DNA from: Streptomyces sp. NBC_00285 | GTDB lineage: Bacteria; Actinomycetota; Actinomycetes; Streptomycetales; Streptomycetaceae | Direction: 5' to 3' | Length of the DNA stretch: 64,000 bases | NCBI RefSeq assembly: GCF_036174265.1 | Contig: NZ_CP108055.1 | Span: 992,001-1,056,000 of the forward strand | Shown: one piece after another, positions 1-64,000 of the stretch | Layout of the letters: each line of letters starts with the position of its first letter | Position numbering within the stretch: the first letter of the stretch is position 1 | Notes under the pieces: generated by a model | What the model was told of the DNA's origin: nothing | The model's input: the letters and a program-made list of their open reading frames with translations, nothing else | Databases searched by the model: none | Program-made: the position numbers and the translations under genes

Positions 1-331
<331 letters not shown>

Positions 332-334
332 TTA

Positions 335-348
335 TGCAACTAGTTGCA
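335..348. promoter_or_regulatory. palindromic operator upstream of fadH
   Basis: TGCAACTAGTTGCA is a perfect 14-bp palindrome. Read toward fadH it covers a possible -35 (TTGCAT), with TACAAC as -10 after an 18-bp spacer (rc of 310-315), so a bound repressor would block the promoter. The 12-mer ACTAGTTGCACA at 339-350 recurs exactly at 45749-45760, in the promoter of the MarR gene at 45.8 kb. A MarR-family repressor is therefore the likely ligand; this is an inference. Confidence 0.5.
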
Positions 349-543
349 CAACCGGGGGGAGGTGATCCGGACCACGTCGGGACGACGGTGGGTCCGAGGC
401 ATGCGGGACCAGGGACCTGAGCCCCCTGAGCCCATCGGACATCGCGGAGGCCATCGCCTTCGCGGCCGCGGCGCCGCCGAACGTGAATGTCGCCGAAATG
501 GTGGCGGTGCCGGTGCGCACGGGCTGAGCGCGGGGCAGCCGAT
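349..543. other. stretch without a recognisable gene
   Basis: This stretch lies between the fadH operator and the hairpin behind the small gene at 585. On the minus strand one frame keeps codon use like a gene (it includes TATISATFTFGGAAAA) and ends at a TAA at 332-334. It has no start or ribosome site of its own and matches no family I know, so it is at most a decayed remnant. Confidence 0.3.
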
Positions 544-572
544 CGGCCGGCCTGCCCGGAGCAGGCCGGCCG
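544..572 (-). terminator. stem-loop after the gene at 585-953
   Basis: CGGCCGGCCTGC (544-555) and GCAGGCCGGCCG (561-572) form a perfect 12-bp stem with a 5-base loop. It starts 12 bases after the stop of the minus-strand gene ending at 585. There is no T tract, as is usual for Streptomyces terminators. Confidence 0.55.
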
Positions 573-584
573 GTCAGCCCACCC

Positions 585-953
585 TCAACGGCTCTCCAGC
601 CGCACATGGAGCTCGCGCTCCTGGTCCCCTGACGCGGACGAGAGATCCCGCACCGTGAACATCGAGTCCAACGTCGTCCGGAACTTCTCGATGGCCTGGT
701 AGCCGCCCTGCGCATCGGCGACGACGGAGGACGACAGCGGCGCCGGCGGCGGGCACTCCTGCGCGTCGGTGACCTCGAAGGTGCCGAGCCACACCATCGG
801 CCGGTTCTCATGAAGCTGCTCCGGCACGTCGTCGGCACCCCGGTCGGACTCGTAGCACGCACTCAGTGCGTCGAGGACGATCCGGGCGTCCTCCTTGCTG
901 CATCCGCTGATCTCCAGGGAGACGGACTCCTCGCGCGGTCGCTCATGATCCAT
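585..953 (-). CDS. small hypothetical protein (122 aa)
   Basis: The ATG at 953 is preceded by AAAGGAG at good spacing, which makes it a better start than the longer frame beginning at 1034. The 122-residue product is acidic and soluble, with no signal peptide or membrane segment. It has two parts: SLEISGCSKEDARIVLDAL near the N-terminus, which could form an alpha/beta unit, and FEVTDAQECPPPAPLSS in the middle. I do not recognise the family. It is followed by a strong stem-loop and has a DUF3040 gene upstream on the same strand, so it may share a transcript with that gene. Confidence 0.6.
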   Translation of the reverse strand: MDHERPREESVSLEISGCSKEDARIVLDALSACYESDRGADDVPEQLHENRPMVWLGTFEVTDAQECPPPAPLSSSVVADAQGGYQAIEKFRTTLDSMFTVRDLSSASGDQERELHVRLESR

Positions 954-1056
954 CGTGATCGCTCCTTTCGTGGCCGTGGCCGGTACCACCGGGTTCCCAG
1001 CGAACCGCCCGACATCCTCGGAAGGCATCACCATTCACAGAGCACCGCCGGCGGCG

Positions 1057-1326
1057 TCAGCGATGCGGACGGTCCCGGTGCGGGTCGAACAGCGGCACGG
1101 CTATCCCGGCGAGCACCAGGCCCGCAGCCACGAGGATGCCCTCCGGCAGCGCCATTCCGGCGGCCAGGAGGCACACGGCGACGGCAAGGGTCCACCAGGC
1201 CCCGGTGCGCCGGTACTCGCGGGGCCGGGCCGGCCGTCCCGACCCCAGGGCGCGGGCGAACCGTGGGTCGTCACGCTCCAGCCGTGCCGCGAGATCGACC
1301 AGGTGTTCGTCGTCGGGCCGGTGCAT
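1057..1326 (-). CDS. DUF3040 family membrane protein
   Basis: An 89-residue protein of unknown function, common in actinobacteria. The N-terminus (DEHLVDLAARLERDDPRFA) is the DUF3040 signature, a short amphipathic helix rich in acidic and basic residues. Two hydrophobic segments follow (roughly residues 43-60 and 62-79). The family's usual layout is the same. GGAGGAG lies right before the ATG. The gene starts 22 bases after the stop of the antiporter gene upstream on the same strand, so the two are probably co-transcribed. Confidence 0.75.
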   Translation of the reverse strand: MHRPDDEHLVDLAARLERDDPRFARALGSGRPARPREYRRTGAWWTLAVAVCLLAAGMALPEGILVAAGLVLAGIAVPLFDPHRDRPHR

Positions 1327-1347
1327 GGCTCCTCCTTCGGACGGCCC

Positions 1348-2583
1348 CTACCGTTCGCGGTCCGCCCCCACCGCGACGGGAACCGGCTCCGGTGCGGGGT
1401 CGTCCCCGGACGGCCGGGCACGACGTGAACCCAGGGCCCGGGCCAGCAGATGGGCCCGTCCCGCGGCCACCGGACCGAGAACGGCCAGGACAAGGACATA
1501 CCCGGCGATGAACGGCGCCAGACGTGCGTCGAGTCCCGCACTGGCCGCCATCGCACCGAGGATCAGGGCGAACTCCCCGCGGGCCACGAGCGTGGTGGCG
1601 ATGTCGGCGGCGGGCTGGGCGCCGTAGCCGTACAGGCGGGCGACGAGCAGGCCCGCGACGATGTTCATCACCACGGTCACGGCCGCCGCCGCGGCGACGG
1701 GGCCGGCGACGGACGTGACGACGCCGGGGTCGATGGACAGCCCGAACGCGAAGAAGAAGATCGCGGCGAAGGCGTCGCGCAGGGGGTGGACCAGCCGTCG
1801 GATGCGCGGCCCGGAGGGCGTGCCGGCCAGGATCAGGCCCACCATGAAGGCGCCGATGGCGTCGGCGACGCCCAGGACCTCGGAGACACCGGCGACGAGC
1901 ACCGCGGCGCCGAGGAAGCTGATGACCAGGAGTTCGTCGTCCCGGACGTGGATCAGCCGGCCGATCCAGCGCGTGCCGTACCGGGCGGCGACGGCCAGCA
2001 CCAGCAGGAACCCGAAGGCCTTGCCCGCCTGCAGGAACACCTCCACCGGTCCGCTGGCACCGCTGATGACCGGCTGCAGGGCGGCGAGATAGAGCGCGAG
2101 GAAGATGTCCTCGACGACGATCACGCCGAGGATGAGCCGGGTCTCGGGGCGGCCGAGCCGCCCGAGGTCGATCAGGATCTTGGTGACGATCGCGGACGAG
2201 GAGATGCCGAGGACACCGGCGAGCACCAGTGCCTCCCGGGTCCCCCAGCCCAGGGCGAACCCGAAGCCGAGGCCCGCGCCGACGTTGGCGAGGAGGTAGA
2301 TGCCGCCCGCTGCCAGGAGCCGTCTGCCGCCGGTGCGCAGGTCGTCGACATGGAACTCCAGGCCCAGGTAGAACAGCAGCAGCACCAGGCCGAGCGCGGA
2401 GAGCATCTCGAAGTCGTGCGCGTCCTCGACCAGGACGAGGCCGGGGGTGTGCGGGCCGAGCAGGATGCCGGCGAGCATGAACAGCGGGATGGTCGGCAGC
2501 CCGATCCGACCGCCCAGCCGGGCGAGGAACGCGGCGGCCAGGAAGGCACCGCCCATGGCGAGCAGGGTGTCAGCGTGTCCCAC
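1348..2583 (-). CDS. CPA2-type monovalent cation/proton antiporter
   Basis: A 411-residue integral membrane protein with 11-13 hydrophobic segments from the first residues onward. The segments around LPTIPLFMLAGILLGPHTPG and LGLVLLLFYLGLEF are the conserved start of the Kef/NapA-type CPA2 family. It should exchange Na+ or K+ for protons across the cytoplasmic membrane. No C-terminal TrkA-N (RCK) domain is attached, so gating would need a separate protein; none is adjacent. The Arg/Pro-rich tail (about 30 residues) is cytoplasmic. Ion specificity cannot be read from the sequence. Confidence 0.85.
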   Translation of the reverse strand: MGHADTLLAMGGAFLAAAFLARLGGRIGLPTIPLFMLAGILLGPHTPGLVLVEDAHDFEMLSALGLVLLLFYLGLEFHVDDLRTGGRRLLAAGGIYLLANVGAGLGFGFALGWGTREALVLAGVLGISSSAIVTKILIDLGRLGRPETRLILGVIVVEDIFLALYLAALQPVISGASGPVEVFLQAGKAFGFLLVLAVAARYGTRWIGRLIHVRDDELLVISFLGAAVLVAGVSEVLGVADAIGAFMVGLILAGTPSGPRIRRLVHPLRDAFAAIFFFAFGLSIDPGVVTSVAGPVAAAAAVTVVMNIVAGLLVARLYGYGAQPAADIATTLVARGEFALILGAMAASAGLDARLAPFIAGYVLVLAVLGPVAAGRAHLLARALGSRRARPSGDDPAPEPVPVAVGADRER

Positions 2584-2755
2584 GATTCACCTCCCGCGAG
2601 CGCGCGGAAGGACGTACGGGCGGTGCTTCACGGGGATGGATGCGCGATCTCCCTTTGTCGGTGCGGTGTTCGTCCACCGTCACATCCGGCCGCGAGGCCC
2701 CGCCATCGGTGCCGACCCTCATTTCCGCGCCGGGCCGGCACCTTGGGTCAGCGGC

Positions 2756-3631
2756 TCAACTCCTCGTGAAGCGGTATGTCTTGCTGTCCGTCAGCACACA
2801 GAAGCCGGGCGAGACGACAATCACGCGCAGGGTTGCGGTGCGGCGGTCGTAGTCGATGCCCTCCGCCTCGAACTCGCCCGAGCAGGCGCTCCTGAGGGGC
2901 AGTTGGCGAAGCGCCGTGACATGGCCGGTGACGTTCGCCGTGCCCGTCGGTGCGGCGGACAGGTCGATCTGGAGGAGCGGCTTGGTGATGCCGAAGAGGG
3001 TGCCCGCCGGGTCGTCGGAGGAGCACAGCAGCTGCGTGGCGCTCACGAAGTCACAGCCCTGTACGTCCCGTACGGCGTGGTCGAGGGTGACGGTGGCCGC
3101 CTGCGGAAGGTTCGCCGAGGGCGAGGTGCTCGCGTTGACGCCGGGCGTGGGGAAGACCAGGAAGCGGCTCATGGTTCCGTACTCGCCCGACAGCATCCAC
3201 TGTCCGTCGGGCGAGATCGCGACCCAGGAGTTGTTGAGGGCCTCTCCGGCGCTGAGCGTGTGGACGTACTCGGACCAGGTCCCGTCCGGCGCCTGCACCC
3301 GGAACATCTTGGCGGTGCCGGAGTCGGCCTGGTAGGGCTCGATGTAGTGGCCGTCGTAGGAGGCGTCGGGGTCACCCACGTGGTTCCAGCCGCGGCTGGA
3401 GACGCCGACGGGGATGGTGCCGATGCCGGTGTACCGGTTGGCGGCCCCGGCGGGGACCTCGACCGAGGTCAGGCCCTGGCTCTCGGTGAGCGGGTCGGCG
3501 CGGTCGGATCCGGCCTCGGTCCAGGTGTCGGCGGCAGAAGCGGGTGGTGCGGCGGCCATGAGGACCGTCGCGGTAAGGGTGGCCAGGACGGTGAGGACCG
3601 CGTGACAACGCTGTCTGACGCGCAGAGGCAT
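2756..3631 (-). CDS. secreted protein of unknown function
   Basis: The chosen ATG at 3631 has CAGGAG before it and begins a clear signal peptide: basic MPLRVRQR, a hydrophobic stretch to about residue 30, then ASA followed by ADTWTEAG. The mature part (about 260 residues) is beta-rich with repeated patterns such as DGTWSEYVHT, SPDGQWMLSGEYGTMS and DVQGCDFVSATQLLCSS. The pattern recalls a beta-propeller-like extracellular domain, with paired cysteines that may form disulfides. No catalytic motif is recognised. The next gene upstream is divergent, a PAS/SpoIIE phosphatase, and 262 bp of shared promoter region separate them. Confidence 0.65.
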   Translation of the reverse strand: MPLRVRQRCHAVLTVLATLTATVLMAAAPPASAADTWTEAGSDRADPLTESQGLTSVEVPAGAANRYTGIGTIPVGVSSRGWNHVGDPDASYDGHYIEPYQADSGTAKMFRVQAPDGTWSEYVHTLSAGEALNNSWVAISPDGQWMLSGEYGTMSRFLVFPTPGVNASTSPSANLPQAATVTLDHAVRDVQGCDFVSATQLLCSSDDPAGTLFGITKPLLQIDLSAAPTGTANVTGHVTALRQLPLRSACSGEFEAEGIDYDRRTATLRVIVVSPGFCVLTDSKTYRFTRS

Positions 3632-3893
3632 GGATGACTCCTGAGGCTGCCGGGGCGGGGGTGATACGGCTCGGCGGACAGTCTGACGACCCCATGGTCG
3701 CCATGTACAGACCAAGTCGATGAACAAAGGGCGTTCGTCACCCCGGCGGACTTCACCGGACGCGCGCCCCCTTGTTGAGAGATGGTGGAAGAACACCACC
3801 GCGTGGTCGCGGAGGCGGTTGAGCGCGATAGAACAAGGGGAGTCGGCACCGGGGTACGGCGTGCCGCGAGAACGGTCGAAGGCGGTTCGTGCA

Positions 3894-5972
3894 ATGGGTG
3901 CAGCCGGAATACCCGCGTCCGAGGACGGGGAGCCCGCGCGCGGCACTGTGCGGCCGAGCGGGCTGCTCGACGTACTGGGCATGGCCTCGGTGGTCACGGA
4001 CACCGAAGGGCGCATCGTGCTCTGGAGCCCGCAGGCCGAGGAACTGTTCGGCTACAGCGCGCGGGAGGCCCTCGGCAAGTACGCGGCCCACCTGATGATC
4101 AACGAACAGCACGTCGACCTGGTCGTCAAGCTGTTCGCGGACGTCATGGAGACCGGTCAGAGCTGGGCAGGCGCCTTTCCCGTCCGGCACAAGGACGGCG
4201 GCACCCGGCTGGTCGAGTTCCGCAACATGCGGCTGCTGGACGACCGGGGTGGCGTCTACGCGCTGGGGCTGTGCGCCGACCACGAGACCGTGCGCAGGCT
4301 GGAGCGGGACGTGGCGCTCTCCACGCGCATGGTGTCCCAGTCCCCGATCGGCCTGGCCGTACTGGACACCGAGCTGCGGTACGTCTCGGTGAACCCGGCA
4401 CTGGAGCAGCTGAACGGAGTACCGGCCGAGGACCATCTAGGGCGCAAGATCGGCGAGGTCCTGCCGCACCTCGACGCGGCCGCCTTCGAGACCGCCGCGC
4501 GCGAGGTGCTGCGTACCGGCAAGCCGCTGGTCGACCTGCACACGGTCGGCCGTACGGCCGCGGACCCCGACTCGGAACACGCCTGGTCGGTCTCGCTGTA
4601 CCGACTGGAGGACGCGCTGGGGACCGTGCTGGGGGTCGCGAGCTCGGTGCTGGACGTGACCGAGCACCACCTGGCCACCGTGGAGGCCGAGGCGGCCCGG
4701 CGCCGGCTGGCGCTCGTCGCCGACGCCTCTGCCCGCATCGGCACCACTCTGGACCTGGACCGCACCGCCCGGGAGCTGGCCGACGTGGCCGTGCCGGAGC
4801 TCGCCGACGTGGCGGCCGTGGACCTGCTGGAGGCGGTCGTGCAGGGCAGACCGAGCACCCTCGGCCCCAGCGAGCCCGCCCTCATCCGCCCGCTGGCCGT
4901 CGAGGCGGCCGGTGCCCCGGACGCCCTCGGCGCGGCGGATCCGCCCGGGCAGGTGGCCCGGTACGCCGCCGAACGCCTGGTCACCGAGTGCGTCCGCACC
5001 GGGAGCCCGGTCCTTGTGAAGCGGGTCGGACCGGACGACCTCACCCGCATCGCCCGCTCACCTCAGGCGGCAGCGCTGCTGGCCAGAGCCGGGCTGCACT
5101 CCTACCTCGCCGTGCCGTTGATCGCCCGCGGCGAGGTGCTCGGCGCCCTCGACCTCAAGCGCATCGGCAACCCGGAGCCGTTCGGCAAGGACGACCTGCT
5201 GCTCGCGCGGGAACTCGCGGCCCGCGCCGCCGTGCAGATCGACAACGCACGCTGGTACCAGGATGCCCGCAACACCGCTCTCACCCTCCAGCGCAGCCTG
5301 CTGCCCAGCCACCCCTCGGTGACCGGCGGCCTGGAGGTCGCCTCCCGCTACCAGCCCGCCGGCGCGACCGCCGAGGTCGGCGGCGACTGGTTCGACGTGA
5401 TCCCCCTGGACGGCGGCGAGACGGCCCTGGTGGTGGGCGACGTGATGGGCAGCGGTATCAACGCCGCCGCGACCATGGGCCGGCTGCGCACCGCGACGAC
5501 CACCCTGGCCTCCCTCGACCTCGACCCGGCCAAGCTTCTCGAACACCTGGACAGGATCACCCAGGACCTGGACGCGTCCTTCGCCACCTGCGTGTACGCC
5601 GTCTACGATCCGCGGCTGGGGCAGTGCCGGATCGCCAACGCAGGGCATCTGCCACCGGTACGGATGCGCGCGGGCCGTCCGCCGGAACTGCTGGACCTGC
5701 CCACCGGGGCGCCGCTGGGCGTGGGCGGAGTCGCCTTCTCCACCACCGTCGTCGACCTCGAACCCGGCGACCGGCTCGTCCTGTACACGGACGGCCTCGT
5801 CGAGACCCGTCAGCATCCGCTCGACGAGCGCCTGGACGCACTCCTCGAACTCCTCGACGGCCCCGACCGGGCGCTGGAGACGGTCTGTGACGTGTTGCTG
5901 CGGACCCTGCACCAGCCGGACAACTCCGACGACGTGGCCCTGCTGATCGCACGGGTGCAGACACGGGAGTGA
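3894..5972 (+). CDS. PAS-PAS-GAF-SpoIIE protein phosphatase
   Basis: A cytoplasmic sensor phosphatase of 692 residues. There are two PAS domains (about 24-130 and 145-260), a GAF domain (about 270-450), and a C-terminal SpoIIE/PP2C domain from about 464. The PP2C domain keeps the metal-binding aspartates in GGDWFD, GDVMGSG and YTDGLVE, plus NSDDVALL. Such proteins dephosphorylate anti-anti-sigma factors in partner-switching pathways. Here there is no C-terminal HATPase (anti-sigma kinase) domain, unlike many Streptomyces relatives. The ATG at 3894 was chosen because the family begins near here and AAGGCGG precedes it; an in-frame ATG at 3720 lacks a ribosome site. No sigma/anti-sigma pair is adjacent, so its partner is elsewhere. 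Confidence 0.85.
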   Translation: MGAAGIPASEDGEPARGTVRPSGLLDVLGMASVVTDTEGRIVLWSPQAEELFGYSAREALGKYAAHLMINEQHVDLVVKLFADVMETGQSWAGAFPVRHKDGGTRLVEFRNMRLLDDRGGVYALGLCADHETVRRLERDVALSTRMVSQSPIGLAVLDTELRYVSVNPALEQLNGVPAEDHLGRKIGEVLPHLDAAAFETAAREVLRTGKPLVDLHTVGRTAADPDSEHAWSVSLYRLEDALGTVLGVASSVLDVTEHHLATVEAEAARRRLALVADASARIGTTLDLDRTARELADVAVPELADVAAVDLLEAVVQGRPSTLGPSEPALIRPLAVEAAGAPDALGAADPPGQVARYAAERLVTECVRTGSPVLVKRVGPDDLTRIARSPQAAALLARAGLHSYLAVPLIARGEVLGALDLKRIGNPEPFGKDDLLLARELAARAAVQIDNARWYQDARNTALTLQRSLLPSHPSVTGGLEVASRYQPAGATAEVGGDWFDVIPLDGGETALVVGDVMGSGINAAATMGRLRTATTTLASLDLDPAKLLEHLDRITQDLDASFATCVYAVYDPRLGQCRIANAGHLPPVRMRAGRPPELLDLPTGAPLGVGGVAFSTTVVDLEPGDRLVLYTDGLVETRQHPLDERLDALLELLDGPDRALETVCDVLLRTLHQPDNSDDVALLIARVQTRE

Positions 5973-6019
5973 CCGCCTGGGGCGCAAGGGACGCGGCCGT
6001 GGGAATTCACAGGCTCTGA

Positions 6020-6041
6020 TTACCGGTTTCTTACCGGTTCT
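6020..6041 (+). promoter_or_regulatory. 11-bp tandem repeat upstream of the DUF5666 gene
   Basis: TTACCGGTTTC and TTACCGGTTCT are adjacent direct repeats with an 11-bp period, 64 bases before the GTG at 6105. Head-to-tail repeats with one-helical-turn spacing are the usual binding sites of OmpR/PhoB-type response regulators. No two-component pair lies in the window, so the regulator would be elsewhere. Its role is inferred. Confidence 0.5.
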
Positions 6042-6104
6042 TTCCCACACTCTCAGCAGGGCACGGTGTGGGGATGCCGGGTGCCGAGCCGATGGGAGCG
6101 AGCC

Positions 6105-6785
6105 GTGACACACGAACGGGACCAGGAACACACACCGGGCGAAGAGCCCCTGGACGGGCCCGACGAGGTCCTCACGGGCCCGGGCGGAGCCGGACCCGGA
6201 CATGGGGGTCTGCGCGGCAGCTGGGAGCGGCGGCCCGTGCGGGCGAGGGCGGTGATCGCGGCGGCCACGGTCAGTGTCCTGGCCGTCGGCGGCACGGTCG
6301 CCTACGCCGCCGCCTCGGACGGTCCGCACGGCACGTCCCCGGCGGCGGCCTCGTCACCGTCGTCCTCGACGTCACCGGACGGCAGGGGTCCGTGGTTCGG
6401 CCTCCGAGGTGGCGCCGTGCACGGTGAGGAGACCGTCAAGGACGGCCCCTCCGGCACATGGGTCGTGCGGACCTGGCAGTCGGGCACCGTCGTGAAGGCG
6501 GACGGCGACCAGGTCACCGTGAAGAGCGAGGACGGCGCCGAGTGGAAGTGGACCGTCGGCTCGGACACCAGCGTGTTCCGGGACGGCACGTCCGGCTCGG
6601 GAGCGGGCACGCTGAAGAAGGGCGACACGGTCCATGTGACCGGCAGGCTCGCCGACGACGGAACCAGGACCGCCGCCCAGGTTTTCACCGGCACCGTTGA
6701 TGACGACGGTCAGGGCGGACTCCCCGGCCGCGGTCCGTGGGGCCGGCATCACGGGGGTCCGATGGACGAGGGCAGGGAGTCCTGA
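6105..6785 (+). CDS. DUF5666 domain protein, membrane-anchored
   Basis: The start is a GTG at 6105 behind GGGAG. The 226-residue protein has an acidic cytoplasmic N-terminus (about 40 residues), one membrane helix (ARAVIAAATVSVLAVGG, about 47-66), a Ser/Pro linker, and an extracellular small beta-barrel. The pattern GTVVKADGDQVTVKSEDG followed by KKGDTVHVTGRL is the DUF5666 signature. The His/Gly/Pro-rich tail is short. The function is unknown; relatives often sit beside two-component systems. Its 3' end overlaps the stop of the opposing MFS gene by 37 bp. Confidence 0.7.
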   Translation: MTHERDQEHTPGEEPLDGPDEVLTGPGGAGPGHGGLRGSWERRPVRARAVIAAATVSVLAVGGTVAYAAASDGPHGTSPAAASSPSSSTSPDGRGPWFGLRGGAVHGEETVKDGPSGTWVVRTWQSGTVVKADGDQVTVKSEDGAEWKWTVGSDTSVFRDGTSGSGAGTLKKGDTVHVTGRLADDGTRTAAQVFTGTVDDDGQGGLPGRGPWGRHHGGPMDEGRES

Positions 6786-7996
6786 CGCTCCTCGTGCGCG
6801 GCGGCGGGCCGCCGGGACAGCAGAAGCGGCGTGGCCAGCAACAGCACACCGGCGAGCGCGATCGCCTCACGGGTTCCCATGAGGACCGCCAAAAGGCCCC
6901 ACAGGGCGGTCAGGGCCGCAGTGGTCAGCTTTCCGGTGACCGACCAGGCGGAGAGGGTACGGACCACCCGGTCCGTCGGCGTCATCTCGAGCCGGTAAGT
7001 GGAGAACACCGGGTTGAAGACGGCACAGGAAGTGATCACGCCAAGCTCGATCACCATGACGAGCACCAGCCCGGCCGTCCCCGGTCCGATGAAGGCCAGG
7101 CCGAGCGGCCAGCACGCGCGCAGGACGCCCGAGGTGTACAGGACGCGGTGCCGCCCGAACCGGGCGACCAGGGGACGGGCCATCCGTGAACCGAGCAGGC
7201 CGCCGATGCACGGCACCGAGAAGGCGAGGGCGTACTGCCAGGGGGCGAAGCCCAGCGGGCCGAGCATGAGGACGGTGAGCAGCGGCACGGACACCATGAT
7301 CAGGGCGTTGACGAGGACCGTGTTGAAGAAGAGCGGGCGCAGGACGGGACTGGCCAGGATGCACCGCCAGCCCTCCAGGAGGGAGCCCTTCGCGGCGCCG
7401 GTCGGTGCGGGACGCGGCTCGCCGCCGCCGATCGCGCGGATCCCCAGCGCCGACAGCAGATAGCTGACGGCGTCTGCCACCAGCGTCGTCACCGGGCCGA
7501 AGATCCCGATGGCAGCGCCGCCGAGGGGCGGGCCGATCAGGATGGAGGTCCAGTTCGTCGCCTCGAAGCGCCCGTTGGCGACCAGCAGGTCCTCCGGGCC
7601 GACGAGGTACTTGAGGAAGGCCCCCGAGGCGGACGTGAAGGTGATGTCGGCCGCCGCGACGACCACGGACACGGCAAGGAGATGGACGAAGCTCAGCGTG
7701 CCGAGCGCGTATGCGGCGGGGACGCTCAGCAACGCCACGAACCGGACGAGATCCATCGCGACCATCACCGGTCGCTTGCGGCGGAACTCCACCCAGGGTC
7801 CGAGCGGCACCGCCACCACGGCCCCGGCCGCGAGTCCCGCGGCCGCCAGCGCGGACACCTCGGCCGGACCCGCGTGCAGCACGAGGACGGCGATCAGCGG
7901 GAAGGCACCGAACGACAGCGAGGTGCCGAACGCACTGACCGCGTACGCCGCCCACAGCCACCCGAACCGCCGGTCCGGCGACCGTCTTTCCTCCAC
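6749..7996 (-). CDS. MFS transporter
   Basis: A 415-residue major facilitator with about 12 hydrophobic segments and the MFS loop motif in GPWVEFRRKRPVMV between the early helices. The profile is that of a drug/metabolite exporter. The GTG at 7996 was chosen because GAGGGAG lies 8 bases before it; the frame stays open upstream to 8092, but that would put the coding start inside the palindromic operator. A LysR gene is divergent, and operator-like repeats lie on both sides of the intergenic region, so this is probably a LysR-controlled exporter. The substrate is unknown. Confidence 0.8.
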   Translation of the reverse strand: MEERRSPDRRFGWLWAAYAVSAFGTSLSFGAFPLIAVLVLHAGPAEVSALAAAGLAAGAVVAVPLGPWVEFRRKRPVMVAMDLVRFVALLSVPAAYALGTLSFVHLLAVSVVVAAADITFTSASGAFLKYLVGPEDLLVANGRFEATNWTSILIGPPLGGAAIGIFGPVTTLVADAVSYLLSALGIRAIGGGEPRPAPTGAAKGSLLEGWRCILASPVLRPLFFNTVLVNALIMVSVPLLTVLMLGPLGFAPWQYALAFSVPCIGGLLGSRMARPLVARFGRHRVLYTSGVLRACWPLGLAFIGPGTAGLVLVMVIELGVITSCAVFNPVFSTYRLEMTPTDRVVRTLSAWSVTGKLTTAALTALWGLLAVLMGTREAIALAGVLLLATPLLLSRRPAAAHEERQDSLPSSIGPP

Positions 7997-8015
7997 GCCC
8001 GCAGCTCCCTCGTCG

Positions 8016-8030
8016 ACAACCTCACGTTGA
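8016..8030. promoter_or_regulatory. second copy of the LysR-region operator
   Basis: ACAACCTCACGTTGA matches the palindrome at 8091-8105 at 13 of 15 bases. It lies just upstream of the MFS start (20 bases before the GTG at 7996), where a bound protein would affect transcription of the exporter. Confidence 0.45.
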
Positions 8031-8089
8031 CCGACGCCATCAAACAGAGTGCCGGGCCTGCCTATCAAACAACCACGGGACCGGACTGA

Positions 8090-8106
8090 CACAACCTCAG
8101 GTTGTG
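8090..8106. promoter_or_regulatory. palindromic operator between MFS and LysR genes
   Basis: CACAACCTCAGGTTGTG has perfect 8-bp arms around one central base and lies 24 bases before the LysR ATG. The position fits autorepression by the LysR protein plus control of the divergent exporter from the paired site 60 bp away. Confidence 0.55.
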
Positions 8107-8130
8107 CACGGGACGGCCTAGGCTTCCCGC

Positions 8131-9057
8131 ATGGATCTCGACGCCGTACGCACCTTCGTCGCCGTGGCGGACGCGGGGCGCTTCCAGGAGGCCGCCGACC
8201 GGCTGGCCATCACCCAGCAGGCCGTGTCCAAGCGGGTCGCCGCGCTGGAGAAGGACCTCGGCGCCCGGCTGTTCACCCGCACTCCGCGCGGTGCCCGGCT
8301 CACCATCGACGGCCAGGCGTTCCTGCCGCACGCCCGCGATCTCCTGAGAGCCGCGGAACGGGCGGCCGCCTCGGTACGGCCGGGCAGCCGGGCCCTGCGC
8401 GTCGACGTGATCGGCCGCCGGCTCGCCCCCGCGGAGCTGCTGCGCGCCTTCCACCGCGCGCACCCCGACATCGAGCTCGACGTCGTCACCCTCTTCGACG
8501 CCGACGCGGCCCTCGCCGCCCTGCGGGACGGCACGATCGACGCCTCCTTCCGTGCCGTCCCGCACTCCGCCCGGCAGTCGCCCGACGGCATCACGTCCGA
8601 ACGGGTCTACGACGAACCGATCCAGCTGCTCACCGGCCCGGACCACAAGCTGGCGGCCGCCCGCACGGTGGATCCGACCCGGCTGGCCGGGCACCGCATC
8701 TGGATGCCCGGCCTCGTCACCGGCACCGAATGGGGTACCTACTACGACGACCTCGCCGCCGCCTTCGACCTCACCATCGAGGTCACCGGCCCCGACTTCG
8801 GCACCGACCCCCTCCTCGACACGATCGCCGACTCCTCGACCCTGGCCACCTTCGTCGGCGAACTGACCCGCCTGGTCTGGCCATCCGACCAGGACCTGCG
8901 CCGCATCCCGGTGCACGGCCCCACACCGATCTACCCCCACTCCCTCATCTGGCGCGCCGACAACCCGCACCCGACCCTCGACGCCCTCAGATCCCACCTG
9001 GCCACGACCCGGCCCGAGCCCCCGGACACCGGCATGTGGACACCGAGCTGGGCCTGA
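8131..9057 (+). CDS. LysR family transcriptional regulator
   Basis: A 308-residue LysR protein. The winged helix-turn-helix is at residues 1-60 (FQEAADRLAITQQAVSKRVAALEKDLG), and the effector domain follows (about 88-300). The first residues (MDLDAVRTFVAVADAG) are canonical, so the ATG at 8131 is secure. No strong ribosome site precedes it, and a TAGGCT hexamer lies 11 bases upstream, so the leader is short or absent. Divergent from the MFS exporter and next to two operator copies, it most likely senses a small compound and controls that exporter. Confidence 0.88.
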   Translation: MDLDAVRTFVAVADAGRFQEAADRLAITQQAVSKRVAALEKDLGARLFTRTPRGARLTIDGQAFLPHARDLLRAAERAAASVRPGSRALRVDVIGRRLAPAELLRAFHRAHPDIELDVVTLFDADAALAALRDGTIDASFRAVPHSARQSPDGITSERVYDEPIQLLTGPDHKLAAARTVDPTRLAGHRIWMPGLVTGTEWGTYYDDLAAAFDLTIEVTGPDFGTDPLLDTIADSSTLATFVGELTRLVWPSDQDLRRIPVHGPTPIYPHSLIWRADNPHPTLDALRSHLATTRPEPPDTGMWTPSWA

Positions 9058-9088
9058 GGGCGGGGCGGCCGCGGCACGCACGGCGGCC

Positions 9089-9874
9089 TTACGTCCTGAT
9101 GCCGAGCACGACCTGGGCGTAGAGCTCCTCGGAGACCGCCAGACGGGTCGTCAGGCCGCCGCGTGTGAAGGCGTCGACGGCGGCCTCGGCCTGGCGTTCG
9201 CTCGTCTCCACGAGGAGACAGCCGCCGGGGGCGAGCCAGTTCGGGGCCTCGGACGCGACACGGCGCAGGACGTCCAGGCCGTCGGTGCCGCCGTCGAGTG
9301 CGACCAGGGGCTCGTGGTCGCGGGCCTCGGACGGGAGGAGAGCCACCTCCCCGGTGGGGACGTAGGGGACGTTGGCCGCGAGGATGTCCACACGGCCCCG
9401 CAGGCCGGCGGGCAGTGCCTCGAAGAGGTCGCCTGTGTGGACGTGGGCGCCGGCGGTGTTGCGGCGGGCGCAGTCCACGGCGGCCGGATCGATGTCGGCG
9501 GCGTGCAGTTCGACCGGGCCCAGCGCGGCGGCGAGCGCGGCGCCGACGGCACCCGAGCCGCAGCACAGGTCCACGACGACAGAAGCGTCCGGCACCTGGG
9601 CGAGAGCCTGTTCGACGAGGAACTCGGTGCGCCGCCGGGGTACGAAGACACCTGGGTCCACGCTGATGCGCAGACCTCTGAACTCGGCCCAGCCGACGAC
9701 GAGTTCGAGGGGATGTCCGGCGACCCGGCGGTCGACCATCCCGGTCAGTTCGTCCGGGGTACGAGCGGCACCGAGGATCATCCGGGCCTCGTCCTCGGCG
9801 AAGACGCAGCCCGCGGCGCGCAGTGCGGCGACGACGGAGTCGGGAGAGGTGAAACGGGGAGACGGGGAGGGCAT
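9089..9874 (-). CDS. HemK/PrmC-related protein-glutamine methyltransferase
   Basis: A 261-residue class I SAM methyltransferase. The SAM motif is VVDLCCGSGAVGAALA (about 100-116). The catalytic loop, usually NPPY in PrmC, reads ANVPYVPTGEV here. That N-x-PYVP form and the short N-terminal domain fit the separate PrmC-related subfamily of putative N5-glutamine methyltransferases rather than the release-factor enzyme itself. The protein substrate is unknown. The gene stands alone; 31 bp separate its stop from the stop of the LysR gene. Confidence 0.75.
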   Translation of the reverse strand: MPSPSPRFTSPDSVVAALRAAGCVFAEDEARMILGAARTPDELTGMVDRRVAGHPLELVVGWAEFRGLRISVDPGVFVPRRRTEFLVEQALAQVPDASVVVDLCCGSGAVGAALAAALGPVELHAADIDPAAVDCARRNTAGAHVHTGDLFEALPAGLRGRVDILAANVPYVPTGEVALLPSEARDHEPLVALDGGTDGLDVLRRVASEAPNWLAPGGCLLVETSERQAEAAVDAFTRGGLTTRLAVSEELYAQVVLGIRT

Positions 9875-10115
9875 GGAGGACGAGAGCCTTTCGAGTAACG
9901 AAGGGCGCTCCGGCGGTCGCCTACAGGCGGTGATCCGCGCCGATGCGAGAAGAGAGCACCCGATCTGACACTGCGTTGATGGGTCTCACCTCCTCGGTGT
10001 CTCCCGGCCGGGACCTCCCTCAGCCGGACGGCCACCCTACACCGGCGACGCGGCCCGGCAGCGCCGCCGTACGGCATGAGTTGTATTGTGCAACCAGCAC
10101 TGCGAGGGAGGTCCG

Positions 10116-10544
10116 GTGAAAGCAGCAACGGCCGTGGAGACGATCCAGCGCGAGATGACGGTCTTCGCGCGACGGGCGCGGGCCTCGGCGGGACGCCTGC
10201 ATCCCGAACTGTCCCTGGTGTCCTACACCCTCCTCGGGCATCTGGAGGAACGCGACGGGTGCCGCGCCACCGACCTGGCCGCCCACTACGCCCTGGACAA
10301 GTCCACCGTGAGCCGCCAGGTCACCGCCCTGGAGCGGGCCGGACTCCTCGAGCGGCGCCCGGACCCGGAGGACCACCGCGTCCAGGTGCTGCATCTGACG
10401 GACGCAGGCCGGAGCATCCTCGGCCAGGTCACCGTGAGCCGCCGGGCCGCCGTGGGTGAGCGGCTTGCGGAGTGGTCCGAGGAGGACCTGGAGCGGTTCG
10501 CCGGGTACCTCACGCGCTACAACTCCTGGCCCCAGCCCGGCTGA
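10116..10544 (+). CDS. MarR family transcriptional regulator
   Basis: A 142-residue MarR protein with the winged helix in CRATDLAAHYALDKSTVSRQ and the wing RPDPEDHRVQVLHLTDAG. The GTG at 10116 follows GGGAGG by 4 bases and gives the normal family length; the frame upstream lacks a ribosome site. TTGTATTGTGCAA, a near-palindrome at 10081-10093, lies 23 bases before the start and is a likely self-operator. The next gene is convergent (GNAT), so the target other than itself is not evident. Confidence 0.82.
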   Translation: MKAATAVETIQREMTVFARRARASAGRLHPELSLVSYTLLGHLEERDGCRATDLAAHYALDKSTVSRQVTALERAGLLERRPDPEDHRVQVLHLTDAGRSILGQVTVSRRAAVGERLAEWSEEDLERFAGYLTRYNSWPQPG

Positions 10545-10566
10545 AGGCGCCCGGACCCCCCTCCGG

Positions 10567-11301
10567 TTACCGCTCGGCCGGCCGTGCCGCGAGGAAGGCG
10601 GTCCTGCGGCGCAGCCGGAAGCCGAGGGACTCGTACAGCCGGATGGCGCCGGTGTTGCGGGCAGCGGTGTGCAGGAACGGAGTCTCGCCGCGCTCGCGTA
10701 TGCCGTGCGCGACGGCCAGAACCAGCCGCGTCGCGAGACCCTGGCCGCGGACGGCGGGGTCGGTGCAGACGGCGCTGATCTCGGTCCAGCCCGGCGGGTG
10801 CAGCCGCTCGCCCGCCAGCGCGACGAGGGCGCCTTCCCGGCGGATGCCCAGATAGGTGCCCATCTCGATGGTGCGGGGCAGGAACGGGCCGGGCTGGGTC
10901 CGTTCGATCAGGTCGAGGATCTCGGGCACGTCGGCGGGGCCGAGGCGGACCGCCTCCGGATCGGGTGCGGCTGCGATGCCGTCGTCCACCAGCTGCACGC
11001 CCTCGATGTGGAAGGTGATCTCCCAGTCGTCCGGCACGGTGCCCGTGTAGCCGGCCAGCGGCACCTCGATGCCGGGGCCGGCGAGCGCTGCGAGGTCGGC
11101 CCAGTCACCGGCGTCGGGCACGTCCGGCATAGCCAGCCACGGGGACACGTCGGCGGGGTAGCGCAGGACCCGGCCGCGCTTCTCGGCGAAGTGGGCGTGC
11201 GGGCCGGTCAGGGAGGCGAGAGCAGGGTTGTCGAGGACATGCGAGCCCGGTGCGTCCCCGTAGGGCGCTTCTTCGTGCGGATGCCTTACCTGGTCGCTCA
11301 T
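10567..11301 (-). CDS. GNAT family N-acetyltransferase
   Basis: A 244-residue protein whose C-terminal half is a GNAT (FR47-like) fold. TEISAVCTDPAVRGQGLATRLV is motif A with the acetyl-CoA-binding R-G-Q-G-L-A, and NTGAIRLYESLGF is motif B. The N-terminal 110 residues are a less conserved arm seen in related predicted acyltransferases. The ATG overlaps the stop of the upstream 42-codon ORF (ATGA), so translation is coupled. The substrate is unknown. Confidence 0.82.
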   Translation of the reverse strand: MSDQVRHPHEEAPYGDAPGSHVLDNPALASLTGPHAHFAEKRGRVLRYPADVSPWLAMPDVPDAGDWADLAALAGPGIEVPLAGYTGTVPDDWEITFHIEGVQLVDDGIAAAPDPEAVRLGPADVPEILDLIERTQPGPFLPRTIEMGTYLGIRREGALVALAGERLHPPGWTEISAVCTDPAVRGQGLATRLVLAVAHGIRERGETPFLHTAARNTGAIRLYESLGFRLRRRTAFLAARPAER

Positions 11302-11426
11302 CGGCCGGCCTCGGTCACGTTCTCGCCGCGGGTGTGCTCACCGGGGCCGGGGCAGAGCCGGTCCACGTCCACGAACGCCTCGGTCTTCGATCCGCCGTAC
11401 CGCATGAAGACGTACACCTCGGGCAT
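11298..11426 (-). CDS. 42-residue small protein coupled to GNAT
   Basis: MPEVYVFMRYGGSKTEAFVDVDRL begins at an ATG with GAGGA six bases before it, and the TGA overlaps the GNAT start. The remainder is polar and ends ENVTEAGR. The good ribosome site and the ATGA junction argue for real translation, either as a small protein or as a leader that couples GNAT translation. The family is not recognised. A strong hairpin lies 20 bases upstream. Confidence 0.5.
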   Translation of the reverse strand: MPEVYVFMRYGGSKTEAFVDVDRLCPGPGEHTRGENVTEAGR

Positions 11427-11445
11427 CTGCTTCCTCACTCTCCTC

Positions 11446-11480
11446 GCGCTGTCACCGGGGCACCGACCCGGTGACAGCGC
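11446..11480 (-). other. strong inverted repeat in the leader of the small ORF/GNAT transcript
   Basis: GCGCTGTCACCGGG (11446-11459) and CCCGGTGACAGCGC (11467-11480) form a perfect 14-bp stem around 7 bases. On the minus strand it ends about 10 bases before the ribosome site of the 42-codon ORF. There is no T tract. It could be a protein operator, an RNA structure controlling initiation, or a terminator of a transcript from the right. Confidence 0.5.
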
Positions 11481-11593
11481 CAAGGAGCGGCGCGCGACGG
11501 CTATTCCCGGACCTGTGCGGTGTTCATACGACCGCAATGGTCGGGGCGCTGACCTGGGACGGAGCACGCGTGGCGACAGCGTACGGTTGAAGC

Positions 11594-12199
11594 ATGAACG
11601 GCACCCGAGGCTTCACCGGACGCCCTCGCGCAGACAACCCCGGGCTCCCGCCCGGTCAGTACGACGCGGGTGACGACTGGCCCGTGCTCTCCGCGGAGGT
11701 CACACCGGACCTGTCACCGGCCGACTGGACGTTCCGTGTGGACGGGCTGGTCCGACAGCCGCGCACCTGGGACTGGGACGAGGCACACACGCTGCCGGAG
11801 TCGGCCTACGAGGGTGACATCCACTGTGTGACGAGCTGGTCGAAGTTCGGGGTGCGGTTCGCGGGTGTCTCGCTGGACGCGTTCCTCGATGTGGTGCGGC
11901 CACATGGGTCCGCCACACATGCCGTCGCCTACTCGCACACCGGATACACCACCAACCTCCCGCTCACGGACCTGACCGGCGGGCGGGCCTGGATCGCGTG
12001 GGAGTACGACGGGAAGCCGCTGCCCGCCGAACACGGGGGTCCGGCGCGACTGCTGGTGCCGCACCTGTACTTCTGGAAGAGCGCCAAGTGGGTCGCGGGG
12101 CTGACGCTGCTCGATCACGACGAGCCGGGTTTCTGGGAGCAGAACGGCTATCACGCGCGGGGCAACCCGTGGGAGGAACAGAGGTACTCCGGTGACTGA
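11594..12199 (+). CDS. molybdopterin-dependent oxidoreductase (sulfite oxidase fold)
   Basis: A 201-residue cytoplasmic protein made of the SUOX-type molybdopterin domain alone. DIHCVTSWSKFGVRFAGVSL carries the cysteine that ligates molybdenum. VPHLYFWKSAKWVAGLTL is the conserved C-terminal part. There is no Tat signal, unlike YedY/MsrP, and no dimerisation domain. The gene downstream overlaps by 8 bp and encodes a flavin reductase, which probably supplies or accepts electrons for the Mo centre. The substrate is unknown. Confidence 0.85.
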   Translation: MNGTRGFTGRPRADNPGLPPGQYDAGDDWPVLSAEVTPDLSPADWTFRVDGLVRQPRTWDWDEAHTLPESAYEGDIHCVTSWSKFGVRFAGVSLDAFLDVVRPHGSATHAVAYSHTGYTTNLPLTDLTGGRAWIAWEYDGKPLPAEHGGPARLLVPHLYFWKSAKWVAGLTLLDHDEPGFWEQNGYHARGNPWEEQRYSGD

Positions 12200-12971
12200 G
12201 ACGGCCCAGGCGGTGCCCTCCCCCGCCTTCGTCCCCGCCACCCGGTTCGCCGTGCCCGGACGTATCGCCGTGAGCAACCGGGCCGCGGCGACGTGGCAGA
12301 CCGCCACGCTCACCGAGATCCGCCGGGAGACCCCGCACGCCTCCACGTTCCGCTTCGCGGTGCCCGCCTGGCAGGGGCATCTGCCCGGCCAGCATCTGAT
12401 GCTGCGGCTGACCGCCGCGGACGGCTACACCGCCCAGCGGCACTACTCGATCGCGTCCCCGCCCGACGACCGCGGGCACATCGAGCTCACCTTGGACCAT
12501 GTCGAGGACGGCGAGGTCTCCGGCTGGTTCCACACCGTGGCCGAGCCCGGTGACGAGATCGAGGTGCGCGGGCCGCTGAGCGGGTTCTTCGCCTGGCCCG
12601 GTGACCGGCCCGCCCTGCTGATCGGGGCCGGGTCGGGAGTCGTACCGCTGATGTCGATGGTGCGGCACCACCGGGCCCGTGCGCTGTCCGTGCCGCTGCG
12701 GCTGCTGGTGTCGGCCCGCAGCCCCGAGGAGCTCATCTACGCGCGGGAGTTCGGCGCCGAGACGACGACGGTGTTCACACGGAGCGCGCCGGACGGGGTG
12801 CGTGTGGGACGTATGGCGGCCGCCCATGTGGTGCCGTTCCTGGCCGAACAGCCGGATGATGGATGGGAGGCCTATGTGTGCGGGTCGAACGCGTTCGCCG
12901 AGCATGCCTCGCGGCTCCTTGTGGAGGCGGGGCAGCCGGTGGACCGTATCCGCATCGAGCGCTTCGGCTGA
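12192..12971 (+). CDS. FAD/NAD(P)-binding ferredoxin reductase-type oxidoreductase
   Basis: A 259-residue flavoprotein. RHYSIASPP is the FAD-binding RxYS motif, GAGSGVVPLMSMV the NAD(P)-binding glycine loop, and VCGSNAFAEHASRLL the C-terminal nicotinamide motif. No 2Fe-2S domain is attached. The GTG start lies inside the last codons of the molybdopterin enzyme, so the two are translationally coupled and probably form an NAD(P)H-linked Mo oxidoreductase. Confidence 0.85.
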   Translation: MTETAQAVPSPAFVPATRFAVPGRIAVSNRAAATWQTATLTEIRRETPHASTFRFAVPAWQGHLPGQHLMLRLTAADGYTAQRHYSIASPPDDRGHIELTLDHVEDGEVSGWFHTVAEPGDEIEVRGPLSGFFAWPGDRPALLIGAGSGVVPLMSMVRHHRARALSVPLRLLVSARSPEELIYAREFGAETTTVFTRSAPDGVRVGRMAAAHVVPFLAEQPDDGWEAYVCGSNAFAEHASRLLVEAGQPVDRIRIERFG

Positions 12972-13089
12972 CAGACGGTGCGCAGGCGCACACCGTCCGG
13001 ATGGGTGCTGTCCCACCCGTGAAGGACGCGGGTGAGGGGGTATTACATCCATGTGACCACTCGCAGGCGTGCGTGGTGCGGAGGTCGAC

Positions 13090-13674
13090 ATGCGAACCCG
13101 GGTGCGCGGTTGGCGCTGGCGGCGCAATCCGCTCAGGCGCCGGTCGGACGTCGTCGAGGCGTGGACGGTGCTGAGCGTCGCCCTTCTCCTGTTGCTGGTC
13201 GCCCCGCTGGCCGGGGCGGTCGTCGGCCGCTGGGCGCATGACGACGCCCGAGCGGTGGCCGTCCAGCAGCGCGCGGAACGTCATCGGGTCCGCGCGGAGG
13301 TCGTCGGCAAGGTCCCGGACTCACCGCCCACGGTCCAGGGCGGCCGCGAGCGCCCCTACCGGGTGACCGTGCGATGGTCGCAGGCCGGAGGCGTCGTGAA
13401 GACGGCCGAGGCCCGCGTCCCGACCGGCACCCACCAGGGCGCGAAGATCGACGTGTGGTTCGACTCCCGAGGCCGGAATGTGGCCCCGCCACCCGACAGC
13501 ACCGCGATCTGGCAGCACACCCTGACGATGGGCGCCTGCGGCGCGGGCGCGGCGATCGCATTGATCCTCCTCGGGAACTCGCTGGTCCGCGGTGCGGCCA
13601 ACCGGCACCGGCTCGTCGAGTGGGAACGGGAGTGGGCGCTCACCGAACCGCAGTGGAGCCGCCGCCGGGCCTGA
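13090..13674 (+). CDS. Rv1733c-like two-helix membrane protein
   Basis: A 194-residue protein starting at an ATG 7 bases behind GGAGG. It begins RVRGWRWRRNPLRRRSDVVE, then a membrane helix (about 29-50), a central extracellular domain of about 80 residues (YRVTVRWSQAGG, GAKIDVWFDSRG), and a second helix (about 143-162). The family is actinobacterial, related to the mycobacterial Rv1733c membrane protein, and its function is unknown. Confidence 0.75.
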   Translation: MRTRVRGWRWRRNPLRRRSDVVEAWTVLSVALLLLLVAPLAGAVVGRWAHDDARAVAVQQRAERHRVRAEVVGKVPDSPPTVQGGRERPYRVTVRWSQAGGVVKTAEARVPTGTHQGAKIDVWFDSRGRNVAPPPDSTAIWQHTLTMGACGAGAAIALILLGNSLVRGAANRHRLVEWEREWALTEPQWSRRRA

Positions 13675-13954
13675 GGCCGCGGCACGGTGCTCCCGCCACC
13701 TTGCGACCTGGGCCGACGTCTGCGCAGGCGCCTGCGCCCGGCGGCGACCCGACCATTCGCGAGGACCGGCCGGCGGTCGACGAACTCCCGCTCCGCGTCC
13801 GCGCCCAGCAGCTCGTCGTCCTTGACCAGCGGATCCCCGATTTCCGGCCGGGCGCCGGCGCAGTCGGCAGGTCCGGCGAAAGGCCTGGCGATTCGTCCGA
13901 CCACCCACGTACGGTGTGATCATCCGGCACATTCCTTCGTTAAGGCGGTCCTGC
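13675..13954. other. intergenic region, no convincing gene
   Basis: 280 bp between two plus-strand genes. Both strands have open frames with gene-like third-base GC (for example, minus strand DDELLGADAEREFVDRRPVL), but none has a start with a ribosome site and none matches a family I can name. The last 40 bases hold the AAGGCGG ribosome site of the next gene. Confidence 0.3.
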
Positions 13955-14923
13955 ATGCCCCTGTTCGACCTCCCCATCGACGAGCTCCGCGAGTACCGCA
14001 GTGAGTCCGCCGAGCCCGAGGACTTCGACGCGTTCTGGTCCAAGACCCTTCAGGAGGCTCGCGAGTACGACCTGGACGCCCGCTTCGAACTCGTCGACAC
14101 GGGCCTGTCCACGGTCAAGGTGTACGACGTGACGTTCGCCGGGTTCGGCGGCCACCCGGTCAAGGGCTGGTTCACGATCCCCGCCGAGGTCTCCGCTCCG
14201 ATACCGGTGGTCGTGGAGTTCATCGGTTACGGCGGCGGGCGCGGACTGCCGCACGAGCACCTGCTGTGGGCCTCGACGGGCCGGGCGCACTTCGTGATGG
14301 ACACCCGTGGCCAGGGCAGCGCCTGGGGTGGCGGTGGCGGCACCGCGGACCCCGTGGCCGGCGGTCCCGCGTACCCCGGTTTCATGACCCGGGGCATCGA
14401 CGCCCCCGAGAACTACTACTACCGCCGGGTGTTCACGGACGGGGTGCGTGCGGTGGAGGCGGCCCGTTCGCATCCGCTGACCGACCCGGCGCGCACGATC
14501 GTGCTCGGCGGCAGCCAGGGCGGCGGTATCTCGATCGCGGTGGGCGGTCTGGTCCCGGACCTGGCGGCGGTCGCCCCGGACGTGCCGTTCCTGTGCGACT
14601 TCCCGCGCGCGGCGACCTTGACGGACCGGCATCCGTACCGGGAGATCGGCCTGTACCTCAAGACGCACCGCGGCCGTTTCGAGGACGTCCTGAAGACCCT
14701 CGCGTACTTCGACGGTGTGCACTTCGCGAGCCGCGCCAGCGCCCCTGTGCTCTTCTCGGCGGCCCTGGAGGACCAGACCTGCCCGCCCTCCACCGTCTTC
14801 GCGGCCTTCAACAACTGGGCCCACGACGACAAGGCGATCGAGGTCTACGACTTCAACGACCACGAGGGCGGCGGCCCCTACCAGGAGGCGGCGAAGCTGC
14901 GCTGGCTGCGCTCGCACGTCTGA
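13955..14923 (+). CDS. acetyl xylan esterase / cephalosporin C deacetylase family
   Basis: A 322-residue AXE1-type alpha/beta hydrolase. The nucleophile is in GGSQGGGIS, the acid in AALEDQTCPP, and the histidine in NDHEGGG. MDTRGQGSAWGG is the conserved oxyanion-side loop of the family. There is no signal peptide, so it acts inside the cell on imported acetylated oligosaccharides or other acetyl esters. The ATG at 13955 gives MPLFDLPIDELREY, the usual family start. Confidence 0.88.
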   Translation: MPLFDLPIDELREYRSESAEPEDFDAFWSKTLQEAREYDLDARFELVDTGLSTVKVYDVTFAGFGGHPVKGWFTIPAEVSAPIPVVVEFIGYGGGRGLPHEHLLWASTGRAHFVMDTRGQGSAWGGGGGTADPVAGGPAYPGFMTRGIDAPENYYYRRVFTDGVRAVEAARSHPLTDPARTIVLGGSQGGGISIAVGGLVPDLAAVAPDVPFLCDFPRAATLTDRHPYREIGLYLKTHRGRFEDVLKTLAYFDGVHFASRASAPVLFSAALEDQTCPPSTVFAAFNNWAHDDKAIEVYDFNDHEGGGPYQEAAKLRWLRSHV

Positions 14924-15023
14924 GTCCCGTCCGGGAACTTCCCTCCAGTCCGACCAGTCGGTATGTTCGAGAGGCTCGGTTCGCAGCGTCGCGGACCGGG
15001 CTTCCGGCGACGGCGGAGGGCAC

Positions 15024-16205
15024 ATGTCCGAGCACGAGTCAGTTGTCCACGGTCACTGCGACGACCGCTTCGCGGCGGTGCGGAGGGCGTTCACGGAGAA
15101 CTTCCGCGACCGCGACGAACTGGGCGCGGCGGTGAGCGTCACGGTCGGCGGCGAGACGGTGGTGGACCTGTGGGGCGGCTGGGCCGACGCGGCCCGCACC
15201 CGCCCGTGGGAGCGGGACACACTGGTCAACGTGTGGTCGACCACCAAGGGCCCGACCGCCCTGTGCGCCCACATCCTCGCCGACCGGGGCCTGCTCGACT
15301 TCGACGCCCCGGTGGCCGTCTACTGGCCGGAGTTCGCCGCGGCGGGCAAGGACAAGGTGCTCGTACGGCATCTGCTGTCGCACCGGGCCGGACTGGCCGG
15401 GCTGCGCGAGCCGCACTCCCTCGCCGAGCTCTGCGACTGGGAGCTGACGACCCGGCGGCTCGCCGCGACGGAGCCCTGGTGGGAGCCGGGGACGCAGTCG
15501 GGGTACCACGCGCTGACGTACGGCTTCCTCGTCGGCGAGGTCGTCCGACGGGTCTCGGGGCTCCTCCCGGGGGCCTTCCTGCAGCGGGAGGTGACCGGGC
15601 CGCTCGGTATCGACTTCAGCATCGGGCTGCCGGAGAAGGAGGCCGTACGGGCGGCCGAGCTGGTGCATCCGCCTGCCGCGTCGGCAAGCGAACAGGCCGC
15701 GATCTTCGCGCAGTTGACGCCCGCGGCGATCGCCGCGCTGACCAACCCGATGGCGGGCGCCGACGAGGCGAACACTCCCGGGTGGCGGGCCGCGGAGATA
15801 CCCGCCGCGAACGGACACGGCACCGCCCGGGCCGTCGCCGCGCTCTACGGAATCCTCGCGGGCCGGGGCTCCTACGACGGTCACCGCGTCCTGTCCCCGG
15901 AATCGGCCGAGCGGGTGCGCGAGGGCCAGGGCAGCTGCCGCGACCTGGTGCTGGGCATCGGGCTCGGGAGCGACACGGAACTCGGGCTGGGCCTGTGGCT
16001 CAGCGGGCCGAACGGCTCGTACGGGCCCAACCCGCGCGCCTTCGGGCACGACGGCTTCGGCGGCTCGTGCGGTCTGGCGGATCCGGAGGCCGGGGTCTCG
16101 CTGGGGTACGTGATGAACCGGATGGGCCCTCATATCGCCGACGACCCACGCAAGATGGCCCTGGTCGACGCCTTGTACGACGCGCTGCGGCAGCGGACCG
16201 ACTAG
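15024..16205 (+). CDS. serine hydrolase of the class C beta-lactamase/EstB fold
   Basis: A 393-residue cytoplasmic enzyme. WSTTKGPTAL holds the S-x-x-K catalytic serine and lysine, SGYHALTYG the tyrosine motif, and GHDGFGGS replaces the KTG triad near the C-terminus, as in EstB-type esterases. It is therefore more likely an esterase or transesterase than a true lactamase. GGAGGG precedes the ATG at 15024. Its TAG shares bases with the TAG of the opposing methyltransferase gene. Confidence 0.85.
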   Translation: MSEHESVVHGHCDDRFAAVRRAFTENFRDRDELGAAVSVTVGGETVVDLWGGWADAARTRPWERDTLVNVWSTTKGPTALCAHILADRGLLDFDAPVAVYWPEFAAAGKDKVLVRHLLSHRAGLAGLREPHSLAELCDWELTTRRLAATEPWWEPGTQSGYHALTYGFLVGEVVRRVSGLLPGAFLQREVTGPLGIDFSIGLPEKEAVRAAELVHPPAASASEQAAIFAQLTPAAIAALTNPMAGADEANTPGWRAAEIPAANGHGTARAVAALYGILAGRGSYDGHRVLSPESAERVREGQGSCRDLVLGIGLGSDTELGLGLWLSGPNGSYGPNPRAFGHDGFGGSCGLADPEAGVSLGYVMNRMGPHIADDPRKMALVDALYDALRQRTD

Positions 16206-16930
16206 GCAGGGCGCCTCGCCACGACCATGCGGACCCGCGGGCTGCCGTCCCCGCGCTCCCCGAACTCGGGCAGGGCGTGCAGCTCCACCTGCAGACCGGC
16301 CCCTTCCAGGTCCCGTCGCACGTCACCGAGCCGGAAGTCCCGGTAGTACATGACGAACGGCGGCCGCCATACGGCGTTGCGCACCCGCATCACCGCGTCG
16401 AAGCCGAGGAGCATCCAGTAGGCGCGCGACCGGGGGCGGGGTGGGGCGACGATCGGGAAGGCGAAGCAGCCGCCGGGCCGCAGCACTGTGCCGGCCTGGG
16501 CGAACAGGCCCGGCAGCTCACTCGGCAGGAAGTGGCCGAAGGCGCCGAAGCTCACGACGAGATCGAAGGAGGCGCGGGCGAACGGCAGGGCACGCGCATC
16601 GCCCCGCACCCAGGACACGTCCGGGCCCGTGGACCGCGTCCGCTGCCGGGCCGTGTCGAGCATCCCGGCGCTGAAGTCGACTCCGGTGACGCTCTCCCGG
16701 CAGACCTGCGTCAGCACCCGGGCTCCGGCGCCGGTGCCGCAGCACAGGTCGAGGCCGGCGTCGAAGGGGCCCATCCGCCGGAGCGCGGACGCCACGGCGT
16801 CCAGTACGGAGTCCGGCGTACGGAAGGGTGTGTGGTCGAACTTGGGGGCGAGCAGGTCGTAGCCGCGCTCGACGGACGACAGTGCCTGGACGGCGAGTTC
16901 GCGGAGGCTGGGGCCTTCTGGGCTGAACAT
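16202..16930 (-). CDS. class I SAM-dependent methyltransferase
   Basis: A 242-residue protein with the SAM-binding motif LDLCCGTGAGARVL, motif II VRGDARALPFARASFDLVVSF, and the post-motif LRPGGCFAFP, as in UbiE/Methyltransf_11 enzymes. The substrate is unknown. A PadR remnant lies upstream on the same strand. The stop codon overlaps that of the converging serine hydrolase (CTAG). Confidence 0.8.
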   Translation of the reverse strand: MFSPEGPSLRELAVQALSSVERGYDLLAPKFDHTPFRTPDSVLDAVASALRRMGPFDAGLDLCCGTGAGARVLTQVCRESVTGVDFSAGMLDTARQRTRSTGPDVSWVRGDARALPFARASFDLVVSFGAFGHFLPSELPGLFAQAGTVLRPGGCFAFPIVAPPRPRSRAYWMLLGFDAVMRVRNAVWRPPFVMYYRDFRLGDVRRDLEGAGLQVELHALPEFGERGDGSPRVRMVVARRPA

Positions 16931-16958
16931 CCGCGTCAGCTTAGGGGAGCCCGGCGCT

Positions 16959-17378
16959 TCAGTACGACGAGAACGCGCTCGGACCAGCGGACGCTCTCCG
17001 TTTCAAGGGCGATTCCGCCCAGGAGCGTGGGCCGATCCGGTCGGCCGTTGCGAGGTGTTCCTCCTCGGTGCGGCCGTCGAGGAGTCTGTCGCGCAGGCGC
17101 TCGTAGCGGGCCAATTTGCCGCGCGCCCAGGACAGGCGCTCCTCGACCAGGGTCCGGGTGGCCTCGGGGTCGGTGCCGTCCACGGCCTGGATCTTGATCA
17201 GGAACTCGTCACGGAGGGCCGCGGGCCTGCGGGGCGGTTCTGCGGCGAAGGTGCTCAGTTCGCGCCTGCCGGTTTCGGTGAGGGTGAACAGCCGCTTGTT
17301 GGGTCTGCGTTCCTGCTGCACGACCCGGGCCTCGATCAGCCCGTCCTGCGCCAGGCGCTCCAGTTCGCGGTAGAGCTG
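16959..17378 (-). pseudogene. PadR family regulator, 5' end deleted
   Basis: The minus frame reads LYRELERLAQDGLIEARVVQ, the end of the PadR winged helix, then RPNKRLFTLTETGRREL and the vir-C-like C-terminal helices to about residue 140. Homology stops at about 17378: upstream of LYRELE the frame becomes nonsense and hits a stop near 17433. The DNA-binding N-terminus, start codon and promoter are gone. The break is shared with an NTF2-like gene on the other strand, so one deletion removed both 5' ends. A GTG at 17321 could still start a useless C-terminal fragment. Confidence 0.75.
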
Positions 17379-17767
17379 CGGTCGAAGCGGGTGACCTCGG
17401 TGCCGTCGAGGCGCTGCTGGCCGAGAACGTGGTCTTCACGAGTCCGGTGGTGTTCAAGCCGTACGAGGGCAAGGCCATCACGGCGGCGATCCTTGGCGCG
17501 GTGGTGAAGGTCTTCGAGGACTTCCGTTATGTGAGTGAGCTGAGCAGCGAGGACGGCCGCGACCACGCGCTGGTGTTCGCGACCCGGGTGGGCGAACGGG
17601 CCCTGGACGGCTGCGACTTCATCCATCTCGACGAGAACGGGCTGATCGACCGGCTGATAGTCATGGTCCGTCCGCTCTCGGGCGCGCAGGCCCTGGCGGC
17701 GGCGATGGGGGCGCGGTTCGACGAGATCGCGAAGGAGGCGGAGGCACGGGCGGCCACCGCCTCCTGA
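17379..17767 (+). pseudogene. NTF2/SnoaL-like protein, 5' end deleted
   Basis: The reading VEAGDLGAVEALLAENVVFT, then FKPYEGKAITAAI and a C-terminal region ending EAEARAATAS, is a nuclear transport factor 2/SnoaL-like small-molecule binding domain lacking its first helix. Only about 130 codons remain, and no start with a ribosome site exists; the first in-frame GTG is at 17429, already inside the domain. The coding sense begins abruptly at about 17381, where the PadR remnant ends on the other strand. Confidence 0.7.
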
Positions 17768-17781
17768 GTTCACACGTCAGC

Positions 17782-17897
17782 TCACGCGACGGTCAGGGTG
17801 AGGGACCCCGGGTAGGTCGCGCCGGGCGTCAGAGCCGTCGCGGTCCCGACGTGACCCGGCGACGCAGAGCAGACCGAGGGCGAACCGGCGCCGGCCC
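17782..17897 (-). pseudogene. possible 3' remnant of an unknown gene
   Basis: On the minus strand one frame reads VCSASPGHVGTATALTPGAT and then YPGSLTLTVA before a TGA at 17782-17784. It has protein-like composition typical of the end of a secreted beta-domain. It has no start and merges into the 3' end of the sigma factor gene. It is probably a leftover piece; it could also be chance. Confidence 0.3.
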
Positions 17898-19127
17898 CTA
17901 CGCCGATCGACACGCCGCGAGCCGCTTGGCCAGGAAGTTCCGCTCGGCGTCGTTCTCCACCAGCTCGAGCGCCCGCTCGTACGCCCTGGCCGCCTCCGCC
18001 GTACGGCCGCTGCGGCGCAGCAGGTCGGCGCGGGTGGCCGGGAGCAGGTGGTAGCCGTTCAGCTCGCCTTCCCGTTCCAGTTCCGCGACCAGTGCCAGGC
18101 CCGCGTCGGGGCCCTCGGCCATACCCACGGCGACCGCGCGGTTGAGGCGGACCACGGCGGAGGGCACCAGGCGCAGGAGCTCGCCGTACAGGGCGGCGAT
18201 GTCGGCCCAGTCGGTGTCCGCGGCCGTCGCCGCCGTGGTGTGGCAGGCGGCGATGGCGGCCTGGATCTGGTAAGGGCCGGGCCGGCCGCGGCGCAGTGCG
18301 CCCTCCAGCAGGGCGGCGCCCTCGTCGACCTCGGCGTGGTCCCAGGCCGTGCGGTCCTGGTCCTCCAGGGTCACCAGCTCCCCGGCCGCGTCCACCCGGG
18401 TCTCGCGGCGTGCGTCGTGCAGGAGCAGCAGCGCGAGCAGGCCGAGGGCCTCGGGCTCGTCAGGCATGAGGCGGGCCAGGACGCGGGCCAGCCGGACGGC
18501 TTCCACGCACAGGTTCCGCCGTAGGAGATCGGCGCCCGAGGTGGCCGCGTACCCCTCGTTGAACAGCAGGTAGAGCACGCCGAGCACACCGGTGGTGCGT
18601 TCGGGCAGCAGGTGGGCGGGCGGTACCCGGTAGGGGATGCCGGCGTGCCGGATCTTCTTCTTTGCGCGCACCAGACGCTGCGCCATGGTCGCCTCGGGTA
18701 CGAGGAAGGCGCGGGCGATCTCCGGTGTGCTCAGCCCGGCGAGGGTCCGCAGGGTCAGGGCGACGCGGGCCTCGATGTGCAACGCGGGATGGCAGCAGGT
18801 GAAGATCAGGCGCAGCCGGTCGTCCTGGACGCCGCTGTCGTCGTACGGCTCCTCGTACCCCGTGAGCATCGCCGCCTCCTGCAGTTTCCGCGCCCCGACC
18901 GCCTCCCGGCGCAGCACGTCCATGGCCCGGTGGCGGGCGGTCGTGGTGAGCCAGGCGCCGGGGCGGCGCGGGACTCCGTCGCGCCGCCACCGGTCGAGCG
19001 CCTGGGCGAAGGCGTCCTGTGCGCACTCCTCGGCGAGGTCCCAGTCGCCGGTCACCCGGATCAGGGTGGCGACGACCTGGCCCCACTCCTCCCGGAAGGC
19101 GGCGGTGACGGCTTCTTGCGGGGTCAT
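17898..19127 (-). CDS. ECF42-type RNA polymerase sigma factor
   Basis: A 409-residue extracytoplasmic-function sigma factor. Region 2 is AEECAQDAFAQALDRW with AWLTTTARHRAMDVLRRE; region 4 is LAGLSTPEIARAFLVPEATM. Unlike short ECF factors it has a long C-terminal extension (from LPERTTGVLGVLYLLFNEGY) with TPR-like helices (DUF6596). This is the ECF42 group, whose genes are linked to DGPF/YCII proteins, as here. No anti-sigma factor is known for this group; the extension is thought to control activity. The ATG at 19127 overlaps the TGA of the YCII gene. Confidence 0.88.
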   Translation of the reverse strand: MTPQEAVTAAFREEWGQVVATLIRVTGDWDLAEECAQDAFAQALDRWRRDGVPRRPGAWLTTTARHRAMDVLRREAVGARKLQEAAMLTGYEEPYDDSGVQDDRLRLIFTCCHPALHIEARVALTLRTLAGLSTPEIARAFLVPEATMAQRLVRAKKKIRHAGIPYRVPPAHLLPERTTGVLGVLYLLFNEGYAATSGADLLRRNLCVEAVRLARVLARLMPDEPEALGLLALLLLHDARRETRVDAAGELVTLEDQDRTAWDHAEVDEGAALLEGALRRGRPGPYQIQAAIAACHTTAATAADTDWADIAALYGELLRLVPSAVVRLNRAVAVGMAEGPDAGLALVAELEREGELNGYHLLPATRADLLRRSGRTAEAARAYERALELVENDAERNFLAKRLAACRSA

Positions 19128-19465
19128 TCCCACACGGGCCGTACTTCCACCGAGCCGCCCCCGAGCGCCGCCGGATGCCGGGACGCGAGGGAGATCGCCT
19201 CGTCCAGGTCGGCGACCTCGATGATGTCGATCCCGGCGATGTACTCCTTGGACTCGATGAACGGCCCGTCGGTGAGCAGGACCTCGTCGCCCCTGACGCG
19301 CACGGTGGTGGCGTCGGAGGCGGGACGCAGACGGGCACCGCCCTTGACGATGTCGCGGCTGACGACCTCCTCGATGTAGGAGGTGAAGCGGGGATCCTCG
19401 GCGATCTGGGCGGGGCTCAGTTCCGTGCCACCCACCGGGGTGCAGATCAGCAGGGCGTACTTCAT
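19124..19465 (-). CDS. YCII-related (DGPF) protein
   Basis: A 113-residue single YCII domain with the DGPF signature as LLTDGPFIESKEYIAGIDII. YCII domains are small ferredoxin-like folds; the DGPF subgroup accompanies ECF42 sigma factors and is thought to belong to the same signalling or stress response. It is the middle gene of a tightly coupled operon: its ATG overlaps the stop of the upstream fusion gene and its TGA overlaps the sigma factor start. Confidence 0.85.
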   Translation of the reverse strand: MKYALLICTPVGGTELSPAQIAEDPRFTSYIEEVVSRDIVKGGARLRPASDATTVRVRGDEVLLTDGPFIESKEYIAGIDIIEVADLDEAISLASRHPAALGGGSVEVRPVWE

Positions 19466-20196
19466 GACCGGTCCTCCTCGATTCCGGCGTCGAACGCGAC
19501 GGATGCGTGCTGGTGGGCGATCAGCCACCGGTCGGCGGGCAGCCGGTAGCCGGTGGTCACCCGCAGGGTGCTGTCCAGGCGCTCCCCCGTGGTCAGCGTG
19601 GCCCGTGTCCGCACCAGCGCGTGGCTGAACGCGACGCTCTCGTCGACCCGGAGCCGGAACTCCAGCACCTCGCGCTCCACGGACCCGGTGACAGTGGAGA
19701 ACCACCACTCCTGGGCCTTGCGGAAGGCGTCGATCCCGCGTTGCTCAAGGCCGGTCATGGGATGGAACACCTCGACGTCCGGCGCGTAGCAGGCGAGCAT
19801 CCCGGTGAGGTCACGGTCCCGGACGGCCCGGGTGAGCTCCGCGTCGAGGCGGCGGATCTCCCCCTCGGCGTCCTCGGCCTCCCAGAACGGCCGCACCTCC
19901 ATGGCCCCGACCGAGGCCACAGGGTGCCGTGCGGCCGCCTCGACCGCTTCCTCCAGGCTGTCGCACTCCAGGATGTCGAAGCCGGCGACGTACTCCTTGG
20001 TCTCCGCGAACGGCCCGTCGGTACGCAGCACCTCGCCGCCGCGCACCCGCACGGTGACGGCGTCGGCGGGCAGCGCGAGCCGGTGCCCGTGCTGCCGTAC
20101 GCCACGGTCCCCGAGTTCCTCGACCCAGGGTTCGACGGGGGCCATGCCTGAGGCGTCGTTGGTGTCGTCGCCGCAGACGAGCAGCATGTACTTCAT
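19462..20196 (-). CDS. YCII (DGPF) - SnoaL fusion protein
   Basis: A 244-residue two-domain protein. The YCII domain occupies about 1-105 (VLRTDGPFAETKEYVAGFDI), and the second half (about 110-240) is a SnoaL/NTF2-like domain (YAPDVEVFHPMTGLEQRG, HALVRTRATLTTGERL). It is the first gene of the three-gene ECF42 operon. GGGAGGATCC precedes the ATG. The fusion suggests that the YCII fold and a ligand-binding NTF2 fold work together in this pathway; the ligand is unknown. Confidence 0.82.
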   Translation of the reverse strand: MKYMLLVCGDDTNDASGMAPVEPWVEELGDRGVRQHGHRLALPADAVTVRVRGGEVLRTDGPFAETKEYVAGFDILECDSLEEAVEAAARHPVASVGAMEVRPFWEAEDAEGEIRRLDAELTRAVRDRDLTGMLACYAPDVEVFHPMTGLEQRGIDAFRKAQEWWFSTVTGSVEREVLEFRLRVDESVAFSHALVRTRATLTTGERLDSTLRVTTGYRLPADRWLIAHQHASVAFDAGIEEDRS

Positions 20197-20274
20197 GGAT
20201 CCTCCCGGTCCTCATGAGCTTCCTACACCCCACCGACGAACGCGACCGCCCCGAATCGACACCCGAGGCACACG

Positions 20275-20304
20275 AAAATGAGGGGCCGGATGTCCGGCCC
20301 CTCA
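20275..20304 (-). terminator. intrinsic terminator
   Basis: TGAGGGGCCGG and CCGGCCCCTCA form an 11-bp perfect stem with loop ATGT. Read on the minus strand it is followed by TTTT (20278-20275), the classic rho-independent layout. It lies 18 bases after the stop of the SDR fragment, so that fragment has kept its original terminator. Confidence 0.75.
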
Positions 20305-20321
20305 GTTCGGCTGTACGTGGG

Positions 20322-20459
20322 TCAGGCGGCCGAGGTCTTCTCGACGAGTTCCACGGTTTCCGACGCGCTCTCCCCGTCGAGATGCCAACCGAATACGAGC
20401 GCGCCCTCGGCGGCGAACGCTTCGGCTGCGGCCCGGCCGATTCCGGCTACTGTTCCATC
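20322..20459 (-). pseudogene. short-chain dehydrogenase fragment
   Basis: About 45 codons on the minus strand read GTVAGIGRAAAEAFAAEGA, a degenerate SDR Rossmann start (TGxxxGIG), then VFGWHLDGESASETVELVEK and a stop. The rest of an SDR (active site, about 200 residues) is missing. A good terminator follows, so internal sequence was probably lost while both ends stayed. The plus-strand methyltransferase begins directly at its other edge. Confidence 0.55.
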
Positions 20460-20460
20460 G

Positions 20461-21288
20461 ATGACCCCCGACGAGCACGCGCGGCTGATGCGGGCCAACC
20501 AGGCCAACTGGGACGCCCGCACCCCCGTCCACCTCGGCAGCCGGTTCTACGGCCTCGACCAGGACCTCGATCCCGAGCGCTGGTTCGCCCCCTTCGAGTG
20601 GGAGGACCTCGGGGACCTCACCGGCCTGGACCTGCTCCACCTCCAGTGCCATCTCGGCACCGAGACGCTCGCCCTGGCCCGCCGCGGAGCCCGCGCGGTG
20701 GGGCTCGACTTCTCGGAGGCGTCGGTGACCGCCGCGACCGGTCTCGCGGCGAAGGCCGGCGCGGACGTCACGTACGTACGGGCGAACGTGTACGACGCCG
20801 TCGAGGCGCTGGACGGGCGGCGCTTCGACGTCGTCTACACCGGCAAGGGCGCCCTGTGCTACCTCCCCGACCTGGAGCGCTGGGCGGGCGTGATCGCCCG
20901 ACTGCTGCGCCCCGGCGGCCTGTTGTACGTCGTCGAGTTCCATCCGCTGCTCAACTCGCTGGGCCCGAAGCCCGAACCGGACCAGGGGCCCGAACTGCTG
21001 CTGCGCCATGACTACTTGGGCGGTGAGGGACCGGTCCACCGGGACGCGACCCACACCTACACCGACGGTCCGGCCGTCGAGGGCGCCACCGACAGCTTCG
21101 AGTGGATGCACGGAATAGGAGAGGTCGTCACCGCGTTGACGAGGGCAGGACTGAACATCCGGCACCTCAGGGAGAGCGACGAGCTGCCCTGGCCGCGGTG
21201 GCCGCAGATGCAGCGCACCCCGTCCGGCTGGTGGCGGCTCCCCGCCCCGCGGATCCCGCTCCTGTACGGCCTTCTCGCCCAGCGCTGA
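20461..21288 (+). CDS. class I SAM-dependent methyltransferase
   Basis: A 275-residue protein with motif I as LDLLHLQCHLGTETLALA, followed by GLDFSEASV and a VVYTGKGALCYLPDLERW stretch. The QCHLGT form of the glycine loop is characteristic of a group of uncharacterised methyltransferases in actinobacteria. It continues to a C-terminal PRWPQMQRTPSGWWRLP. The ATG at 20461 has no clear ribosome site (ATCG before it), so the transcript may be leaderless. The substrate is unknown. Confidence 0.8.
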   Translation: MTPDEHARLMRANQANWDARTPVHLGSRFYGLDQDLDPERWFAPFEWEDLGDLTGLDLLHLQCHLGTETLALARRGARAVGLDFSEASVTAATGLAAKAGADVTYVRANVYDAVEALDGRRFDVVYTGKGALCYLPDLERWAGVIARLLRPGGLLYVVEFHPLLNSLGPKPEPDQGPELLLRHDYLGGEGPVHRDATHTYTDGPAVEGATDSFEWMHGIGEVVTALTRAGLNIRHLRESDELPWPRWPQMQRTPSGWWRLPAPRIPLLYGLLAQR

Positions 21289-21563
21289 CGGATACGTGCT
21301 ACTCTGCCGACAGCACTTGTGTACGCCCCGCTGTGGGCGCCGGTGCCAGTTCCCTTCGAATCACTGAATCTCCCGTCGCTTGCCGACCGGTCTTTCAGCT
21401 CTTCAGCACCACCTCGTGAGCAAGGCCCCCTCGCCCTGTGCGAGTTCGCCGTACCCGAGGTACTGCTTCCCGCCGCCCGAAGGCGCTGTTCGTCTTCCCC
21501 GCGCGGCTTCTCCCCTTCCTTCCGCATGTCCCATGCCTTCCGTCCTCGAAAGGACAGACCACC
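21289..21563 (+). promoter_or_regulatory. long pyrimidine-rich leader of the rho paralogue
   Basis: 275 bp lie between the methyltransferase stop and the rho ATG. From about 21470 to 21550 the plus strand is strongly pyrimidine-rich with C-rich runs, the kind of RNA that Rho loads onto, so autoregulation by early termination is plausible. A frame from GTG 21319 runs to a TGA at 21565-21567 that overlaps the rho start (ATGA); it could be a leader peptide, but its composition is not convincing. Confidence 0.45.
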
Positions 21564-22700
21564 ATGACCACCACACTCGAAAAGCCCCCAGTACAGCAGC
21601 AGTCCCCGGTCCGCGCCGTCACCGGCGTCCTCGACATCGACGCGAGCGGGAAGGGGCACCTGCGCGCCGCGAACCTGCTGCCCTCGCCCTCCGACCTCCA
21701 GGTCTCCCCCGCACTGATCCGCAGGTTCGGCCTGCGCAAGGGAGACACCGTCGACGGGGTGCGCGGCACCCAGCGCGCCCTCACCGAGGTCGCCCGGGTC
21801 AACGGCGGTATCCCCGACACGGGTCGCCGTCACTTCCGCGATCTCACCCCGCTGCACCCGAACGAGCGGATCCGTCTCGAACATCCGGCGTCCGGCCTCA
21901 CCGGTCGGGTCGCCGATCTGATCGCACCCGTCGGCAAGGGCCAGCGCGGGCTGATCGTGGCCCCGCCCAAGACCGGCAAGACCGTCCTGCTCCAGCAGAT
22001 CGCGGCCGCCGTCGCCGGCAACCACCCCGAGTGCCGCCTGATGGTGGTGCTGCTCGACGAACGCCCCGAGGAAGTCACCGACATGCAGCGCTCCGTGCGC
22101 GGCGAGGTGTACGCCTCGACGTTCGACCGCCCGGCCAAGCAGCACATCGCGCTGGCCGAGCTGGTGATCGAGCGGGCCAAGCGGCTCGTCGAGGCCGGTG
22201 AGGACGTCGTGATCCTGCTCGACTCCCTGACCCGGCTGTGCCGGGCGCACAACAATGCGGCCGCCGGTGGTGGCCGCACCCTCAGCGGCGGGGTCGACGC
22301 GACCGCGCTGATCGGGCCGAAGCGGTTCTTCGGTGCCGCCCGGCTCGCCGAGGAGGGCGGCTCGCTCACCATCCTCGCCACCGCCCTGGTCGAGACCGGC
22401 TCGCGCGCCGACGACTTCTACTTCGAGGAACTCAAGAGCACCGGCAACATGGAGCTGCGCCTGGACCGCGAGCTCGCCTCCCGGCGCGTCTTCCCGGCCG
22501 TCGCCATCGACCCCTCCGGCACCCGCCGCGAGGAACTCCTGTTGCCCCCGGCCGAGTTGGCGACCGTACACGGTCTGCGCCGGGCGCTGCGGACCCGGGA
22601 CGGCCAGGCCAGCCTGGAGACCCTCCTGGAGCGCATGCGCGAGACCCCGGACAACGCGACCTTCCTGCGCCGGATCCAGCCGACGCTGCCCACGGGCTGA
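21564..22700 (+). CDS. rho: transcription termination factor Rho, compact paralogue
   Basis: A 378-residue hexameric RNA helicase. The RNA-binding domain occupies about 15-110 (GHLRAANLLPSPSDLQVSP). The ATPase domain follows with Walker A APPKTGKTVLL, Walker B VILLDSLTRLCRAHN, the Q-loop region GSLTILATALVETGSRADDF and the R-loop MELRLDRELASRRVFPA. The LLDERPEEVTDMQ and PPKTGKT segments keep bicyclomycin-contact positions. Housekeeping Rho proteins of Streptomyces are much longer because of an N-terminal Arg/Gly-rich insertion; this one lacks it, so it is probably a second, shorter Rho. AAAGGA precedes the ATG. Confidence 0.88.
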   Translation: MTTTLEKPPVQQQSPVRAVTGVLDIDASGKGHLRAANLLPSPSDLQVSPALIRRFGLRKGDTVDGVRGTQRALTEVARVNGGIPDTGRRHFRDLTPLHPNERIRLEHPASGLTGRVADLIAPVGKGQRGLIVAPPKTGKTVLLQQIAAAVAGNHPECRLMVVLLDERPEEVTDMQRSVRGEVYASTFDRPAKQHIALAELVIERAKRLVEAGEDVVILLDSLTRLCRAHNNAAAGGGRTLSGGVDATALIGPKRFFGAARLAEEGGSLTILATALVETGSRADDFYFEELKSTGNMELRLDRELASRRVFPAVAIDPSGTRREELLLPPAELATVHGLRRALRTRDGQASLETLLERMRETPDNATFLRRIQPTLPTG

Positions 22701-22769
22701 CCGAGTCGCAGAGCGGCCCGGCCCGCCTCGTCGAGGGCGCGACGGCTCTCGGCAGCTCGACCTCATCCG

Positions 22770-22890
22770 ACGCCCGCGGCCACCTCGTCGGCGACGTGGA
22801 GAGCGAACAGGACGTCCGCTGCGTGGCCGCTCCCGTCCGCGACCGCGCCGGTGCCGTCACCGCGGCCGCCGGCGTCCCGGGGCCGGCACG
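22770..22890 (+). pseudogene. IclR family regulator fragment
   Basis: About 40 codons read RGHLVGDVESEQDVRCVAAP then VRDRAGAVTAAAGVPGPA. This is the conserved patch of the IclR effector domain (the GVRCVAAPV-D--G-V-AA-SV-GP pattern). Nothing of the helix-turn-helix or the rest of the domain remains, and there is no start. It occupies part of the 352-bp gap between rho and the carboxypeptidase gene; the other parts of that gap show nothing recognisable. Confidence 0.55.
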
Positions 22891-23040
22891 CTGCTCCTCT
22901 TCGCCACCCGCACCATGACCCGGAACCCTGAGTGGGACACCGGAGCCTTCACAGGACTGACACGGCGGTCGGCGTGCGGCATCCGGGTGCTCGCGCACGT
23001 TCCTCGGCCCGGGCAGCACGGTGTGGGGCCGGTCTCTTCC

Positions 23041-23046
23041 TAGCTT
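23041..23046 (+). promoter_or_regulatory. -10 element of a leaderless promoter
   Basis: TAGCTT ends six bases before the ATG at 23053 and no ribosome site is present, so transcription probably starts at the A of the start codon. Confidence 0.4.
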
Positions 23047-23052
23047 TGCGGT

Positions 23053-24222
23053 ATGACAATCGGACTTCCCTCTCGGATGGCCGTCTCAGCCTGCGCGCTG
23101 TGCACGACCGGCCTGCTGGTGTTCGCTCCTGTGACGGCGGCCGCGCACCCGGGCTCCGGACCCGCCGGACCTCGGACCTCGTCCGTGTCGCCCGCCCTGC
23201 TGTACCGCTCCGGCACCCAGGTCCGGCCGCACCCGGGCGCGCCAAGGGTCCCGGACGTCTCCGCGCTGTCGTGGGTGGTGGCCGACGCCCGCAGCGGAAC
23301 GGTGCTCGCCGCGCACGACGCCCACCGGAAGCTGCCTCCGGCCAGCACGCTCAAGACCCTGTTCGCCCTGACCGTGCTGCCGACGCTGCCCGGGGGCCTC
23401 AGGCACAGGGTCGAGGAGAACGAACTGGCGGACGTCGCGCCAGGCAGCAGTCTGGTCGGGGTCGCCGAGGGGCAGACCTACCGGGTGGCCGACCTGTGGC
23501 GCGGGGTCTTCCTCAACTCCGGTAACGACGCCGTGCACGTGCTGGCCGGGCTCAGCGGCGGCTGGCGTTCCACGGCCGTCCGGATGCAGGCCAAGGCGCG
23601 GCTCCTGGGCGCCCGTGACACCCACGTCCGCTCCCCCGACGGCTACGACACCCCGGGCCAGGTCTCCTCGGCGTACGACCTCGCGGTCTTCGGCCGGGCC
23701 GGGCTGCGCAACCCGGACTTCGCGCGGTACTGCAGCACGGCCGAGTCGAAGTTCCCCGGCAGGGGCGGGTGGTCGTACGGGATCCAGAACACCAACCGGC
23801 TGCTGACGGGTGCCAACGGCGTGGCGCGTTATCCCGGGCTGATCGGGATCAAGAACGGCTACACGAGCCGCGCCGGCAACACGCTCGTCGCCGCCGCCCA
23901 CCGGGGTGACCGGACCCTGGTCGTCACGGTGATGAACCCCCAGGAGGGCGGCGGCTTCACCGTCTACGAGGAGGCGCGCGAGCTGCTCGACTGGGGGTTC
24001 GGCGCGGCCGGCCGGGTGGATCCGGTGGGTTCGCTGGACGCGCTGCGGGTGAGGCCCCGGCCGGGTCCCGCGGCGGTACCGGTCGCGGCGGCGGTGTCAC
24101 CGGACGGGAAGGGCGGACCGGGCTGGCTGGAGACCTGGACCGTCCTGGGCGCCGCCGGGCTGGGCGCGGGATCGATGGTGATGGCGCTGCGGTCCCGGGC
24201 CGGCCGTTCGGTACGGGGCTGA
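23053..24222 (+). CDS. D-alanyl-D-alanine carboxypeptidase (low-molecular-weight PBP)
   Basis: A 389-residue extracytoplasmic serine peptidase. The signal peptide (about 1-32) ends VTAAAHP. The active-site motifs are PPASTLKTLF (S-x-x-K), NSGND (S-x-N) and GIKNGYTSRAGN in place of KTG. A C-terminal hydrophobic helix (WTVLGAAGLGAGSMVMAL) anchors it in the membrane. It trims D-alanine from peptidoglycan stem peptides. The last 259 bp overlap the 3' part of a glycosyltransferase gene on the other strand. Confidence 0.87.
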   Translation: MTIGLPSRMAVSACALCTTGLLVFAPVTAAAHPGSGPAGPRTSSVSPALLYRSGTQVRPHPGAPRVPDVSALSWVVADARSGTVLAAHDAHRKLPPASTLKTLFALTVLPTLPGGLRHRVEENELADVAPGSSLVGVAEGQTYRVADLWRGVFLNSGNDAVHVLAGLSGGWRSTAVRMQAKARLLGARDTHVRSPDGYDTPGQVSSAYDLAVFGRAGLRNPDFARYCSTAESKFPGRGGWSYGIQNTNRLLTGANGVARYPGLIGIKNGYTSRAGNTLVAAAHRGDRTLVVTVMNPQEGGGFTVYEEARELLDWGFGAAGRVDPVGSLDALRVRPRPGPAAVPVAAAVSPDGKGGPGWLETWTVLGAAGLGAGSMVMALRSRAGRSVRG

Positions 24223-25322
24223 CCCACCGGCAGCCACAGCAGCAGCCCGAGCGTGATCCAGGTGTAGGTGTTGCTGCCGAGGAAACCGTCGACGCCGGAC
24301 GCGTCGTCGAACCACAGCCACACCACGCTGGTGCACAGCACGGCGTACAGGGCGCCCGCGATGCGCGGGTGCCCTGTACGCACGAGGACGGCGAAGGACG
24401 GCAGCAGCCACACCAGGTGGTGGACCCAGGTGATCGGGCTGACCAGGCACGCGGTCAGCCCGGTCAGCGCGAACGCGGCCGCCCAGTCCCCCGCCGCCGC
24501 GGCCCGCCGGGCCCGTACGGCCCACACGCACAGGGTCAGCAGCACCGCCCCGGCCCACACCCCGCGGTCCGGTTCGCCCAGCCGGGCCAGGATGCCCTGC
24601 AACGACTGGTTGGAGACGTAGTCAAGGCGGCCCACCCTGGTGGTGTCCCACATGGCGTCGGTCCAGTAGAAACGCGAGGCGCCGGGGGCCACCACGGCCG
24701 CGAATCCGGTGGCCGCCAGGGCCACCACGGTGGCGACGGCCGCCGCGCGCCAGCGCCGCGCGATCAGCAGCAGACCGATGAACAGGGCCGGCGTGAGCTT
24801 CACCGCGGCGGCCAGACCGATCCCGATACCGGCCCGGCGTTCCCGGCCGGTGGCGAGCAGCCACGCGTCGACGAGGACGAGGGCCAGCAGCAGCAGGTTC
24901 ACCTGGCCGAAGCTGAAGGTGTCGCGCAGCGGCTCGAACAGCGCAAGCACGCACGCGCCCAGCGCACAGCCGTACCAGCCGTAGCGCCGCCAGGCCCGTC
25001 CGGTCAGGAGGCGTACGACCGCGGCCAGCGCCACCAGGTTGAGCAGCAGGCCCAGCGCGATCGCGGCGCGCAGACCGAGCAGGGCCATCGGCAGCATGGC
25101 GACGGCCGCGAACGGCGGGTAGGTGAAGCCGTACGTCGTCCCCGGCACCCGGTAGTCGTAGAGCCGTCCGCCGTGGTGCACCCAGGTGTCCACGGCTCCG
25201 TGGTAGACGCGCAGGTCGAACCAGTCACGCAGGAGCGGCACGGTCGCCGTGAACACGGTGACCGCGGCGGCGAGGGACAGGACCAGCGTCAGCCGGGCGC
25301 GATCCGTGGCCGGCGCCCTCAT
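23964..25322 (-). CDS. GT87-type polyprenol-phosphate-dependent mannosyltransferase
   Basis: A 452-residue GT-C membrane enzyme with about 10 helices. The first extracellular loop holds WFDLRVYHGAVDTWVHHG followed by GFTYPPFAAV, the aspartate and YPP motif of GT87 (DUF2029) enzymes such as PimE. WVHHLVWLLPSF lies late in the protein. The C-terminal about 80 residues are hydrophilic (Pro/Ser/Thr-rich) and run antiparallel through the end of the carboxypeptidase gene. The ATG overlaps the TGA of the MptB-like gene, so the two are an operon; both use polyprenyl-phosphate sugars. Confidence 0.83.
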   Translation of the reverse strand: MRAPATDRARLTLVLSLAAAVTVFTATVPLLRDWFDLRVYHGAVDTWVHHGGRLYDYRVPGTTYGFTYPPFAAVAMLPMALLGLRAAIALGLLLNLVALAAVVRLLTGRAWRRYGWYGCALGACVLALFEPLRDTFSFGQVNLLLLALVLVDAWLLATGRERRAGIGIGLAAAVKLTPALFIGLLLIARRWRAAAVATVVALAATGFAAVVAPGASRFYWTDAMWDTTRVGRLDYVSNQSLQGILARLGEPDRGVWAGAVLLTLCVWAVRARRAAAAGDWAAAFALTGLTACLVSPITWVHHLVWLLPSFAVLVRTGHPRIAGALYAVLCTSVVWLWFDDASGVDGFLGSNTYTWITLGLLLWLPVGQPRTERPARDRSAITIDPAPSPAAPRTVQVSSQPGPPFPSGDTAAATGTAAGPGRGLTRSASSEPTGSTRPAAPNPQSSSSRASS

Positions 25323-26722
25323 GCCGTACGTTCCGTCGCCGTGGACTGTGCGGTCTGGTGGGCCTGCACGAGCACCATCAGGGCGAGCGCTCCTCCGGAG
25401 ACGGCCAGGACCAGTTGCCCGACGTCGGCCGGGCCGCCGCTCGGCAGGGTGGCGAGCGCGAGCACGCCGGTCACGGTGGCCACCCGGCGCCGTACCGACG
25501 CGCTGGGCGCGGCGGCCGCTATGAGGAACAGGCCCCACAGGGCGTACCAGGGCCGGATCGCCGGGCCCAGGGCGGCGACGGTGGCAAGGCTCAGACCCAG
25601 GGCGTAGACGGGCCGGGGACGAAGGCGCAGCCATATGCAGCCGATGACGGCGACGGCGGTCACGATGCCGAACGCGTGCCAGGCAGGTACGGCCAGCGGG
25701 GCGAGGTCGCTGCCGAGCCGCTCCAGCAGGGCTCCGGTGGCCCGTCCGAGGAGGCTGGTGAGGGCCCAGTTCCCGGACGACACCGGGGTGTTGAGCGCCC
25801 CTATCCAGCCGTAGCCGGTGCCCGCGACGGCAGTGGCGGCGACCGTGGTGGCGGCCGCCGCCGCGGCGGCCGTCAGGACGGCTCTCGCCGGATGGTCGCC
25901 GGCCCGGATCCGCAGCACGACGATCGCCGCGAGCCCGAGCACGGCGGGCGCCTTGACCAGCGCGGCGAGCGTCACGAGCACGGCCCCCAGGATCGGCCAC
26001 CGGCCCAGGGCGGCGACCAGGCCGACGCCGAGCAGTCCGAGCATGACGGCGTCGTTGTGGGCGCCCGCGACCAGGTGGAGCAGGACGAGCGGGTTGAGGG
26101 CGCCGAGCCAGAGCGCGGCGGCCGGGTCGGCGCCGCTGTGGCGGGCGAGGCGGGGCAGGGCGGCCGCCATGAGGGCCACGCCGAGCAGGGCGACGAGCCG
26201 CATTCCGAGCAGCCCGACGGGGAGTTCACCGCGGGACGCCTTCGCCAGTGCGGAGGCCACGCCGAGGAACACCGGGCCGTACGGGGCGGCCGTGTTGCGC
26301 CACATCGGGGCGACCTCGTCGGCGAGCGGGCCGCCGAGGAGGGCGGGCCCGTGACGGTAGACGTCCATGTGGGCGTCGGCCATGGCGCCTTGGGCGAGGT
26401 AGCTGTAGACGTCCCGGCTGAACAGGGGCGGGGCGAGCAGCAGCGGCACCGACCAGACGACCAGGACGGCCATGAGCTCGCGCGTACCGGGTCTCCTGTC
26501 GGCACTGCGCACCAGGCGGCCGAGGAGCAGCCAGGCCGCGATCAGGAGGACGACACCGAAGTAGGCACCCACCAGGCCCAGTGCGGCGCGCGGGGCCGAC
26601 GGGGTGAGCAGCTCCCGCGCGGGGAGGGCGCCGGCCGTCTCGCCTCCCGCGGCGAGGAACGTGGTGCCGACCAGACCGAGGATCTGGCAGCGGCGGAGAT
26701 CGACGGGAACGGTGGCCGACAC
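25319..26722 (-). CDS. mptB: MptB-like alpha-(1->6)-mannopyranosyltransferase
   Basis: A 467-residue GT-C glycosyltransferase with 11-13 membrane segments. FSRDVYSYLAQGAM is the diagnostic loop with the catalytic aspartate of MptA/MptB enzymes, and APYGPVFLGVA and ALNPLVLLHLVAGAHND are further conserved loops. In corynebacteria and mycobacteria MptB extends the mannan core of lipoglycans. In Streptomyces the product is not established; a cell-envelope glycan or glycoprotein role is inferred. It is the first gene of a pair with the GT87 gene. Confidence 0.82.
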   Translation of the reverse strand: MSATVPVDLRRCQILGLVGTTFLAAGGETAGALPARELLTPSAPRAALGLVGAYFGVVLLIAAWLLLGRLVRSADRRPGTRELMAVLVVWSVPLLLAPPLFSRDVYSYLAQGAMADAHMDVYRHGPALLGGPLADEVAPMWRNTAAPYGPVFLGVASALAKASRGELPVGLLGMRLVALLGVALMAAALPRLARHSGADPAAALWLGALNPLVLLHLVAGAHNDAVMLGLLGVGLVAALGRWPILGAVLVTLAALVKAPAVLGLAAIVVLRIRAGDHPARAVLTAAAAAAATTVAATAVAGTGYGWIGALNTPVSSGNWALTSLLGRATGALLERLGSDLAPLAVPAWHAFGIVTAVAVIGCIWLRLRPRPVYALGLSLATVAALGPAIRPWYALWGLFLIAAAAPSASVRRRVATVTGVLALATLPSGGPADVGQLVLAVSGGALALMVLVQAHQTAQSTATERTA

Positions 26723-26853
26723 ATCAGCAGCGTGTCAGCCTCGGGTGGCTGGAAGGCGACGTGGTGGCGACCGGGGTGTGACCGGTGCGTGGTCGGGCGC
26801 GAGACGTGCGCACCCCCGCTCTTCACCCACTCCGCGCGCCTCCCGCCTCCCGG

Positions 26854-27789
26854 TCAGAACACCGACACACCCGTCAACGTGGTGAACCGGTCCAGGGCCG
26901 CCACTCCCGCCACCGAGTTGCCCCGCTCGTCCAGTCCCGGACTCCATACGCACAGCGTGCAACGCCCCGGCACCACCGCGATGACACCGCCGCCCACCCC
27001 GCTCTTGCCCGGCAGCCCCACCCGGTAGGCGAAGTCGCCCGCCGCGTCGTACGTGCCGCAGGTCAGCATGATCGCGTTGATCTGCTTGGCCTGGCTGAGG
27101 CTGAGAAGGCGGGTGTCGTCGGCGCGGATGCCGTGGCGGGCCAGGAACGTGGTGGCGAGGGCCAGGTCGGCGCAGGAGGCCCTGATCGAGCACTGGCGGA
27201 AGTACTGGTCGAGCAGGGTCGGGATGTCGTTGTCGATGTTGCCGTACGCGGCCATGAAGTGGGCCAGGGCGGCGTTGCGGTCTCCGTGGGCGGACTCGGA
27301 GGCGGCGACCTCCTCGTCGAAGTCCAGGGCGGGGTTGCCGCTCTCCTCCCGGAGGAAGGACAGCAGTGCTCCCGACGCGTCTCCGGTACGGGTCTGGAGG
27401 CGGTCGGTGACGACGAGGGCGCCCGCGTTGATGAACGGGTTGCGCGGGATGCCGTTCTCGTACTCCAGTTGCACCAGGGAGTTGAAGGGGTTGCCGGAGG
27501 GCTCGCGGCCCACGTGCTCCCAGAGTTCGTCGCCCTCGCGGGCCAGGTTGAGGGCGAGGGTGAAGACCTTGGTGATGGACTGGGTCGAGAACGGCTCGCG
27601 CCAGTCCCCGACGCCGTACACCGTGCCGTCCAGCTCGGCCACGGCCATGCCGAAGCTGCGCGGGTCGCAGGCGGCGAGCGCCGGGATGTAGTCGGCGGGC
27701 ACGCCCCGGCCCGGGGTTCGTTCGATTTCCTCGGCGATCCGTTCCAGAACCGGCTGGAAGGTGAACGACGACGTCGTTGTCATGATCAC
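26854..27789 (-). CDS. glsA: glutaminase A
   Basis: A 311-residue serine-type glutaminase that hydrolyses L-glutamine to glutamate and ammonia in the cytoplasm. FSTQSITKVFTLAL carries the S-x-x-K catalytic pair, and YENGIPRNPFINAGA and GLPGKSGVGGG are signature motifs. GGAGG lies 7 bases before the GTG at 27789, which I take as the start; the next ATG, 6 bases on, is too far from it. It is the last of five minus-strand genes for asparagine/glutamine use. Confidence 0.92.
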   Translation of the reverse strand: MIMTTTSSFTFQPVLERIAEEIERTPGRGVPADYIPALAACDPRSFGMAVAELDGTVYGVGDWREPFSTQSITKVFTLALNLAREGDELWEHVGREPSGNPFNSLVQLEYENGIPRNPFINAGALVVTDRLQTRTGDASGALLSFLREESGNPALDFDEEVAASESAHGDRNAALAHFMAAYGNIDNDIPTLLDQYFRQCSIRASCADLALATTFLARHGIRADDTRLLSLSQAKQINAIMLTCGTYDAAGDFAYRVGLPGKSGVGGGVIAVVPGRCTLCVWSPGLDERGNSVAGVAALDRFTTLTGVSVF

Positions 27790-27839
27790 TATTGTGCCTC
27801 CGGGTCGGTCCTGGCGCGTATCAGCTCAGGTCGGGTCGG

Positions 27840-29252
27840 TCAGGCCAAGGCTGCGCCGCTGCCCGCGAGGACCTCGGGGCGCAGCAGCTCGGCGAGTGTC
27901 TCGGCGGGCAACAGGCCCTTCTCCAGGACCAGTTCGGCCACGCCGCGGCCCGTGGCGAGGGCTTCCTTGGCGATGTCCGTGGCGGCCGTGTAGCCGATGT
28001 GCGGATTGAGGGCGGTGACCAGGCCGATGGAGTTCTCGACGGTCCGGCGCAGCACCTCGGTGTTGGCGGTGATGCCGTCCACGCAGCGCTCGGCGAGGGT
28101 GAGACAGGCGGCCAGCAGGTGGGTGATCGACTCCGACAGGGAGTGCAGGATGATCGGTTCGAAGGCGTTCAGCTGGAGCTGTCCTGCCTCCGCGGCCATC
28201 GTGATGGCGACGTCGTTGCCGATCACCTCGAAGGCGACCTGGTTGACGACCTCGGGGATCACCGGGTTGACCTTGCCGGGCATGATCGACGAACCCGCCT
28301 GCACGGGCGGCAGGTTGATCTCGCCGAGCCCGGCCCGCGGACCGGACGAGAGCAGGCGCAGGTCGTTGCAGCTCTTCGAGAGCTTGACGGCGACGCGCTT
28401 GAGCACACCGGACATCTGGACGAACGCCCCGCAGTCCTGGGTCGCCTCGACCAGGTTGGCGGCGGTGACCAGCGGCAGCCCGGTGAGGGCGGCGAGGTGC
28501 CGGCGGGCCGACTCGGCGTATCCGGCGGGGGCGTTGAGCCCGGTGCCGATGGCCGTGGCACCCAGGTTGATCTCATGGATCAACGTGACGGCCTCGTCAA
28601 GACGGCTGCGGTCCTCGTCAATCATGACGGCATACGCCGAGAACTCTTGACCGAGCGTCATGGGGACCGCGTCCTGCAACTGTGTACGGCCCATCTTGAG
28701 CACATCGCGGAACTCCACGGCCTTACGGGCGAAGGAGTCCTGCAGTACGGCCATCGCCCCGAGCAGTCCCTGCACCGCGAAGACCGTCGCGATCTTGACG
28801 GCGGTCGGGTAGACGTCGTTGGTCGACTGGCCGAGATTGACGTCCTCGTTGGGGTGCAGGAACGCGTACTGCCCCTTCTCGTGCCCCAGGAGCTCCAACG
28901 CGCGGTTGGCGATGACCTCGTTGGCGTTCATGTTGGTGGACGTGCCGGCCCCGCCCTGGATCACGTCGACGACGAACTGGTCGTGCAGCTTGCCGTCACG
29001 GATCTCGCGGCAGGCTTCGACGATGGCGGCGGCCTTCCCCGGCTCCAGCAGCCCGAGCTCCTCGTTGGCGAGGGCGGCGGCCTCCTTGACGGCGGCGAGG
29101 GCGTCGATCAGGTGGGGGTAGGCGGAGATCGGGGTGCCGGTGATGGGGAAGTTCTCCGTGGCACGCAGGGTGTGCACACCCCAGTAGGCGTCGACGGGAA
29201 CATCCCGGTCACCCAGCAGATCGTGCTCACGGCGGCTGACGACGGCGTTCAT
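27840..29252 (-). CDS. aspA: aspartate ammonia-lyase
   Basis: A 470-residue member of the fumarase/aspartase superfamily that deaminates L-aspartate to fumarate and ammonia. The C-terminal catalytic loop is GSSIMPGKVNP, with STNDVYPTAVK and GAGTSTNMNANEV as the other conserved regions. Length matches the family (about 470). The start ATG has GAGGA about 12 bases upstream, a wide spacing. Located after the asparaginase gene, it would convert that enzyme's product onward into the TCA cycle. Confidence 0.92.
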   Translation of the reverse strand: MNAVVSRREHDLLGDRDVPVDAYWGVHTLRATENFPITGTPISAYPHLIDALAAVKEAAALANEELGLLEPGKAAAIVEACREIRDGKLHDQFVVDVIQGGAGTSTNMNANEVIANRALELLGHEKGQYAFLHPNEDVNLGQSTNDVYPTAVKIATVFAVQGLLGAMAVLQDSFARKAVEFRDVLKMGRTQLQDAVPMTLGQEFSAYAVMIDEDRSRLDEAVTLIHEINLGATAIGTGLNAPAGYAESARRHLAALTGLPLVTAANLVEATQDCGAFVQMSGVLKRVAVKLSKSCNDLRLLSSGPRAGLGEINLPPVQAGSSIMPGKVNPVIPEVVNQVAFEVIGNDVAITMAAEAGQLQLNAFEPIILHSLSESITHLLAACLTLAERCVDGITANTEVLRRTVENSIGLVTALNPHIGYTAATDIAKEALATGRGVAELVLEKGLLPAETLAELLRPEVLAGSGAALA

Positions 29253-29303
29253 GGGGGTACAAGTCCTCTTTTCGCAAGGTTCGCAAGGGGTGAGGTGAGC
29301 GCC

Positions 29304-29350
29304 TTCAGGGGCGCGGGGAACGGTGCGACCAGCCGCAGCGGGTCCGCACC
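29304..29350. repeat. dispersed intergenic repeat of Streptomyces type
   Basis: The segment starting CTTCAGGGGCGCGGGGAAC and continuing GCGACCAGCC resembles a short sequence scattered in intergenic regions of many Streptomyces genomes. It lies directly after the asparaginase stop and before the aspA start. I know it only as a recurring sequence; no function is assigned. Confidence 0.5.
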
Positions 29351-29352
29351 GG

Positions 29353-30372
29353 CTACGAGACAGAAGCCGCGGCGGCGAGGGGATCCAACGCGCGTACCGG
29401 CCGAACCGCACCCACCGGCTCCCCGCCGCCGAGCAGCGGTTCACCGGCGAACTCAGTGAGCAGCGCGGGGTCGACACCCGCCCAGGCCAGCGCCGCCGCG
29501 GCGACCGGCACCCGCGCCCGGTTCGCCCCGTCGGCGATCTTCACGGCGACGGCCCGCCCGTCGGGCAGCGCGGCGACCTGGACCCCTTCGAACCCGTCCT
29601 TGGCCAGCAGCCCCGGAACGGCCCGCATCAGTGCGGCCACGTCCCGACCGGCGCCGGAGGCCATCTCGGCATGCCCGCGCATTGCGTCGGCGACCCGGGC
29701 CTCCGGGGTGGTGGGAACCGCCGAGGTGATCCGCGCGGCGGCCCGGGCGAGTCCGTGCAGCGACACGGAGAACAGCGGTGCGCCGCAGCCGTCGACGGTC
29801 ACCCGTGCGATCCGCTGCCCGGTCAGGTCCTCCACGATCTCCGCTATCGCCTGCTGAAGCGGGTGCGCGGGGTCGAGGTACCCCTCCAGCGGCCAGTCGT
29901 TGAGCACGCACGTGTACAGCATCGCCGCGTGCTTCCCCGAGCAGTTCTGCGCGATCCGCGAGGGCGCGCGGCCCTCCCTGATCCATGTGTCCCGCACAGC
30001 CGGGTCGAACGGCATGTCCTGGACGTTGCGCAGGGCGTCCTCGGACACTCCCGCCAGTTCGAGGATCCGCCGGGTCCCGGCGAGGTGGCGTTCCTCGCCG
30101 GAGTGGCTGGCCGCGGCGAGCGAGAGCAGCTCGCCGTCGAGCGGCAGGCCGGCCCGGACCATGGCGACGGCCTGGACCGGCTTCAGCGCGGACCGCGGAT
30201 AGAACGCGGCCTCGATGTCGCCGAGCTGGAAGCGGACGTCCCCGTCGGCGTCGAGGACGACGACGGAGCCGTAGTGGGTGCCCTCGATCAGCCCACCGCG
30301 GATGAGGTGGGCGACGGGAGCGTGAAGGGGTTCACGGACAAGGGGTGCGTCCGCGGGGGAACTGCTGTACAT
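29353..30372 (-). CDS. L-asparaginase (PF06089, thermolabile type II family)
   Basis: A 339-residue cytoplasmic asparaginase of the family typified by Rhizobium AnsA. Conserved stretches include FYPRSALKPVQAVAMV, NCSGKHAAMLYTC and VDGCGAPLFSVSL, the last two probably at the active site. It yields aspartate and ammonia. The ATG at 30372 follows AAGG; the frame upstream of it has no ribosome site. It lies between the permease and aspA in a transport-then-degrade order. Confidence 0.88.
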   Translation of the reverse strand: MYSSSPADAPLVREPLHAPVAHLIRGGLIEGTHYGSVVVLDADGDVRFQLGDIEAAFYPRSALKPVQAVAMVRAGLPLDGELLSLAAASHSGEERHLAGTRRILELAGVSEDALRNVQDMPFDPAVRDTWIREGRAPSRIAQNCSGKHAAMLYTCVLNDWPLEGYLDPAHPLQQAIAEIVEDLTGQRIARVTVDGCGAPLFSVSLHGLARAAARITSAVPTTPEARVADAMRGHAEMASGAGRDVAALMRAVPGLLAKDGFEGVQVAALPDGRAVAVKIADGANRARVPVAAAALAWAGVDPALLTEFAGEPLLGGGEPVGAVRPVRALDPLAAAASVS

Positions 30373-30450
30373 CACTGCCTTCTCTTGGAGCGCGTCACAC
30401 GGATCACGTGTGAACACCTGGGGGTCGGGGCCCGGCGCCCGCGCGAGCGT

Positions 30451-31893
30451 TCACGCGCCGGGGCCGGTGGTGGATGTGGCGGCGACCCGCCGGCGGACGG
30501 CGAACCATCCGGCGACCAGGGCCGCGACGATCAGCGGAAGGCACAGCACGGTGGTGCGGCCGGCGCCGCCGTCGGCGTACATGAGGACCAGGACGGAGGC
30601 GAGGAAGGCCAGCGTCACGAGTTCGGTCCAGGGTGAGCCCGGCAGCCGGTAGCCGGGGCGGGTGAGGTCGCCCTTCTCGGTCTTCTGCCAGAAGAGCAGG
30701 TGGCAGACCATGATCATGCCCCAGGTGGACAGGATCCCGATCGCGGCGAAGTTCAGCACGATCTCGAACGCGTCGGCCGGGACGACGAAGTTGAGGCCGA
30801 CGCCGAGAACGCAGATGCCGCTGGTGAGCAGGATGCCGCCGTAGGGGACCTGGCTGCGACTCATCACCGAGGTGAACTTCGGGGCCGAGCCGGACATGGC
30901 CATGGAGCGCAGGATACGGCCGGTGGAGTACAGACCGGAGTTGAGCGAGGACATGGCCGCGGTGAGCACGACGAGGTTCATCACGCCGCCCGCGGCCGGG
31001 ATGCCGATGTTGGACAGGACGGTCACGAAGGGGCTCTGTCCGGACGTGTACTTGTTCCAGGGCAGCAGCATCGAGAGCAGCACGACCGAGCCGACGTAGA
31101 AGACACCGACGCGCCACATGATCGAGTTGATCGCCTTGGGCATGATCTTCTCGGGGTTCTCGGTCTCGCCCGCGGCGACTCCGACCAGTTCGACCGAGGC
31201 GTAGGCGAAGACCACGCCCTGGATGATCAGCAGCATGGGCAGCAGCCCGTTGGGGAAGACACCGCCGTTGTCGGTGATCAGGGACGGCCCGGGGGTGGTG
31301 CCGGCGACTTCGTGCTGGGTGACCAGCAGGAAGATGCCGATACACATGAAGATCACCAGCGCGCTGACCTTGATGATCGCGAACCAGAACTCCATCTCGC
31401 CGAAGAACTTGACCGAGATGAGGTTGACGGTCAATACGACAGCGAGGGCGATCAATGCGATCAACCATTGGGGAATGTCGGAGAACAGACCCCAGTAGTG
31501 CGTGTAGGTCGCCACCGCGGTGATGTCGGCGATGCCGGTGGTGGCCCAGTTGAGGAAGTACATCCAGCCCGCGGTGTACGCCCCCTTCTCGCCGAGGAAC
31601 TCCCTCGCGTACGACACGAAGGCGCCGGACGAGGGCCGGTACAGGACGAGTTCACCGAGGGCGCGCACCACGAGGAAGGCGAAGACGCCACAGACCGCGT
31701 AGGCGATGAACAGGGAAGGGCCGGCGTCGGCGAGGCGGCCGCCGGCGCCGAGGAAGAGGCCGGTGCCGATCGCGCCACCGATGGCGATCATGTTGACGTG
31801 CCGGTGTTTGAGGGACTTGCTGTATCCCTCGTCTCCGGCGTCGACATGGCCGGAACGTTTCTGCACGCCATCGTGCAGGGACTGCTCGCTCAC
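30451..31893 (-). CDS. ansP: amino acid permease, probably L-asparagine-specific
   Basis: A 480-residue APC-family (AAT) proton symporter with 12 predicted helices. It begins KHRHVNMIAIGGAIGTGLFL, the signature of the amino acid transporter group. The specificity is inferred from its neighbours (asparaginase, aspartase, glutaminase) and general similarity to AnsP; it cannot be read from the sequence. The GTG start overlaps the TGA of the GntR gene (GTGA), so it is translated together with its regulator. Confidence 0.8.
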   Translation of the reverse strand: MSEQSLHDGVQKRSGHVDAGDEGYSKSLKHRHVNMIAIGGAIGTGLFLGAGGRLADAGPSLFIAYAVCGVFAFLVVRALGELVLYRPSSGAFVSYAREFLGEKGAYTAGWMYFLNWATTGIADITAVATYTHYWGLFSDIPQWLIALIALAVVLTVNLISVKFFGEMEFWFAIIKVSALVIFMCIGIFLLVTQHEVAGTTPGPSLITDNGGVFPNGLLPMLLIIQGVVFAYASVELVGVAAGETENPEKIMPKAINSIMWRVGVFYVGSVVLLSMLLPWNKYTSGQSPFVTVLSNIGIPAAGGVMNLVVLTAAMSSLNSGLYSTGRILRSMAMSGSAPKFTSVMSRSQVPYGGILLTSGICVLGVGLNFVVPADAFEIVLNFAAIGILSTWGMIMVCHLLFWQKTEKGDLTRPGYRLPGSPWTELVTLAFLASVLVLMYADGGAGRTTVLCLPLIVAALVAGWFAVRRRVAATSTTGPGA

Positions 31894-32627
31894 GCCTGGG
31901 GTTCGCCTTCCGTGGGGGTGTCCGAGCCCGTGCGCGGGGAACGCACGATGTCGGTGAGGGTGGTCTCGACGCGGTCGAGGTGGTGGGACATGGCCTCCAC
32001 CGCGTCGTGCTCTGAACCGTCGATCAGCGCCTCGACGATCGCGCGGTGCTCGCGGTTGGACTGCTCCCGGCGGCCGCCCAGTTCGTTGAGGAAGGCCGAC
32101 TGGCGGGCCAGCGCGTCCCTGATCTCCTCGATGACCCGGCGGAACACCGGGTTCTGGGCGGCCTCGGCGACGGCGAGATGGAAGAGGGTGTCCATCGCGA
32201 CCCACGCCGTGGTGTCGGTCTCCCGTTCCATCCGGTCCAGGAGGTGGGCCAGGTGGTCGAGGTTCTCCGGGGTGCGGCGCTGTGCCGCGTACCCGGCGAC
32301 CGGGATCTCGACATGGCGGCGCACCTCCAGGAGGTCGCTGGCCGCGTAGTCGCCGAAGGTGGGGTCCTCCACCGCGTCGGCGACGACGAAGGTGCCCTTG
32401 CCGGTCTTGGAGACGGTCAGGCCCATGGTCTGCAGAGCCCTGAGGGCCTCACGCAGGACGGGCCGGCTGACCTCCAGGGTGCGGCAGAGCTCCGCCTCCG
32501 AGGGGAGCTTGTCGCCGATGGCGTACTCGCCGCGCTCGATGGCGCCACGCAGATGCGCCAGCACCGCCTCCATGGCGCTGATGCGCCGCGGCGGCTGACT
32601 GGCTGTCCGGCTGTCTGACAGGTTCAC
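31890..32627 (-). CDS. GntR family regulator (FadR/FCD subfamily)
   Basis: A 245-residue regulator with an N-terminal winged helix (EYAIGDKLPSEAELCRTLEV then SRPVLREALRALQTMG) and a C-terminal all-helical FCD domain (LFHLAVAEAAQNPVFRRVI, EHRAIVEALIDG). FCD domains bind carboxylates. It heads the asparagine/glutamine gene group, and its stop overlaps the permease start. It probably represses the operon until an amino acid or dicarboxylate binds. The start is a GTG at 32627. Confidence 0.85.
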   Translation of the reverse strand: MNLSDSRTASQPPRRISAMEAVLAHLRGAIERGEYAIGDKLPSEAELCRTLEVSRPVLREALRALQTMGLTVSKTGKGTFVVADAVEDPTFGDYAASDLLEVRRHVEIPVAGYAAQRRTPENLDHLAHLLDRMERETDTTAWVAMDTLFHLAVAEAAQNPVFRRVIEEIRDALARQSAFLNELGGRREQSNREHRAIVEALIDGSEHDAVEAMSHHLDRVETTLTDIVRSPRTGSDTPTEGEPQA

Positions 32628-32687
32628 GGGGAAGATACTCCGGGCGGCGAGAGGGTGCTGTCAAGGGTGGGCGCCAAAGAAAGCCGT

Positions 32688-32718
32688 GGGGTGCGGGACG
32701 GGCACCGTCCCGCACCCC
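32688..32718 (-). terminator. terminator of uppP
   Basis: GGGGTGCGGGACGG and CCGTCCCGCACCCC form a perfect 14-bp stem with loop GCA, 7 bases after the uppP stop. On the minus strand it is followed by a T-rich stretch (GGCTTTCTTTGG). It separates uppP from the GntR operon. Confidence 0.8.
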
Positions 32719-32724
32719 CGACGG

Positions 32725-33561
32725 TCAGCTGTCGAGCGTGCCCGTGGCCAGCAGGCCGAAGAGCATGACGCCGATGACGATCCGGTAGATCACGAAGGCG
32801 TTGAAGGAGTGCTTGGCCACGAACTTCAGCAGCCAGGCGATCGAGCCGTAGGCGACCACGAAGGAGACGACGGTGCCGACGGCGAGCGGGGCCACGCCCA
32901 CGCCCGCACCGAGGGCGTCCTTGAGCTCGTAGATGCCCGCCCCGGTGAGGGCGGGGATGCCGAGGAAGAACGACAGCCGGGTGGCCGCCACGCGGTCCAG
33001 GTCGAGAATCAGGGCCGTCGACATGGTGGCTCCGGAGCGGGAGAAGCCGGGGAACAGCAGAGCGAGGATCTGCGAGCTGCCGACCAGCATGGCGTCCTTG
33101 AAGGTGGTGTCGTCCTCACCGCGCTTGTGCCGGCCCATCTGGTCCGCCGCCCACATCACCCCACTGCCCACGATCAGGGAGCCCGCGACCACCCACAGGG
33201 AGGCGAGCGGCCCCTCGATGAGCGGCTTGGCGGCGAGACCGACGATGACGATCGGGACGGTCGCGGCGATCACCCACCAGGCGAACTTGTAGTCGTGGTG
33301 GTCCCGCTCCTCCTTGTGGGCCAGGCCCCTCCCCCAGGCGGAGACGATCCGCACGATGTCCTTGAAGAAGTACACGAACACGGCGGCGATCGCGCCGACC
33401 TGGATGACGGCCGAGAACCCGACGACGGCGTCGTCGTCGACGGGGATGTTCATCAGCCCCTCGACGATCTTCAGATGGCCGGTGGAGGAGACGGGCAGGA
33501 ACTCGGTCACCCCCTCGACGGCTCCGAGGACGACGGCCTGACCGACGCTGATGACGCTCAT
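32725..33561 (-). CDS. uppP: undecaprenyl-diphosphatase (UppP/BacA)
   Basis: A 278-residue integral membrane phosphatase that recycles undecaprenyl pyrophosphate for peptidoglycan synthesis and gives bacitracin tolerance. EGVTEFLPVSSTGHL near the N-terminus and LFPGFSRSGATMSTAL in the second half are the two signature active-site loops. About eight helices are predicted. It is monocistronic, with its own terminator. Confidence 0.93.
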   Translation of the reverse strand: MSVISVGQAVVLGAVEGVTEFLPVSSTGHLKIVEGLMNIPVDDDAVVGFSAVIQVGAIAAVFVYFFKDIVRIVSAWGRGLAHKEERDHHDYKFAWWVIAATVPIVIVGLAAKPLIEGPLASLWVVAGSLIVGSGVMWAADQMGRHKRGEDDTTFKDAMLVGSSQILALLFPGFSRSGATMSTALILDLDRVAATRLSFFLGIPALTGAGIYELKDALGAGVGVAPLAVGTVVSFVVAYGSIAWLLKFVAKHSFNAFVIYRIVIGVMLFGLLATGTLDS

Positions 33562-33634
33562 GGGATCCAGTTCTTCTCGGGGGACGCGGGTGCGGCGGGG
33601 ACAGTCTTACTACACCCGGACGAGGACCGGTCCC

Positions 33635-34009
33635 CTACGCCCACACCGCCTGCGCCAGCGCCACGCCCACGAAGGCCGCTCCCAGCCCCGCCACCACGCT
33701 CGCGACCGCGTTGGCGGTGGCGTAGACGCGGGCCCCGGCCTCGGTCAGCCGTAGGGTCTCGTACGAGAACGTCGAGTACGTGGTCAACGCCCCGCACAGG
33801 CCGGTGCCCAGCACCAGCTGAAGGTGGGCACCGGCGGCCCCCGCGGCGACCGCACCGGTCAGCAGGCCGAGGATCAGACAGCCCGTGACGTTGACGGCGA
33901 AGGTGCCCCAGGGGAAGACCGAGTCGTGCCGGGACTGCACCGCGCGGTCGGTGAGGTAGCGGAGCGGGGCACCGACCATGGCTCCCGCTACGACCAACAG
34001 CCAGTTCAC
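33635..34009 (-). CDS. crcB: fluoride exporter CrcB (Fluc), first copy
   Basis: A 124-residue four-helix membrane protein. The conserved loops are [20 protein letters not shown] and [17 protein letters not shown] (the last with the Thr/Phe fluoride path). Fluc channels are dual-topology dimers; a genome with two neighbouring copies usually makes a fixed-orientation heterodimer. The GTG overlaps the TGA of the DUF190 gene. Confidence 0.9.
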
Positions 34010-34398
34010 AACGACTTCTTACCCTTCGTGCCCGCTTTGCCCTGAGTCCGGCCCCGGGTTTCGTCGCGGCCGATGTACCGGATGACCTCGCATTCGTCGA
34101 GCGTCACCAGGCCCTCGGTGACGAGTTCGTCGAGCTGCGGCAGGAACTCCCGTACGCGCGTCTCGGTGTCGACGATCACGACGGCCACGGGCAGGTCCTC
34201 GCTCAGGGAGAGCAGCCGGGAGGTGTGGATGAGCGAGGAGGCGCCGAAGCCCTCGATGCCGCGGAAGACGCTTGCCCCGGCGAGGCCGGCGGCGTGGGCG
34301 CGGTGCACGATCTCGGTGTAGAGGGGCTTGTGGTGCCAGGTGTCGTTCTCGCCGATGTGGACGGTCAGGCGCAGGGCGTTGCCGGTCAGCCTCGTCAT
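34006..34398 (-). CDS. DUF190 family protein
   Basis: A 130-residue cytoplasmic protein of PF02641: [20 protein letters not shown], then [15 protein letters not shown] and [13 protein letters not shown]. The fold is PII-like. DUF190 genes are often placed with crcB; a regulatory role on the channel or on fluoride stress is inferred only. The Lys/Gly-rich tail ([11 protein letters not shown]) is unusual in its charge. It overlaps both crcB genes by 4 bp (ATGA and GTGA). Confidence 0.85.
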
Positions 34399-34850
34399 GG
34401 CTGCCTCCGCTTCAGGACACGGCGGGCCGCCGTGGAGGCCAGCCACACCGCGGTGAGGGCCGCGAGCAGGGTCGCGGCGAGGTAGGCCAGGCCCGTGGCG
34501 GGCCGGCCGTGGTCGACGAGTCTCTGGATGTCGACGGCGTAGGTGGAGAAGGTGGTGAAGCCACCGAGGACGCCGGTTCCGAAGAAGGGCCGGACCAGGC
34601 GGTGGGCGGCCCACACGTCGGTGATGACCACCATGAACACTCCGATGACGGCACAGCCGACGACGTTGGTCCAGAAGGTCGCCCAGGGAAATCCGCCCGG
34701 CTGTGCGGGCCATTGGAGGGCGATGGCGTACCGGGCAGTGGCGCCGAGCGCGCCGCCGAGGGCGACCGTCGCGACGACCGGTGCCTGGCCCCGCCGGAGC
34801 GAGTGCCGTGGGGGTCCGACGGGGGCTCGCAGGCTCTCCGGAACTGTCAT
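34395..34850 (-). CDS. crcB: fluoride exporter CrcB (Fluc), second copy
   Basis: A 151-residue CrcB with an N-terminal cytoplasmic extension of about 25 residues before the first helix. It keeps [25 protein letters not shown] and [17 protein letters not shown]. It is the first gene of a three-gene operon with DUF190 and the other crcB. The leader of about 130 bp upstream was checked for a fluoride riboswitch, and none could be drawn. Confidence 0.9.
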
Positions 34851-35019
34851 CGTTGTGTCTTCTCCTACCTGGCGGGGCCCTGGCCCACGGGGCACGCTCC
34901 ATCGCAAGTAGGGACCGTTGGCGGTGTCTTCGCCGCGGTTCGGGTACGGCGGGCCCCACCGCCGTGCCGCGAGGGTGATCGCGGCCGATGACCAGCGTAA
35001 CGCCGGGGCCCGGCGGGGG

Positions 35020-35982
35020 TCACTTCGCGGCGGGCGGCTCGCACAGCGCGATGCCGCGCTCCCAGAGGCTGCCGAGGACCAGGTGGCCGGATGCCTCGCA
35101 GACGCTGGTGACCATGCGGAAGCCGGAGCGGTGGCGGGCGAGGTGGTGGACGATCGCTCCGTCGTCGTCGACCGCGAGGGCGCCGGCGCTGCCCGTGGGG
35201 CGGAAGGGGGCGCGCACGGCCACGCGGGCGGCGGCTCGGCGTACCGGTGGGGCGGCGCGGTGCAACAGGTCGAGCGGGGGTACGCGGGGGCCGGCGAGGG
35301 AGACCCAGATGGGGCCGTCGGGTCCGCCGCGCCAGATGTTGTCGGGCATGCCGGGGAGGTTCTCGGCGAGGGCCTCCGCGCGGCCGGCCCGCGGCCCGTC
35401 GAGCCAGTAGCGGGTGAGCCGGTATGCGCCGGTCTCGGCCAGGACCAGGAAGGACTCGTCGGCGCTCGCGGCCAGGCCGTTGGCGAACTGGAGCCCCTCC
35501 AGGAGGACTTCGGGGGTGTCGTCACCGGGCGCCAGACGCAGCAGGCGGCCGGTCCCGGTGTGTTCGACGATGTCACCGAGCCACTGCTGCAGGGGATACC
35601 GGCGGCTGGAGACGGTGAAGTACACGCTGCCGTCGGACAGCGCGACGACGTTGCTGCAGAACCGCAGCCGCTCCCCCGCCACCTCGTCGGCGATGACCCG
35701 GACGGTGCCGTCCGCGAGGTCGACGCCCAGCAGTCCGCGTTCGGCGTCGCACACCAACAGGCGGCCGTCCGGGAGGAGTTCGAGGCCGAGCGGCCTGCCA
35801 CCGGTGTCGGCGAGCGTCTCGACGCTGGCCGCGAGGGGCTCCGTCAGTCCGTCGACGCGCAGGATGCGGCCGTCCTCCACTCCGGTCAGGACCCGGCCTC
35901 GCGTGTCGGCGACGACGTCCTCGGGGCCGCGGCCGCCGATCGCGACGTAGTGGCGTGGAGTCAGTGCGGTGGGGCGGTCCAT
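35020..35982 (-). CDS. SMP-30/strictosidine synthase-like beta-propeller protein
   Basis: A 320-residue six-bladed propeller protein with blade motifs [36 protein letters not shown] and [20 protein letters not shown]. The PDNI-------WVS pair is typical of the strictosidine synthase/SMP-30 group, which contains lactonases and uncharacterised hydrolases. There is no signal peptide. It follows an HTH gene by 28 bp and is probably co-transcribed with it. The substrate is unknown. Confidence 0.8.
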
Positions 35983-36010
35983 GCGGCGCCTGTCCTTCCG
36001 TAGCGGATCG

Positions 36011-36298
36011 CTACCAGCCCTTCTCGAACATGCGCGCCACCTCGGCGATGCGCATCTCGTCACGACGGTAGTACGTGCGCCACCGGATTCTCCTGGTGCG
36101 CAGCAGCCCGATGTTCACGAGGAGGCCGAGGTGGGTCGCCGCGACCGAGCGGGGCACACCGAGTTTGCCCGCGACGGCGCGGGCGGTGACTCCGTCCTCG
36201 GCGGCGTCGATGTGGCGCCGCGACGGGAAGTTGGCGGCCGGGTCCTTCAGCCACTCCAGGATGGCCAGGCGCCTGTCACCGATGGGAGTTCTCAGCAT
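36011..36298 (-). CDS. ArsR-like winged-helix regulator
   Basis: A 95-residue winged-helix protein. RRLAILEWLKDPAANFPSRR is the start, AVAGKLGVPRSVAATHLGLL the recognition helix region, and RIRWRTYYRRDEMRIAEVAR the wing and last helix. There are no metal-binding cysteines. GGAGGGG precedes the ATG. It lies directly before the SMP-30 gene and probably controls it. Confidence 0.75.
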   Translation of the reverse strand: MLRTPIGDRRLAILEWLKDPAANFPSRRHIDAAEDGVTARAVAGKLGVPRSVAATHLGLLVNIGLLRTRRIRWRTYYRRDEMRIAEVARMFEKGW

Positions 36299-36523
36299 CA
36301 CGCGCCCCTCCGTCCGAGCCTCCGGCAACCGCGTGTGTGCCCACTGTCCCGCAGCCGGAGCCGCCCTGTCCCCAAGTCACCGAGCTTGTCCGATATCAAA
36401 CTCCTCTGCGCCAAAGGGCCGTTCGGCGCGTACGGCAGACGGGAGGGGAAAGCTACGCCGGCCCGGGGAGGTGGGGCCCCCTCCGCCCGCGGCTCGTGGT
36501 CTCGCGGGCGGAGGGGAGTCGGT

Positions 36524-38545
36524 TCAGCCGTCGAGTCGTACGACCCGAACGGCGCCCGCCGGGACGGCGAGGCCGCCCGTCGCGCGTTCGCCGGTGAGCA
36601 GTTCGGTGCCGTCGTCGTCCAGGGTCACCTTGGCCTCGGCGGCGGTGTGGTTGACGACGAAGACGTAGGAACCGGACTCCCCGCTCCGCCTGACGACCTC
36701 GACGTCGTGGGGCAGGTCGGCGCGCGAGGGGAGCCGGGCGTCCTCGGCGGCCCAGCCCAGCAGCGCGTCGAGTCCCTGGGCGGCCAGCCGGGTGGAGACG
36801 TACCAGGCGGCGCCCTCCCCGTGGCGGTGCCGGGTGACGGCGGGGTGGCCCTCGGTGAGGCCGTCGGCGTACGTCCACACGGTCTCGGCGCCGTGCGGGA
36901 CCACGAACTCGGTCCACACGTCGCCGGTGAGCTCGGAGCCGTCGGGGCCGGTGATCCGCACCTGCTGGTCCGGCAGCAGCGGCGAGAACTCCTCGACGGT
37001 CAGGCCGAGGACGTCACGCAGCGCGCCCGGGCAGGCGCCCTCGTGCACGGCGTCGTGCTCGTCGACGATGCCGGAGAAGTACGACACCACGAGGGTGCCG
37101 CCGCTCGCCACGTACTCCCGGAGGTTGTTCCCGGCCGCCTCCGTCATCAGGTAGAGGGCCGGTACGACGACAAGGGGATAGGCCGACAAGTCGGCTTCCG
37201 GGTGGGCGAAGTCGACCGTGAGGTGACGGTCGTAGAGGGCCTCGTAGAAGGCGTCGGCACGCTCACGCGCGTCGTGGTCCTCGCTGGGCCGCCAGTCGAG
37301 GTTCTGCGCCCACCAGGAGTGCCAGTCCCACAGGACGGCGACGTCCGCCTGGGTGCGCGTGCCGCGGATGGTGCTCAACGAGTCCAGGGAGGCGCCCAGT
37401 TCGACGACCTCGCGCCACACGCGTGTGTCGGTGCCGCCGTGCGGAACCATCGCCGAGTGGAACTTCTCGGCGCCGCGCCGGGACTGACGCCACTGGAAGA
37501 ACATGGCTCCCTCGGAGCCGCGGGCCACGTGGGCGAGGGAGTTGCGGGCCATCTGGCCGGGTGCCTTGGCGGGATTGCGGGGCTGCCAGTTGACACCTGA
37601 GGTGGAGTGCTCCAGCAGGATCCAGGGGGCGCCGCCCGCGACCGAGCGGGTGAGGTCGGCGGCCATCGCGAGGTTGACGTGGGTACGGCGGCCGTCGGTG
37701 ATGAGGTAGTGGTCGTTGGTGACGATGTCGACCTCGCGGCCCCAGGCCCAGTAGTCGACGGAGTCGCACTGGCTGAGCGCGGTCATGAAGTTGGTGGTGA
37801 CGGGGATGCCCGGGGAGAGGTGGTGCAGGATGTCCCGCTCCCTACGGAAGTTCTCGCGCATCGTCGCGTCGGCGAACCGCTTGTAGTCCAGCGCCTGGCC
37901 GGGGTTGCCGACGGTGGCCGCGGTGCGCGGCGGGTCGATCTGCTCGAAGCCGGTGTAGCGCTGACCCCAGAAGGCGGTGCCCCAGGCCTCGTTGACGCCG
38001 TCGACGCTGCCGTACGCCGTCTCCAGCCAGCGGCGGAAGTGGGCGGCGCAGGAGTCGCAGTAGCAGGCGGAGACGGGGACGCCGTACTCGTTGTGCACGT
38101 GCCACATCGCGAGGGCCGGGTGGTCGGCGTAGCGCTCGGCGAGCTTGGTCGTGATGTTCGCGGCGGCCGCGCGGTAGTCGGCGCTGCTGTGGCAGATGGC
38201 GCCGCGTGAGCCGAACGCGAGGCGGGTGCCGTCGGCGGTGACGGGCAGTGCGTCGGGGTGGGCGCGGTAGAACCAGGCGGGCGGGACGACGGTGGGCGTA
38301 CCGAGGTCGACGCGGACGCCGTTGTCGTGCAGCAGGCCGATGATCCGGTCCAGCCAGCCGAAGTCGTACACACCGGGCTCCGGCTCCAGGAGGGCCCAGG
38401 AGAAGATGCCCACGCTGACCATGGTGACCCCGGCCTCGCGCATCAGCCGTACGTCCTCGTCCCAGACGCTCTCCGGCCACTGCTCCGGGTTGTAGTCCCC
38501 GCCGAAGGCAAGTCTGGTGAGGCCCTTGGGGGTGGTCTCCGGCAT
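36524..38545 (-). CDS. GH42 beta-galactosidase
   Basis: A 673-residue intracellular glycosidase. The TIM barrel begins FGGDYNPEQWPESVWDEDV; HVHNEYGVPVSACYCDSCAA holds the acid/base glutamate and a zinc-binding cysteine cluster; LLEHSTSGVNWQPRN holds the nucleophile. Trimerisation and C-terminal beta domains follow. It hydrolyses beta-galactosides, in Streptomyces often galacto-oligosaccharides or arabinogalactan fragments. GGGAGAG precedes the ATG. A LacI-type gene is divergent from the shared 204-bp promoter region and likely represses it. Confidence 0.92.
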   Translation of the reverse strand: MPETTPKGLTRLAFGGDYNPEQWPESVWDEDVRLMREAGVTMVSVGIFSWALLEPEPGVYDFGWLDRIIGLLHDNGVRVDLGTPTVVPPAWFYRAHPDALPVTADGTRLAFGSRGAICHSSADYRAAAANITTKLAERYADHPALAMWHVHNEYGVPVSACYCDSCAAHFRRWLETAYGSVDGVNEAWGTAFWGQRYTGFEQIDPPRTAATVGNPGQALDYKRFADATMRENFRRERDILHHLSPGIPVTTNFMTALSQCDSVDYWAWGREVDIVTNDHYLITDGRRTHVNLAMAADLTRSVAGGAPWILLEHSTSGVNWQPRNPAKAPGQMARNSLAHVARGSEGAMFFQWRQSRRGAEKFHSAMVPHGGTDTRVWREVVELGASLDSLSTIRGTRTQADVAVLWDWHSWWAQNLDWRPSEDHDARERADAFYEALYDRHLTVDFAHPEADLSAYPLVVVPALYLMTEAAGNNLREYVASGGTLVVSYFSGIVDEHDAVHEGACPGALRDVLGLTVEEFSPLLPDQQVRITGPDGSELTGDVWTEFVVPHGAETVWTYADGLTEGHPAVTRHRHGEGAAWYVSTRLAAQGLDALLGWAAEDARLPSRADLPHDVEVVRRSGESGSYVFVVNHTAAEAKVTLDDDGTELLTGERATGGLAVPAGAVRVVRLDG

Positions 38546-38657
38546 GGGTCTCTCCCGTATCGACTGTTTGGGAACGTGCACACACTGCTTGAGCGGTTCG
38601 CGGCCCAAGGTAACCCCATGTGAGGGGCGCTTGCCAAGTGTTCGACATCAGCATTTG

Positions 38658-38673
38658 CTGTGCACGATCACAG
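38658..38673. promoter_or_regulatory. inverted repeat between GH42 and LacI genes
   Basis: CTGTG-CACGAT-CACAG is a 16-bp dyad 76 bp upstream of the LacI start and 112 bp upstream of the GH42 start. A GTGCAC core also occurs at 38576-38581. Either is a candidate operator for the LacI protein; the usual GAGCGCTC-type LacI core is not present. Confidence 0.4.
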
Positions 38674-38736
38674 AACGGGCACACCCTGGCGTAGCCTCGG
38701 GCCGTTCCGGCAGCCTCTCCCCTGGACCGCGGGGCA

Positions 38737-38742
38737 TAGAGT
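38737..38742 (+). promoter_or_regulatory. -10 element of leaderless lacI-type gene
   Basis: TAGAGT ends seven bases before the ATG at 38750 with no ribosome site between, which indicates a leaderless transcript. Confidence 0.45.
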
Positions 38743-38749
38743 CGTGACC

Positions 38750-39775
38750 ATGAACAATGCGGGGGGCCGGCGCAGGGCACCGACGATCCACGACGTGGCA
38801 CGTGAGGCCGGGGTCTCACGGGGCACCGTCTCGCGCGTGCTCAACGGCGGTCACTACGTCAGCCCCGCCGCACACGAGGCCGTCGACGCCGCCATCCGCA
38901 AGACGGGTTACGTCGTCAACCGGCATGCCCGCTCGCTGATCACCGGGCGTTCCGACTCGGTCGGATTCCTGCTCACGGAGCCGCAGGAGCGGTTCTTCGA
39001 GGACCCCAACTTCAACGTCCTGCTGCGCGGCTGCACCCAGGCGCTCGCCGCGCACGACATCCCGCTGCTGCTGATGCTGGCGGGGGCCGAGGACGAACGG
39101 CGCCGGATCAAGCGGTTCATCACGGCGGGCCACCTCGACGGCGTGCTCCTGGTGACCAGCCACTCCGCCGACCCGGTGGCCGAGGAACTGCACAAGGCGG
39201 GCGTGCCCGTCGTCCAGTGCGGCAAGCCCATGCGGTCCGGTTCGAAGGTGAGCTACGTGGCCGCGGACGACCGCGACGGCGCCCGCGACATGGTGCGCCA
39301 CCTGCTGTCACGGGGCCGCCGCCGCATCGGCATCGTGACCGGCCCGCTGAACTCGCCGGGCGGCGTCGACCGTCTCGCCGGCTACAAAGAGGTCCTCACC
39401 GAGGCGGGCGTCGGGATCGATGAGCGGCTCGTGGTCTCCGGCGACTACAGCCGGGGCAGCGGGGAGTCGGCCACCGAGCGGCTGCTCACGCAGGCCCCGG
39501 ACATGGACGCCGTGTTCGTCGCCTCCGACCTCATGGCCCTGGGCGCCCTGACCGCGCTGCGCCGTGCGGGCCGCCGGGTCCCCGAGGACGTGTCCGTGGG
39601 CGGCTTCGACGACTCCAACGCGGCCACGGAGGCCACCCCCGCCCTCACCACCATCCGCCAGCCCTACGACCGCATCAGCGCCGAGATGGTCCGGGTGCTG
39701 CTGGCCCAACTGGGCGGCGAGGATCCGGCGGCGGTGATTCTGCCGACGGAACTGGTGTGCCGGGAGTCGACGTGA
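38750..39775 (+). CDS. LacI family transcriptional regulator
   Basis: A 341-residue LacI/GalR repressor with HTH TIHDVAREAGVSRGTVSRVL, hinge helix region ARSLITGRSDSVGF, and a periplasmic-binding-protein-like core (LLLMLAGAEDERRR, FVASDLMALGALTAL, VGGFDDSNAATEATPALTTI). It is divergent from the GH42 beta-galactosidase and most likely controls it in response to a galactoside. An in-frame GTG at 38744 is possible, but the ATG fits the -10 spacing better. Confidence 0.9.
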   Translation: MNNAGGRRRAPTIHDVAREAGVSRGTVSRVLNGGHYVSPAAHEAVDAAIRKTGYVVNRHARSLITGRSDSVGFLLTEPQERFFEDPNFNVLLRGCTQALAAHDIPLLLMLAGAEDERRRIKRFITAGHLDGVLLVTSHSADPVAEELHKAGVPVVQCGKPMRSGSKVSYVAADDRDGARDMVRHLLSRGRRRIGIVTGPLNSPGGVDRLAGYKEVLTEAGVGIDERLVVSGDYSRGSGESATERLLTQAPDMDAVFVASDLMALGALTALRRAGRRVPEDVSVGGFDDSNAATEATPALTTIRQPYDRISAEMVRVLLAQLGGEDPAAVILPTELVCREST

Positions 39776-39947
39776 GCGACGGGCACGGTTGCCGGCACCG
39801 GTCCGGACCCCCAGCTGCCACGGATGCCACGCGGCGTCCTCGCGTGCGGTGAGCCGGTCAGGATCGGAGAAGCGGATCACGCCCGTCCTGGCTTAGCGTG
39901 AAACCACCGACACGGACCGTCGGGGACACCTCACCCAGGAGCACATC

Positions 39948-40298
39948 ATGACTGCCGGCCTCAAGACGATCATCTACCCCGTCAAGGACCTCGCCGCGGC
40001 GAAGACCCTCTTCAGCGCGCTGCTGGGGGTGGAGCCCTACGCGGACGAGCCGTACTACGTCGGCTTCAAGGACGCGGGGCAGGATGTCGGCCTCGACCCC
40101 AACGGGCACTCCAGGGGCATGACGGGCCCGGTGCCGTACTGGCACGTCGATGACATCCGGGCGACGCTCGCGGCGCTGGTGGCGGCGGGGGCGGAAACAC
40201 TCCAGGACGTCCAGGACGTCGGCGGCGGCAAGCTGATCGCCTTCGTCAAGGACGCGGACGGCAACCTGATCGGCGTGACGCAGGATCCTGCCGCCTGA
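39948..40298 (+). CDS. VOC (glyoxalase-like) superfamily protein
   Basis: A 116-residue single VOC unit pair: KTIIYPVKDLAAAKTLFSAL, then GPVPYWHVDDIRATLAAL and KLIAFVKDADGNLIGVTQD. The histidine in YWHVDDI and the final GNLIG are the typical positions. VOC proteins include glyoxalases, dioxygenases and resistance proteins; which one this is cannot be told. AGGAGCACATC before the ATG is a strong ribosome site. It stands alone. Confidence 0.8.
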   Translation: MTAGLKTIIYPVKDLAAAKTLFSALLGVEPYADEPYYVGFKDAGQDVGLDPNGHSRGMTGPVPYWHVDDIRATLAALVAAGAETLQDVQDVGGGKLIAFVKDADGNLIGVTQDPAA

Positions 40299-40370
40299 CC
40301 CGATAGGGCGCCCAGCGCGCACCGGATTCGTCACCGCGCACCGGCGTTCGTCACCGGGTGCCCACCCTCG

Positions 40371-40514
40371 CGGGCGCTGTTCTGGACTCACGTGAACACC
40401 TACGGCGGGTTCGAGCTGGACATGAACAGCCGCCTCGTTCTGGACCTGTCCCTCCGGACGACGGTGCCCGGCCCGCGCATCCCGCAGGGAGAGACCGCCG
40501 CAGCCCCGGCATGA
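40371..40514 (+). pseudogene. transposase C-terminal remnant (possibly Tn3-type)
   Basis: One plus-strand frame reads LFWTHVNTYGGFELDMNSRL, then LVLDLSLRTTVPG and ends at TGA 40512-40514. The H-V-N-Y-G-F-E-L-D-M pattern resembles the extreme C-terminus of Tn3-family transposases as I remember them. No upstream part exists. The rest of the 377-bp gap (40299-40675) shows no gene. Confidence 0.35.
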
Positions 40515-40675
40515 CGCCTCGGGCCCTGGGTCTGACCGGATCCCGAGGGGCCTCGGCCTCGTCCCATGTGAACCGATCGCCACCCTCGCCCGCCCCGATG
40601 CGTTTCGGGTGGTGCCGTCCGGGTGGTCAGTTGCGGTGTTCGCGGGCGATCATGCCCCCTCGCGTGGCCCGTCGT

Positions 40676-41635
40676 TCAGTCGGGTGTCTCGGTCGAGTCG
40701 GCGTGTTCGGAGTCGTTGGCCGGCGCGGACCGCTCGATGGCGTCGTTGGCCGTGGCCCAGCTGGCCAGCAGGTTCAGTGCGTCCTGCGAGGGTGAGTGCG
40801 GCTCGGCGGTGTAGGTGAGGAGGAACTGGCTGGGGCCGTCGGGGAGCGGGAAGGTTTCGAAGGGCAGGTCGAGGTCGCCGACGACCGGGTGGTGGAGGAG
40901 CTTCACGCCCGTGGTGTGCATCCGGACGTTGTGGGCCGCCCAGCGCTGACGGAATTCCTCGCTGCGGGTGGACAGCTCCCCGATCAGGTCCGTCAGGCGT
41001 CGGTCATAGAGGTCGCGGCCGGCCTCGGCGCGCAGCATGGCGACCGTGTCGCCCGCGACTTCGTCCCAGCGGCGGAAGAACTCGGTCGCGTGCGGGCTGA
41101 GGAAGACGAACCGGGCGTTGTTCGGCGGCCGTGCCGGGTCGGCGTAGACGGGCGAGAACAGGGCGCGCCCGAGGTGGTTGGCGGCCAGGATGTCCCCGCG
41201 TCCGCCGAGGATGAACGCGGGTGTGCCGCTCATCGAGTCCAGGACGCGCTGCACCGTGGGCCGGACACGCTGCTGGGCCGGGCGGCGGCGTGGCGGGCGG
41301 GTCGTGCCGGCCCCGCGCAGGAGGTCGAGCAGGTGCATGCGTTCGGCCTCGTCGAGCTGAAGTGCTTGCGCGATGCCGTCGATGACGCTCTCGGAGACTC
41401 CGGTGGCGTTGCCGCGCTCCAGCCGGGTGTAGTACTCGCTGGAGATGCCCGCGAGGAGGGCGACTTCCTCGCGGCGCAGCCCGGTGACCCGTCGGCGCTC
41501 TCCGCCGTACAGGGGCAGTCCGGCCTGCTCGGGGGTGACCCTGGCCCGTCGCGTGCCGAGGAATTCCCGGATCTCCGCTCGGAAATCATCGCGCATGTCG
41601 CGGTTTGTGCCGTTGGGGTCGTTTCTGCCTGCCAT
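40676..41635 (-). CDS. XRE/MmyB-type transcriptional regulator
   Basis: A 319-residue regulator with an N-terminal HTH (EQAGLPLYGGERRRVTGLRR then EEVALLAGISSEYYTRLERG) and a C-terminal MmyB-like PAS ligand-binding domain (PAFILGGRGDILAANHLGRA, FETFPLPDGPSQFLLTYTAE). This layout is abundant in Streptomyces and is linked to control of adjacent oxidoreductases by fatty-acid-like ligands. It is divergent from an SDR gene, with 245 bp between. The ATG at 41635 is 7 bases after TAGAGT; an ATG 39 bases on is the alternative. Confidence 0.87.
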   Translation of the reverse strand: MAGRNDPNGTNRDMRDDFRAEIREFLGTRRARVTPEQAGLPLYGGERRRVTGLRREEVALLAGISSEYYTRLERGNATGVSESVIDGIAQALQLDEAERMHLLDLLRGAGTTRPPRRRPAQQRVRPTVQRVLDSMSGTPAFILGGRGDILAANHLGRALFSPVYADPARPPNNARFVFLSPHATEFFRRWDEVAGDTVAMLRAEAGRDLYDRRLTDLIGELSTRSEEFRQRWAAHNVRMHTTGVKLLHHPVVGDLDLPFETFPLPDGPSQFLLTYTAEPHSPSQDALNLLASWATANDAIERSAPANDSEHADSTETPD

Positions 41636-41880
41636 GCGCTTCACTCTACGAGCGCATCCGCCGGGTTGGGGGTCCCTGTCAGTGACCCCCTCATCAGGGA
41701 CTCCCACCCTCGCGTGACAGCCGGTTTTGTTGGTGGTGCACCGCCCACAGCGGTGTCAACCGTCCAGACAGACGGTGCTCGTGCCGCCGGTCCCAGCCCC
41801 CTCCGAGGCGCCGTCGGTGCGGCATGCATCACCCCCGCACACAGCGGGTGCCGGAGCACGGCGCCCGAAAGGAAGCCCTC

Positions 41881-42726
41881 ATGAGCAAGGTCATTCTCGT
41901 CACCGGTGCCGGACGCGGTCTGGGCACGGACATCGCCCGCGAGGCCCTCGCCGCCGGCCACCAGGTCGTCGCCACCGGCCGCCGCCCCGCAGAGGTCGAG
42001 AAGACCCTGGGCGGGCCGCAGGACAATCTGCTGGTCACCCGGCTCGATGTCACCAGCCTGGAGGACGCCGAGGCCGCCGCGCAGGCCGCCGTCGACCGCT
42101 TCGGACGCATCGACGTCCTGATCAACAACGCCGGGAACCTCTTCACCGGCTACTTCGAGGAGATCTCGCCCGCGCAGATGCGCCGGCAGTTCGAGACCAA
42201 CCTCTTCGGCCCGATGAACGTCACCCGCGCCGTCCTGCCGATCATGCGGAAGCAGCGCGCCGGCCACGTCATCACGATCACCTCGACCGCCGGACTGGTC
42301 GGCATGGAGTTCACCTCCGCCTACGCCGCCTCCAAGTTCGCTGAAGAGGGCTGGATGGAGTCCCTGCGCTACGACGTCGAGCCGTACAACATCCACACCA
42401 CGATCGTGGAGCCCGGCTACTTCCGCACCGAACTCCTCGTGGACGGCTCCACCATCTGGCCCGAGCTGTCCATCGACGACTACGCCCCGCGCACCGCCCC
42501 CCGGATCGAGGGCATGAAGAGCATGAACGGCCAACAGCCCGGCGACCCCGCCAAGCTCGCCCGCGCCCTGCTCACCGTTGCCGGCCAGGAGAAGCCGCTG
42601 CTGCGCTTCGTCGCCGGTGCCGACGCCATCGAGGCCGCCGAGGCCAAGGCGAAGGGGCTCCTCGCCCAGGCCGACGCCTCCCGCGAACTGGGCGGCGCCC
42701 TGGCCTACGACGACGCCCACGCCTGA
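41881..42726 (+). CDS. short-chain dehydrogenase/reductase
   Basis: A 281-residue classical SDR. LVTGAGRGLGTDIA is the TGxxxGxG cofactor motif, INNAGNLFTGYFEEI the NNAG motif, and STAGLVGMEFTSAYAASK the Ser-Tyr-Lys catalytic triad. GRRP after the second strand favours NADP(H). AAAGGAAG precedes the ATG. Together with the aldo-keto reductase beyond the IS element it was probably a reductase operon controlled by the divergent XRE protein. The substrate is unknown. Confidence 0.87.
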   Translation: MSKVILVTGAGRGLGTDIAREALAAGHQVVATGRRPAEVEKTLGGPQDNLLVTRLDVTSLEDAEAAAQAAVDRFGRIDVLINNAGNLFTGYFEEISPAQMRRQFETNLFGPMNVTRAVLPIMRKQRAGHVITITSTAGLVGMEFTSAYAASKFAEEGWMESLRYDVEPYNIHTTIVEPGYFRTELLVDGSTIWPELSIDDYAPRTAPRIEGMKSMNGQQPGDPAKLARALLTVAGQEKPLLRFVAGADAIEAAEAKAKGLLAQADASRELGGALAYDDAHA

Positions 42727-42897
42727 GCACCTGCCCGGCCGAGGTCGGAAGCCGCCGGGTGCACCTACGGCGCTGACCCGCTACCCGCAACGGCGCCCGC
42801 GCCGACAGCGCGCGGACCACCCAAGCACGGTCCACCGACTGGTGCCGCACCCCATTGATCACACCGGCCTGACGGCCGTCACGAAAAGGAGTACCTG

Positions 42898-43020
42898 TTG
42901 ACTTCCTCCCCCTCGTGAACGAGGGGAAGTTCCTACGGCTCGCGCCGTGGGGGTTTCTGCTTCATCGCCGACTGCCCCGTCCGGGAGGACTCCCGTTGAG
43001 GTCTTACACCAGCTCCCCAG
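42898..43020 (-). ncRNA. right-end omega RNA (reRNA) of the tnpB element, 3' part
   Basis: Family knowledge: the reRNA overlaps the 3' end of tnpB and ends at the right end of the element, followed by a guide copied from flanking DNA. Here CCCCTCG/CGAGGGG (42909-42915 and 42920-42926) forms the terminal hairpin, closely following the tnpB stop. The guide would be the minus strand from 42897 leftward (CAGGTACTCCTTTTCGTGAC). The 5' boundary is a guess. Confidence 0.45.
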
Positions 43021-44129
43021 ACAGACACCGCCAGCCCGGCGGCCAAAAGATTGTTCGCCGCGTTCACGTCCCGGTCATGGACCGCACCGCACTCGCACGT
43101 CCACACGCGGACGTTCAGCGGCAGCTTCGCCCGGATCGTGCCGCAGACACCGCACAGTTTCGAGCTGGGGAAGAAACGGTCGACGACCACCAGCTCCCGC
43201 CCGTACCAGTCGCTCTTGTACTCCAGCATCGTCCGCAGTTCTCTCCACGAGGCGTCGGAGATCGCGCGGGCGAGCGTGTGGTTCTTGACCATGTTGCGGA
43301 CGGTGAGGTCCTCGATCACGACCGTTTGGTTCTCACGGACGAGCCGAGTGGTCAGCTTGTGCAGGAAGTCCCGGCGCCGGTCGGCGATCCGGGCATGGAC
43401 ACGGGCAACCTTCCGGCCCGCCTTGGCCCGGTTCGCACCGTCACCCTTGGCCTTGCGGGACAGTTCCCGCTGGGCTTTGGCCAAGCGGGCGCGGTCCCTG
43501 CGCTCATGCCGCGGGTTGGTGATCTTCTCCCCGGTGGACAGCGTCAGCAGGGACGTGATCCCCGCGTCAATACCGACCGTGTTCGCGGTGGCCGGGGCGG
43601 GTGTGATGGTGTCGTCGCAGAGCAGCGACACGAACCAGCGTCCCGCCGCGTCCTGGGACACCGTCACCGTGGACGGCCGCGCCCCCCGAGGCAGCGGCCG
43701 CGACCACACCACGTCCAGCGGATCCGCCATCTTGGCGAGGGTCAGCCGGCCTTCACGCAAGCGGAAACCACTGGTGGTGTACTCCGCGCTCCTGCGGGAC
43801 TTCTTCTTCGACTTGAAGCGCGGGTACTGCGCCTGCTTGCCGAAGAAGTTGGTGAACGCCACCTGCAGATGGCGCAGTGTCTGCTGGAGCGGAACCGACG
43901 ACACCTCACCCAGGTAGGCCAGCTCCTCCGTCCGCTTCCACGCGGTCAGCATCGCGGAGGTCTGGTTGTAGTTGACCCGCTCCTGCCGCGCCCAGGCTTC
44001 CGTGCGGGCCGCCAGTGCCAGGTTGTAGACCTTCCGCACGCATCCAAAGGTGCGCGACAGCTCAGCCGCCTGCACATCCGTCGGATAGAAGCGGTACTTG
44101 AACGCCCGCTTCACCTGCTTCACGGTCAT
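42933..44129 (-). CDS. tnpB: TnpB RNA-guided endonuclease of an IS200/IS605 element
   Basis: A 398-residue TnpB. The N-terminal part (RAFKYRFYPTDVQAAELSRT) is the helix-turn-helix/WED region, and the RuvC active site is GIDAGITSLL (Asp), VIEDLTVRNM (Glu) and VHDRDVNAANNL (Asp). The zinc ribbon is CGVCG...CECG. All catalytic residues are present, so it should be an active RNA-guided nuclease with a guide from the element's right-end RNA. The ATG at 44129 follows TAGCTT by 6 bases (leaderless); a GTG at 44135 is the alternative. Confidence 0.92.
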   Translation of the reverse strand: MTVKQVKRAFKYRFYPTDVQAAELSRTFGCVRKVYNLALAARTEAWARQERVNYNQTSAMLTAWKRTEELAYLGEVSSVPLQQTLRHLQVAFTNFFGKQAQYPRFKSKKKSRRSAEYTTSGFRLREGRLTLAKMADPLDVVWSRPLPRGARPSTVTVSQDAAGRWFVSLLCDDTITPAPATANTVGIDAGITSLLTLSTGEKITNPRHERRDRARLAKAQRELSRKAKGDGANRAKAGRKVARVHARIADRRRDFLHKLTTRLVRENQTVVIEDLTVRNMVKNHTLARAISDASWRELRTMLEYKSDWYGRELVVVDRFFPSSKLCGVCGTIRAKLPLNVRVWTCECGAVHDRDVNAANNLLAAGLAVSVWGAGVRPQRESSRTGQSAMKQKPPRREP

Positions 44130-44239
44130 GCTCACAAGCTAGCGTCACTACTGGTTAAGATCAAATCTGCGGGTCAGAGCACTGCGATCCGCCCTGGCGG
44201 CGAATCCCAGCTCCCTGCCCTGCTCCGCAGGAGTCCGAT

Positions 44240-44266
44240 TCCTCCCCGGCCTGAAGGCCGGGGTTT
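44240..44266 (-). repeat. second IS605-type right-end hairpin (remnant)
   Basis: CCCCGGCCT (44244-44252) and AGGCCGGGG (44255-44263) form a 9-bp stem. On the minus strand the context GAGGAAACCCCGG...CCGGGGAGGAATC is typical of the reRNA tails at right ends of Streptomyces IS605 elements. It has the same orientation as the intact element but lies outside its left end, and no tnpB precedes it. It immediately precedes the ribosome site of the aldo-keto reductase gene. Confidence 0.5.
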
Positions 44267-44281
44267 CCTCGGAGGTATCCG

Positions 44282-45262
<981 letters not shown>

Positions 45263-45344
45263 TCGGACGCCGCCGGCGACGTACTGACCCGTCGCACCCG
45301 ACCAACCCGCATCCGTTCACCCATTTCACTGATCTACGTCGGGG

Positions 45345-45753
45345 AGGCGACGCCGGGGGGCTCGACACTGCGGCCCGCAAGGGCAAGCACGGCGGCCGGC
45401 CGCCGGTCATCACCGACGACATGCTCCACACTGTGCTGCGCCGAAGGGCGAACGGCGAGTCCGTCGAGCAGATCCAGCCCGACCTGATCATCCCCACCGG
45501 CAGGCGCAAGGGCCAGCACCCCTCCGTCGCAAGCATCTGCCGGGCGCTCGCCGAGCACGCCAAGCGCAAGGCGCACCCGGAGGCGATCGAGCAGGCACAC
45601 GCCGACTTCGCCGCCGTTCAGGCCGACCAAGTCCCCGGACCCCACCTCACTGTTCCTGACCGAGCGTCACGTCTGATTGCAGAGAGCCACTTGTCACTTC
45701 GCTGCAGCTTCGGGAGACGGGGCCGGGTCGGCCCCTACTTGCAGGCGCACTAG
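45345..45753 (+). pseudogene. serine recombinase (resolvase) C-terminal remnant
   Basis: The frame LDTAARKGKHGGRPPVITDD, then LHTVLRRRANGESVEQI and SVASICRALAEHAKRKAHPE, resembles the tail of resolvase/invertase proteins (the KGGRPP hinge followed by a Hin-like HTH). The catalytic N-terminal domain with its serine is missing, and there is no start. The frame ends near the MarR promoter at 45753. It is a leftover of a transposon or phage module. Confidence 0.55.
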
Positions 45754-45770
45754 TTGCACATACAACAACT
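45752..45770. promoter_or_regulatory. MarR operator
   Basis: AGTTGCACATACAACAACT is an imperfect dyad with AGTTG/CAACT arms. If the downstream MarR transcript is leaderless (ATG 45797 as +1, TACCGT at 45785-45790 as -10), the site covers -45 to -27 and overlaps the -35, which is ideal for autorepression. It shares ACTAGTTGCACA with the fadH operator at 339-350. Confidence 0.55.
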
Positions 45771-45796
45771 GGCCGGATCGGTGTTACCGTGCATAT

Positions 45797-46186
45797 ATGG
45801 CGGTGAAAACGGTCGAGACCGGCCTTGAAGAGCGTTGGCGGGACATCCTGTCGGTGCATGCGCGCACGATGTGCGAGATCGACCGCGCGTTGCACCCGCA
45901 CGGACTGGGCGCGAGCGACTTCGAGGTGCTCGACATCCTCGCCACCGAGTCGCCCCGCGAGGGGGACCAGTGCCGGGTCCAGAATCTCGTCGGCCGGGTG
46001 CACCTGAGCCAGAGCGCGCTGTCCCGGCTCATCGGCCGCCTGGAGAAGGACGGCCTGGTGGAGCGTTCCGTGTGCGTCGAGGACCGGCGTGGCGTGTGGG
46101 TGTCCCTCACCCGCAAAGGCCGTGACCTGCATACCGCGGTACTGCCGCTCCAGCGCGATGTACTGGCGCGCATGCTCGACGGCTAG
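45797..46186 (+). CDS. MarR family transcriptional regulator
   Basis: A 129-residue winged-helix protein: LGASDFEVLDILATE, then VGRVHLSQSALSRLIGRLEK (recognition helix) and the wing CVEDRRGVWVSLTRKGRDLH. The ATG at 45797 follows a TACCGT hexamer by 6 bases, which suggests leaderless translation. The gene ends in a TAG that lies in the terminal repeat of a MITE-like element. Its operator resembles the fadH operator 45 kb away in this window, hinting at a wider regulon. Confidence 0.85.
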   Translation: MAVKTVETGLEERWRDILSVHARTMCEIDRALHPHGLGASDFEVLDILATESPREGDQCRVQNLVGRVHLSQSALSRLIGRLEKDGLVERSVCVEDRRGVWVSLTRKGRDLHTAVLPLQRDVLARMLDG

Positions 46187-46297
46187 GGCCTGTCGTTTGG
46201 ATCAGGCCGGCTGCAAGAAGCGGTGCAGGCCGACCCGAGCAGGGAGGGAGTGCGTGCCAGACCCCGCGACTCCGGACTGATCCAAACGACAGGCCCT
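46185..46297. mobile_element. MITE-like element with 21-bp perfect terminal repeats
   Basis: GGCCTGTCGTTTGGATCAG at 46187-46205 is repeated inverted at 46277-46295, and the match extends two bases outward on each side (AG/CT), giving 21-bp arms. The whole unit is 113 bp and encodes nothing. Such repeats resemble the ends of IS5-type elements in actinobacteria, so it may be mobilised by a transposase elsewhere. No clear target duplication flanks it. The left arm overlaps the MarR stop codon TAG. Confidence 0.7.
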
Positions 46298-46448
46298 GGG
46301 TCCTCGCGCCGACGGTGTCCGGCCACTGGGCATTCTCAACTCCCGCAAGGGCGTTGTGAAACCCGGCCCCGCCCTGCCCGGCATGAGCGGCCGTCCTCGG
46401 GGTCATGCTGAAAAGCAGACCCCGAGCGCGGAGGGAGCTGACGACGCC

Positions 46449-47435
46449 ATGGCCGTGGAAGAGGACAGGGCCGCCGAGTTCCGCAGCTACGCCACGACCT
46501 CCCTGGAGGAGGCGCACGAGGCGATCGCGGCCCATTACTACGATCTGCGGCTCGAAGTCACCGGTCAGGCCTCGCAGTTCGCCACCCGACTCAGTGTCGT
46601 CGAGCTCGGCGCGCTGACCGTGGGCGACATCCGCTTCGGCACCGACATGCGGATGACATTCGGCGAGCCCGGCGTGTACCACGTCGCCGTCCCCTTCAGC
46701 GGCTGCTTCACCGTCCAGGAGGGGCGCGGGGACGTCGAGTCCGCCACCGAGCGACGGGCGCTGGTCTTCGATCCGGCGCGGGACATCCACATCGACACCT
46801 GGTCCGCAGACTGCTGGGCACTCACCGTCAAGATCGACAAAGCGGCCGTGTCAAGGCAGTTGGAGGTGCTGCTGGGCCGGACGGTACGCCGACCACCGCG
46901 TTTCGGACCGTACATGGACGTCTCGCGGGGGCCGGGCCTGAGTTGGATGCGACTCGCGCTGTGGAACCTGCTGGAGCGGGACGTCCCGCACGGCCTGCTG
47001 AGCCACCCGATGATCCGGGGCCGTCTCGAACAGACCCTTCTGGAGGGGATGTTGCTGGCCTCGGACCACACCTACCGTGAGGCGCTGGAGGCTCCTCCCC
47101 CGCCGATGCGTCCGGCGTCGGTGAAGCGCGTCATCGACGCCGTGCAGGAGCTACCCGCGGAGCCGTACGACGCGAACCGCCTCGCGGCCATCGCCCAGGT
47201 CAGTCTGCGCACCCTCCAGGAAGCCTTCCGCAGGCATGTCGGCATGTCGCCCATGGCGTACGTCCACGAGGTGCGGCTCCAGCACGTCCAACGGCAACTG
47301 CGGGCCGCGGTGCCGGGAACGACGACGGTCACGGACGTGGCCCACGCGTGGGGGTTCGTCCATCTGGGCCGGTTCGCCCGGCGGTACCGGGAACGCTTCG
47401 GGGAGTCGCCCTCCCAGACACTGCGCGCCCTGTGA
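46449..47435 (+). CDS. AraC family transcriptional regulator
   Basis: A 328-residue regulator: an N-terminal AraC_binding_2-type cupin (FGEPGVYHVAVPFSGCFTVQ, ALVFDPARDIHIDTWSADCW) and a C-terminal double HTH (EPYDANRLAAIAQVSLRTLQ, then TDVAHAWGFVHLGRFARRYR). This class often controls catabolic genes for aromatic or aliphatic compounds. The ATG at 46449 is preceded by GGGAG at wide spacing; a GTG 6 bases later is possible. No obvious target gene is adjacent; the neighbour is convergent. Confidence 0.86.
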   Translation: MAVEEDRAAEFRSYATTSLEEAHEAIAAHYYDLRLEVTGQASQFATRLSVVELGALTVGDIRFGTDMRMTFGEPGVYHVAVPFSGCFTVQEGRGDVESATERRALVFDPARDIHIDTWSADCWALTVKIDKAAVSRQLEVLLGRTVRRPPRFGPYMDVSRGPGLSWMRLALWNLLERDVPHGLLSHPMIRGRLEQTLLEGMLLASDHTYREALEAPPPPMRPASVKRVIDAVQELPAEPYDANRLAAIAQVSLRTLQEAFRRHVGMSPMAYVHEVRLQHVQRQLRAAVPGTTTVTDVAHAWGFVHLGRFARRYRERFGESPSQTLRAL

Positions 47436-47596
47436 GCCGCCGCGCCCGCCGATCCTCCGCGCTTTGCGGACATGCGCCACGTATTCCGGAGCGACGGCCC
47501 GCCGGATCGGTCCTATGGTCGGGGCACGGCGATCGCAGAACGGTCCGGGGATCAGCAGTGTCGGCGCCGCTCATCCCCGTTTCGCATGCGAGAACC

Positions 47597-47675
47597 GGGG
47601 TGCGGCGGCGGGAGCAGGTCCGCACCCCTCTGCGGGCCCGGCCGCTCCCCCTCCGTCGCTGCGGTGGCCGGGCCC
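47597..47675. terminator. two stem-loops between convergent genes
   Basis: GGGGTGCGG/CCGCACCCC (47597-47605 and 47620-47628) and GGGCCCGGCC/GGCCGGGCCC (47634-47643 and 47666-47675) lie between the AraC stop and the SseB stop. They probably terminate transcription from both sides. Confidence 0.55.
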
Positions 47676-47685
47676 CACTGTGCGA

Positions 47686-48081
47686 TCAGCCCAGCGGGCG
47701 CGCCAGCAGCGTGCGCACACCCTCGGACGTGAGGGTCAGCGGATGAGCCGAGCTGGCGTCGATGGAGAGCGAGAGATCGCCGTCCGGCCACTGCGCGGCG
47801 AGCGCGCCCAGCGGCACCAGACGGTAGCGGGAGACGAACGGAAGCAGTTCGGCCATCTCCGTCTCCGAGGTGAACACGGGCACCACTGGAGCGCCGTCCT
47901 GCTGTTCCAGTACGGGCAGCGCCACGGTCGATTCCTCGTCCGCGGCGTCGTCGGGTACCGGAATGAGCACCTCGCTGGTCGCGAGCGTGTCCAGAGCCGT
48001 CGTGTCCTCGGTGTTCTGCGTCAGCGCGTCCAGCGCCCGCTGGGCCGGTGTGGCGATGTGGTCATTGGCGGGTGTGTCCAT
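47686..48081 (-). CDS. SseB N-terminal domain protein
   Basis: A 131-residue soluble protein with the SseB-like (PF07179) pattern LATSEVLIPVPDDAADEEST, VVPVFTSETEMAELLPF and EGVRTLLARPLG. The domain was named for a Salmonella secretion protein, but in Streptomyces it is a common single-domain protein of unknown role. AGGGGATC precedes the ATG at 48081. Confidence 0.75.
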   Translation of the reverse strand: MDTPANDHIATPAQRALDALTQNTEDTTALDTLATSEVLIPVPDDAADEESTVALPVLEQQDGAPVVPVFTSETEMAELLPFVSRYRLVPLGALAAQWPDGDLSLSIDASSAHPLTLTSEGVRTLLARPLG

Positions 48082-48282
48082 GGCAGATCCCCTGGTAGCG
48101 GCATTCGTGCGTCCTCGCCCGCGGACGTGATCGCCCAGGGCGCGGTGCTGCTCGCGTACCCGAGCGTGCCGGGAGCATGCGTTCGGGGCGTCAGGGAATC
48201 GGCACCGGTGTGCTCCGAGGGCAGGCCGAGCGGGCGCATCCGACGCGCCGTACCAGAGGCTCGTACACGCCGGGCTCCGCAT

Positions 48283-48312
48283 GCTTCCGGTACGCGACCG
48301 CGTACCGGAAGC
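48283..48312 (-). terminator. stem-loop downstream of the isochorismatase gene
   Basis: GCTTCCGGTACGC (48283-48295) and GCGTACCGGAAGC (48300-48312) form a perfect 13-bp stem with a 4-base loop. It lies in the 364-bp gap 48082-48445, which otherwise holds no gene I can recognise. It is 134 bases past the isochorismatase stop and lacks a T tract. Confidence 0.5.
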
Positions 48313-48445
48313 GACGCCGTTATCCGTTCGCCGTCGCGCTCGACGGAAGCCGGCCGTGCGCAACAGGATGTCCTGGAGCGCGTCCCGGGCCGTCCGGTGG
48401 GCGTTCGGGAACTGTCCGGCGCCGACCGGACATCCCCAAGTGACG

Positions 48446-48988
48446 TCAGTTTCCGAGCAGTTGGTCCGCGGAGACGACCCGGATCAGCGGTGCGTAGAGC
48501 GCCATCACGTCCAAGGCCTTGCTGTGCGAGTCGTCGTCGGCCCCGGCGCAGGCGTCGGACACCACAAGGGTCTCGACACCCGCGTCGGCGGCGGCGAGTG
48601 CTGTCGACAGGACACAGCAGTCGGTACTGACACCCGCCAGGACCATGCGCCCCTCGGGGCCGACACGGGCGGCGAGGTCGGGAGTCCATTTGCCGAAGGT
48701 GGGGGCGTCCAGCACGTGGGATGCCCGGTCGGTGAACTCGTCGGTGAGCCGCCACAGCGGGGCGTCCCGCGGCTGGAGGGCGAAGGGCCACTGCCGGTAG
48801 TACGCCTGCCAGGCGCCGGCGGGCTCGTCGGGGGCGACGAAACGCGTGAAGGTGACCCGTTCGGCGAAGGCCGGCAGCAGTCGTCGTACACCCGCCGCCG
48901 CCTCGGCGAAACGCGGAGTGCACCAGGGGCTGTCGGCCTCGGCGAAGACGCGCTGCATGTCGATGACGACCAGCGCCCCTGTCGTCAT
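48446..48988 (-). CDS. isochorismatase-like cysteine hydrolase
   Basis: A 180-residue alpha/beta hydrolase of the isochorismatase superfamily. ALVVIDMQRVF supplies the Asp, APTFGKWTPDL the Lys, and LAGVSTDCCVLSTAL the nucleophilic Cys. The superfamily includes nicotinamidases, N-carbamoylsarcosine amidases and biuret/ureidoacrylate hydrolases. Its ATG overlaps the stop of an NCS1 permease gene, so it probably cleaves the imported compound, a purine, pyrimidine, hydantoin or nicotinamide-like amide. Confidence 0.83.
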   Translation of the reverse strand: MTTGALVVIDMQRVFAEADSPWCTPRFAEAAAGVRRLLPAFAERVTFTRFVAPDEPAGAWQAYYRQWPFALQPRDAPLWRLTDEFTDRASHVLDAPTFGKWTPDLAARVGPEGRMVLAGVSTDCCVLSTALAAADAGVETLVVSDACAGADDDSHSKALDVMALYAPLIRVVSADQLLGN

Positions 48989-50454
48989 ACGGCGCCCTCC
49001 TGCGCGTGGACTCGTCGGCGGCCCAGTGCCACGGTGCCGAGGAAGCCGACCGCGAGGGCGGTCAGCACCCCGAGGTTGGCGTACGCCCAGGCGCCGGACT
49101 TGCCGCCGAGGCCGAAGGGGTCCAGGAGATAGCCCTGCCAGTCGAGCCAGCTGGCGGCCGAGTTGGTGACCAGGCCCCAGCCGAGGGCGGTGGCGAGGAC
49201 GGTCAGGATCAGCGGGGTGGGCGGTACGTCGCCGTAGCGGCCGGCCGGGCGGTAGAGGTCGTCCTCGTCGTAGTCGCGGCGGCGCAGGGCCAGGTCGGCG
49301 AGCATGATGCCGCACCAGGCGGCGATGGGGACGCCGAGAGTGGTGAGGAAGCCCATGAACTGGCCGAGGAAGTCGTCGGCGAAGAACACGATGTAGACGG
49401 AGCCCGCGATCATCAGGACGCCGTCGACGAGCGCGGCCGCATAGCGCGGAATTCTGAGGCCGGCCGACAGCAGGGCGAGGCCCGAGGAGTAGATGTCGAG
49501 GACCGCGCCGCCCACCAGGCCGAGGACCGCGACGACGGCGAAGGGCACCAGGAACCAGGTGGGCAGGATGGTCGTGAGCGCGCCGATCGGGTCGGCGGCG
49601 ACGGCGCCGTTGAGTTTGGTGGACGATCCGGCCAGCAGCAGCCCGAAGACCAACAGGAGCAGCGGGGCGACACAGGCGCCGAACGTGGTCCAGCCGACCA
49701 CGCCCCGGCTCGACGAGGTCCGGGGCAGATAGCGGGAGTAGTCGGCGGCGGCGTTGACCCAGCCGAGGCCGAAGCCGGTCATCATGAAGACGAGCGCGCC
49801 GATGAACTCCTGGGCGGAGCCCGCCGGGAGGGCGCTGACGGTGCTCCAGTGGATGTGGTCGGCGACGAGAATGACGTAGACCACGGTCAGTACGCCCGTC
49901 ACCACGGTGATGACGGTCTGCAGCCGCATGATCAGGTCGAAGCCCATGACTCCGCCCACGACGGTGAGGCCCGCGACCACGATCAGCGAGATCACCTGGG
50001 TCTCCGTCCCGCCGCCCCAGCCGAGCCGCCCGAAGACGGTGGCCGTGGCCAGGGTCGCGAGGGCGCACAGCACGGTCTCCCAGCCGACGGTGAGCACCCA
50101 GGAGACGACGGACGGAAGACGGTTGCCGCGCACCCCGTAGGCGGCACGGCTGAGCACCATCGTCGGGGCGGAGCCGCGCTTGCCTGCGACCGCGACGAAG
50201 CCGCACAGCAGGAACGAGAAGACGATCCCGATCACTCCGGCGACCAGCGCCTGCCAGAAGGAGATCCCGAAGCCGAGCGCGAAGGCACCGTAACTCAGGC
50301 CGAGGATCGACACGTTGGCCCCGAACCACGGCCAGAACAGGGTCCGCGGTGTGCCCTTGCGTTCGGCGTCGCCGATCACGTCCAGCCCGTGCGTCTCCAT
50401 CTGGAGCTGCCGGCCGGTGGATCTGTTGTCGGGGGAACCCGAGGAGTCCGTCAT
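48985..50454 (-). CDS. NCS1 nucleobase/cytosine-purine permease family transporter
   Basis: A 489-residue, 12-helix cytosine/purine permease family (NCS1) symporter. FWPWFGANVSILGLSYGAFA and AAYGVRGNRLPSVVSWVLTV are the conserved first and third helices, and GFGLGWVNAAADYSRYLP holds the substrate-proximal region. It imports a nucleobase or related ring compound with H+ or Na+. It is the first gene of a pair with the isochorismatase-like hydrolase. Confidence 0.87.
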   Translation of the reverse strand: MTDSSGSPDNRSTGRQLQMETHGLDVIGDAERKGTPRTLFWPWFGANVSILGLSYGAFALGFGISFWQALVAGVIGIVFSFLLCGFVAVAGKRGSAPTMVLSRAAYGVRGNRLPSVVSWVLTVGWETVLCALATLATATVFGRLGWGGGTETQVISLIVVAGLTVVGGVMGFDLIMRLQTVITVVTGVLTVVYVILVADHIHWSTVSALPAGSAQEFIGALVFMMTGFGLGWVNAAADYSRYLPRTSSSRGVVGWTTFGACVAPLLLLVFGLLLAGSSTKLNGAVAADPIGALTTILPTWFLVPFAVVAVLGLVGGAVLDIYSSGLALLSAGLRIPRYAAALVDGVLMIAGSVYIVFFADDFLGQFMGFLTTLGVPIAAWCGIMLADLALRRRDYDEDDLYRPAGRYGDVPPTPLILTVLATALGWGLVTNSAASWLDWQGYLLDPFGLGGKSGAWAYANLGVLTALAVGFLGTVALGRRRVHAQEGAV

Positions 50455-50626
50455 CGTCGACCTGCCTGTTCAGACGTGGATCGGGCGTGTTGAGGCGACG
50501 GTAGGCAGGGCCCGCCGGGGCGTCAATCGCGCAACGCGGTTCCTGTCCGCAGTCGCCCGGTCCGGGCAGGTCGGCGCGGACGGTCGGGGTGACTCGCGCA
50601 CCCCGACCGGCGACAGCCGGGCACGG

Positions 50627-50842
50627 TCAGCGGCGCTTGACGCCGGTCCGTGCGGCGGGGGCGAGGGTCGGTTCGGTGACGGGGACGTCGCCGAGTGCCT
50701 GGTCGATCGCCTTCAGCAGGTCGTCGGACAGGTCCACGCCGGAGGCGGCGGCGTTGCTGTGGACCTGTTCGGGGCGGGAGGCGCCGATGATCGCGGAGGC
50801 GACCTCACTGCGTCGCAGGACTCAGGCGAGGGCGGGGTGAGC
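50627..50842 (-). pseudogene. aldo/keto reductase 3' fragment with a nonsense codon
   Basis: On the minus strand HPALA-stop-VLRRSEVASAIIGASR then PEQVHSNAAASGVDLSDDLL and a tail VTEPTLAPAARTGVKRR is the C-terminus of an aldo/keto reductase. The stop (TGA, 50822-50824) stands where relatives have tryptophan (TGG). Coding sense ends at about 50842, where a LacI fragment begins on the other strand. Both starts and the shared promoter are missing. Confidence 0.75.
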
Positions 50843-51055
50843 GTGCCGCGCGATGTCTCCGTGGTCGGCTTCGACGACGTCCCGTTCGCCGCCGACCTGA
50901 CTCCCGCCCTCACCACGGTCCGCGTCCCCTTCGAGGAGCTGGGCCGCACCGCCGTACGCCTCGCGCTGGAGCGGGAGGTCGGTTTCACGTCCGACAACCA
51001 CGTCGTCCTGAGCACACAACTCGTGATCCGTGATTCGGTGCGCCCGGTCGGCTGA
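50835..51055 (+). pseudogene. LacI family regulator 3' fragment
   Basis: GVSVPRDVSVVGFDDVPFAA, then LTPALTTVRVPFEELGRTAV and LVIRDSVRPVG is the last 73 residues of a LacI-type repressor core. The DNA-binding domain and two thirds of the core are absent. It is head-to-head with the aldo/keto reductase fragment, consistent with one deletion removing the centre of a divergent regulator/enzyme pair. Confidence 0.75.
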
Positions 51056-51267
51056 GAGCGGCCGCATCCCGGGCGTACGGGGTTGATACGGGGCTGAGGT
51101 GTGGCAGACGACGCGGAAGCGAGAACGGCACCCGCCACGAGGGTCCGCCGCGTCGGGCCCCGCCCGTTCCGGTACATCGGAGGCGCGTGCGGGGATGTGA
51201 TCGCCTTCCCCTACTCTTCGGCTGTTCGAAAGACTTGCGAATCAGGGTTCGGGGCGGGGGAAGGCAC

Positions 51268-52386
51268 ATGACATATCGGCGCGCGGCGATACCGGCACTG
51301 CTCGGAGGGGTGCTGCTCACACTGTTGCTGTGGTGGGCGGGGGCGAGCGCACAGGCACTCCACCTACGCGGCAGCGCGGGCGTGTTCGACATCGAGTCCG
51401 TGACCGAACTGCGGCAGTGGCTCGCACCCTGGTCGTACGACCCCTCGGCGGCGTCCGCGAGCACGGGCACGGGCGGAGGTACCCAGTACGCCGACCTGTA
51501 CAGAACCGGCATGCAGATCAGGTTCGTGGCGGTCTTCGTGTTCTTCGTGGCCGGCGCGCTGCTTCTGATCCGCAGGATTCCGCCGGCGCAGGGCCGTACC
51601 CCCGCCACGGTGCTCGCACTGTGGGCCTGGGGCCCGGCGGCCGGAACCCTGGCCGTGACGATCTCCGCGCCGTGGCTGATCGCGGCCCGCGGACACGGCA
51701 GTTACCGGGTCCTGCCGGAGTTGGCCGCGGTGATCGCGTCGGGCGGGCCGGCCATGGTGTTCGCGGCGCTGGTGTCCGCGTCGGTCATGGTCCTGGTGGC
51801 TCGTATCACCGCCGAGGGCGAGGACCCGCTGCCCCGGAGGGACGTGCCGCCACGCGCCGCCCGGCTGGCCGCGAGCGTGGGGACAGCCGTGGTCGCGCTG
51901 TCGCTGGTGGGCCTCTCCTACGTGTCGGTAGCGGCCTGGATCCAGACGTCGTTCGACGGCGGCGGGATCCTGTCCGAGCCCGGCGACCTGCTGCGCGAGT
52001 GGCTGCTGCTCGGCAGCTGGACGGGCCCCACGACCATGCCTCTCGGCGACTGGCTGCTGTACCGTGCCGCCGACGCGCTCATGCTGGCCGTGGTGTGGTG
52101 GTCGTTGCGGCTGCTGCCCGGACTGCTCACCCGGGCCACGCTGCCGGTCATGGCGGTGGGCGCAGTGTGCGCGACCGTACTGGGGCTGTTCGCGAGCCAG
52201 CTGCTGCACATGGTGATCGACGACACCGCCTCCGTGTGGAGTCCTGTGCACCTGTTCTCGGGTCTCGGCGGGGGCGTGCCGGCGGCCCTCACCTTCGGCG
52301 TCCTCGCGGGGGCGGCGGCCCTGGCGACACTGCGGCTGACCGGGGAGCGTTCCCCCGTCGAGTCCCCCGCCAAGTCCTCCGCCTGA
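51268..52386 (+). CDS. multi-pass membrane protein of unknown function
   Basis: A 372-residue protein with about eight hydrophobic helices (for example AIPALLGGVLLTLLLWWAG at 8-26 and FVAVFVFFVAGALLLI near 90-105). An extracellular loop with WLAPWSYDPSAASASTGTGG lies between the first two. The C-terminal 15 residues are Ser/Pro-rich. GGGGAAGG precedes the ATG. No family motif is recognised; similar proteins occur as lone genes in Streptomyces. Confidence 0.65.
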   Translation: MTYRRAAIPALLGGVLLTLLLWWAGASAQALHLRGSAGVFDIESVTELRQWLAPWSYDPSAASASTGTGGGTQYADLYRTGMQIRFVAVFVFFVAGALLLIRRIPPAQGRTPATVLALWAWGPAAGTLAVTISAPWLIAARGHGSYRVLPELAAVIASGGPAMVFAALVSASVMVLVARITAEGEDPLPRRDVPPRAARLAASVGTAVVALSLVGLSYVSVAAWIQTSFDGGGILSEPGDLLREWLLLGSWTGPTTMPLGDWLLYRAADALMLAVVWWSLRLLPGLLTRATLPVMAVGAVCATVLGLFASQLLHMVIDDTASVWSPVHLFSGLGGGVPAALTFGVLAGAAALATLRLTGERSPVESPAKSSA

Positions 52387-52458
52387 CAGGGCCGTACGCG
52401 GGTGCCGGGGGCGCAGGCGTGCCGGGGCGCAGGGGCGGGCGACTCCGGCTGTGGACTG

Positions 52459-54252
52459 TCAGTCGTCGGCAGGCATGACCCTCGTCACCTTGCCCTGGGG
52501 GGTCGCCTCCAGGTAGCCGGCCTGGCTGTACTCGTTGCTCAGGTAGAGGGCCATTGCGAGGGGGGTGTCGAACACGTCGTTGGGCGGTCTCACCACCACG
52601 TAACGAGTGTTCGGATCATCGACGTTGAGTTTCTTCCGGGCCTGCGTGAAGAGTCCGGGGAGCTTGTCCCAGTCGAAGCCGGCAAGACCGAAGGGCTTGT
52701 TGCCGCCGGCGAGTGAGCCCTTGATGATGCCCTTCTCCACACCCTGCCCGGGGCGGTAGGTGTAGGTGTCGTACTTGCTGTCGCTGCCCTTCACCATCAA
52801 CTCGACCGACACGAAGTCGTCGTAGACGGTGAAGTCGCCGAACCTGCTGCGGCCGGTCTGCGTCTTGATGGCCGCGATGGCCGCGCGGATTCCGTCGGGG
52901 GTGAGCAGGCTCGTCGTCGTCGCATCCTTCGACTGCCGGCCGGCCGGGGCGGCGGTCGAGGATCCGGTCGCGGAGCCGGTCGTCTCCGGGGCCGACGTAA
53001 GGGACGAGGCACCGGGGCCCACCGCGCCACCCGAGCCGCCGGATCCTCCCGAACCGCTTCCGAGAGGCAGCAGCCACCACACGAGGACCAGAGTGCCGGC
53101 GACCCCGGACATACCGAGCAGGACAGTGGGACCGCGGCGCCTGCCGCCGGCTCGCACGGACGAGGTCACCGGCTGCGGAGTGACACCGCCGTACCCGGGA
53201 TGCATCGGCGGCCCGAATCCGGCGGGCGCGGCCGGACCCGGGGGAACGGGAGCACCGGGCCCGGCCGTGACGGGAGTGGTCGGCGAGGTGAAGGCCCCCG
53301 GATACCCGGAATTCCCGGGATACGAAGGGGTCGTGGCGCCGGACTGCGGGTTCAGTGGGTGGGAGGTGGGCTGCTGCCACGCGGTCGCCGTCACCGGACC
53401 GGCCTGCCCCGCCTCGACCTCGGCCAGCCTCCGGTCCAGCACGGCGGACGGCGGTCGCGCCGCCGGATCCCGTACGAGCACGCTCATCAGGATGTCGCCG
53501 AGAGCACCGGCCCGCACCGGTGGTGGCACGTCGTCGTTCAGGACGGCGGCGAGAGTGGCCAGGGTGTTGCCCCGGCGCAGCGGGTGGTGGCCCTCCACGG
53601 CGGTGTACAGCATCATCGCCAGCGACCACAGGTCGGAGGCGGCGCCGCCCTCGTGGCCCGAGATCCGCTCCGGTGCCATGAAGTCAGGCGTACCGATGAT
53701 GGAACCGGTGGCGGTGAGGCTGGTCGTCTCGCGGATCGCGGCGATGCCGAAGTCGGTGAGTACGGGGCGCCCGTCGGACCTCAGCAGGACGTTGGCGGGC
53801 TTGACGTCCCGGTGCTGGATGTCGGCGTCGTGCGCGGCGGTCAGTGCGGCGAGCACTCCCCGGCCGATCCGGGCCGCGTCGGCCGGCGGCATCGGCCCTT
53901 GGGACAGCAGGTCGGCCAGCGAGCCGCCGCTGACCAACTCCATGACGATCCACGGATAGGTGCCGTCACCGCCGTCGACGATGTGGTGGATGGTGACGAC
54001 GTTGGGGTGGTCGATGCGGGCCAGGGCCCGCGCCTCCCGCAGCACCCTCTCGCGCAGCATCCGTGCGCCCTCGGGGTCGTACTCGGCGAGGTCCCGGTCG
54101 GGCGGGCGGACCTCCTTGACCGCGACCATCCGGTGCAGCACCAGGTCCCTGGCCCGCCAGACCGTGCCCATTCCGCCGCCACCGAGGCGGGCCTCCAACT
54201 CGAAGCGCCCGTCGACGACTCGTCTGCCGGGGCCTCCGTCTGCCTCACTCAT
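52459..54252 (-). CDS. eukaryotic-type Ser/Thr protein kinase with extracellular domain
   Basis: A 597-residue membrane kinase. The kinase domain (about 15-280) has the glycine loop LGGGGMGTVWRARD, VAVKE, the catalytic loop QHRDVKPANVLL, the DFG and GTPDFMAPERIS. A Pro/Gly-rich linker precedes one helix (about 372-390, VLLGMSGVAGTLVLVWWLL). The C-terminal about 180 residues are outside, with a beta-rich domain (FTVYDDFVSVELMVKG, TPQGKVTRVMPADD) that may sense the envelope; it is not a PASTA domain. TAAGAT ends seven bases before the ATG at 54252, so the transcript is probably leaderless. Confidence 0.87.
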   Translation of the reverse strand: MSEADGGPGRRVVDGRFELEARLGGGGMGTVWRARDLVLHRMVAVKEVRPPDRDLAEYDPEGARMLRERVLREARALARIDHPNVVTIHHIVDGGDGTYPWIVMELVSGGSLADLLSQGPMPPADAARIGRGVLAALTAAHDADIQHRDVKPANVLLRSDGRPVLTDFGIAAIRETTSLTATGSIIGTPDFMAPERISGHEGGAASDLWSLAMMLYTAVEGHHPLRRGNTLATLAAVLNDDVPPPVRAGALGDILMSVLVRDPAARPPSAVLDRRLAEVEAGQAGPVTATAWQQPTSHPLNPQSGATTPSYPGNSGYPGAFTSPTTPVTAGPGAPVPPGPAAPAGFGPPMHPGYGGVTPQPVTSSVRAGGRRRGPTVLLGMSGVAGTLVLVWWLLPLGSGSGGSGGSGGAVGPGASSLTSAPETTGSATGSSTAAPAGRQSKDATTTSLLTPDGIRAAIAAIKTQTGRSRFGDFTVYDDFVSVELMVKGSDSKYDTYTYRPGQGVEKGIIKGSLAGGNKPFGLAGFDWDKLPGLFTQARKKLNVDDPNTRYVVVRPPNDVFDTPLAMALYLSNEYSQAGYLEATPQGKVTRVMPADD

Positions 54253-54386
54253 GGGCGGGATCTTAGTGGCCGCCACCGACAGCGTTCACTGCGCCCGGAC
54301 CTGCCGTCGCATCCCGGCCGGTGCGGCGGCGCCGACCGTTCCCCGACCGCGGCGCACCTGGGCCGTACGGCAGTCGAGCCGCTCGT

Positions 54387-54617
54387 TCAGGAGGAGGTGA
54401 CGGGCGGCGCGGGCTCGGCCGAGGTCGCGTCCGTGACCGGGGCCACGGAGGACTGGGCGGTGCCCTCCTCCTTCATGGCCTTGGCTTCGCTCTTGAGGAT
54501 GCGCATCGACTTGCCCAGTCCGCGGGCGGCCTCGGGCAGCTTCTTCGAGCCGAACAGCAGAATGATCATGACCGCCACGATCAGCAGGTGCCAGGGCTCC
54601 AGTCCGTTGCGAAGCAT
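54387..54617 (-). CDS. tatA: Tat translocase subunit TatA/E
   Basis: A 76-residue TatA protein: short N-terminus, membrane helix ([19 protein letters not shown] with the FGSKKLPE signature), an amphipathic helix ([20 protein letters not shown]) and a flexible Thr/Pro tail. TatA multimers form the twin-arginine pathway pore. No tatB or tatC is adjacent, so this is a stand-alone copy. GAAGGGACG precedes the ATG. Its promoter carries the TTGCGCAA dyad shared with three neighbouring genes. Confidence 0.88.
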
Positions 54618-54645
54618 GCCGTTCGTCCCTTCTCCGTACTCATTG

Positions 54646-54669
54646 TTGCCAGCTTGCGCAACTGTACAA
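54646..54669 (-). promoter_or_regulatory. TTGCGCAA-type dyad operator, tatA promoter
   Basis: Minus strand: TTG-TACAG-TTGCGCAA-GCTGG-CAA, a complete extended dyad. The hexamer TACAGT is a good -10 and sits within the dyad, so a bound protein would cover -10 to +1 of tatA. About 30 bases separate it from the tatA ATG. Confidence 0.6.
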
Positions 54670-54689
54670 CCACAGACCCCGTCCCCACC

Positions 54690-56393
54690 TCAGTCGTCGG
54701 AGTCCTTCTTGTTGGTCGCCGCCGCGTAGGCCTGCGCGGGAGTCATGGGGACCCCGTTGAGGGAGACGGTCTTGTAGGGGCTGACCTTGGCGCAGTCCTT
54801 TGCCTGGTCGGCGGTCTGGGCGTTGGCGTCGGAGACCGCGGCCTTGGTGTCGGCGGGCGCCGGTGACGAGCTGCCGCCGGGATACGCGGTTCCGGTGGTC
54901 CAGTCGCCGCCGATCACCAGGGTCAGGCCCGTACCGGTGCCCTGCTGGAGATGCTTGGACGACAGCCCCAGGGCCTTGGCTGCCGTCTGGGCCTCGGCCT
55001 TCTGCCCGGTGCCGTAGGTGAGGGTGGTGGTCGCCGAAGGGCTCGGCGCGTTGGCCGTGGTCGTGGCGGAGCTGAAGCCCTGACCGGTGAGCGCGTTGGC
55101 GACGTCGGAGGCGCGGCCGGTGATCTCGGTGCCGTTCTCGACGGTCACGGCGATCCGGGAGGCGGGCACCGTCGAGGCGGTGGCCGTCGAGGTGGCCTTC
55201 GCCTTCTTGCCGGAGCCGGTACTCAGGGACTGGTCGCCGGCGATGCTGGCGAAGAGGTCCTTGGCACCCCCGCCCACCACCACACGGTTGGTGTCGCTCG
55301 GGTCGGGAGCGGTCTGCATCGTGGTGAACGTCATCCGCTTGGTGGGGACCTTGTTCACGTCGGCCGCGAGCCCGATCAGCTTCTTGACGCTGCCGAGGCC
55401 GTCGTCCACGGTCAGTGCCTTGGTGGCGGCGTCGGCGAGGTCGTAGACCGCGGCGGGGTCGGTGAGCGTGCCCGCGCTCTTGAACTTGCGGATCATCGCG
55501 CCGAGGAAGATGTGCTGGGAGAGCGTACGACCGAGGTCGCTGCCGTCCCCGAATCCGTGCCGGGAGCGGACGAACTCCAGAGCCGCCTCCCCCTTGAGGG
55601 TGTGGGTGCCCCTGGAGAGCTTCAGATGCGAGTAGGTGTCGTACACGTTGTTGTTGACACACACGGAGACACCGCCGACCGCGTCGGACATCTTGACCAC
55701 ACCGGAGAAGTCCAGCTTGACGAAGTGGTCGATGGGGATGCCGGTGAGCTGGTGGATGGTGGCCACCTGGCAGGCGGGTCCGTACCGGAGGGCGCTGTTG
55801 ATCTGGCCGTAGTAGCCGGCCGTGGACTCGCCGTTCTCGCTGTCCTTGCAGGCCGGGACGTTGACCATGGTGTCGCGGGGGATGCTCATGACGGTGGCGT
55901 TGGAGCGGTCCGCGGATACGTGCACCACCATCTGGACGTCCGCGTTGCCGTTGCCGGTCTGTACGCCGGTCTGGGAGCAGCCGCCGCCCAGCTTGCAGTC
56001 CGCCTTGCTGGTCCGGCCGTCCGAGCCCATGACCAGGATGTTGATCGGGGTGCGGCCGAACGCGTCGGCCGTCTCCGAACCGCCCTTGCCGTTGAGCGCC
56101 ACACTGTTGATGTTGCCGTTGAGGTGCTGGTAGAACCACCAGCCCACACCTGCCGTACCCAGGACGATGATCGCCAGAGACAGTCCGGCGATCTTCAGTA
56201 TTCGCCTGCCGCGCGGCGCCGAGCGGGCCCGGCGCCGTGAGCGTTTGCCGCCGTGCGAGCGGGCCGCCTCACGCGCCGCCGCACGGCCCCCGGGCCGGGG
56301 CGCCGAGCCGGATTCACCCGCACGCTGGCCGGGCACCTCGCCGGTGCGGCTGCGCGTGGCCTGACCGCCCGGGCCGTCCCACCGGTCGCTCAT
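54690..56393 (-). CDS. LytR-CpsA-Psr (LCP) family cell wall ligase
   Basis: A 567-residue membrane protein. The basic N-terminus is cytoplasmic; a helix (about 66-86, LKIAGLSLAIIVLGTAGVG) is followed by the LCP domain (about 115-290) with INILVMGSDGR, VMSIPRDTMVNVP and LEFVRSRHGFGDGSDLGR, all conserved phosphoprenyl-binding residues. A LytR_C domain (about 410-500, IAVTVENGTEITGRASDVAN) is at the end. LCP enzymes transfer secondary wall polymers to peptidoglycan. GGGAGTGG precedes the ATG. The promoter has the TTGCGCAA dyad. Confidence 0.9.
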   Translation of the reverse strand: MSDRWDGPGGQATRSRTGEVPGQRAGESGSAPRPGGRAAAREAARSHGGKRSRRRARSAPRGRRILKIAGLSLAIIVLGTAGVGWWFYQHLNGNINSVALNGKGGSETADAFGRTPINILVMGSDGRTSKADCKLGGGCSQTGVQTGNGNADVQMVVHVSADRSNATVMSIPRDTMVNVPACKDSENGESTAGYYGQINSALRYGPACQVATIHQLTGIPIDHFVKLDFSGVVKMSDAVGGVSVCVNNNVYDTYSHLKLSRGTHTLKGEAALEFVRSRHGFGDGSDLGRTLSQHIFLGAMIRKFKSAGTLTDPAAVYDLADAATKALTVDDGLGSVKKLIGLAADVNKVPTKRMTFTTMQTAPDPSDTNRVVVGGGAKDLFASIAGDQSLSTGSGKKAKATSTATASTVPASRIAVTVENGTEITGRASDVANALTGQGFSSATTTANAPSPSATTTLTYGTGQKAEAQTAAKALGLSSKHLQQGTGTGLTLVIGGDWTTGTAYPGGSSSPAPADTKAAVSDANAQTADQAKDCAKVSPYKTVSLNGVPMTPAQAYAAATNKKDSDD

Positions 56394-56498
56394 CTACCAC
56401 TCCCACGAAACGGTCGGGCTCGTCAGGCCGGGCCTAGGGGTGGGCGGCCGGGCGTGCGCGGCGGTGTACAGGCAGGCCAAGCAGGAACCTCGCCTGGG

Positions 56499-56522
56499 TT
56501 GCGTAGTTGCGCAATCTAACAA
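56499..56522 (-). promoter_or_regulatory. TTGCGCAA-type dyad operator, LCP promoter
   Basis: Minus strand: TTG-TTAGA-TTGCGCAA-CTACG-CAA, a complete extended dyad. TAGATT within it is the likely -10. The LCP start codon lies about 106 bases downstream, giving a long leader. Confidence 0.6.
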
Positions 56523-56653
56523 ACCCATGACCCTGCCAGCACAGAGCCCGCCGCAATTCACAGGTGAGGCATCTCATGGAGAAACGCGGCAACCTCTGGG
56601 ACGTCTCCGCAATCCCGGCCCGGCTCGCCTTCACCCGGTCCGCACGGGGCGGA

Positions 56654-57007
56654 TCAAGGCCTGCGCGAGGCAGTGCGGTGCGCGGCCGGGACGGTACGGG
56701 CGGTCAACTGGCCGACCAGCACGCGGACCACGGCCACGATGCCGGGATCGTCGATGTAGTAGACATGCCGACGGCCCTCACGGCGGGAGCGCACGAGCCC
56801 GGCGAGTTTCAGCTTCGCCAGGTGCTGGCTGACCGCGGGCAGCGCCCCGCCCACCCGGTCGGCGAGATGGGTCACGTCGCTCTCCCCCTGGGAGAGCGCC
56901 CACATGAGGTGCAGCCGGGCGGACGAGGCGAGCAGTCCGAACACCGCGGCCGCCTCCGTCAGTACCTCGGCGGACGGATCCTCTAAGTCACCAGCGAGTG
57001 TCGCCAC
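56654..57007 (-). CDS. ArsR/SmtB family transcriptional regulator
   Basis: A 117-residue winged-helix dimer. The core is FGLLASSARLHLMWALSQGE, VTHLADRVGGALPAVSQHLA (recognition helix) and the wing VRSRREGRRHVYYIDDPGIV. The alpha3 position that holds ELCVCDL in metal-sensing ArsR is SQGESDVTHL here, without cysteine, so the effector may not be a thiophilic metal. The GTG at 57007 has GGAGAGG before it. A TTGCGCAA dyad in its own promoter and three others nearby suggests this is the regulator that binds them; that is inferred. Confidence 0.82.
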   Translation of the reverse strand: MATLAGDLEDPSAEVLTEAAAVFGLLASSARLHLMWALSQGESDVTHLADRVGGALPAVSQHLAKLKLAGLVRSRREGRRHVYYIDDPGIVAVVRVLVGQLTARTVPAAHRTASRRP

Positions 57008-57099
57008 AACCCTCTCCTGCCCCGCCCCGGTCACTCTCAACGCACGTGCCCTGTCCCAGTGTAGGAGCTGCGGCCAGCGCCCGGAGAGGGTGCTGCCGG

Positions 57100-57123
57100 T
57101 TCATCGCTTGCGCAATGTAATAA
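57100..57123 (-). promoter_or_regulatory. TTGCGCAA-type dyad operator, arsR promoter
   Basis: Minus strand: TTA-TTACA-TTGCGCAA-GCGAT-GAA. The core is perfect and the outer triplets are degenerate. TACATT is the likely -10. The start GTG is about 93 bases downstream. Confidence 0.5.
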
Positions 57124-57195
57124 GCGTGTGAAAGAACATCGACGACTTGTCACCAGCCACCAACTCGCCTCGCTCTCCCTCCTGTCAGTCTCTAG

Positions 57196-58868
57196 CCTCG
57201 ATCGTTCATGAGGGTCCGTCAGCTTGCTGACGGGCCCTTTGTTGTCGGACGTGGTGGAGTTTTCACGGTGCGGTCAGGCTGATGGCCCGGCTCTCGCGTC
57301 GGGTAGGCGCCGGGTTCCACTGCCCGGTGTGGTGATGCGGGTTGTCGGGATGGGTGAAGTGGCTGGTCAGCCGGGGTTCGGCAGGGCAAGGAGCCGCTCG
57401 ATTGCGTAGGTGATGACGTCGCTCCAGGGCCATCGGGCGGGCAGGCGGAGCCAGCGGCGGCGGCCCGTGTTCACGAACTGGGCGGCGGCGGAGAACAGCC
57501 GCAGGCGAAGCCGTTTGGGTTCCCAGCGGCGGGTCTTGCCGGTCAGGGCGAGCATGGGCATCCAGGCGAGGAGGTCGAGTGCGAGGGAGACGATCTCCAG
57601 CCAGATCCGGTTCTGGGCGGTGTCGTGCAGGGGCAGGTTGCGCAGGCCGCTGTCGCGGGCGTTTCGGATGCGGTCCTCGCAGCGGGCCCGTCTGCGGTGA
57701 CGCAGTTCGAGGCCGGCGAGTTGGCCGCCCTTGGTGTTGGTGGCGAAGCAGGTCAGCCGTAGTCCGTCGAGGTCGGTGAAGCGCAGCTGGGCGCCGGGGT
57801 GCGGGCGTTCCTTTCTGACGATCAGCCGCATGCCCTTGGGCCAGGTGCTCAGGTCGGGCATGTCGGTGATCTCTGCGACCCAGGCGCCGGGCCGTTCGGT
57901 GCCGCCGGCGTCGTAGGCCGGTGTCCATGCTTTCTTCGGGATCTTCAGGACGGCTTGGTGGATGGTGTCGGTGATGGTCATTCCGACGGAATACGACAGC
58001 CACCGGCCAGGCTTGGAGAGCCAGTCGAGGAAGGCGTGGGTGCCGCCGGCGGAGTCGGTGCGGATCAGTGTCTGCCGCCCTCGCCGCAGGTGTCCGGGGA
58101 GTTGGGCCAGGGCGAGTTGGGCGGTTTCGATGTGGTCGGTGGCGGTGTTGGAGCCTGCGTTGCCGGGCCGCAGCAGAGCGGCCACCGGTTCCCCGGAGCC
58201 GGCCTGGCCGTGGTCGACGAACGCGACGAGCGGGTGATGGCCGAAGGTCTTCTTCCAGGTCGCGGTGGCGTCCTGCTTCTCGGAGTGGGCGAGCACCAGT
58301 ACGCCGTCGATGTCCACGATCACCTGGCCGTCGGCGGCCGGGCTGTCCGCGCCGGCCAACTCCCACACGCGCGTCCGTACTTCGGCACGTGCGCCCCTGA
58401 TCGCCGCGAGAGCCTTCGGGCCGGACGTGGCGAGGGCGTCGACGAGCCGGGAGACCGTCGGATCGGAGGCCACCGGGCCGAACACGTCGGGCTCGGCCCG
58501 CAGCATGGCGACATCGGCCAGGCAGTCGCCGCCGAGTGCGACGGCCAGGGCCACATCCAGCAGGATCTTGCCCGGGTCGTGCACGGTCCGCGGCTTGCGC
58601 CACGGTGCCAGCGCCGCCGATATTGCCGTGTCCAGGCCGACCTTGCGGACCGTTTCGACCAGCAGCACCGCCCCGGCCTGCGAGACCACCCCACGGCTGC
58701 TGCCCTCGACACGGACACGCGGATAGGACCCGCTACGCTTCTTCACCTGGAGAGTGCTTCTTTCCTTGCAGCTGACAGGACCCTCGACAAGTCCCATCGT
58801 TGCAGGTCAGCGGCACTCTCCATTTATTTGATCAAGACCCGGACAGGCCCACTCGCGAAAGCGCGAGG
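57196..58868 (-). mobile_element. IS1380-family insertion sequence
   Basis: The 1,673-bp element has imperfect terminal inverted repeats beginning CCTCG on each end (left 57196-57200; right CGAGG 58864-58868), about 14 of 22 positions matching. It is flanked by 4-bp direct repeats CTAG at 57192-57195 and 58869-58872, as expected for IS1380 target duplication. The single gene inside is intact. It has inserted between the arsR and glsB-type genes, 2 bp before the latter's dyad core. Confidence 0.82.
57367..58797 (-). CDS. IS1380 family transposase
   Basis: A 476-residue DDE transposase. GQVIVDIDGVLVLAHSEKQD carries the first aspartate, LIRTDSAGGTHAFLDWLSK the second, and the later RCEDRIRNARDSGLRNLPLH region the glutamate motif. 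The C-terminal part (AWMPMLALTGKTRRWEPKRL) is typical of the family. The frame is unbroken, so the element may still move. The ATG at 58797 lacks a good ribosome site; a GTG at codon 18, before KKRSGSYPRV, is an alternative start. Confidence 0.9.
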   Translation of the reverse strand: MGLVEGPVSCKERSTLQVKKRSGSYPRVRVEGSSRGVVSQAGAVLLVETVRKVGLDTAISAALAPWRKPRTVHDPGKILLDVALAVALGGDCLADVAMLRAEPDVFGPVASDPTVSRLVDALATSGPKALAAIRGARAEVRTRVWELAGADSPAADGQVIVDIDGVLVLAHSEKQDATATWKKTFGHHPLVAFVDHGQAGSGEPVAALLRPGNAGSNTATDHIETAQLALAQLPGHLRRGRQTLIRTDSAGGTHAFLDWLSKPGRWLSYSVGMTITDTIHQAVLKIPKKAWTPAYDAGGTERPGAWVAEITDMPDLSTWPKGMRLIVRKERPHPGAQLRFTDLDGLRLTCFATNTKGGQLAGLELRHRRRARCEDRIRNARDSGLRNLPLHDTAQNRIWLEIVSLALDLLAWMPMLALTGKTRRWEPKRLRLRLFSAAAQFVNTGRRRWLRLPARWPWSDVITYAIERLLALPNPG

Positions 58869-58890
58869 CTAGGCTTGCGCAATCAGGCAA
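58867..58890 (+). promoter_or_regulatory. TTGCGCAA-type dyad operator, glsB-type promoter
   Basis: Plus strand: TAGGC-TTGCGCAA-TCAGG-CAA, with the left outer triplet absent. TAGGCT (58870-58875) is the likely -10. The left flank now consists of IS1380 end sequence up to 58868 plus the CTAG duplication, so the -35 has been replaced by IS DNA. Confidence 0.5.
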
Positions 58891-58950
58891 CCCGAAGCAT
58901 CGGGGTCCGGCGGACTCCGCCCGGCCCCGGCCCGACTGAAGGACTACGAC

Positions 58951-59217
58951 GTGGGCATCATCGGCTGGATCATCCTCGGCCTGCTCGCCGGAGCCATCGC
59001 CAAGATCCTGTTGCCCGGACGCGACCCGGGCGGCCTGATCGGCACCACGCTCATCGGTGTCGCGGGTGCCTTCGTCGGCGGCTGGCTCTCCTCGAAATTG
59101 CTCGACCGCCCGGTCGAGAGTCACTTCTTCGACCTCTACACCTGGGGCGCGGCGATCGGCGGTTCCCTGGTCCTCCTGATCGGCTACCGACTGCTGTTCG
59201 GCAACTCGCGGAACTGA
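58951..59217 (+). CDS. GlsB/YeaQ/YmgE family stress response membrane protein
   Basis: An 88-residue protein with three hydrophobic helices: IIGWIILGLLAGAIAKILLP, GGLIGTTLIGVAGAFVGGWL and AAIGGSLVLLIGYRLLFG. This is the transglycosylase-associated (GlsB) pattern, a small envelope protein induced in stress. The GTG start has GAAGGA 8 bases upstream. Without the IS1380 copy it would be divergent from the ArsR gene across about 270 bp. Confidence 0.85.
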   Translation: MGIIGWIILGLLAGAIAKILLPGRDPGGLIGTTLIGVAGAFVGGWLSSKLLDRPVESHFFDLYTWGAAIGGSLVLLIGYRLLFGNSRN

Positions 59218-59221
59218 CCTG

Positions 59222-59826
59222 CAACGGGACCGGAACACCTCGTCGCCGCCCTCGTACTGCAGGTCCTCGATCAGCATCAGGGCCGGCAGGGCCAGGTTGT
59301 CGACATAGCGCTGGAAGTCCGCTTCGGTGGCATGACCGGTGAAGTGCAGTTCCTCGGTGGTGGCCTTGAGATAGGTGTGGACCCAGTGGTGGGGCAGTCG
59401 CCGCACCGCCACGGTATGCAGGAACGCGCGCAGGACCGGGTCGTCGGCGTGCCCCGACTCCAGCCCCGTGGTGACGTGTTCGGCCCGGGCATGCCAGCAC
59501 AGCAGGCGTTCGTGCAGCGGCCCCTGGTCGGCGAGGTCGTCGGTGCGGGCGAGGAAGGCGTAGGCCGCGACGACGTGCGGGTGCAGTGCCGGGGCCACCA
59601 ACAGCCGTACGGCGGCGTAGTGCGCGAGGATCCTGCGGGCGAAGACCCGAGCGGCGGTCGCGTAGTCCGCGCGCAGGGCACGGTCCCGCACACCGGCTGC
59701 CGTGAGCCTGCGACCCCAACTCGGCACCTGGCACCACCCTTTGATGTCCGACCCGAACTCCCGGACCGCCACGAGCCCGGTCGGACACAGCGTCGGCAGG
59801 GTGGTCGGACCGACCTTGACCTCCAC
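59222..59826 (-). pseudogene. squalene/phytoene synthase, 3' half deleted
   Basis: The minus frame reads ARRILAHYAAVRLLVAPALH, PHVVAAYAFLARTDDLADQG (first Asp-rich motif region), then VDNLALPALMLIEDLQYEGG DEVFRSR. This is the N-terminal half of a trans-isoprenyl diphosphate synthase of the squalene/phytoene synthase type. Homology ends at about 59225, a few bases from the glsB stop, and the second Asp-rich motif is missing. The first about 35 codons from 59826 (LPTLCPTGLVAVREFGSDIK) do not belong to that family. Confidence 0.6.
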
Positions 59827-59891
59827 CGCGCGTGGCCCACAGAGGAGACCAAAGGCACTGGCCGCCGTTCGGGAACGCTCCGGGTGCCGGG

Positions 59892-60188
59892 TCCGTGAAA
59901 ACCGGCGTCCCGTGTGGCCTGCTCGATGTGCAGCAGCAGGGAAGCGGTCCCGTACCCGGCGGGTCCCAGGGCGACGGCACCGAGGCGGCGGTTGCGCCCG
60001 GAGGTCAGTGACCCGGCCGCGTGATGGAGCCGGTAACCGAGTCGCTCAGGGACAACGAGGGCGCGGCGACGGGACTCGTCGGAGACGTACGGATCGCTGT
60101 TGAGGGCTCGGGATACCGCCTTGCGCGACACCCCGGCCGGCCGCTCGACGTCCGCACTGCGCGACACGGGCGACGACACATCGCGCAC
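59892..60188 (-). pseudogene. LacI family regulator, 5' fragment
   Basis: From a GTG at 60188 the frame has VERPAGVSRKAVSRALNSDP, then YVSDESRRRALVVPERLGYR and LTSGRNRRLGAVALGPAGYG, the HTH, hinge and first strand of a LacI repressor. It stops making sense after about HIEQATRDAGFH (59892). The start (MRDVSSPVSRSAD) is also degenerate compared with a normal LacI. It was probably the local regulator of the sugar transport operon to its right. Confidence 0.65.
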
Positions 60189-60608
60189 CTCCCGGTGTCA
60201 TGAGGTCCCCCGCCGATCTACCGCGCGGCGAACTGAACCGGCGACCACGACAGGGCGGGGCCGGGGTCTTGCCAAGTGGCCTGATCGCGCGGTCCTGTCT
60301 ACGCAGCCGACGGACTCACGTCAAGACCTCGCACCATTTCCCGTGACCGCATCGAAGGTCGAGCCCTCTGAACTGCGTTGAATCTGCCGGAGAGTACATA
60401 CCTGGGCAGCTCGGCCCGTTCACCCATATAGACAGTCACTACACAGTCTTGACAGTGACCCCACACTACGCACACTCTTCCTGGCATCCGCCGATCGTGT
60501 CTGTGCGATCACGTTTGATTCTGATCAGTTGGCGAGCGCTTCCTCACCACCATTCCATCGGGCTGCTGTGCCGACGCCCGGGGACGACCACGCCGTCAGG
60601 AGCCGAAC
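60189..60608. promoter_or_regulatory. 420-bp regulatory region of the sugar ABC operon
   Basis: No gene here. TTGACA at 60451-60456 begins a possible promoter. The inverted pair GTCACT/AGTGAC lies around it. GGCGAGCGCTTCC at 60531-60543 contains the AGCGCT core typical of LacI-family operators in Streptomyces sugar operons. The usual LacI gene next door is broken, so control may have passed to another protein. Confidence 0.5.
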
Positions 60609-61925
60609 ATGCATGAGCTCTCCCCCTCGGGTCTCTCCCTTCCCTCGCCCGGTCGGCGCAGCCTGCTGCGCGGAGCGGGCGGTGCCGCCCTGCTCGCGGG
60701 CGCAGGCATTCCCTTGCTGTCTGCCTGCGGTGACAGCGGCAGTTCCTCGGACCCCAAGACCGTCTCGCTGGGTTCCAACTCCTCCGACGCCGTGCCGAAG
60801 AAGGCCTACGGGGAGATCTACACGGCGTTCACGAAGCAGTCGGGTGTCACGGTCAAGGTCAACACCAAGGACCACAACACCTTCCAGGAGCAGATCAACT
60901 CCTACCTCCAGGGCACGCCGGACGACGTGTTCAACTGGTTCGCTGGCTACCGCATGCAGTTCTTCGCGGCGAAGAAGCTGGCCTCCCCGATCGACGACGT
61001 GTGGGAGAAGATCGGGGGCAACTTCCCCGACGCCATGAAGAAGCTCAGCAAGGGCGAGGACGGCAAGTACTACTTCGTGCCCCTGACCAGCTATCCGTGG
61101 GCGATCTTCTACCGCAAGAGCGTTTTCACTCAGTACGGCTACCAGGTCCCCACCACTTGGGAGGCACTGGTCGCTCTGTGCAAGCAGATGAAGAAGGACG
61201 GCCTGGTCCCGATCGCGTTCGGCGACAAGGACGCCTGGCCCGCGATGGGCACCTTCGACCAGATCAACTTCCGCACCAACGGCTACGACTTCCACGTCGA
61301 GCTGATGGCGGGCAAGGCCTCCTGGACCGACGCCAAGGTCAAGAACGTCTTCGACCACTGGGCCGAGATCCTGCCCTACCACCAGGACGGCTTCATGGGC
61401 CGCACCTGGCAGGACGCCGCCCAGACCCTGGTGTCCAAGAAGGCCGGCATGTATCTCCTCGGTACCTTCGTGGCGCAGCAGTTCACCAACAAGGCCGACC
61501 TGGACGACCTCGACTTCTTCGCCTTCCCGGAAATCGACTCGCAGTTCGCGCAGGACACCGTCGAGGCCCCCACCGACGGCTTCATGGTCAGCAAGTCGCC
61601 CAAGAACCACGACGGTGTGGTGAAGCTGATGGAGTTCCTGGGCACGCCCCAGGCCGAGGAGATCTACCTCAAGGCCGACCCGAGCGTGGTGGCCGCCTCC
61701 AGCAAGGCCTCCACCGCCTCCTACTCGCCGCTGCAGAAGAAGGCCTTCGAGATGATCTCCGGTGCGAAGAGCCTCACGCAGTTCATGGACCGTGACTCGC
61801 GCCCGGACTTCACCTCGACGGTGATGCAGCCCTCGCTGCAGAAGTTCCTGCAGAACCCCAAGGGCGTCGACAGCCTGCTGGCCTCGGTCGAGCGCCAGAA
61901 GAAGACGATCTTCGCCTCCTCATGA
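60609..61925 (+). CDS. sugar ABC transporter substrate-binding lipoprotein (CUT1)
   Basis: A 438-residue extracellular binding protein. The N-terminus has a twin-arginine-like RRSLLRGAGGAALLAG followed by the lipobox LLSAC, so it is a lipoprotein possibly exported by Tat. The mature domain shows the usual pattern YTAFTKQSGVTVKVNTKDHN and GEDGKYYFVPLTSYPWAIFY of the CUT1 (oligosaccharide) family. The sugar is unknown. Its TGA overlaps the ATG of the first permease. No ATPase gene is adjacent, as usual in Streptomyces, where the shared MsiK supplies it. Confidence 0.88.
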   Translation: MHELSPSGLSLPSPGRRSLLRGAGGAALLAGAGIPLLSACGDSGSSSDPKTVSLGSNSSDAVPKKAYGEIYTAFTKQSGVTVKVNTKDHNTFQEQINSYLQGTPDDVFNWFAGYRMQFFAAKKLASPIDDVWEKIGGNFPDAMKKLSKGEDGKYYFVPLTSYPWAIFYRKSVFTQYGYQVPTTWEALVALCKQMKKDGLVPIAFGDKDAWPAMGTFDQINFRTNGYDFHVELMAGKASWTDAKVKNVFDHWAEILPYHQDGFMGRTWQDAAQTLVSKKAGMYLLGTFVAQQFTNKADLDDLDFFAFPEIDSQFAQDTVEAPTDGFMVSKSPKNHDGVVKLMEFLGTPQAEEIYLKADPSVVAASSKASTASYSPLQKKAFEMISGAKSLTQFMDRDSRPDFTSTVMQPSLQKFLQNPKGVDSLLASVERQKKTIFASS

Positions 61926-62893
61926 CCGTCGGAACCGAGCCACCGAAGGCGGCGTCCACCGAGTCGCCTTCGGGTGTCACGCCACGCAAGGTGCCCCAGG
62001 GACGCCACCGTCTGCTGACCCGTCGTGACCGGATCACGCTCGGCTTCATGGCCGGCGTGCCCACGGTCCTGCACGTGGCCCTTGTCTGGGTCACCGCCCT
62101 CGCCTCGATCGCCCTGGCCTTCACCAGCTGGGACGGCATCGGCTTCGACTCCATCAAATGGGTCGGCCTGGACAACTTCCAGCAGTTGTTCACCGACAAC
62201 CCGCAGTTCTGGCCCGCCCTGCAGCACAACGTCATCTGGTTCGTCGTGCTCATCTGCATCCCGACCCCGTTCGGGCTGTTCCTGGCCGTCCAGCTCGACA
62301 AGAACATCCGCTTCAGCCGGGTCTACCAGACCGCGTTCTTCCTGCCCGTCGTGGTCTCCCTGGCCGTCACCGGCTTCGTGTGGCAGCTGGTCTACAACCC
62401 CGACACCGGCCTCATCAACAGCCTCATCGGCGCCAACAAACCCGGCCACTACATCGACTGGATCGGCGACCCCAAACTCAACCTGTGGGCCGTCCTGATC
62501 GCCGCGTCCTGGCGCCACACCGGCTACATGATGATCCTCTACCTGGCCGGCCTCAAGGGCGTGGACCCCTCCCTGCGCGAGGCGTCCTCACTGGACGGCG
62601 CCAACGAGTGGCAGACGTTCAAGAACGTCATCTTCCCCACCCTGCGCCCCACCAACACCGTCGTCCTGGTCGTCACCATCATCGAGGCCCTGCGCGCCTT
62701 CGACCTGGTGTTCGTCTTCAACAAGGGCGCCCAGGGCACCGAGCTGCTCTCCATCCTGATCACCAACAACATCATCGGCGAGTCCAGCCGCATCGGATAC
62801 GGCTCCGCCATCGCCGTGGTCCTCCTGGTGATCTCCCTCGTCGTGATCATCCCCTACCTGATCGCGACCTTCCGGAAGGAGCGCAGCGCATGA
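61922..62893 (+). CDS. sugar ABC transporter permease (MalF type)
   Basis: A 323-residue membrane component with six helices. LREASSLDGANEWQTFKNVI FPTL is the EAA loop that contacts the ATPase. The N-terminal 35 residues are cytoplasmic, before ITLGFMAGVPTVLHVALVWV. Coupled by ATGA overlaps to the binding protein before and the second permease after it. Confidence 0.9.
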   Translation: MTVGTEPPKAASTESPSGVTPRKVPQGRHRLLTRRDRITLGFMAGVPTVLHVALVWVTALASIALAFTSWDGIGFDSIKWVGLDNFQQLFTDNPQFWPALQHNVIWFVVLICIPTPFGLFLAVQLDKNIRFSRVYQTAFFLPVVVSLAVTGFVWQLVYNPDTGLINSLIGANKPGHYIDWIGDPKLNLWAVLIAASWRHTGYMMILYLAGLKGVDPSLREASSLDGANEWQTFKNVIFPTLRPTNTVVLVVTIIEALRAFDLVFVFNKGAQGTELLSILITNNIIGESSRIGYGSAIAVVLLVISLVVIIPYLIATFRKERSA

Positions 62894-63801
62894 GCACCCT
62901 CACCACCACCGCCCCGCCCCCCGTACCGGGGTCGGGCAAGCCACGCGCCCCGCTGCGCCCCGCCCGGATCCTGCTGCACGTCTTCCTGGCCGGCACCTCG
63001 CTGGCCTGGCTGGCCCCGCTGCTGTGGGCGGCCTTCGCCGCCCTGCGCCCCTACGCCGAGACCAGCGACAAGGGATACGTGTCCTGGCCCGACACCCTCA
63101 ACTTCGACAACTTCAAGAACGCCTTCACACAGTCGGACATGCTCCACTACTTCGGCAACACACTGATCATCGCGGTCCCCGCCGTGCTGATCACCCTGCT
63201 GCTGTCGTCGATGGTCGCCTTCTACGTCAGCCGTTTCGACTTCCGCCTCAACATCGCACTGCTGCTCGTGTTCACGGCCGGCAACCTGCTCCCCCAGCAG
63301 GTCATCATCACCCCCCTGTACCGGCTGTACCTGCTCATCGACCTGCCCGGCATCACCATGAGCGGCAAGCTCTACGACTCCGCACTCGGCCTGGTCCTCA
63401 TCCACGTCGCCTTCCAGTCCGGGTTCTGCGCCTTCGTCCTCAGCAACTACATGCGGATGCTGCCGCACGAACTCACCGAGGCCGCCCTGGTCGACGGCGC
63501 CTCGGTATGGCGGATGTACTGGCAGATCGTCCTGCCACTGTGCAAGCCCGCGATGGCCGCCCTGGGCACCCTGCTGTCCATCTGGATCTACAACGACTTC
63601 TTCTGGGCCATCGTCCTCATCTCCACCGGCGAGAACATGCCGATCACCTCGGCCCTGAACAACCTCTCCGGCCAGTACTTCACCGACCCCAACCTCGTCG
63701 CCGCAGGCGCCCTCCTCACCGCGATCCCCACCCTGATCGTCTACTTCGTACTCCAGCGCCAGTTCGTCAGCGGACTCACCCTCGGCGCCAACAAGGGCTG
63801 A
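62890..63801 (+). CDS. sugar ABC transporter permease (MalG type)
   Basis: A 303-residue six-helix permease with EAA loop ELTEAALVDGASVWRMYWQI and the conserved extracellular-side motif QQVIITPLYRLYLLI. It pairs with the MalF-type protein. The final helix ends in FVSGLTLGANKG, the standard C-terminus of this family. No glycosidase follows, so the operon is transport only. Confidence 0.9.
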   Translation: MSTLTTTAPPPVPGSGKPRAPLRPARILLHVFLAGTSLAWLAPLLWAAFAALRPYAETSDKGYVSWPDTLNFDNFKNAFTQSDMLHYFGNTLIIAVPAVLITLLLSSMVAFYVSRFDFRLNIALLLVFTAGNLLPQQVIITPLYRLYLLIDLPGITMSGKLYDSALGLVLIHVAFQSGFCAFVLSNYMRMLPHELTEAALVDGASVWRMYWQIVLPLCKPAMAALGTLLSIWIYNDFFWAIVLISTGENMPITSALNNLSGQYFTDPNLVAAGALLTAIPTLIVYFVLQRQFVSGLTLGANKG

Positions 63802-63863
63802 ACCAGGGCCACTTGCAACGTAGGTCTCTCTGGAGCGGCCACAGCGTCAGCATCGGCGAGCAG

Positions 63864-64000
63864 TCACACGCTCTCCTGCAGCGTGATCACGTCCCCCACC
63901 CGAACGGTGCCCGCCTCCAGAACGTCCAGGTACACGCCGAGGCATGAGAGCCGGCCCAGGTCGAACACCGGTATGCGGTGATCGCGGGCGACCGCGCGCA
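63864..64000 (-). CDS. MOSC domain protein, 3' end
   Basis: Only the last 45 codons are in the window: RIPVFDLGRLSCLGVYLDVL then EAGTVRVGDVITLQESV and TGA. The G-x-V-x-x-GD ending is the C-terminus of MOSC domains (molybdenum cofactor sulfurase-like). It runs off the right edge. It converges on the permease operon. Confidence 0.65.
   Translation of the reverse strand, partial: RAVARDHRIPVFDLGRLSCLGVYLDVLEAGTVRVGDVITLQESV

Follow-up and report, generated by a model that had tools for sequence, protein, structure and literature searches.

A Conserved 24-bp Dyad as the Probable Operator of an ArsR-Type Repressor of Envelope Genes in Streptomyces

A 24-bp dyad, TTG-N5-TTGCGCAA-N5-CAA, recurs upstream of envelope genes in Streptomyces and is probably the operator through which the ArsR protein encoded at 56654-57007 of the window (the whole 64,000-nt stretch of DNA analysed), together with its orthologues, represses tatA, an LCP (LytR-CpsA-Psr) ligase gene, glsB, terD and a 77-aa orphan gene. 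The computed part of this model consists of the conservation of the site, its gene targets, its co-occurrence with ArsR and its overlap with promoter-like elements.

Dyads and genes in the window

The TTGCGCAA core occurs in four copies, at 54654, 56507, 57108 and 58875, spanning 4.2 kb, and the scan of the 64,000-nt window revealed no fifth one, in agreement with the preliminary description of this DNA. The number expected per whole window was 0.32 (mean of 100 dinucleotide shuffles, the largest count being 3), and the whole genome of 10.3 Mb contained 51 copies, so that four within such a short span represent a genuine cluster. The exact 24-bp dyad was found twice in the genome, both times in the window (starting at 54646 and 56499, with 0 mismatches, as had been described), and the reversed control was not found at all. 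Chance clustering of TTGCGCAA was ruled out by the shuffles, the genome count, the exact-dyad count and the scan of 150 genomes presented below.

Every copy is located in a promoter and accompanied by a TANNNT hexamer, as initially proposed, and the four hexamers could be placed (Table 1). The copy upstream of arsR, reported before as reduced to the core, preserves 4 of the 6 arm bases and is also present in the near relatives L121, L177 and L181-L184. The identities formerly given to the four downstream genes agreed with the Pfam/NCBIfam profiles TatA, LytR_cpsA_psr, ArsR HTH_5 and Transgly_assoc, and an IS1380 insertion that had escaped mention was found to split the putative arsR and glsB operators.

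Table 1. Location of the genes, dyads and promoter-like elements in the window
Feature	Coordinates	Strand	Remarks
tatA-type gene, 76 aa	54387..54617	-	TIGR01411, NF001854 above cut-off
Full dyad, tatA promoter	54646..54669	-	0 mismatches; same type upstream of tatA elsewhere
-10-like TACAGT, tatA promoter	54661-54666	-	
LCP (LytR-CpsA-Psr) glycopolymer ligase gene, LytR_C domain, 567 aa	54690..56393	-	Pfam/NCBIfam profiles
Full dyad, LCP promoter	56499..56522	-	0 mismatches; (near-)identical copies precede other LCP genes
-10-like TAGATT, LCP promoter	56513-56518	-	
arsR, proposed repressor, 117 aa	56654..57007	-	HTH_5, NF033788 above cut-off
Imperfect dyad, arsR promoter	57100..57123	-	2 mismatches (TTC...TAA)
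-10-like TACATT, arsR promoter	57114-57119	-	
Insertion compared with the relative G153, limits approximate	57161..58869	.	L177 homology ends 57160, restarts 58870
IS1380-family transposase gene	57367..58797	-	NF033539 333.6 bits, cut-off 180
Half-armed dyad, glsB promoter	58867..58890	+	3 mismatches, left arm lost; conserved upstream of glsB
-10-like TAGGCT, glsB promoter	58870-58875	+	
glsB/Transgly_assoc membrane protein gene, 88 aa	58951..59217	+	PF04226

Conservation of the dyad and its position in promoters

Among 150 Streptomyces genomes, the exact dyad was found 65 times, distributed over 47 genomes, and the reversed control in a single genome. In 62 of these 65 cases, a tatA and/or an LCP gene pointing away from the dyad was placed within 900 bp, and the remaining three were beside different envelope genes, namely tatC, an ftsW/rodA-type gene and an SLT-domain gene. 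The motif is conserved, and the association with tatA and LCP suggested by the window was preserved in related Streptomyces. In addition to the targets listed originally, terD and the 77-aa orphan gene were recovered. An alternative pattern, in which the arms included TA and as many as 3 mismatches were allowed, present in 44 of the 150 genomes with the reversed control in 8, was dropped in favour of the original pattern because it missed real sites and added a doubtful one (G036).

The TANNNT hexamer abutted the core in 65 of 74 LCP sites, 59 of 65 tatA sites and half of the glsB promoters, in none of the 34 terD sites and in 1 of the 21 sites of the 77-aa gene, and 23 of the 34 terD sites overlapped an ECF-like promoter (GGAAC-N17/18-CGTT/C). 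The dyad was located over the -10 element in tatA, LCP, glsB and window-type arsR, over the -35 element in terD and in the arsR of another family, and between both elements in the 77-aa gene. The fixed abutment in the tatA, LCP and half of the glsB promoters would fit an element of the core promoter or of initiation that belongs to a sigma-factor class, rather than an operator; however, this interpretation of the palindrome is highly improbable considering the terD and 77-aa gene promoters, where the abutment is lost and the ECF-like overlap appears, and the absence of the exact form from 103 of the 150 genomes, unexpected of a basic promoter element.

Co-occurrence with ArsR and properties of the protein

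Counting over related, and therefore non-independent, genomes, all 47 genomes with the dyad in the first set were among the 50 presenting an ArsR match at E ≤ 1e-33, a threshold picked after a gap in the scores was visible, and none of the 100 others had the dyad; in a hold-out of 238 further genomes, for which the ArsR threshold was fixed beforehand and 15 candidates were scored per genome, the dyad was found in 77 of 88 ArsR-positive and in 2 of 150 ArsR-negative genomes. In both exceptions, arsR was damaged, being internally deleted or frame-split. Since ArsR and the targets are often adjacent, this co-occurrence partly reflects physical linkage. Thirteen of the 65 exact dyads were on a contig devoid of a close ArsR or megabases away from it, such as in the single contig of G080, with the LCP site at 1.75 Mb and arsR at 9.0 Mb, most of the other cases corresponding to draft genomes, in which the real distance is not readable. 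In G092, an LCP site with 5 of 6 arm bases was found with no ArsR remnant in the translated stretch. ArsR was present in G214 and G269 with no site in the 19 kb examined, and in G040 with no exact core found, and an arsR-like gene below the threshold was placed beside mgtA in G304, with no core within 9 kb. Similarly, 14 of 80 named loci presented no core in the 5-14 kb examined. In favour of the link, TTGCGCAA was absent from the 9.5 kb examined for three less related ArsR genes of ArsR-negative genomes.

The tatA relatives at 13 loci of ArsR-negative genomes (55-80% identical) presented no site, which speaks against the dyad simply coming with tatA. This control is imperfect because 4 of the 13 loci adjoin tatC, and may be another tatA copy, and because 7 tatA copies in ArsR-positive genomes, 6 of them adjoining tatC, were also site-free. 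Considering the 42 best tatA matches, paired with the dyads by hand, an exact dyad was close upstream in 34 of 39 ArsR-positive and 0 of 3 ArsR-negative cases (Fisher 0.005).

The window protein is a member of the ArsR/SmtB transcription factor family, with the winged-helix PF01022 (HTH_5) at 35.3 bits (cut-off 22) and NF033788 at 77.3 bits (cut-off 55). Its fold resembles those of SqrR, SmtB and CzrA, and among solved structures SqrR (6o8k and others) comes closest in both profile and fold. The metal sensors of this family carry a Cys pair or an alpha-5 D-x-H-x10-H-x2-[EH] motif. Comparison with orthologues revealed neither a Cys nor the alpha-5 motif in the window ArsR, which extends to the histidines the earlier remark on the missing metal cysteines and leaves the protein with neither type of metal site. 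Of 152 distinct ArsR sequences, 9 contained the alpha-5 motif: all 7 from the other family, plus L324 and L326, two more distant ArsR of Streptomyces. SqrR/BigR-type ArsR repressors are thiol-based persulfide sensors, and their Cys pair was not found in the window ArsR: one SqrR Cys aligns with its Trp36, any Cys within the first 105 residues was observed in 23 of the 152 sequences, none being conserved, and the BigR profile NF040642 gave 40.2 bits, below the cut-off of 155. In the ArsR tree, good support was obtained for 7 of 34 inner branches, and no claim was drawn from this poor resolution. Orthologues of the window ArsR are present, for example, in S. griseofuscus DSM 40191 and S. rimosus.

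A second close ArsR, encoded at 5.84 Mb in the same genome and 82% identical to the window copy, could bind the same dyads. With two such copies in the genome, ArsR might bind the dyad as an activator, or the 5.84 Mb paralogue alone might regulate; both are rather improbable, since the sites overlap the -10, the -35 or the spacer, which is typical of repressor sites, and the window ArsR keeps the same conserved recognition-helix region.

Counted by locus, without merging those of one genome, 23 of 123 upstream regions of Streptomyces arsR scored as sites and 100 did not, and a site was found in 0 of 72 mgtA regions. Such siteless regions are unusual for an ArsR. The claim that ArsR represses itself may hold for the window clade, in which a site precedes arsR, and for the other family, with the TTGCGCAA dyad upstream of arsR in 7 of 7 genomes/loci examined, and was dropped as a general autorepression for most Streptomyces. 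The usual neighbour of arsR in Streptomyces, missed before, is the Mg2+ P-type ATPase gene (TIGR01524 at 673.1 bits in L143 and 989.6 bits in L315, cut-off 610.75). MgtA as a better correlate of the dyad was rejected, a close MgtA (E ≤ 1e-150) being missing in 7 of the 47 dyad genomes. In the other family, mgtA was downstream of arsR in 5 of 7 stretches, the alpha-5 D-x-H-x10-H-x2-E motif was present in 7 of 7 proteins, and gene calling over the 5.5-8.5 kb examined gave neither tatA nor LCP.

Alternatively, the dyad might be bound by some other transcription factor common to all Streptomyces, with ArsR merely travelling with the targets as an accessory set. The usual clustering of ArsR and targets and the many site-free arsR upstream regions are compatible with it, but the 13 dyads off the ArsR contig or megabases away, the site-free tatA relatives of ArsR-negative genomes, and the dyad at arsR in the other family, where neither tatA nor LCP was called, make such a factor unlikely.

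Proposed circuit and related systems

For ArsR itself, we infer binding, repression and response to a signal. A winged-helix dimer would sit on the TTGCGCAA core and outer arms and, over the -10, over the -35 or between them, would block RNA polymerase; upon the signal, binding would be lost and the TatA paralogue, the LCP wall-polymer ligase, GlsB, TerD and the orphan protein would be switched on, in genomes usually encoding a Mg2+ P-type ATPase beside arsR. The ArsR-linked envelope regulon first suggested is thus probable as far as conserved targets and the tracking of ArsR in two genome sets indicate, with the exception of general self-repression. Tentatively, an ArsR that originally sensed metal and repressed the operon it shared with a Mg2+ ATPase may have lost the alpha-5 metal site in Streptomyces, kept the operator sequence and come to govern scattered envelope genes (tatA, LCP, glsB, terD) under a new, non-metal wall or membrane signal.

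The proposed circuit shares with the ArsR/SmtB metalloregulators SmtB, CzrA, NmtR and CmtR the HTH family, the fold and a dyad over promoter elements, and the arsR of the other family resembles them in its own site, the downstream mgtA and the alpha-5 motif. However, the window protein lacks Cys and the alpha-5 motif, and instead of one efflux operon it would control envelope genes located at several loci. From SqrR, its nearest structure, it differs in having orthologues devoid of a conserved Cys. In the PhoPQ-mgtA regulon of enterobacteria, a Mg2+ P-type ATPase is likewise coupled to envelope genes, but the present circuit would employ a one-component ArsR with no sensor kinase, and the dyad is not upstream of the Streptomyces mgtA genes counted above. 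A LytR-type wall gene is among the targets of SigE/CseBC and is common to both systems, which differ in that a SigE-like GGAAC was found at the right arm of terD sites only, with 0 among the LCP, tatA and glsB sites. PMC7317143 presents SigE/CseBC as the Streptomyces envelope stress response and reports that the LCP-type MAGL008579 and the terD gene MAGL008582 of S. albulus were both up under acid, which serves as a lead only for this cluster.

No description of this ArsR-dyad circuit was found when open-licence papers were searched, and it is apparently an envelope control circuit unreported so far. If true, Streptomyces would have a one-component envelope regulon beside SigE/CseBC, in which a single small repressor would link export through Tat, the attachment of wall polymers, TerD and, judging by gene neighbourhood, the transport of Mg2+, and would offer a case of an ArsR metal site lost while the operator core persists. 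The two genomes with damaged arsR and intact sites are available for comparison.

Four operator-like dyads and the second arsR locus

The preliminary description had placed four copies of the core TTGCGCAA in four neighbouring promoters, and this arrangement was reproduced: four cores occur in the window against 0.32 expected, one in each promoter of tatA, the LytR-CpsA-Psr (LCP) ligase gene, arsR and glsB, overlapping a TANNNT hexamer. The exact 24-bp dyad, TTG-N5-TTGCGCAA-N5-CAA, occurs twice in the host genome, both times inside the window, and the reversed pattern, scanned as a control, gave no match in that genome. The core is found 51 times across the whole host genome; among 46 outside the window (from 50 listed of the 51), accepting TTG/CAA or TTC/GAA arms, four retain four of the six arm bases. 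One lies inside another LCP gene and one at 7.69 Mb, and two belong to a second arsR-mgtA locus at 5.84 Mb, within the 3′ end of the Mg2+ P-type ATPase gene mgtA and upstream of a 77-aa orphan gene. There, a second close arsR (82%) is followed by mgtA and by the orphan with its own TTGCGCAA, and its product is a possible additional regulator. An IS1380-family insertion of ~1.7 kb, absent from the near relative G153, parts the arsR and glsB operators in the window, which in G153 are spaced by 90 bp.

The window protein was placed in the ArsR/SmtB family by profile and fold (pLDDT 81.6), with SqrR ranking nearest, followed by SmtB and CzrA, and its recognition-helix region is nearly invariant among 13 and among 28 aligned orthologues. 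It contains no Cys, in agreement with the earlier remark that the metal cysteines are missing. The α5 motif D-x-H-x10-H-x2-[EH], a feature of SmtB-type sensors, was detected in 9 of 152 distinct ArsR sequences, namely all seven from another family and two less related Streptomyces ArsR proteins (L324 and L326); the window ArsR is not among these carriers. The gene immediately after arsR codes for a Mg2+ P-type ATPase in 43 of 80 named loci and is a same-strand LCP gene in 19.

Coordinates of the features
Feature	Position	Location
Cores at tatA, LCP, arsR and glsB	54654, 56507, 57108, 58875	window
arsR	56654-57007 (-)	window
IS1380-family insertion	57161-58869	window
Second arsR-mgtA-orphan locus (L143)	C1:5839743-5843303	G000
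Damaged arsR, middle missing (L298)	near 8657-8805	G321
Frame-broken arsR (L299)	near 10582-10880	G287
Exact dyad	4530	L168
Exact dyad	4467	L172
LCP site; arsR	1.75 Mb; 9.0 Mb	G080 (single contig)

Co-occurrence of the dyad and ArsR

In 150 Streptomyces genomes, the exact dyad was found at 65 sites in 47 genomes, a set of sites defined solely by the motif, and the reversed pattern matched one genome. A close ArsR orthologue (E<=1e-33, a threshold picked after the gap became visible in these results) was present in 50 genomes, which included all 47 carrying the dyad; none of the 100 ArsR-negative genomes had it. The Fisher value of 1e-34, with the partial ArsR match of G010 scored as positive, is too optimistic given the relatedness of the genomes. 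In a hold-out set of 238 further Streptomyces genomes, with the threshold fixed before testing and 15 candidates scored per genome, the exact dyad was present in 77 of 88 ArsR-positive versus 2 of 150 ArsR-negative genomes. Both exceptions carry damaged arsR genes: G321 preserves residues 1-25 and 101-115 without the middle, its operators at tatA, LCP, glsB and arsR all in place, and in G287 the gene is broken across two frames. Either gene loss in nature or faulty assembly may lie behind the damage; in the former case the two genomes, with intact dyads beside a damaged arsR, would serve as natural comparison strains.

Nine of the 11 hold-out ArsR-positive genomes without an exact dyad have a weight-matrix site scoring >12 in the stretch around arsR, and the ArsR-positive G214 and G269 have none in the stretch examined. 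Also counting against the link, no exact-core site was found near arsR in G040, nor any core in 9 kb at the arsR-like, mgtA-adjoining gene of G304, which falls below the threshold. Within the 5-14 kb read per named locus, 61 of 80 loci had a core with at least five arm bases and 14 had no core. G092 shows the converse, an LCP site with no ArsR in the stretch translated and a decayed glsB site. Thirteen of the 65 exact dyads, most in draft assemblies, lie on a contig that lacks the close ArsR or megabases from it; in the single-contig G080, the LCP site at 1.75 Mb is far from arsR at 9.0 Mb.

Target genes and promoter geometry

When each exact dyad was assigned to genes within 900 bp and oriented away from it, 27 faced a tatA relative, 18 an LCP relative, 17 both and three neither, so that the expected persistence upstream of tatA or LCP in related Streptomyces was borne out at 62 of 65 sites. 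The other three lie upstream of tatC (L161) or adjoin an ftsW/rodA-type gene (L168) or an SLT-domain transglycosylase gene and a DUF7144 gene (L172); the genes at L168 and L172 are possible further envelope targets. A second set of loci was selected for containing ArsR or the dyad. Of the 169 cores there that keep five or six of the six arm bases, 145 lay upstream of LCP, tatA, terD, glsB, the orphan or arsR; 13 preceded a different gene and 11 preceded nothing called. A census by gene was made with a weight matrix whose training sites lay away from arsR; in it, as in the selected loci, one genome may contribute several loci.

Weight-matrix sites (score >10) upstream of each gene, and TANNNT hexamers abutting the core; site percentages for tatA, LCP and terD include training sites
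Gene	Site upstream	TANNNT abutting
tatA	93% of 70	59/65
glsB	91% of 32	24/44
orphan	87% of 30	1/21
terD	54% of 52	0/34
LCP (starts often called too far downstream)	49% of 85	65/74
arsR	19% of 123	9/34
mgtA	0/72	
other genes	2.7% of 1239	

The self-control proposed for arsR is matched by a site at the window gene and would not extend to most Streptomyces arsR genes. None of 13 loci with tatA relatives in ArsR-negative genomes had a site, and neither did seven tatA copies in ArsR-positive genomes, six of them adjoining tatC; the site is therefore confined to one tatA type. Since four of the 13 also adjoin tatC, the nine copies away from it are the fairest controls.

At terD, 23 of 34 sites overlap GGAAC-N17/18-CGTT/C, which we take to resemble ECF sigma promoters, and terD may be under two controls. 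At loci such as L127, L136 and L137, the dyad covers the -35 of this ECF-like promoter. A single dyad across such differing promoter types would be expected of a repressor.

Relatives and the literature

Among 20 genomes of the order beyond Streptomyces, the exact dyad was not found. Seven of these, all from a single genus in a different family, have an ArsR protein at 52-61% identity. In each, arsR is preceded by the TTGCGCAA core flanked by TCAA/TTGA arms, of which one is altered in G025 and in G028, and the right arm continues into a TTGAGT-like -35; mgtA was called immediately downstream of arsR in five. In other genera of the window's own family, weight-matrix sites lie upstream of arsR-mgtA (G395) and of an LCP gene adjoining arsR-mgtA (G327). 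Three less related ArsR genes of ArsR-negative Streptomyces had no TTGCGCAA in 9.5 kb.

Judged from these sequence comparisons, the central proposal of the preliminary description, an ArsR-linked envelope regulon acting through a putative operator dyad, stands, with corrections concerning autoregulation, the Mg2+ ATPase and the candidate second regulator copy. No published description of the circuit was found in the open-licence literature, a scope outside which most subscription journals and preprints fall. In S. albulus, Table 1 of PMC7317143 gives the LCP-type MAGL008579 and the terD gene MAGL008582, near each other by locus number, as both acid-induced; the pair is at most a lead towards a relation with the dyad cluster.
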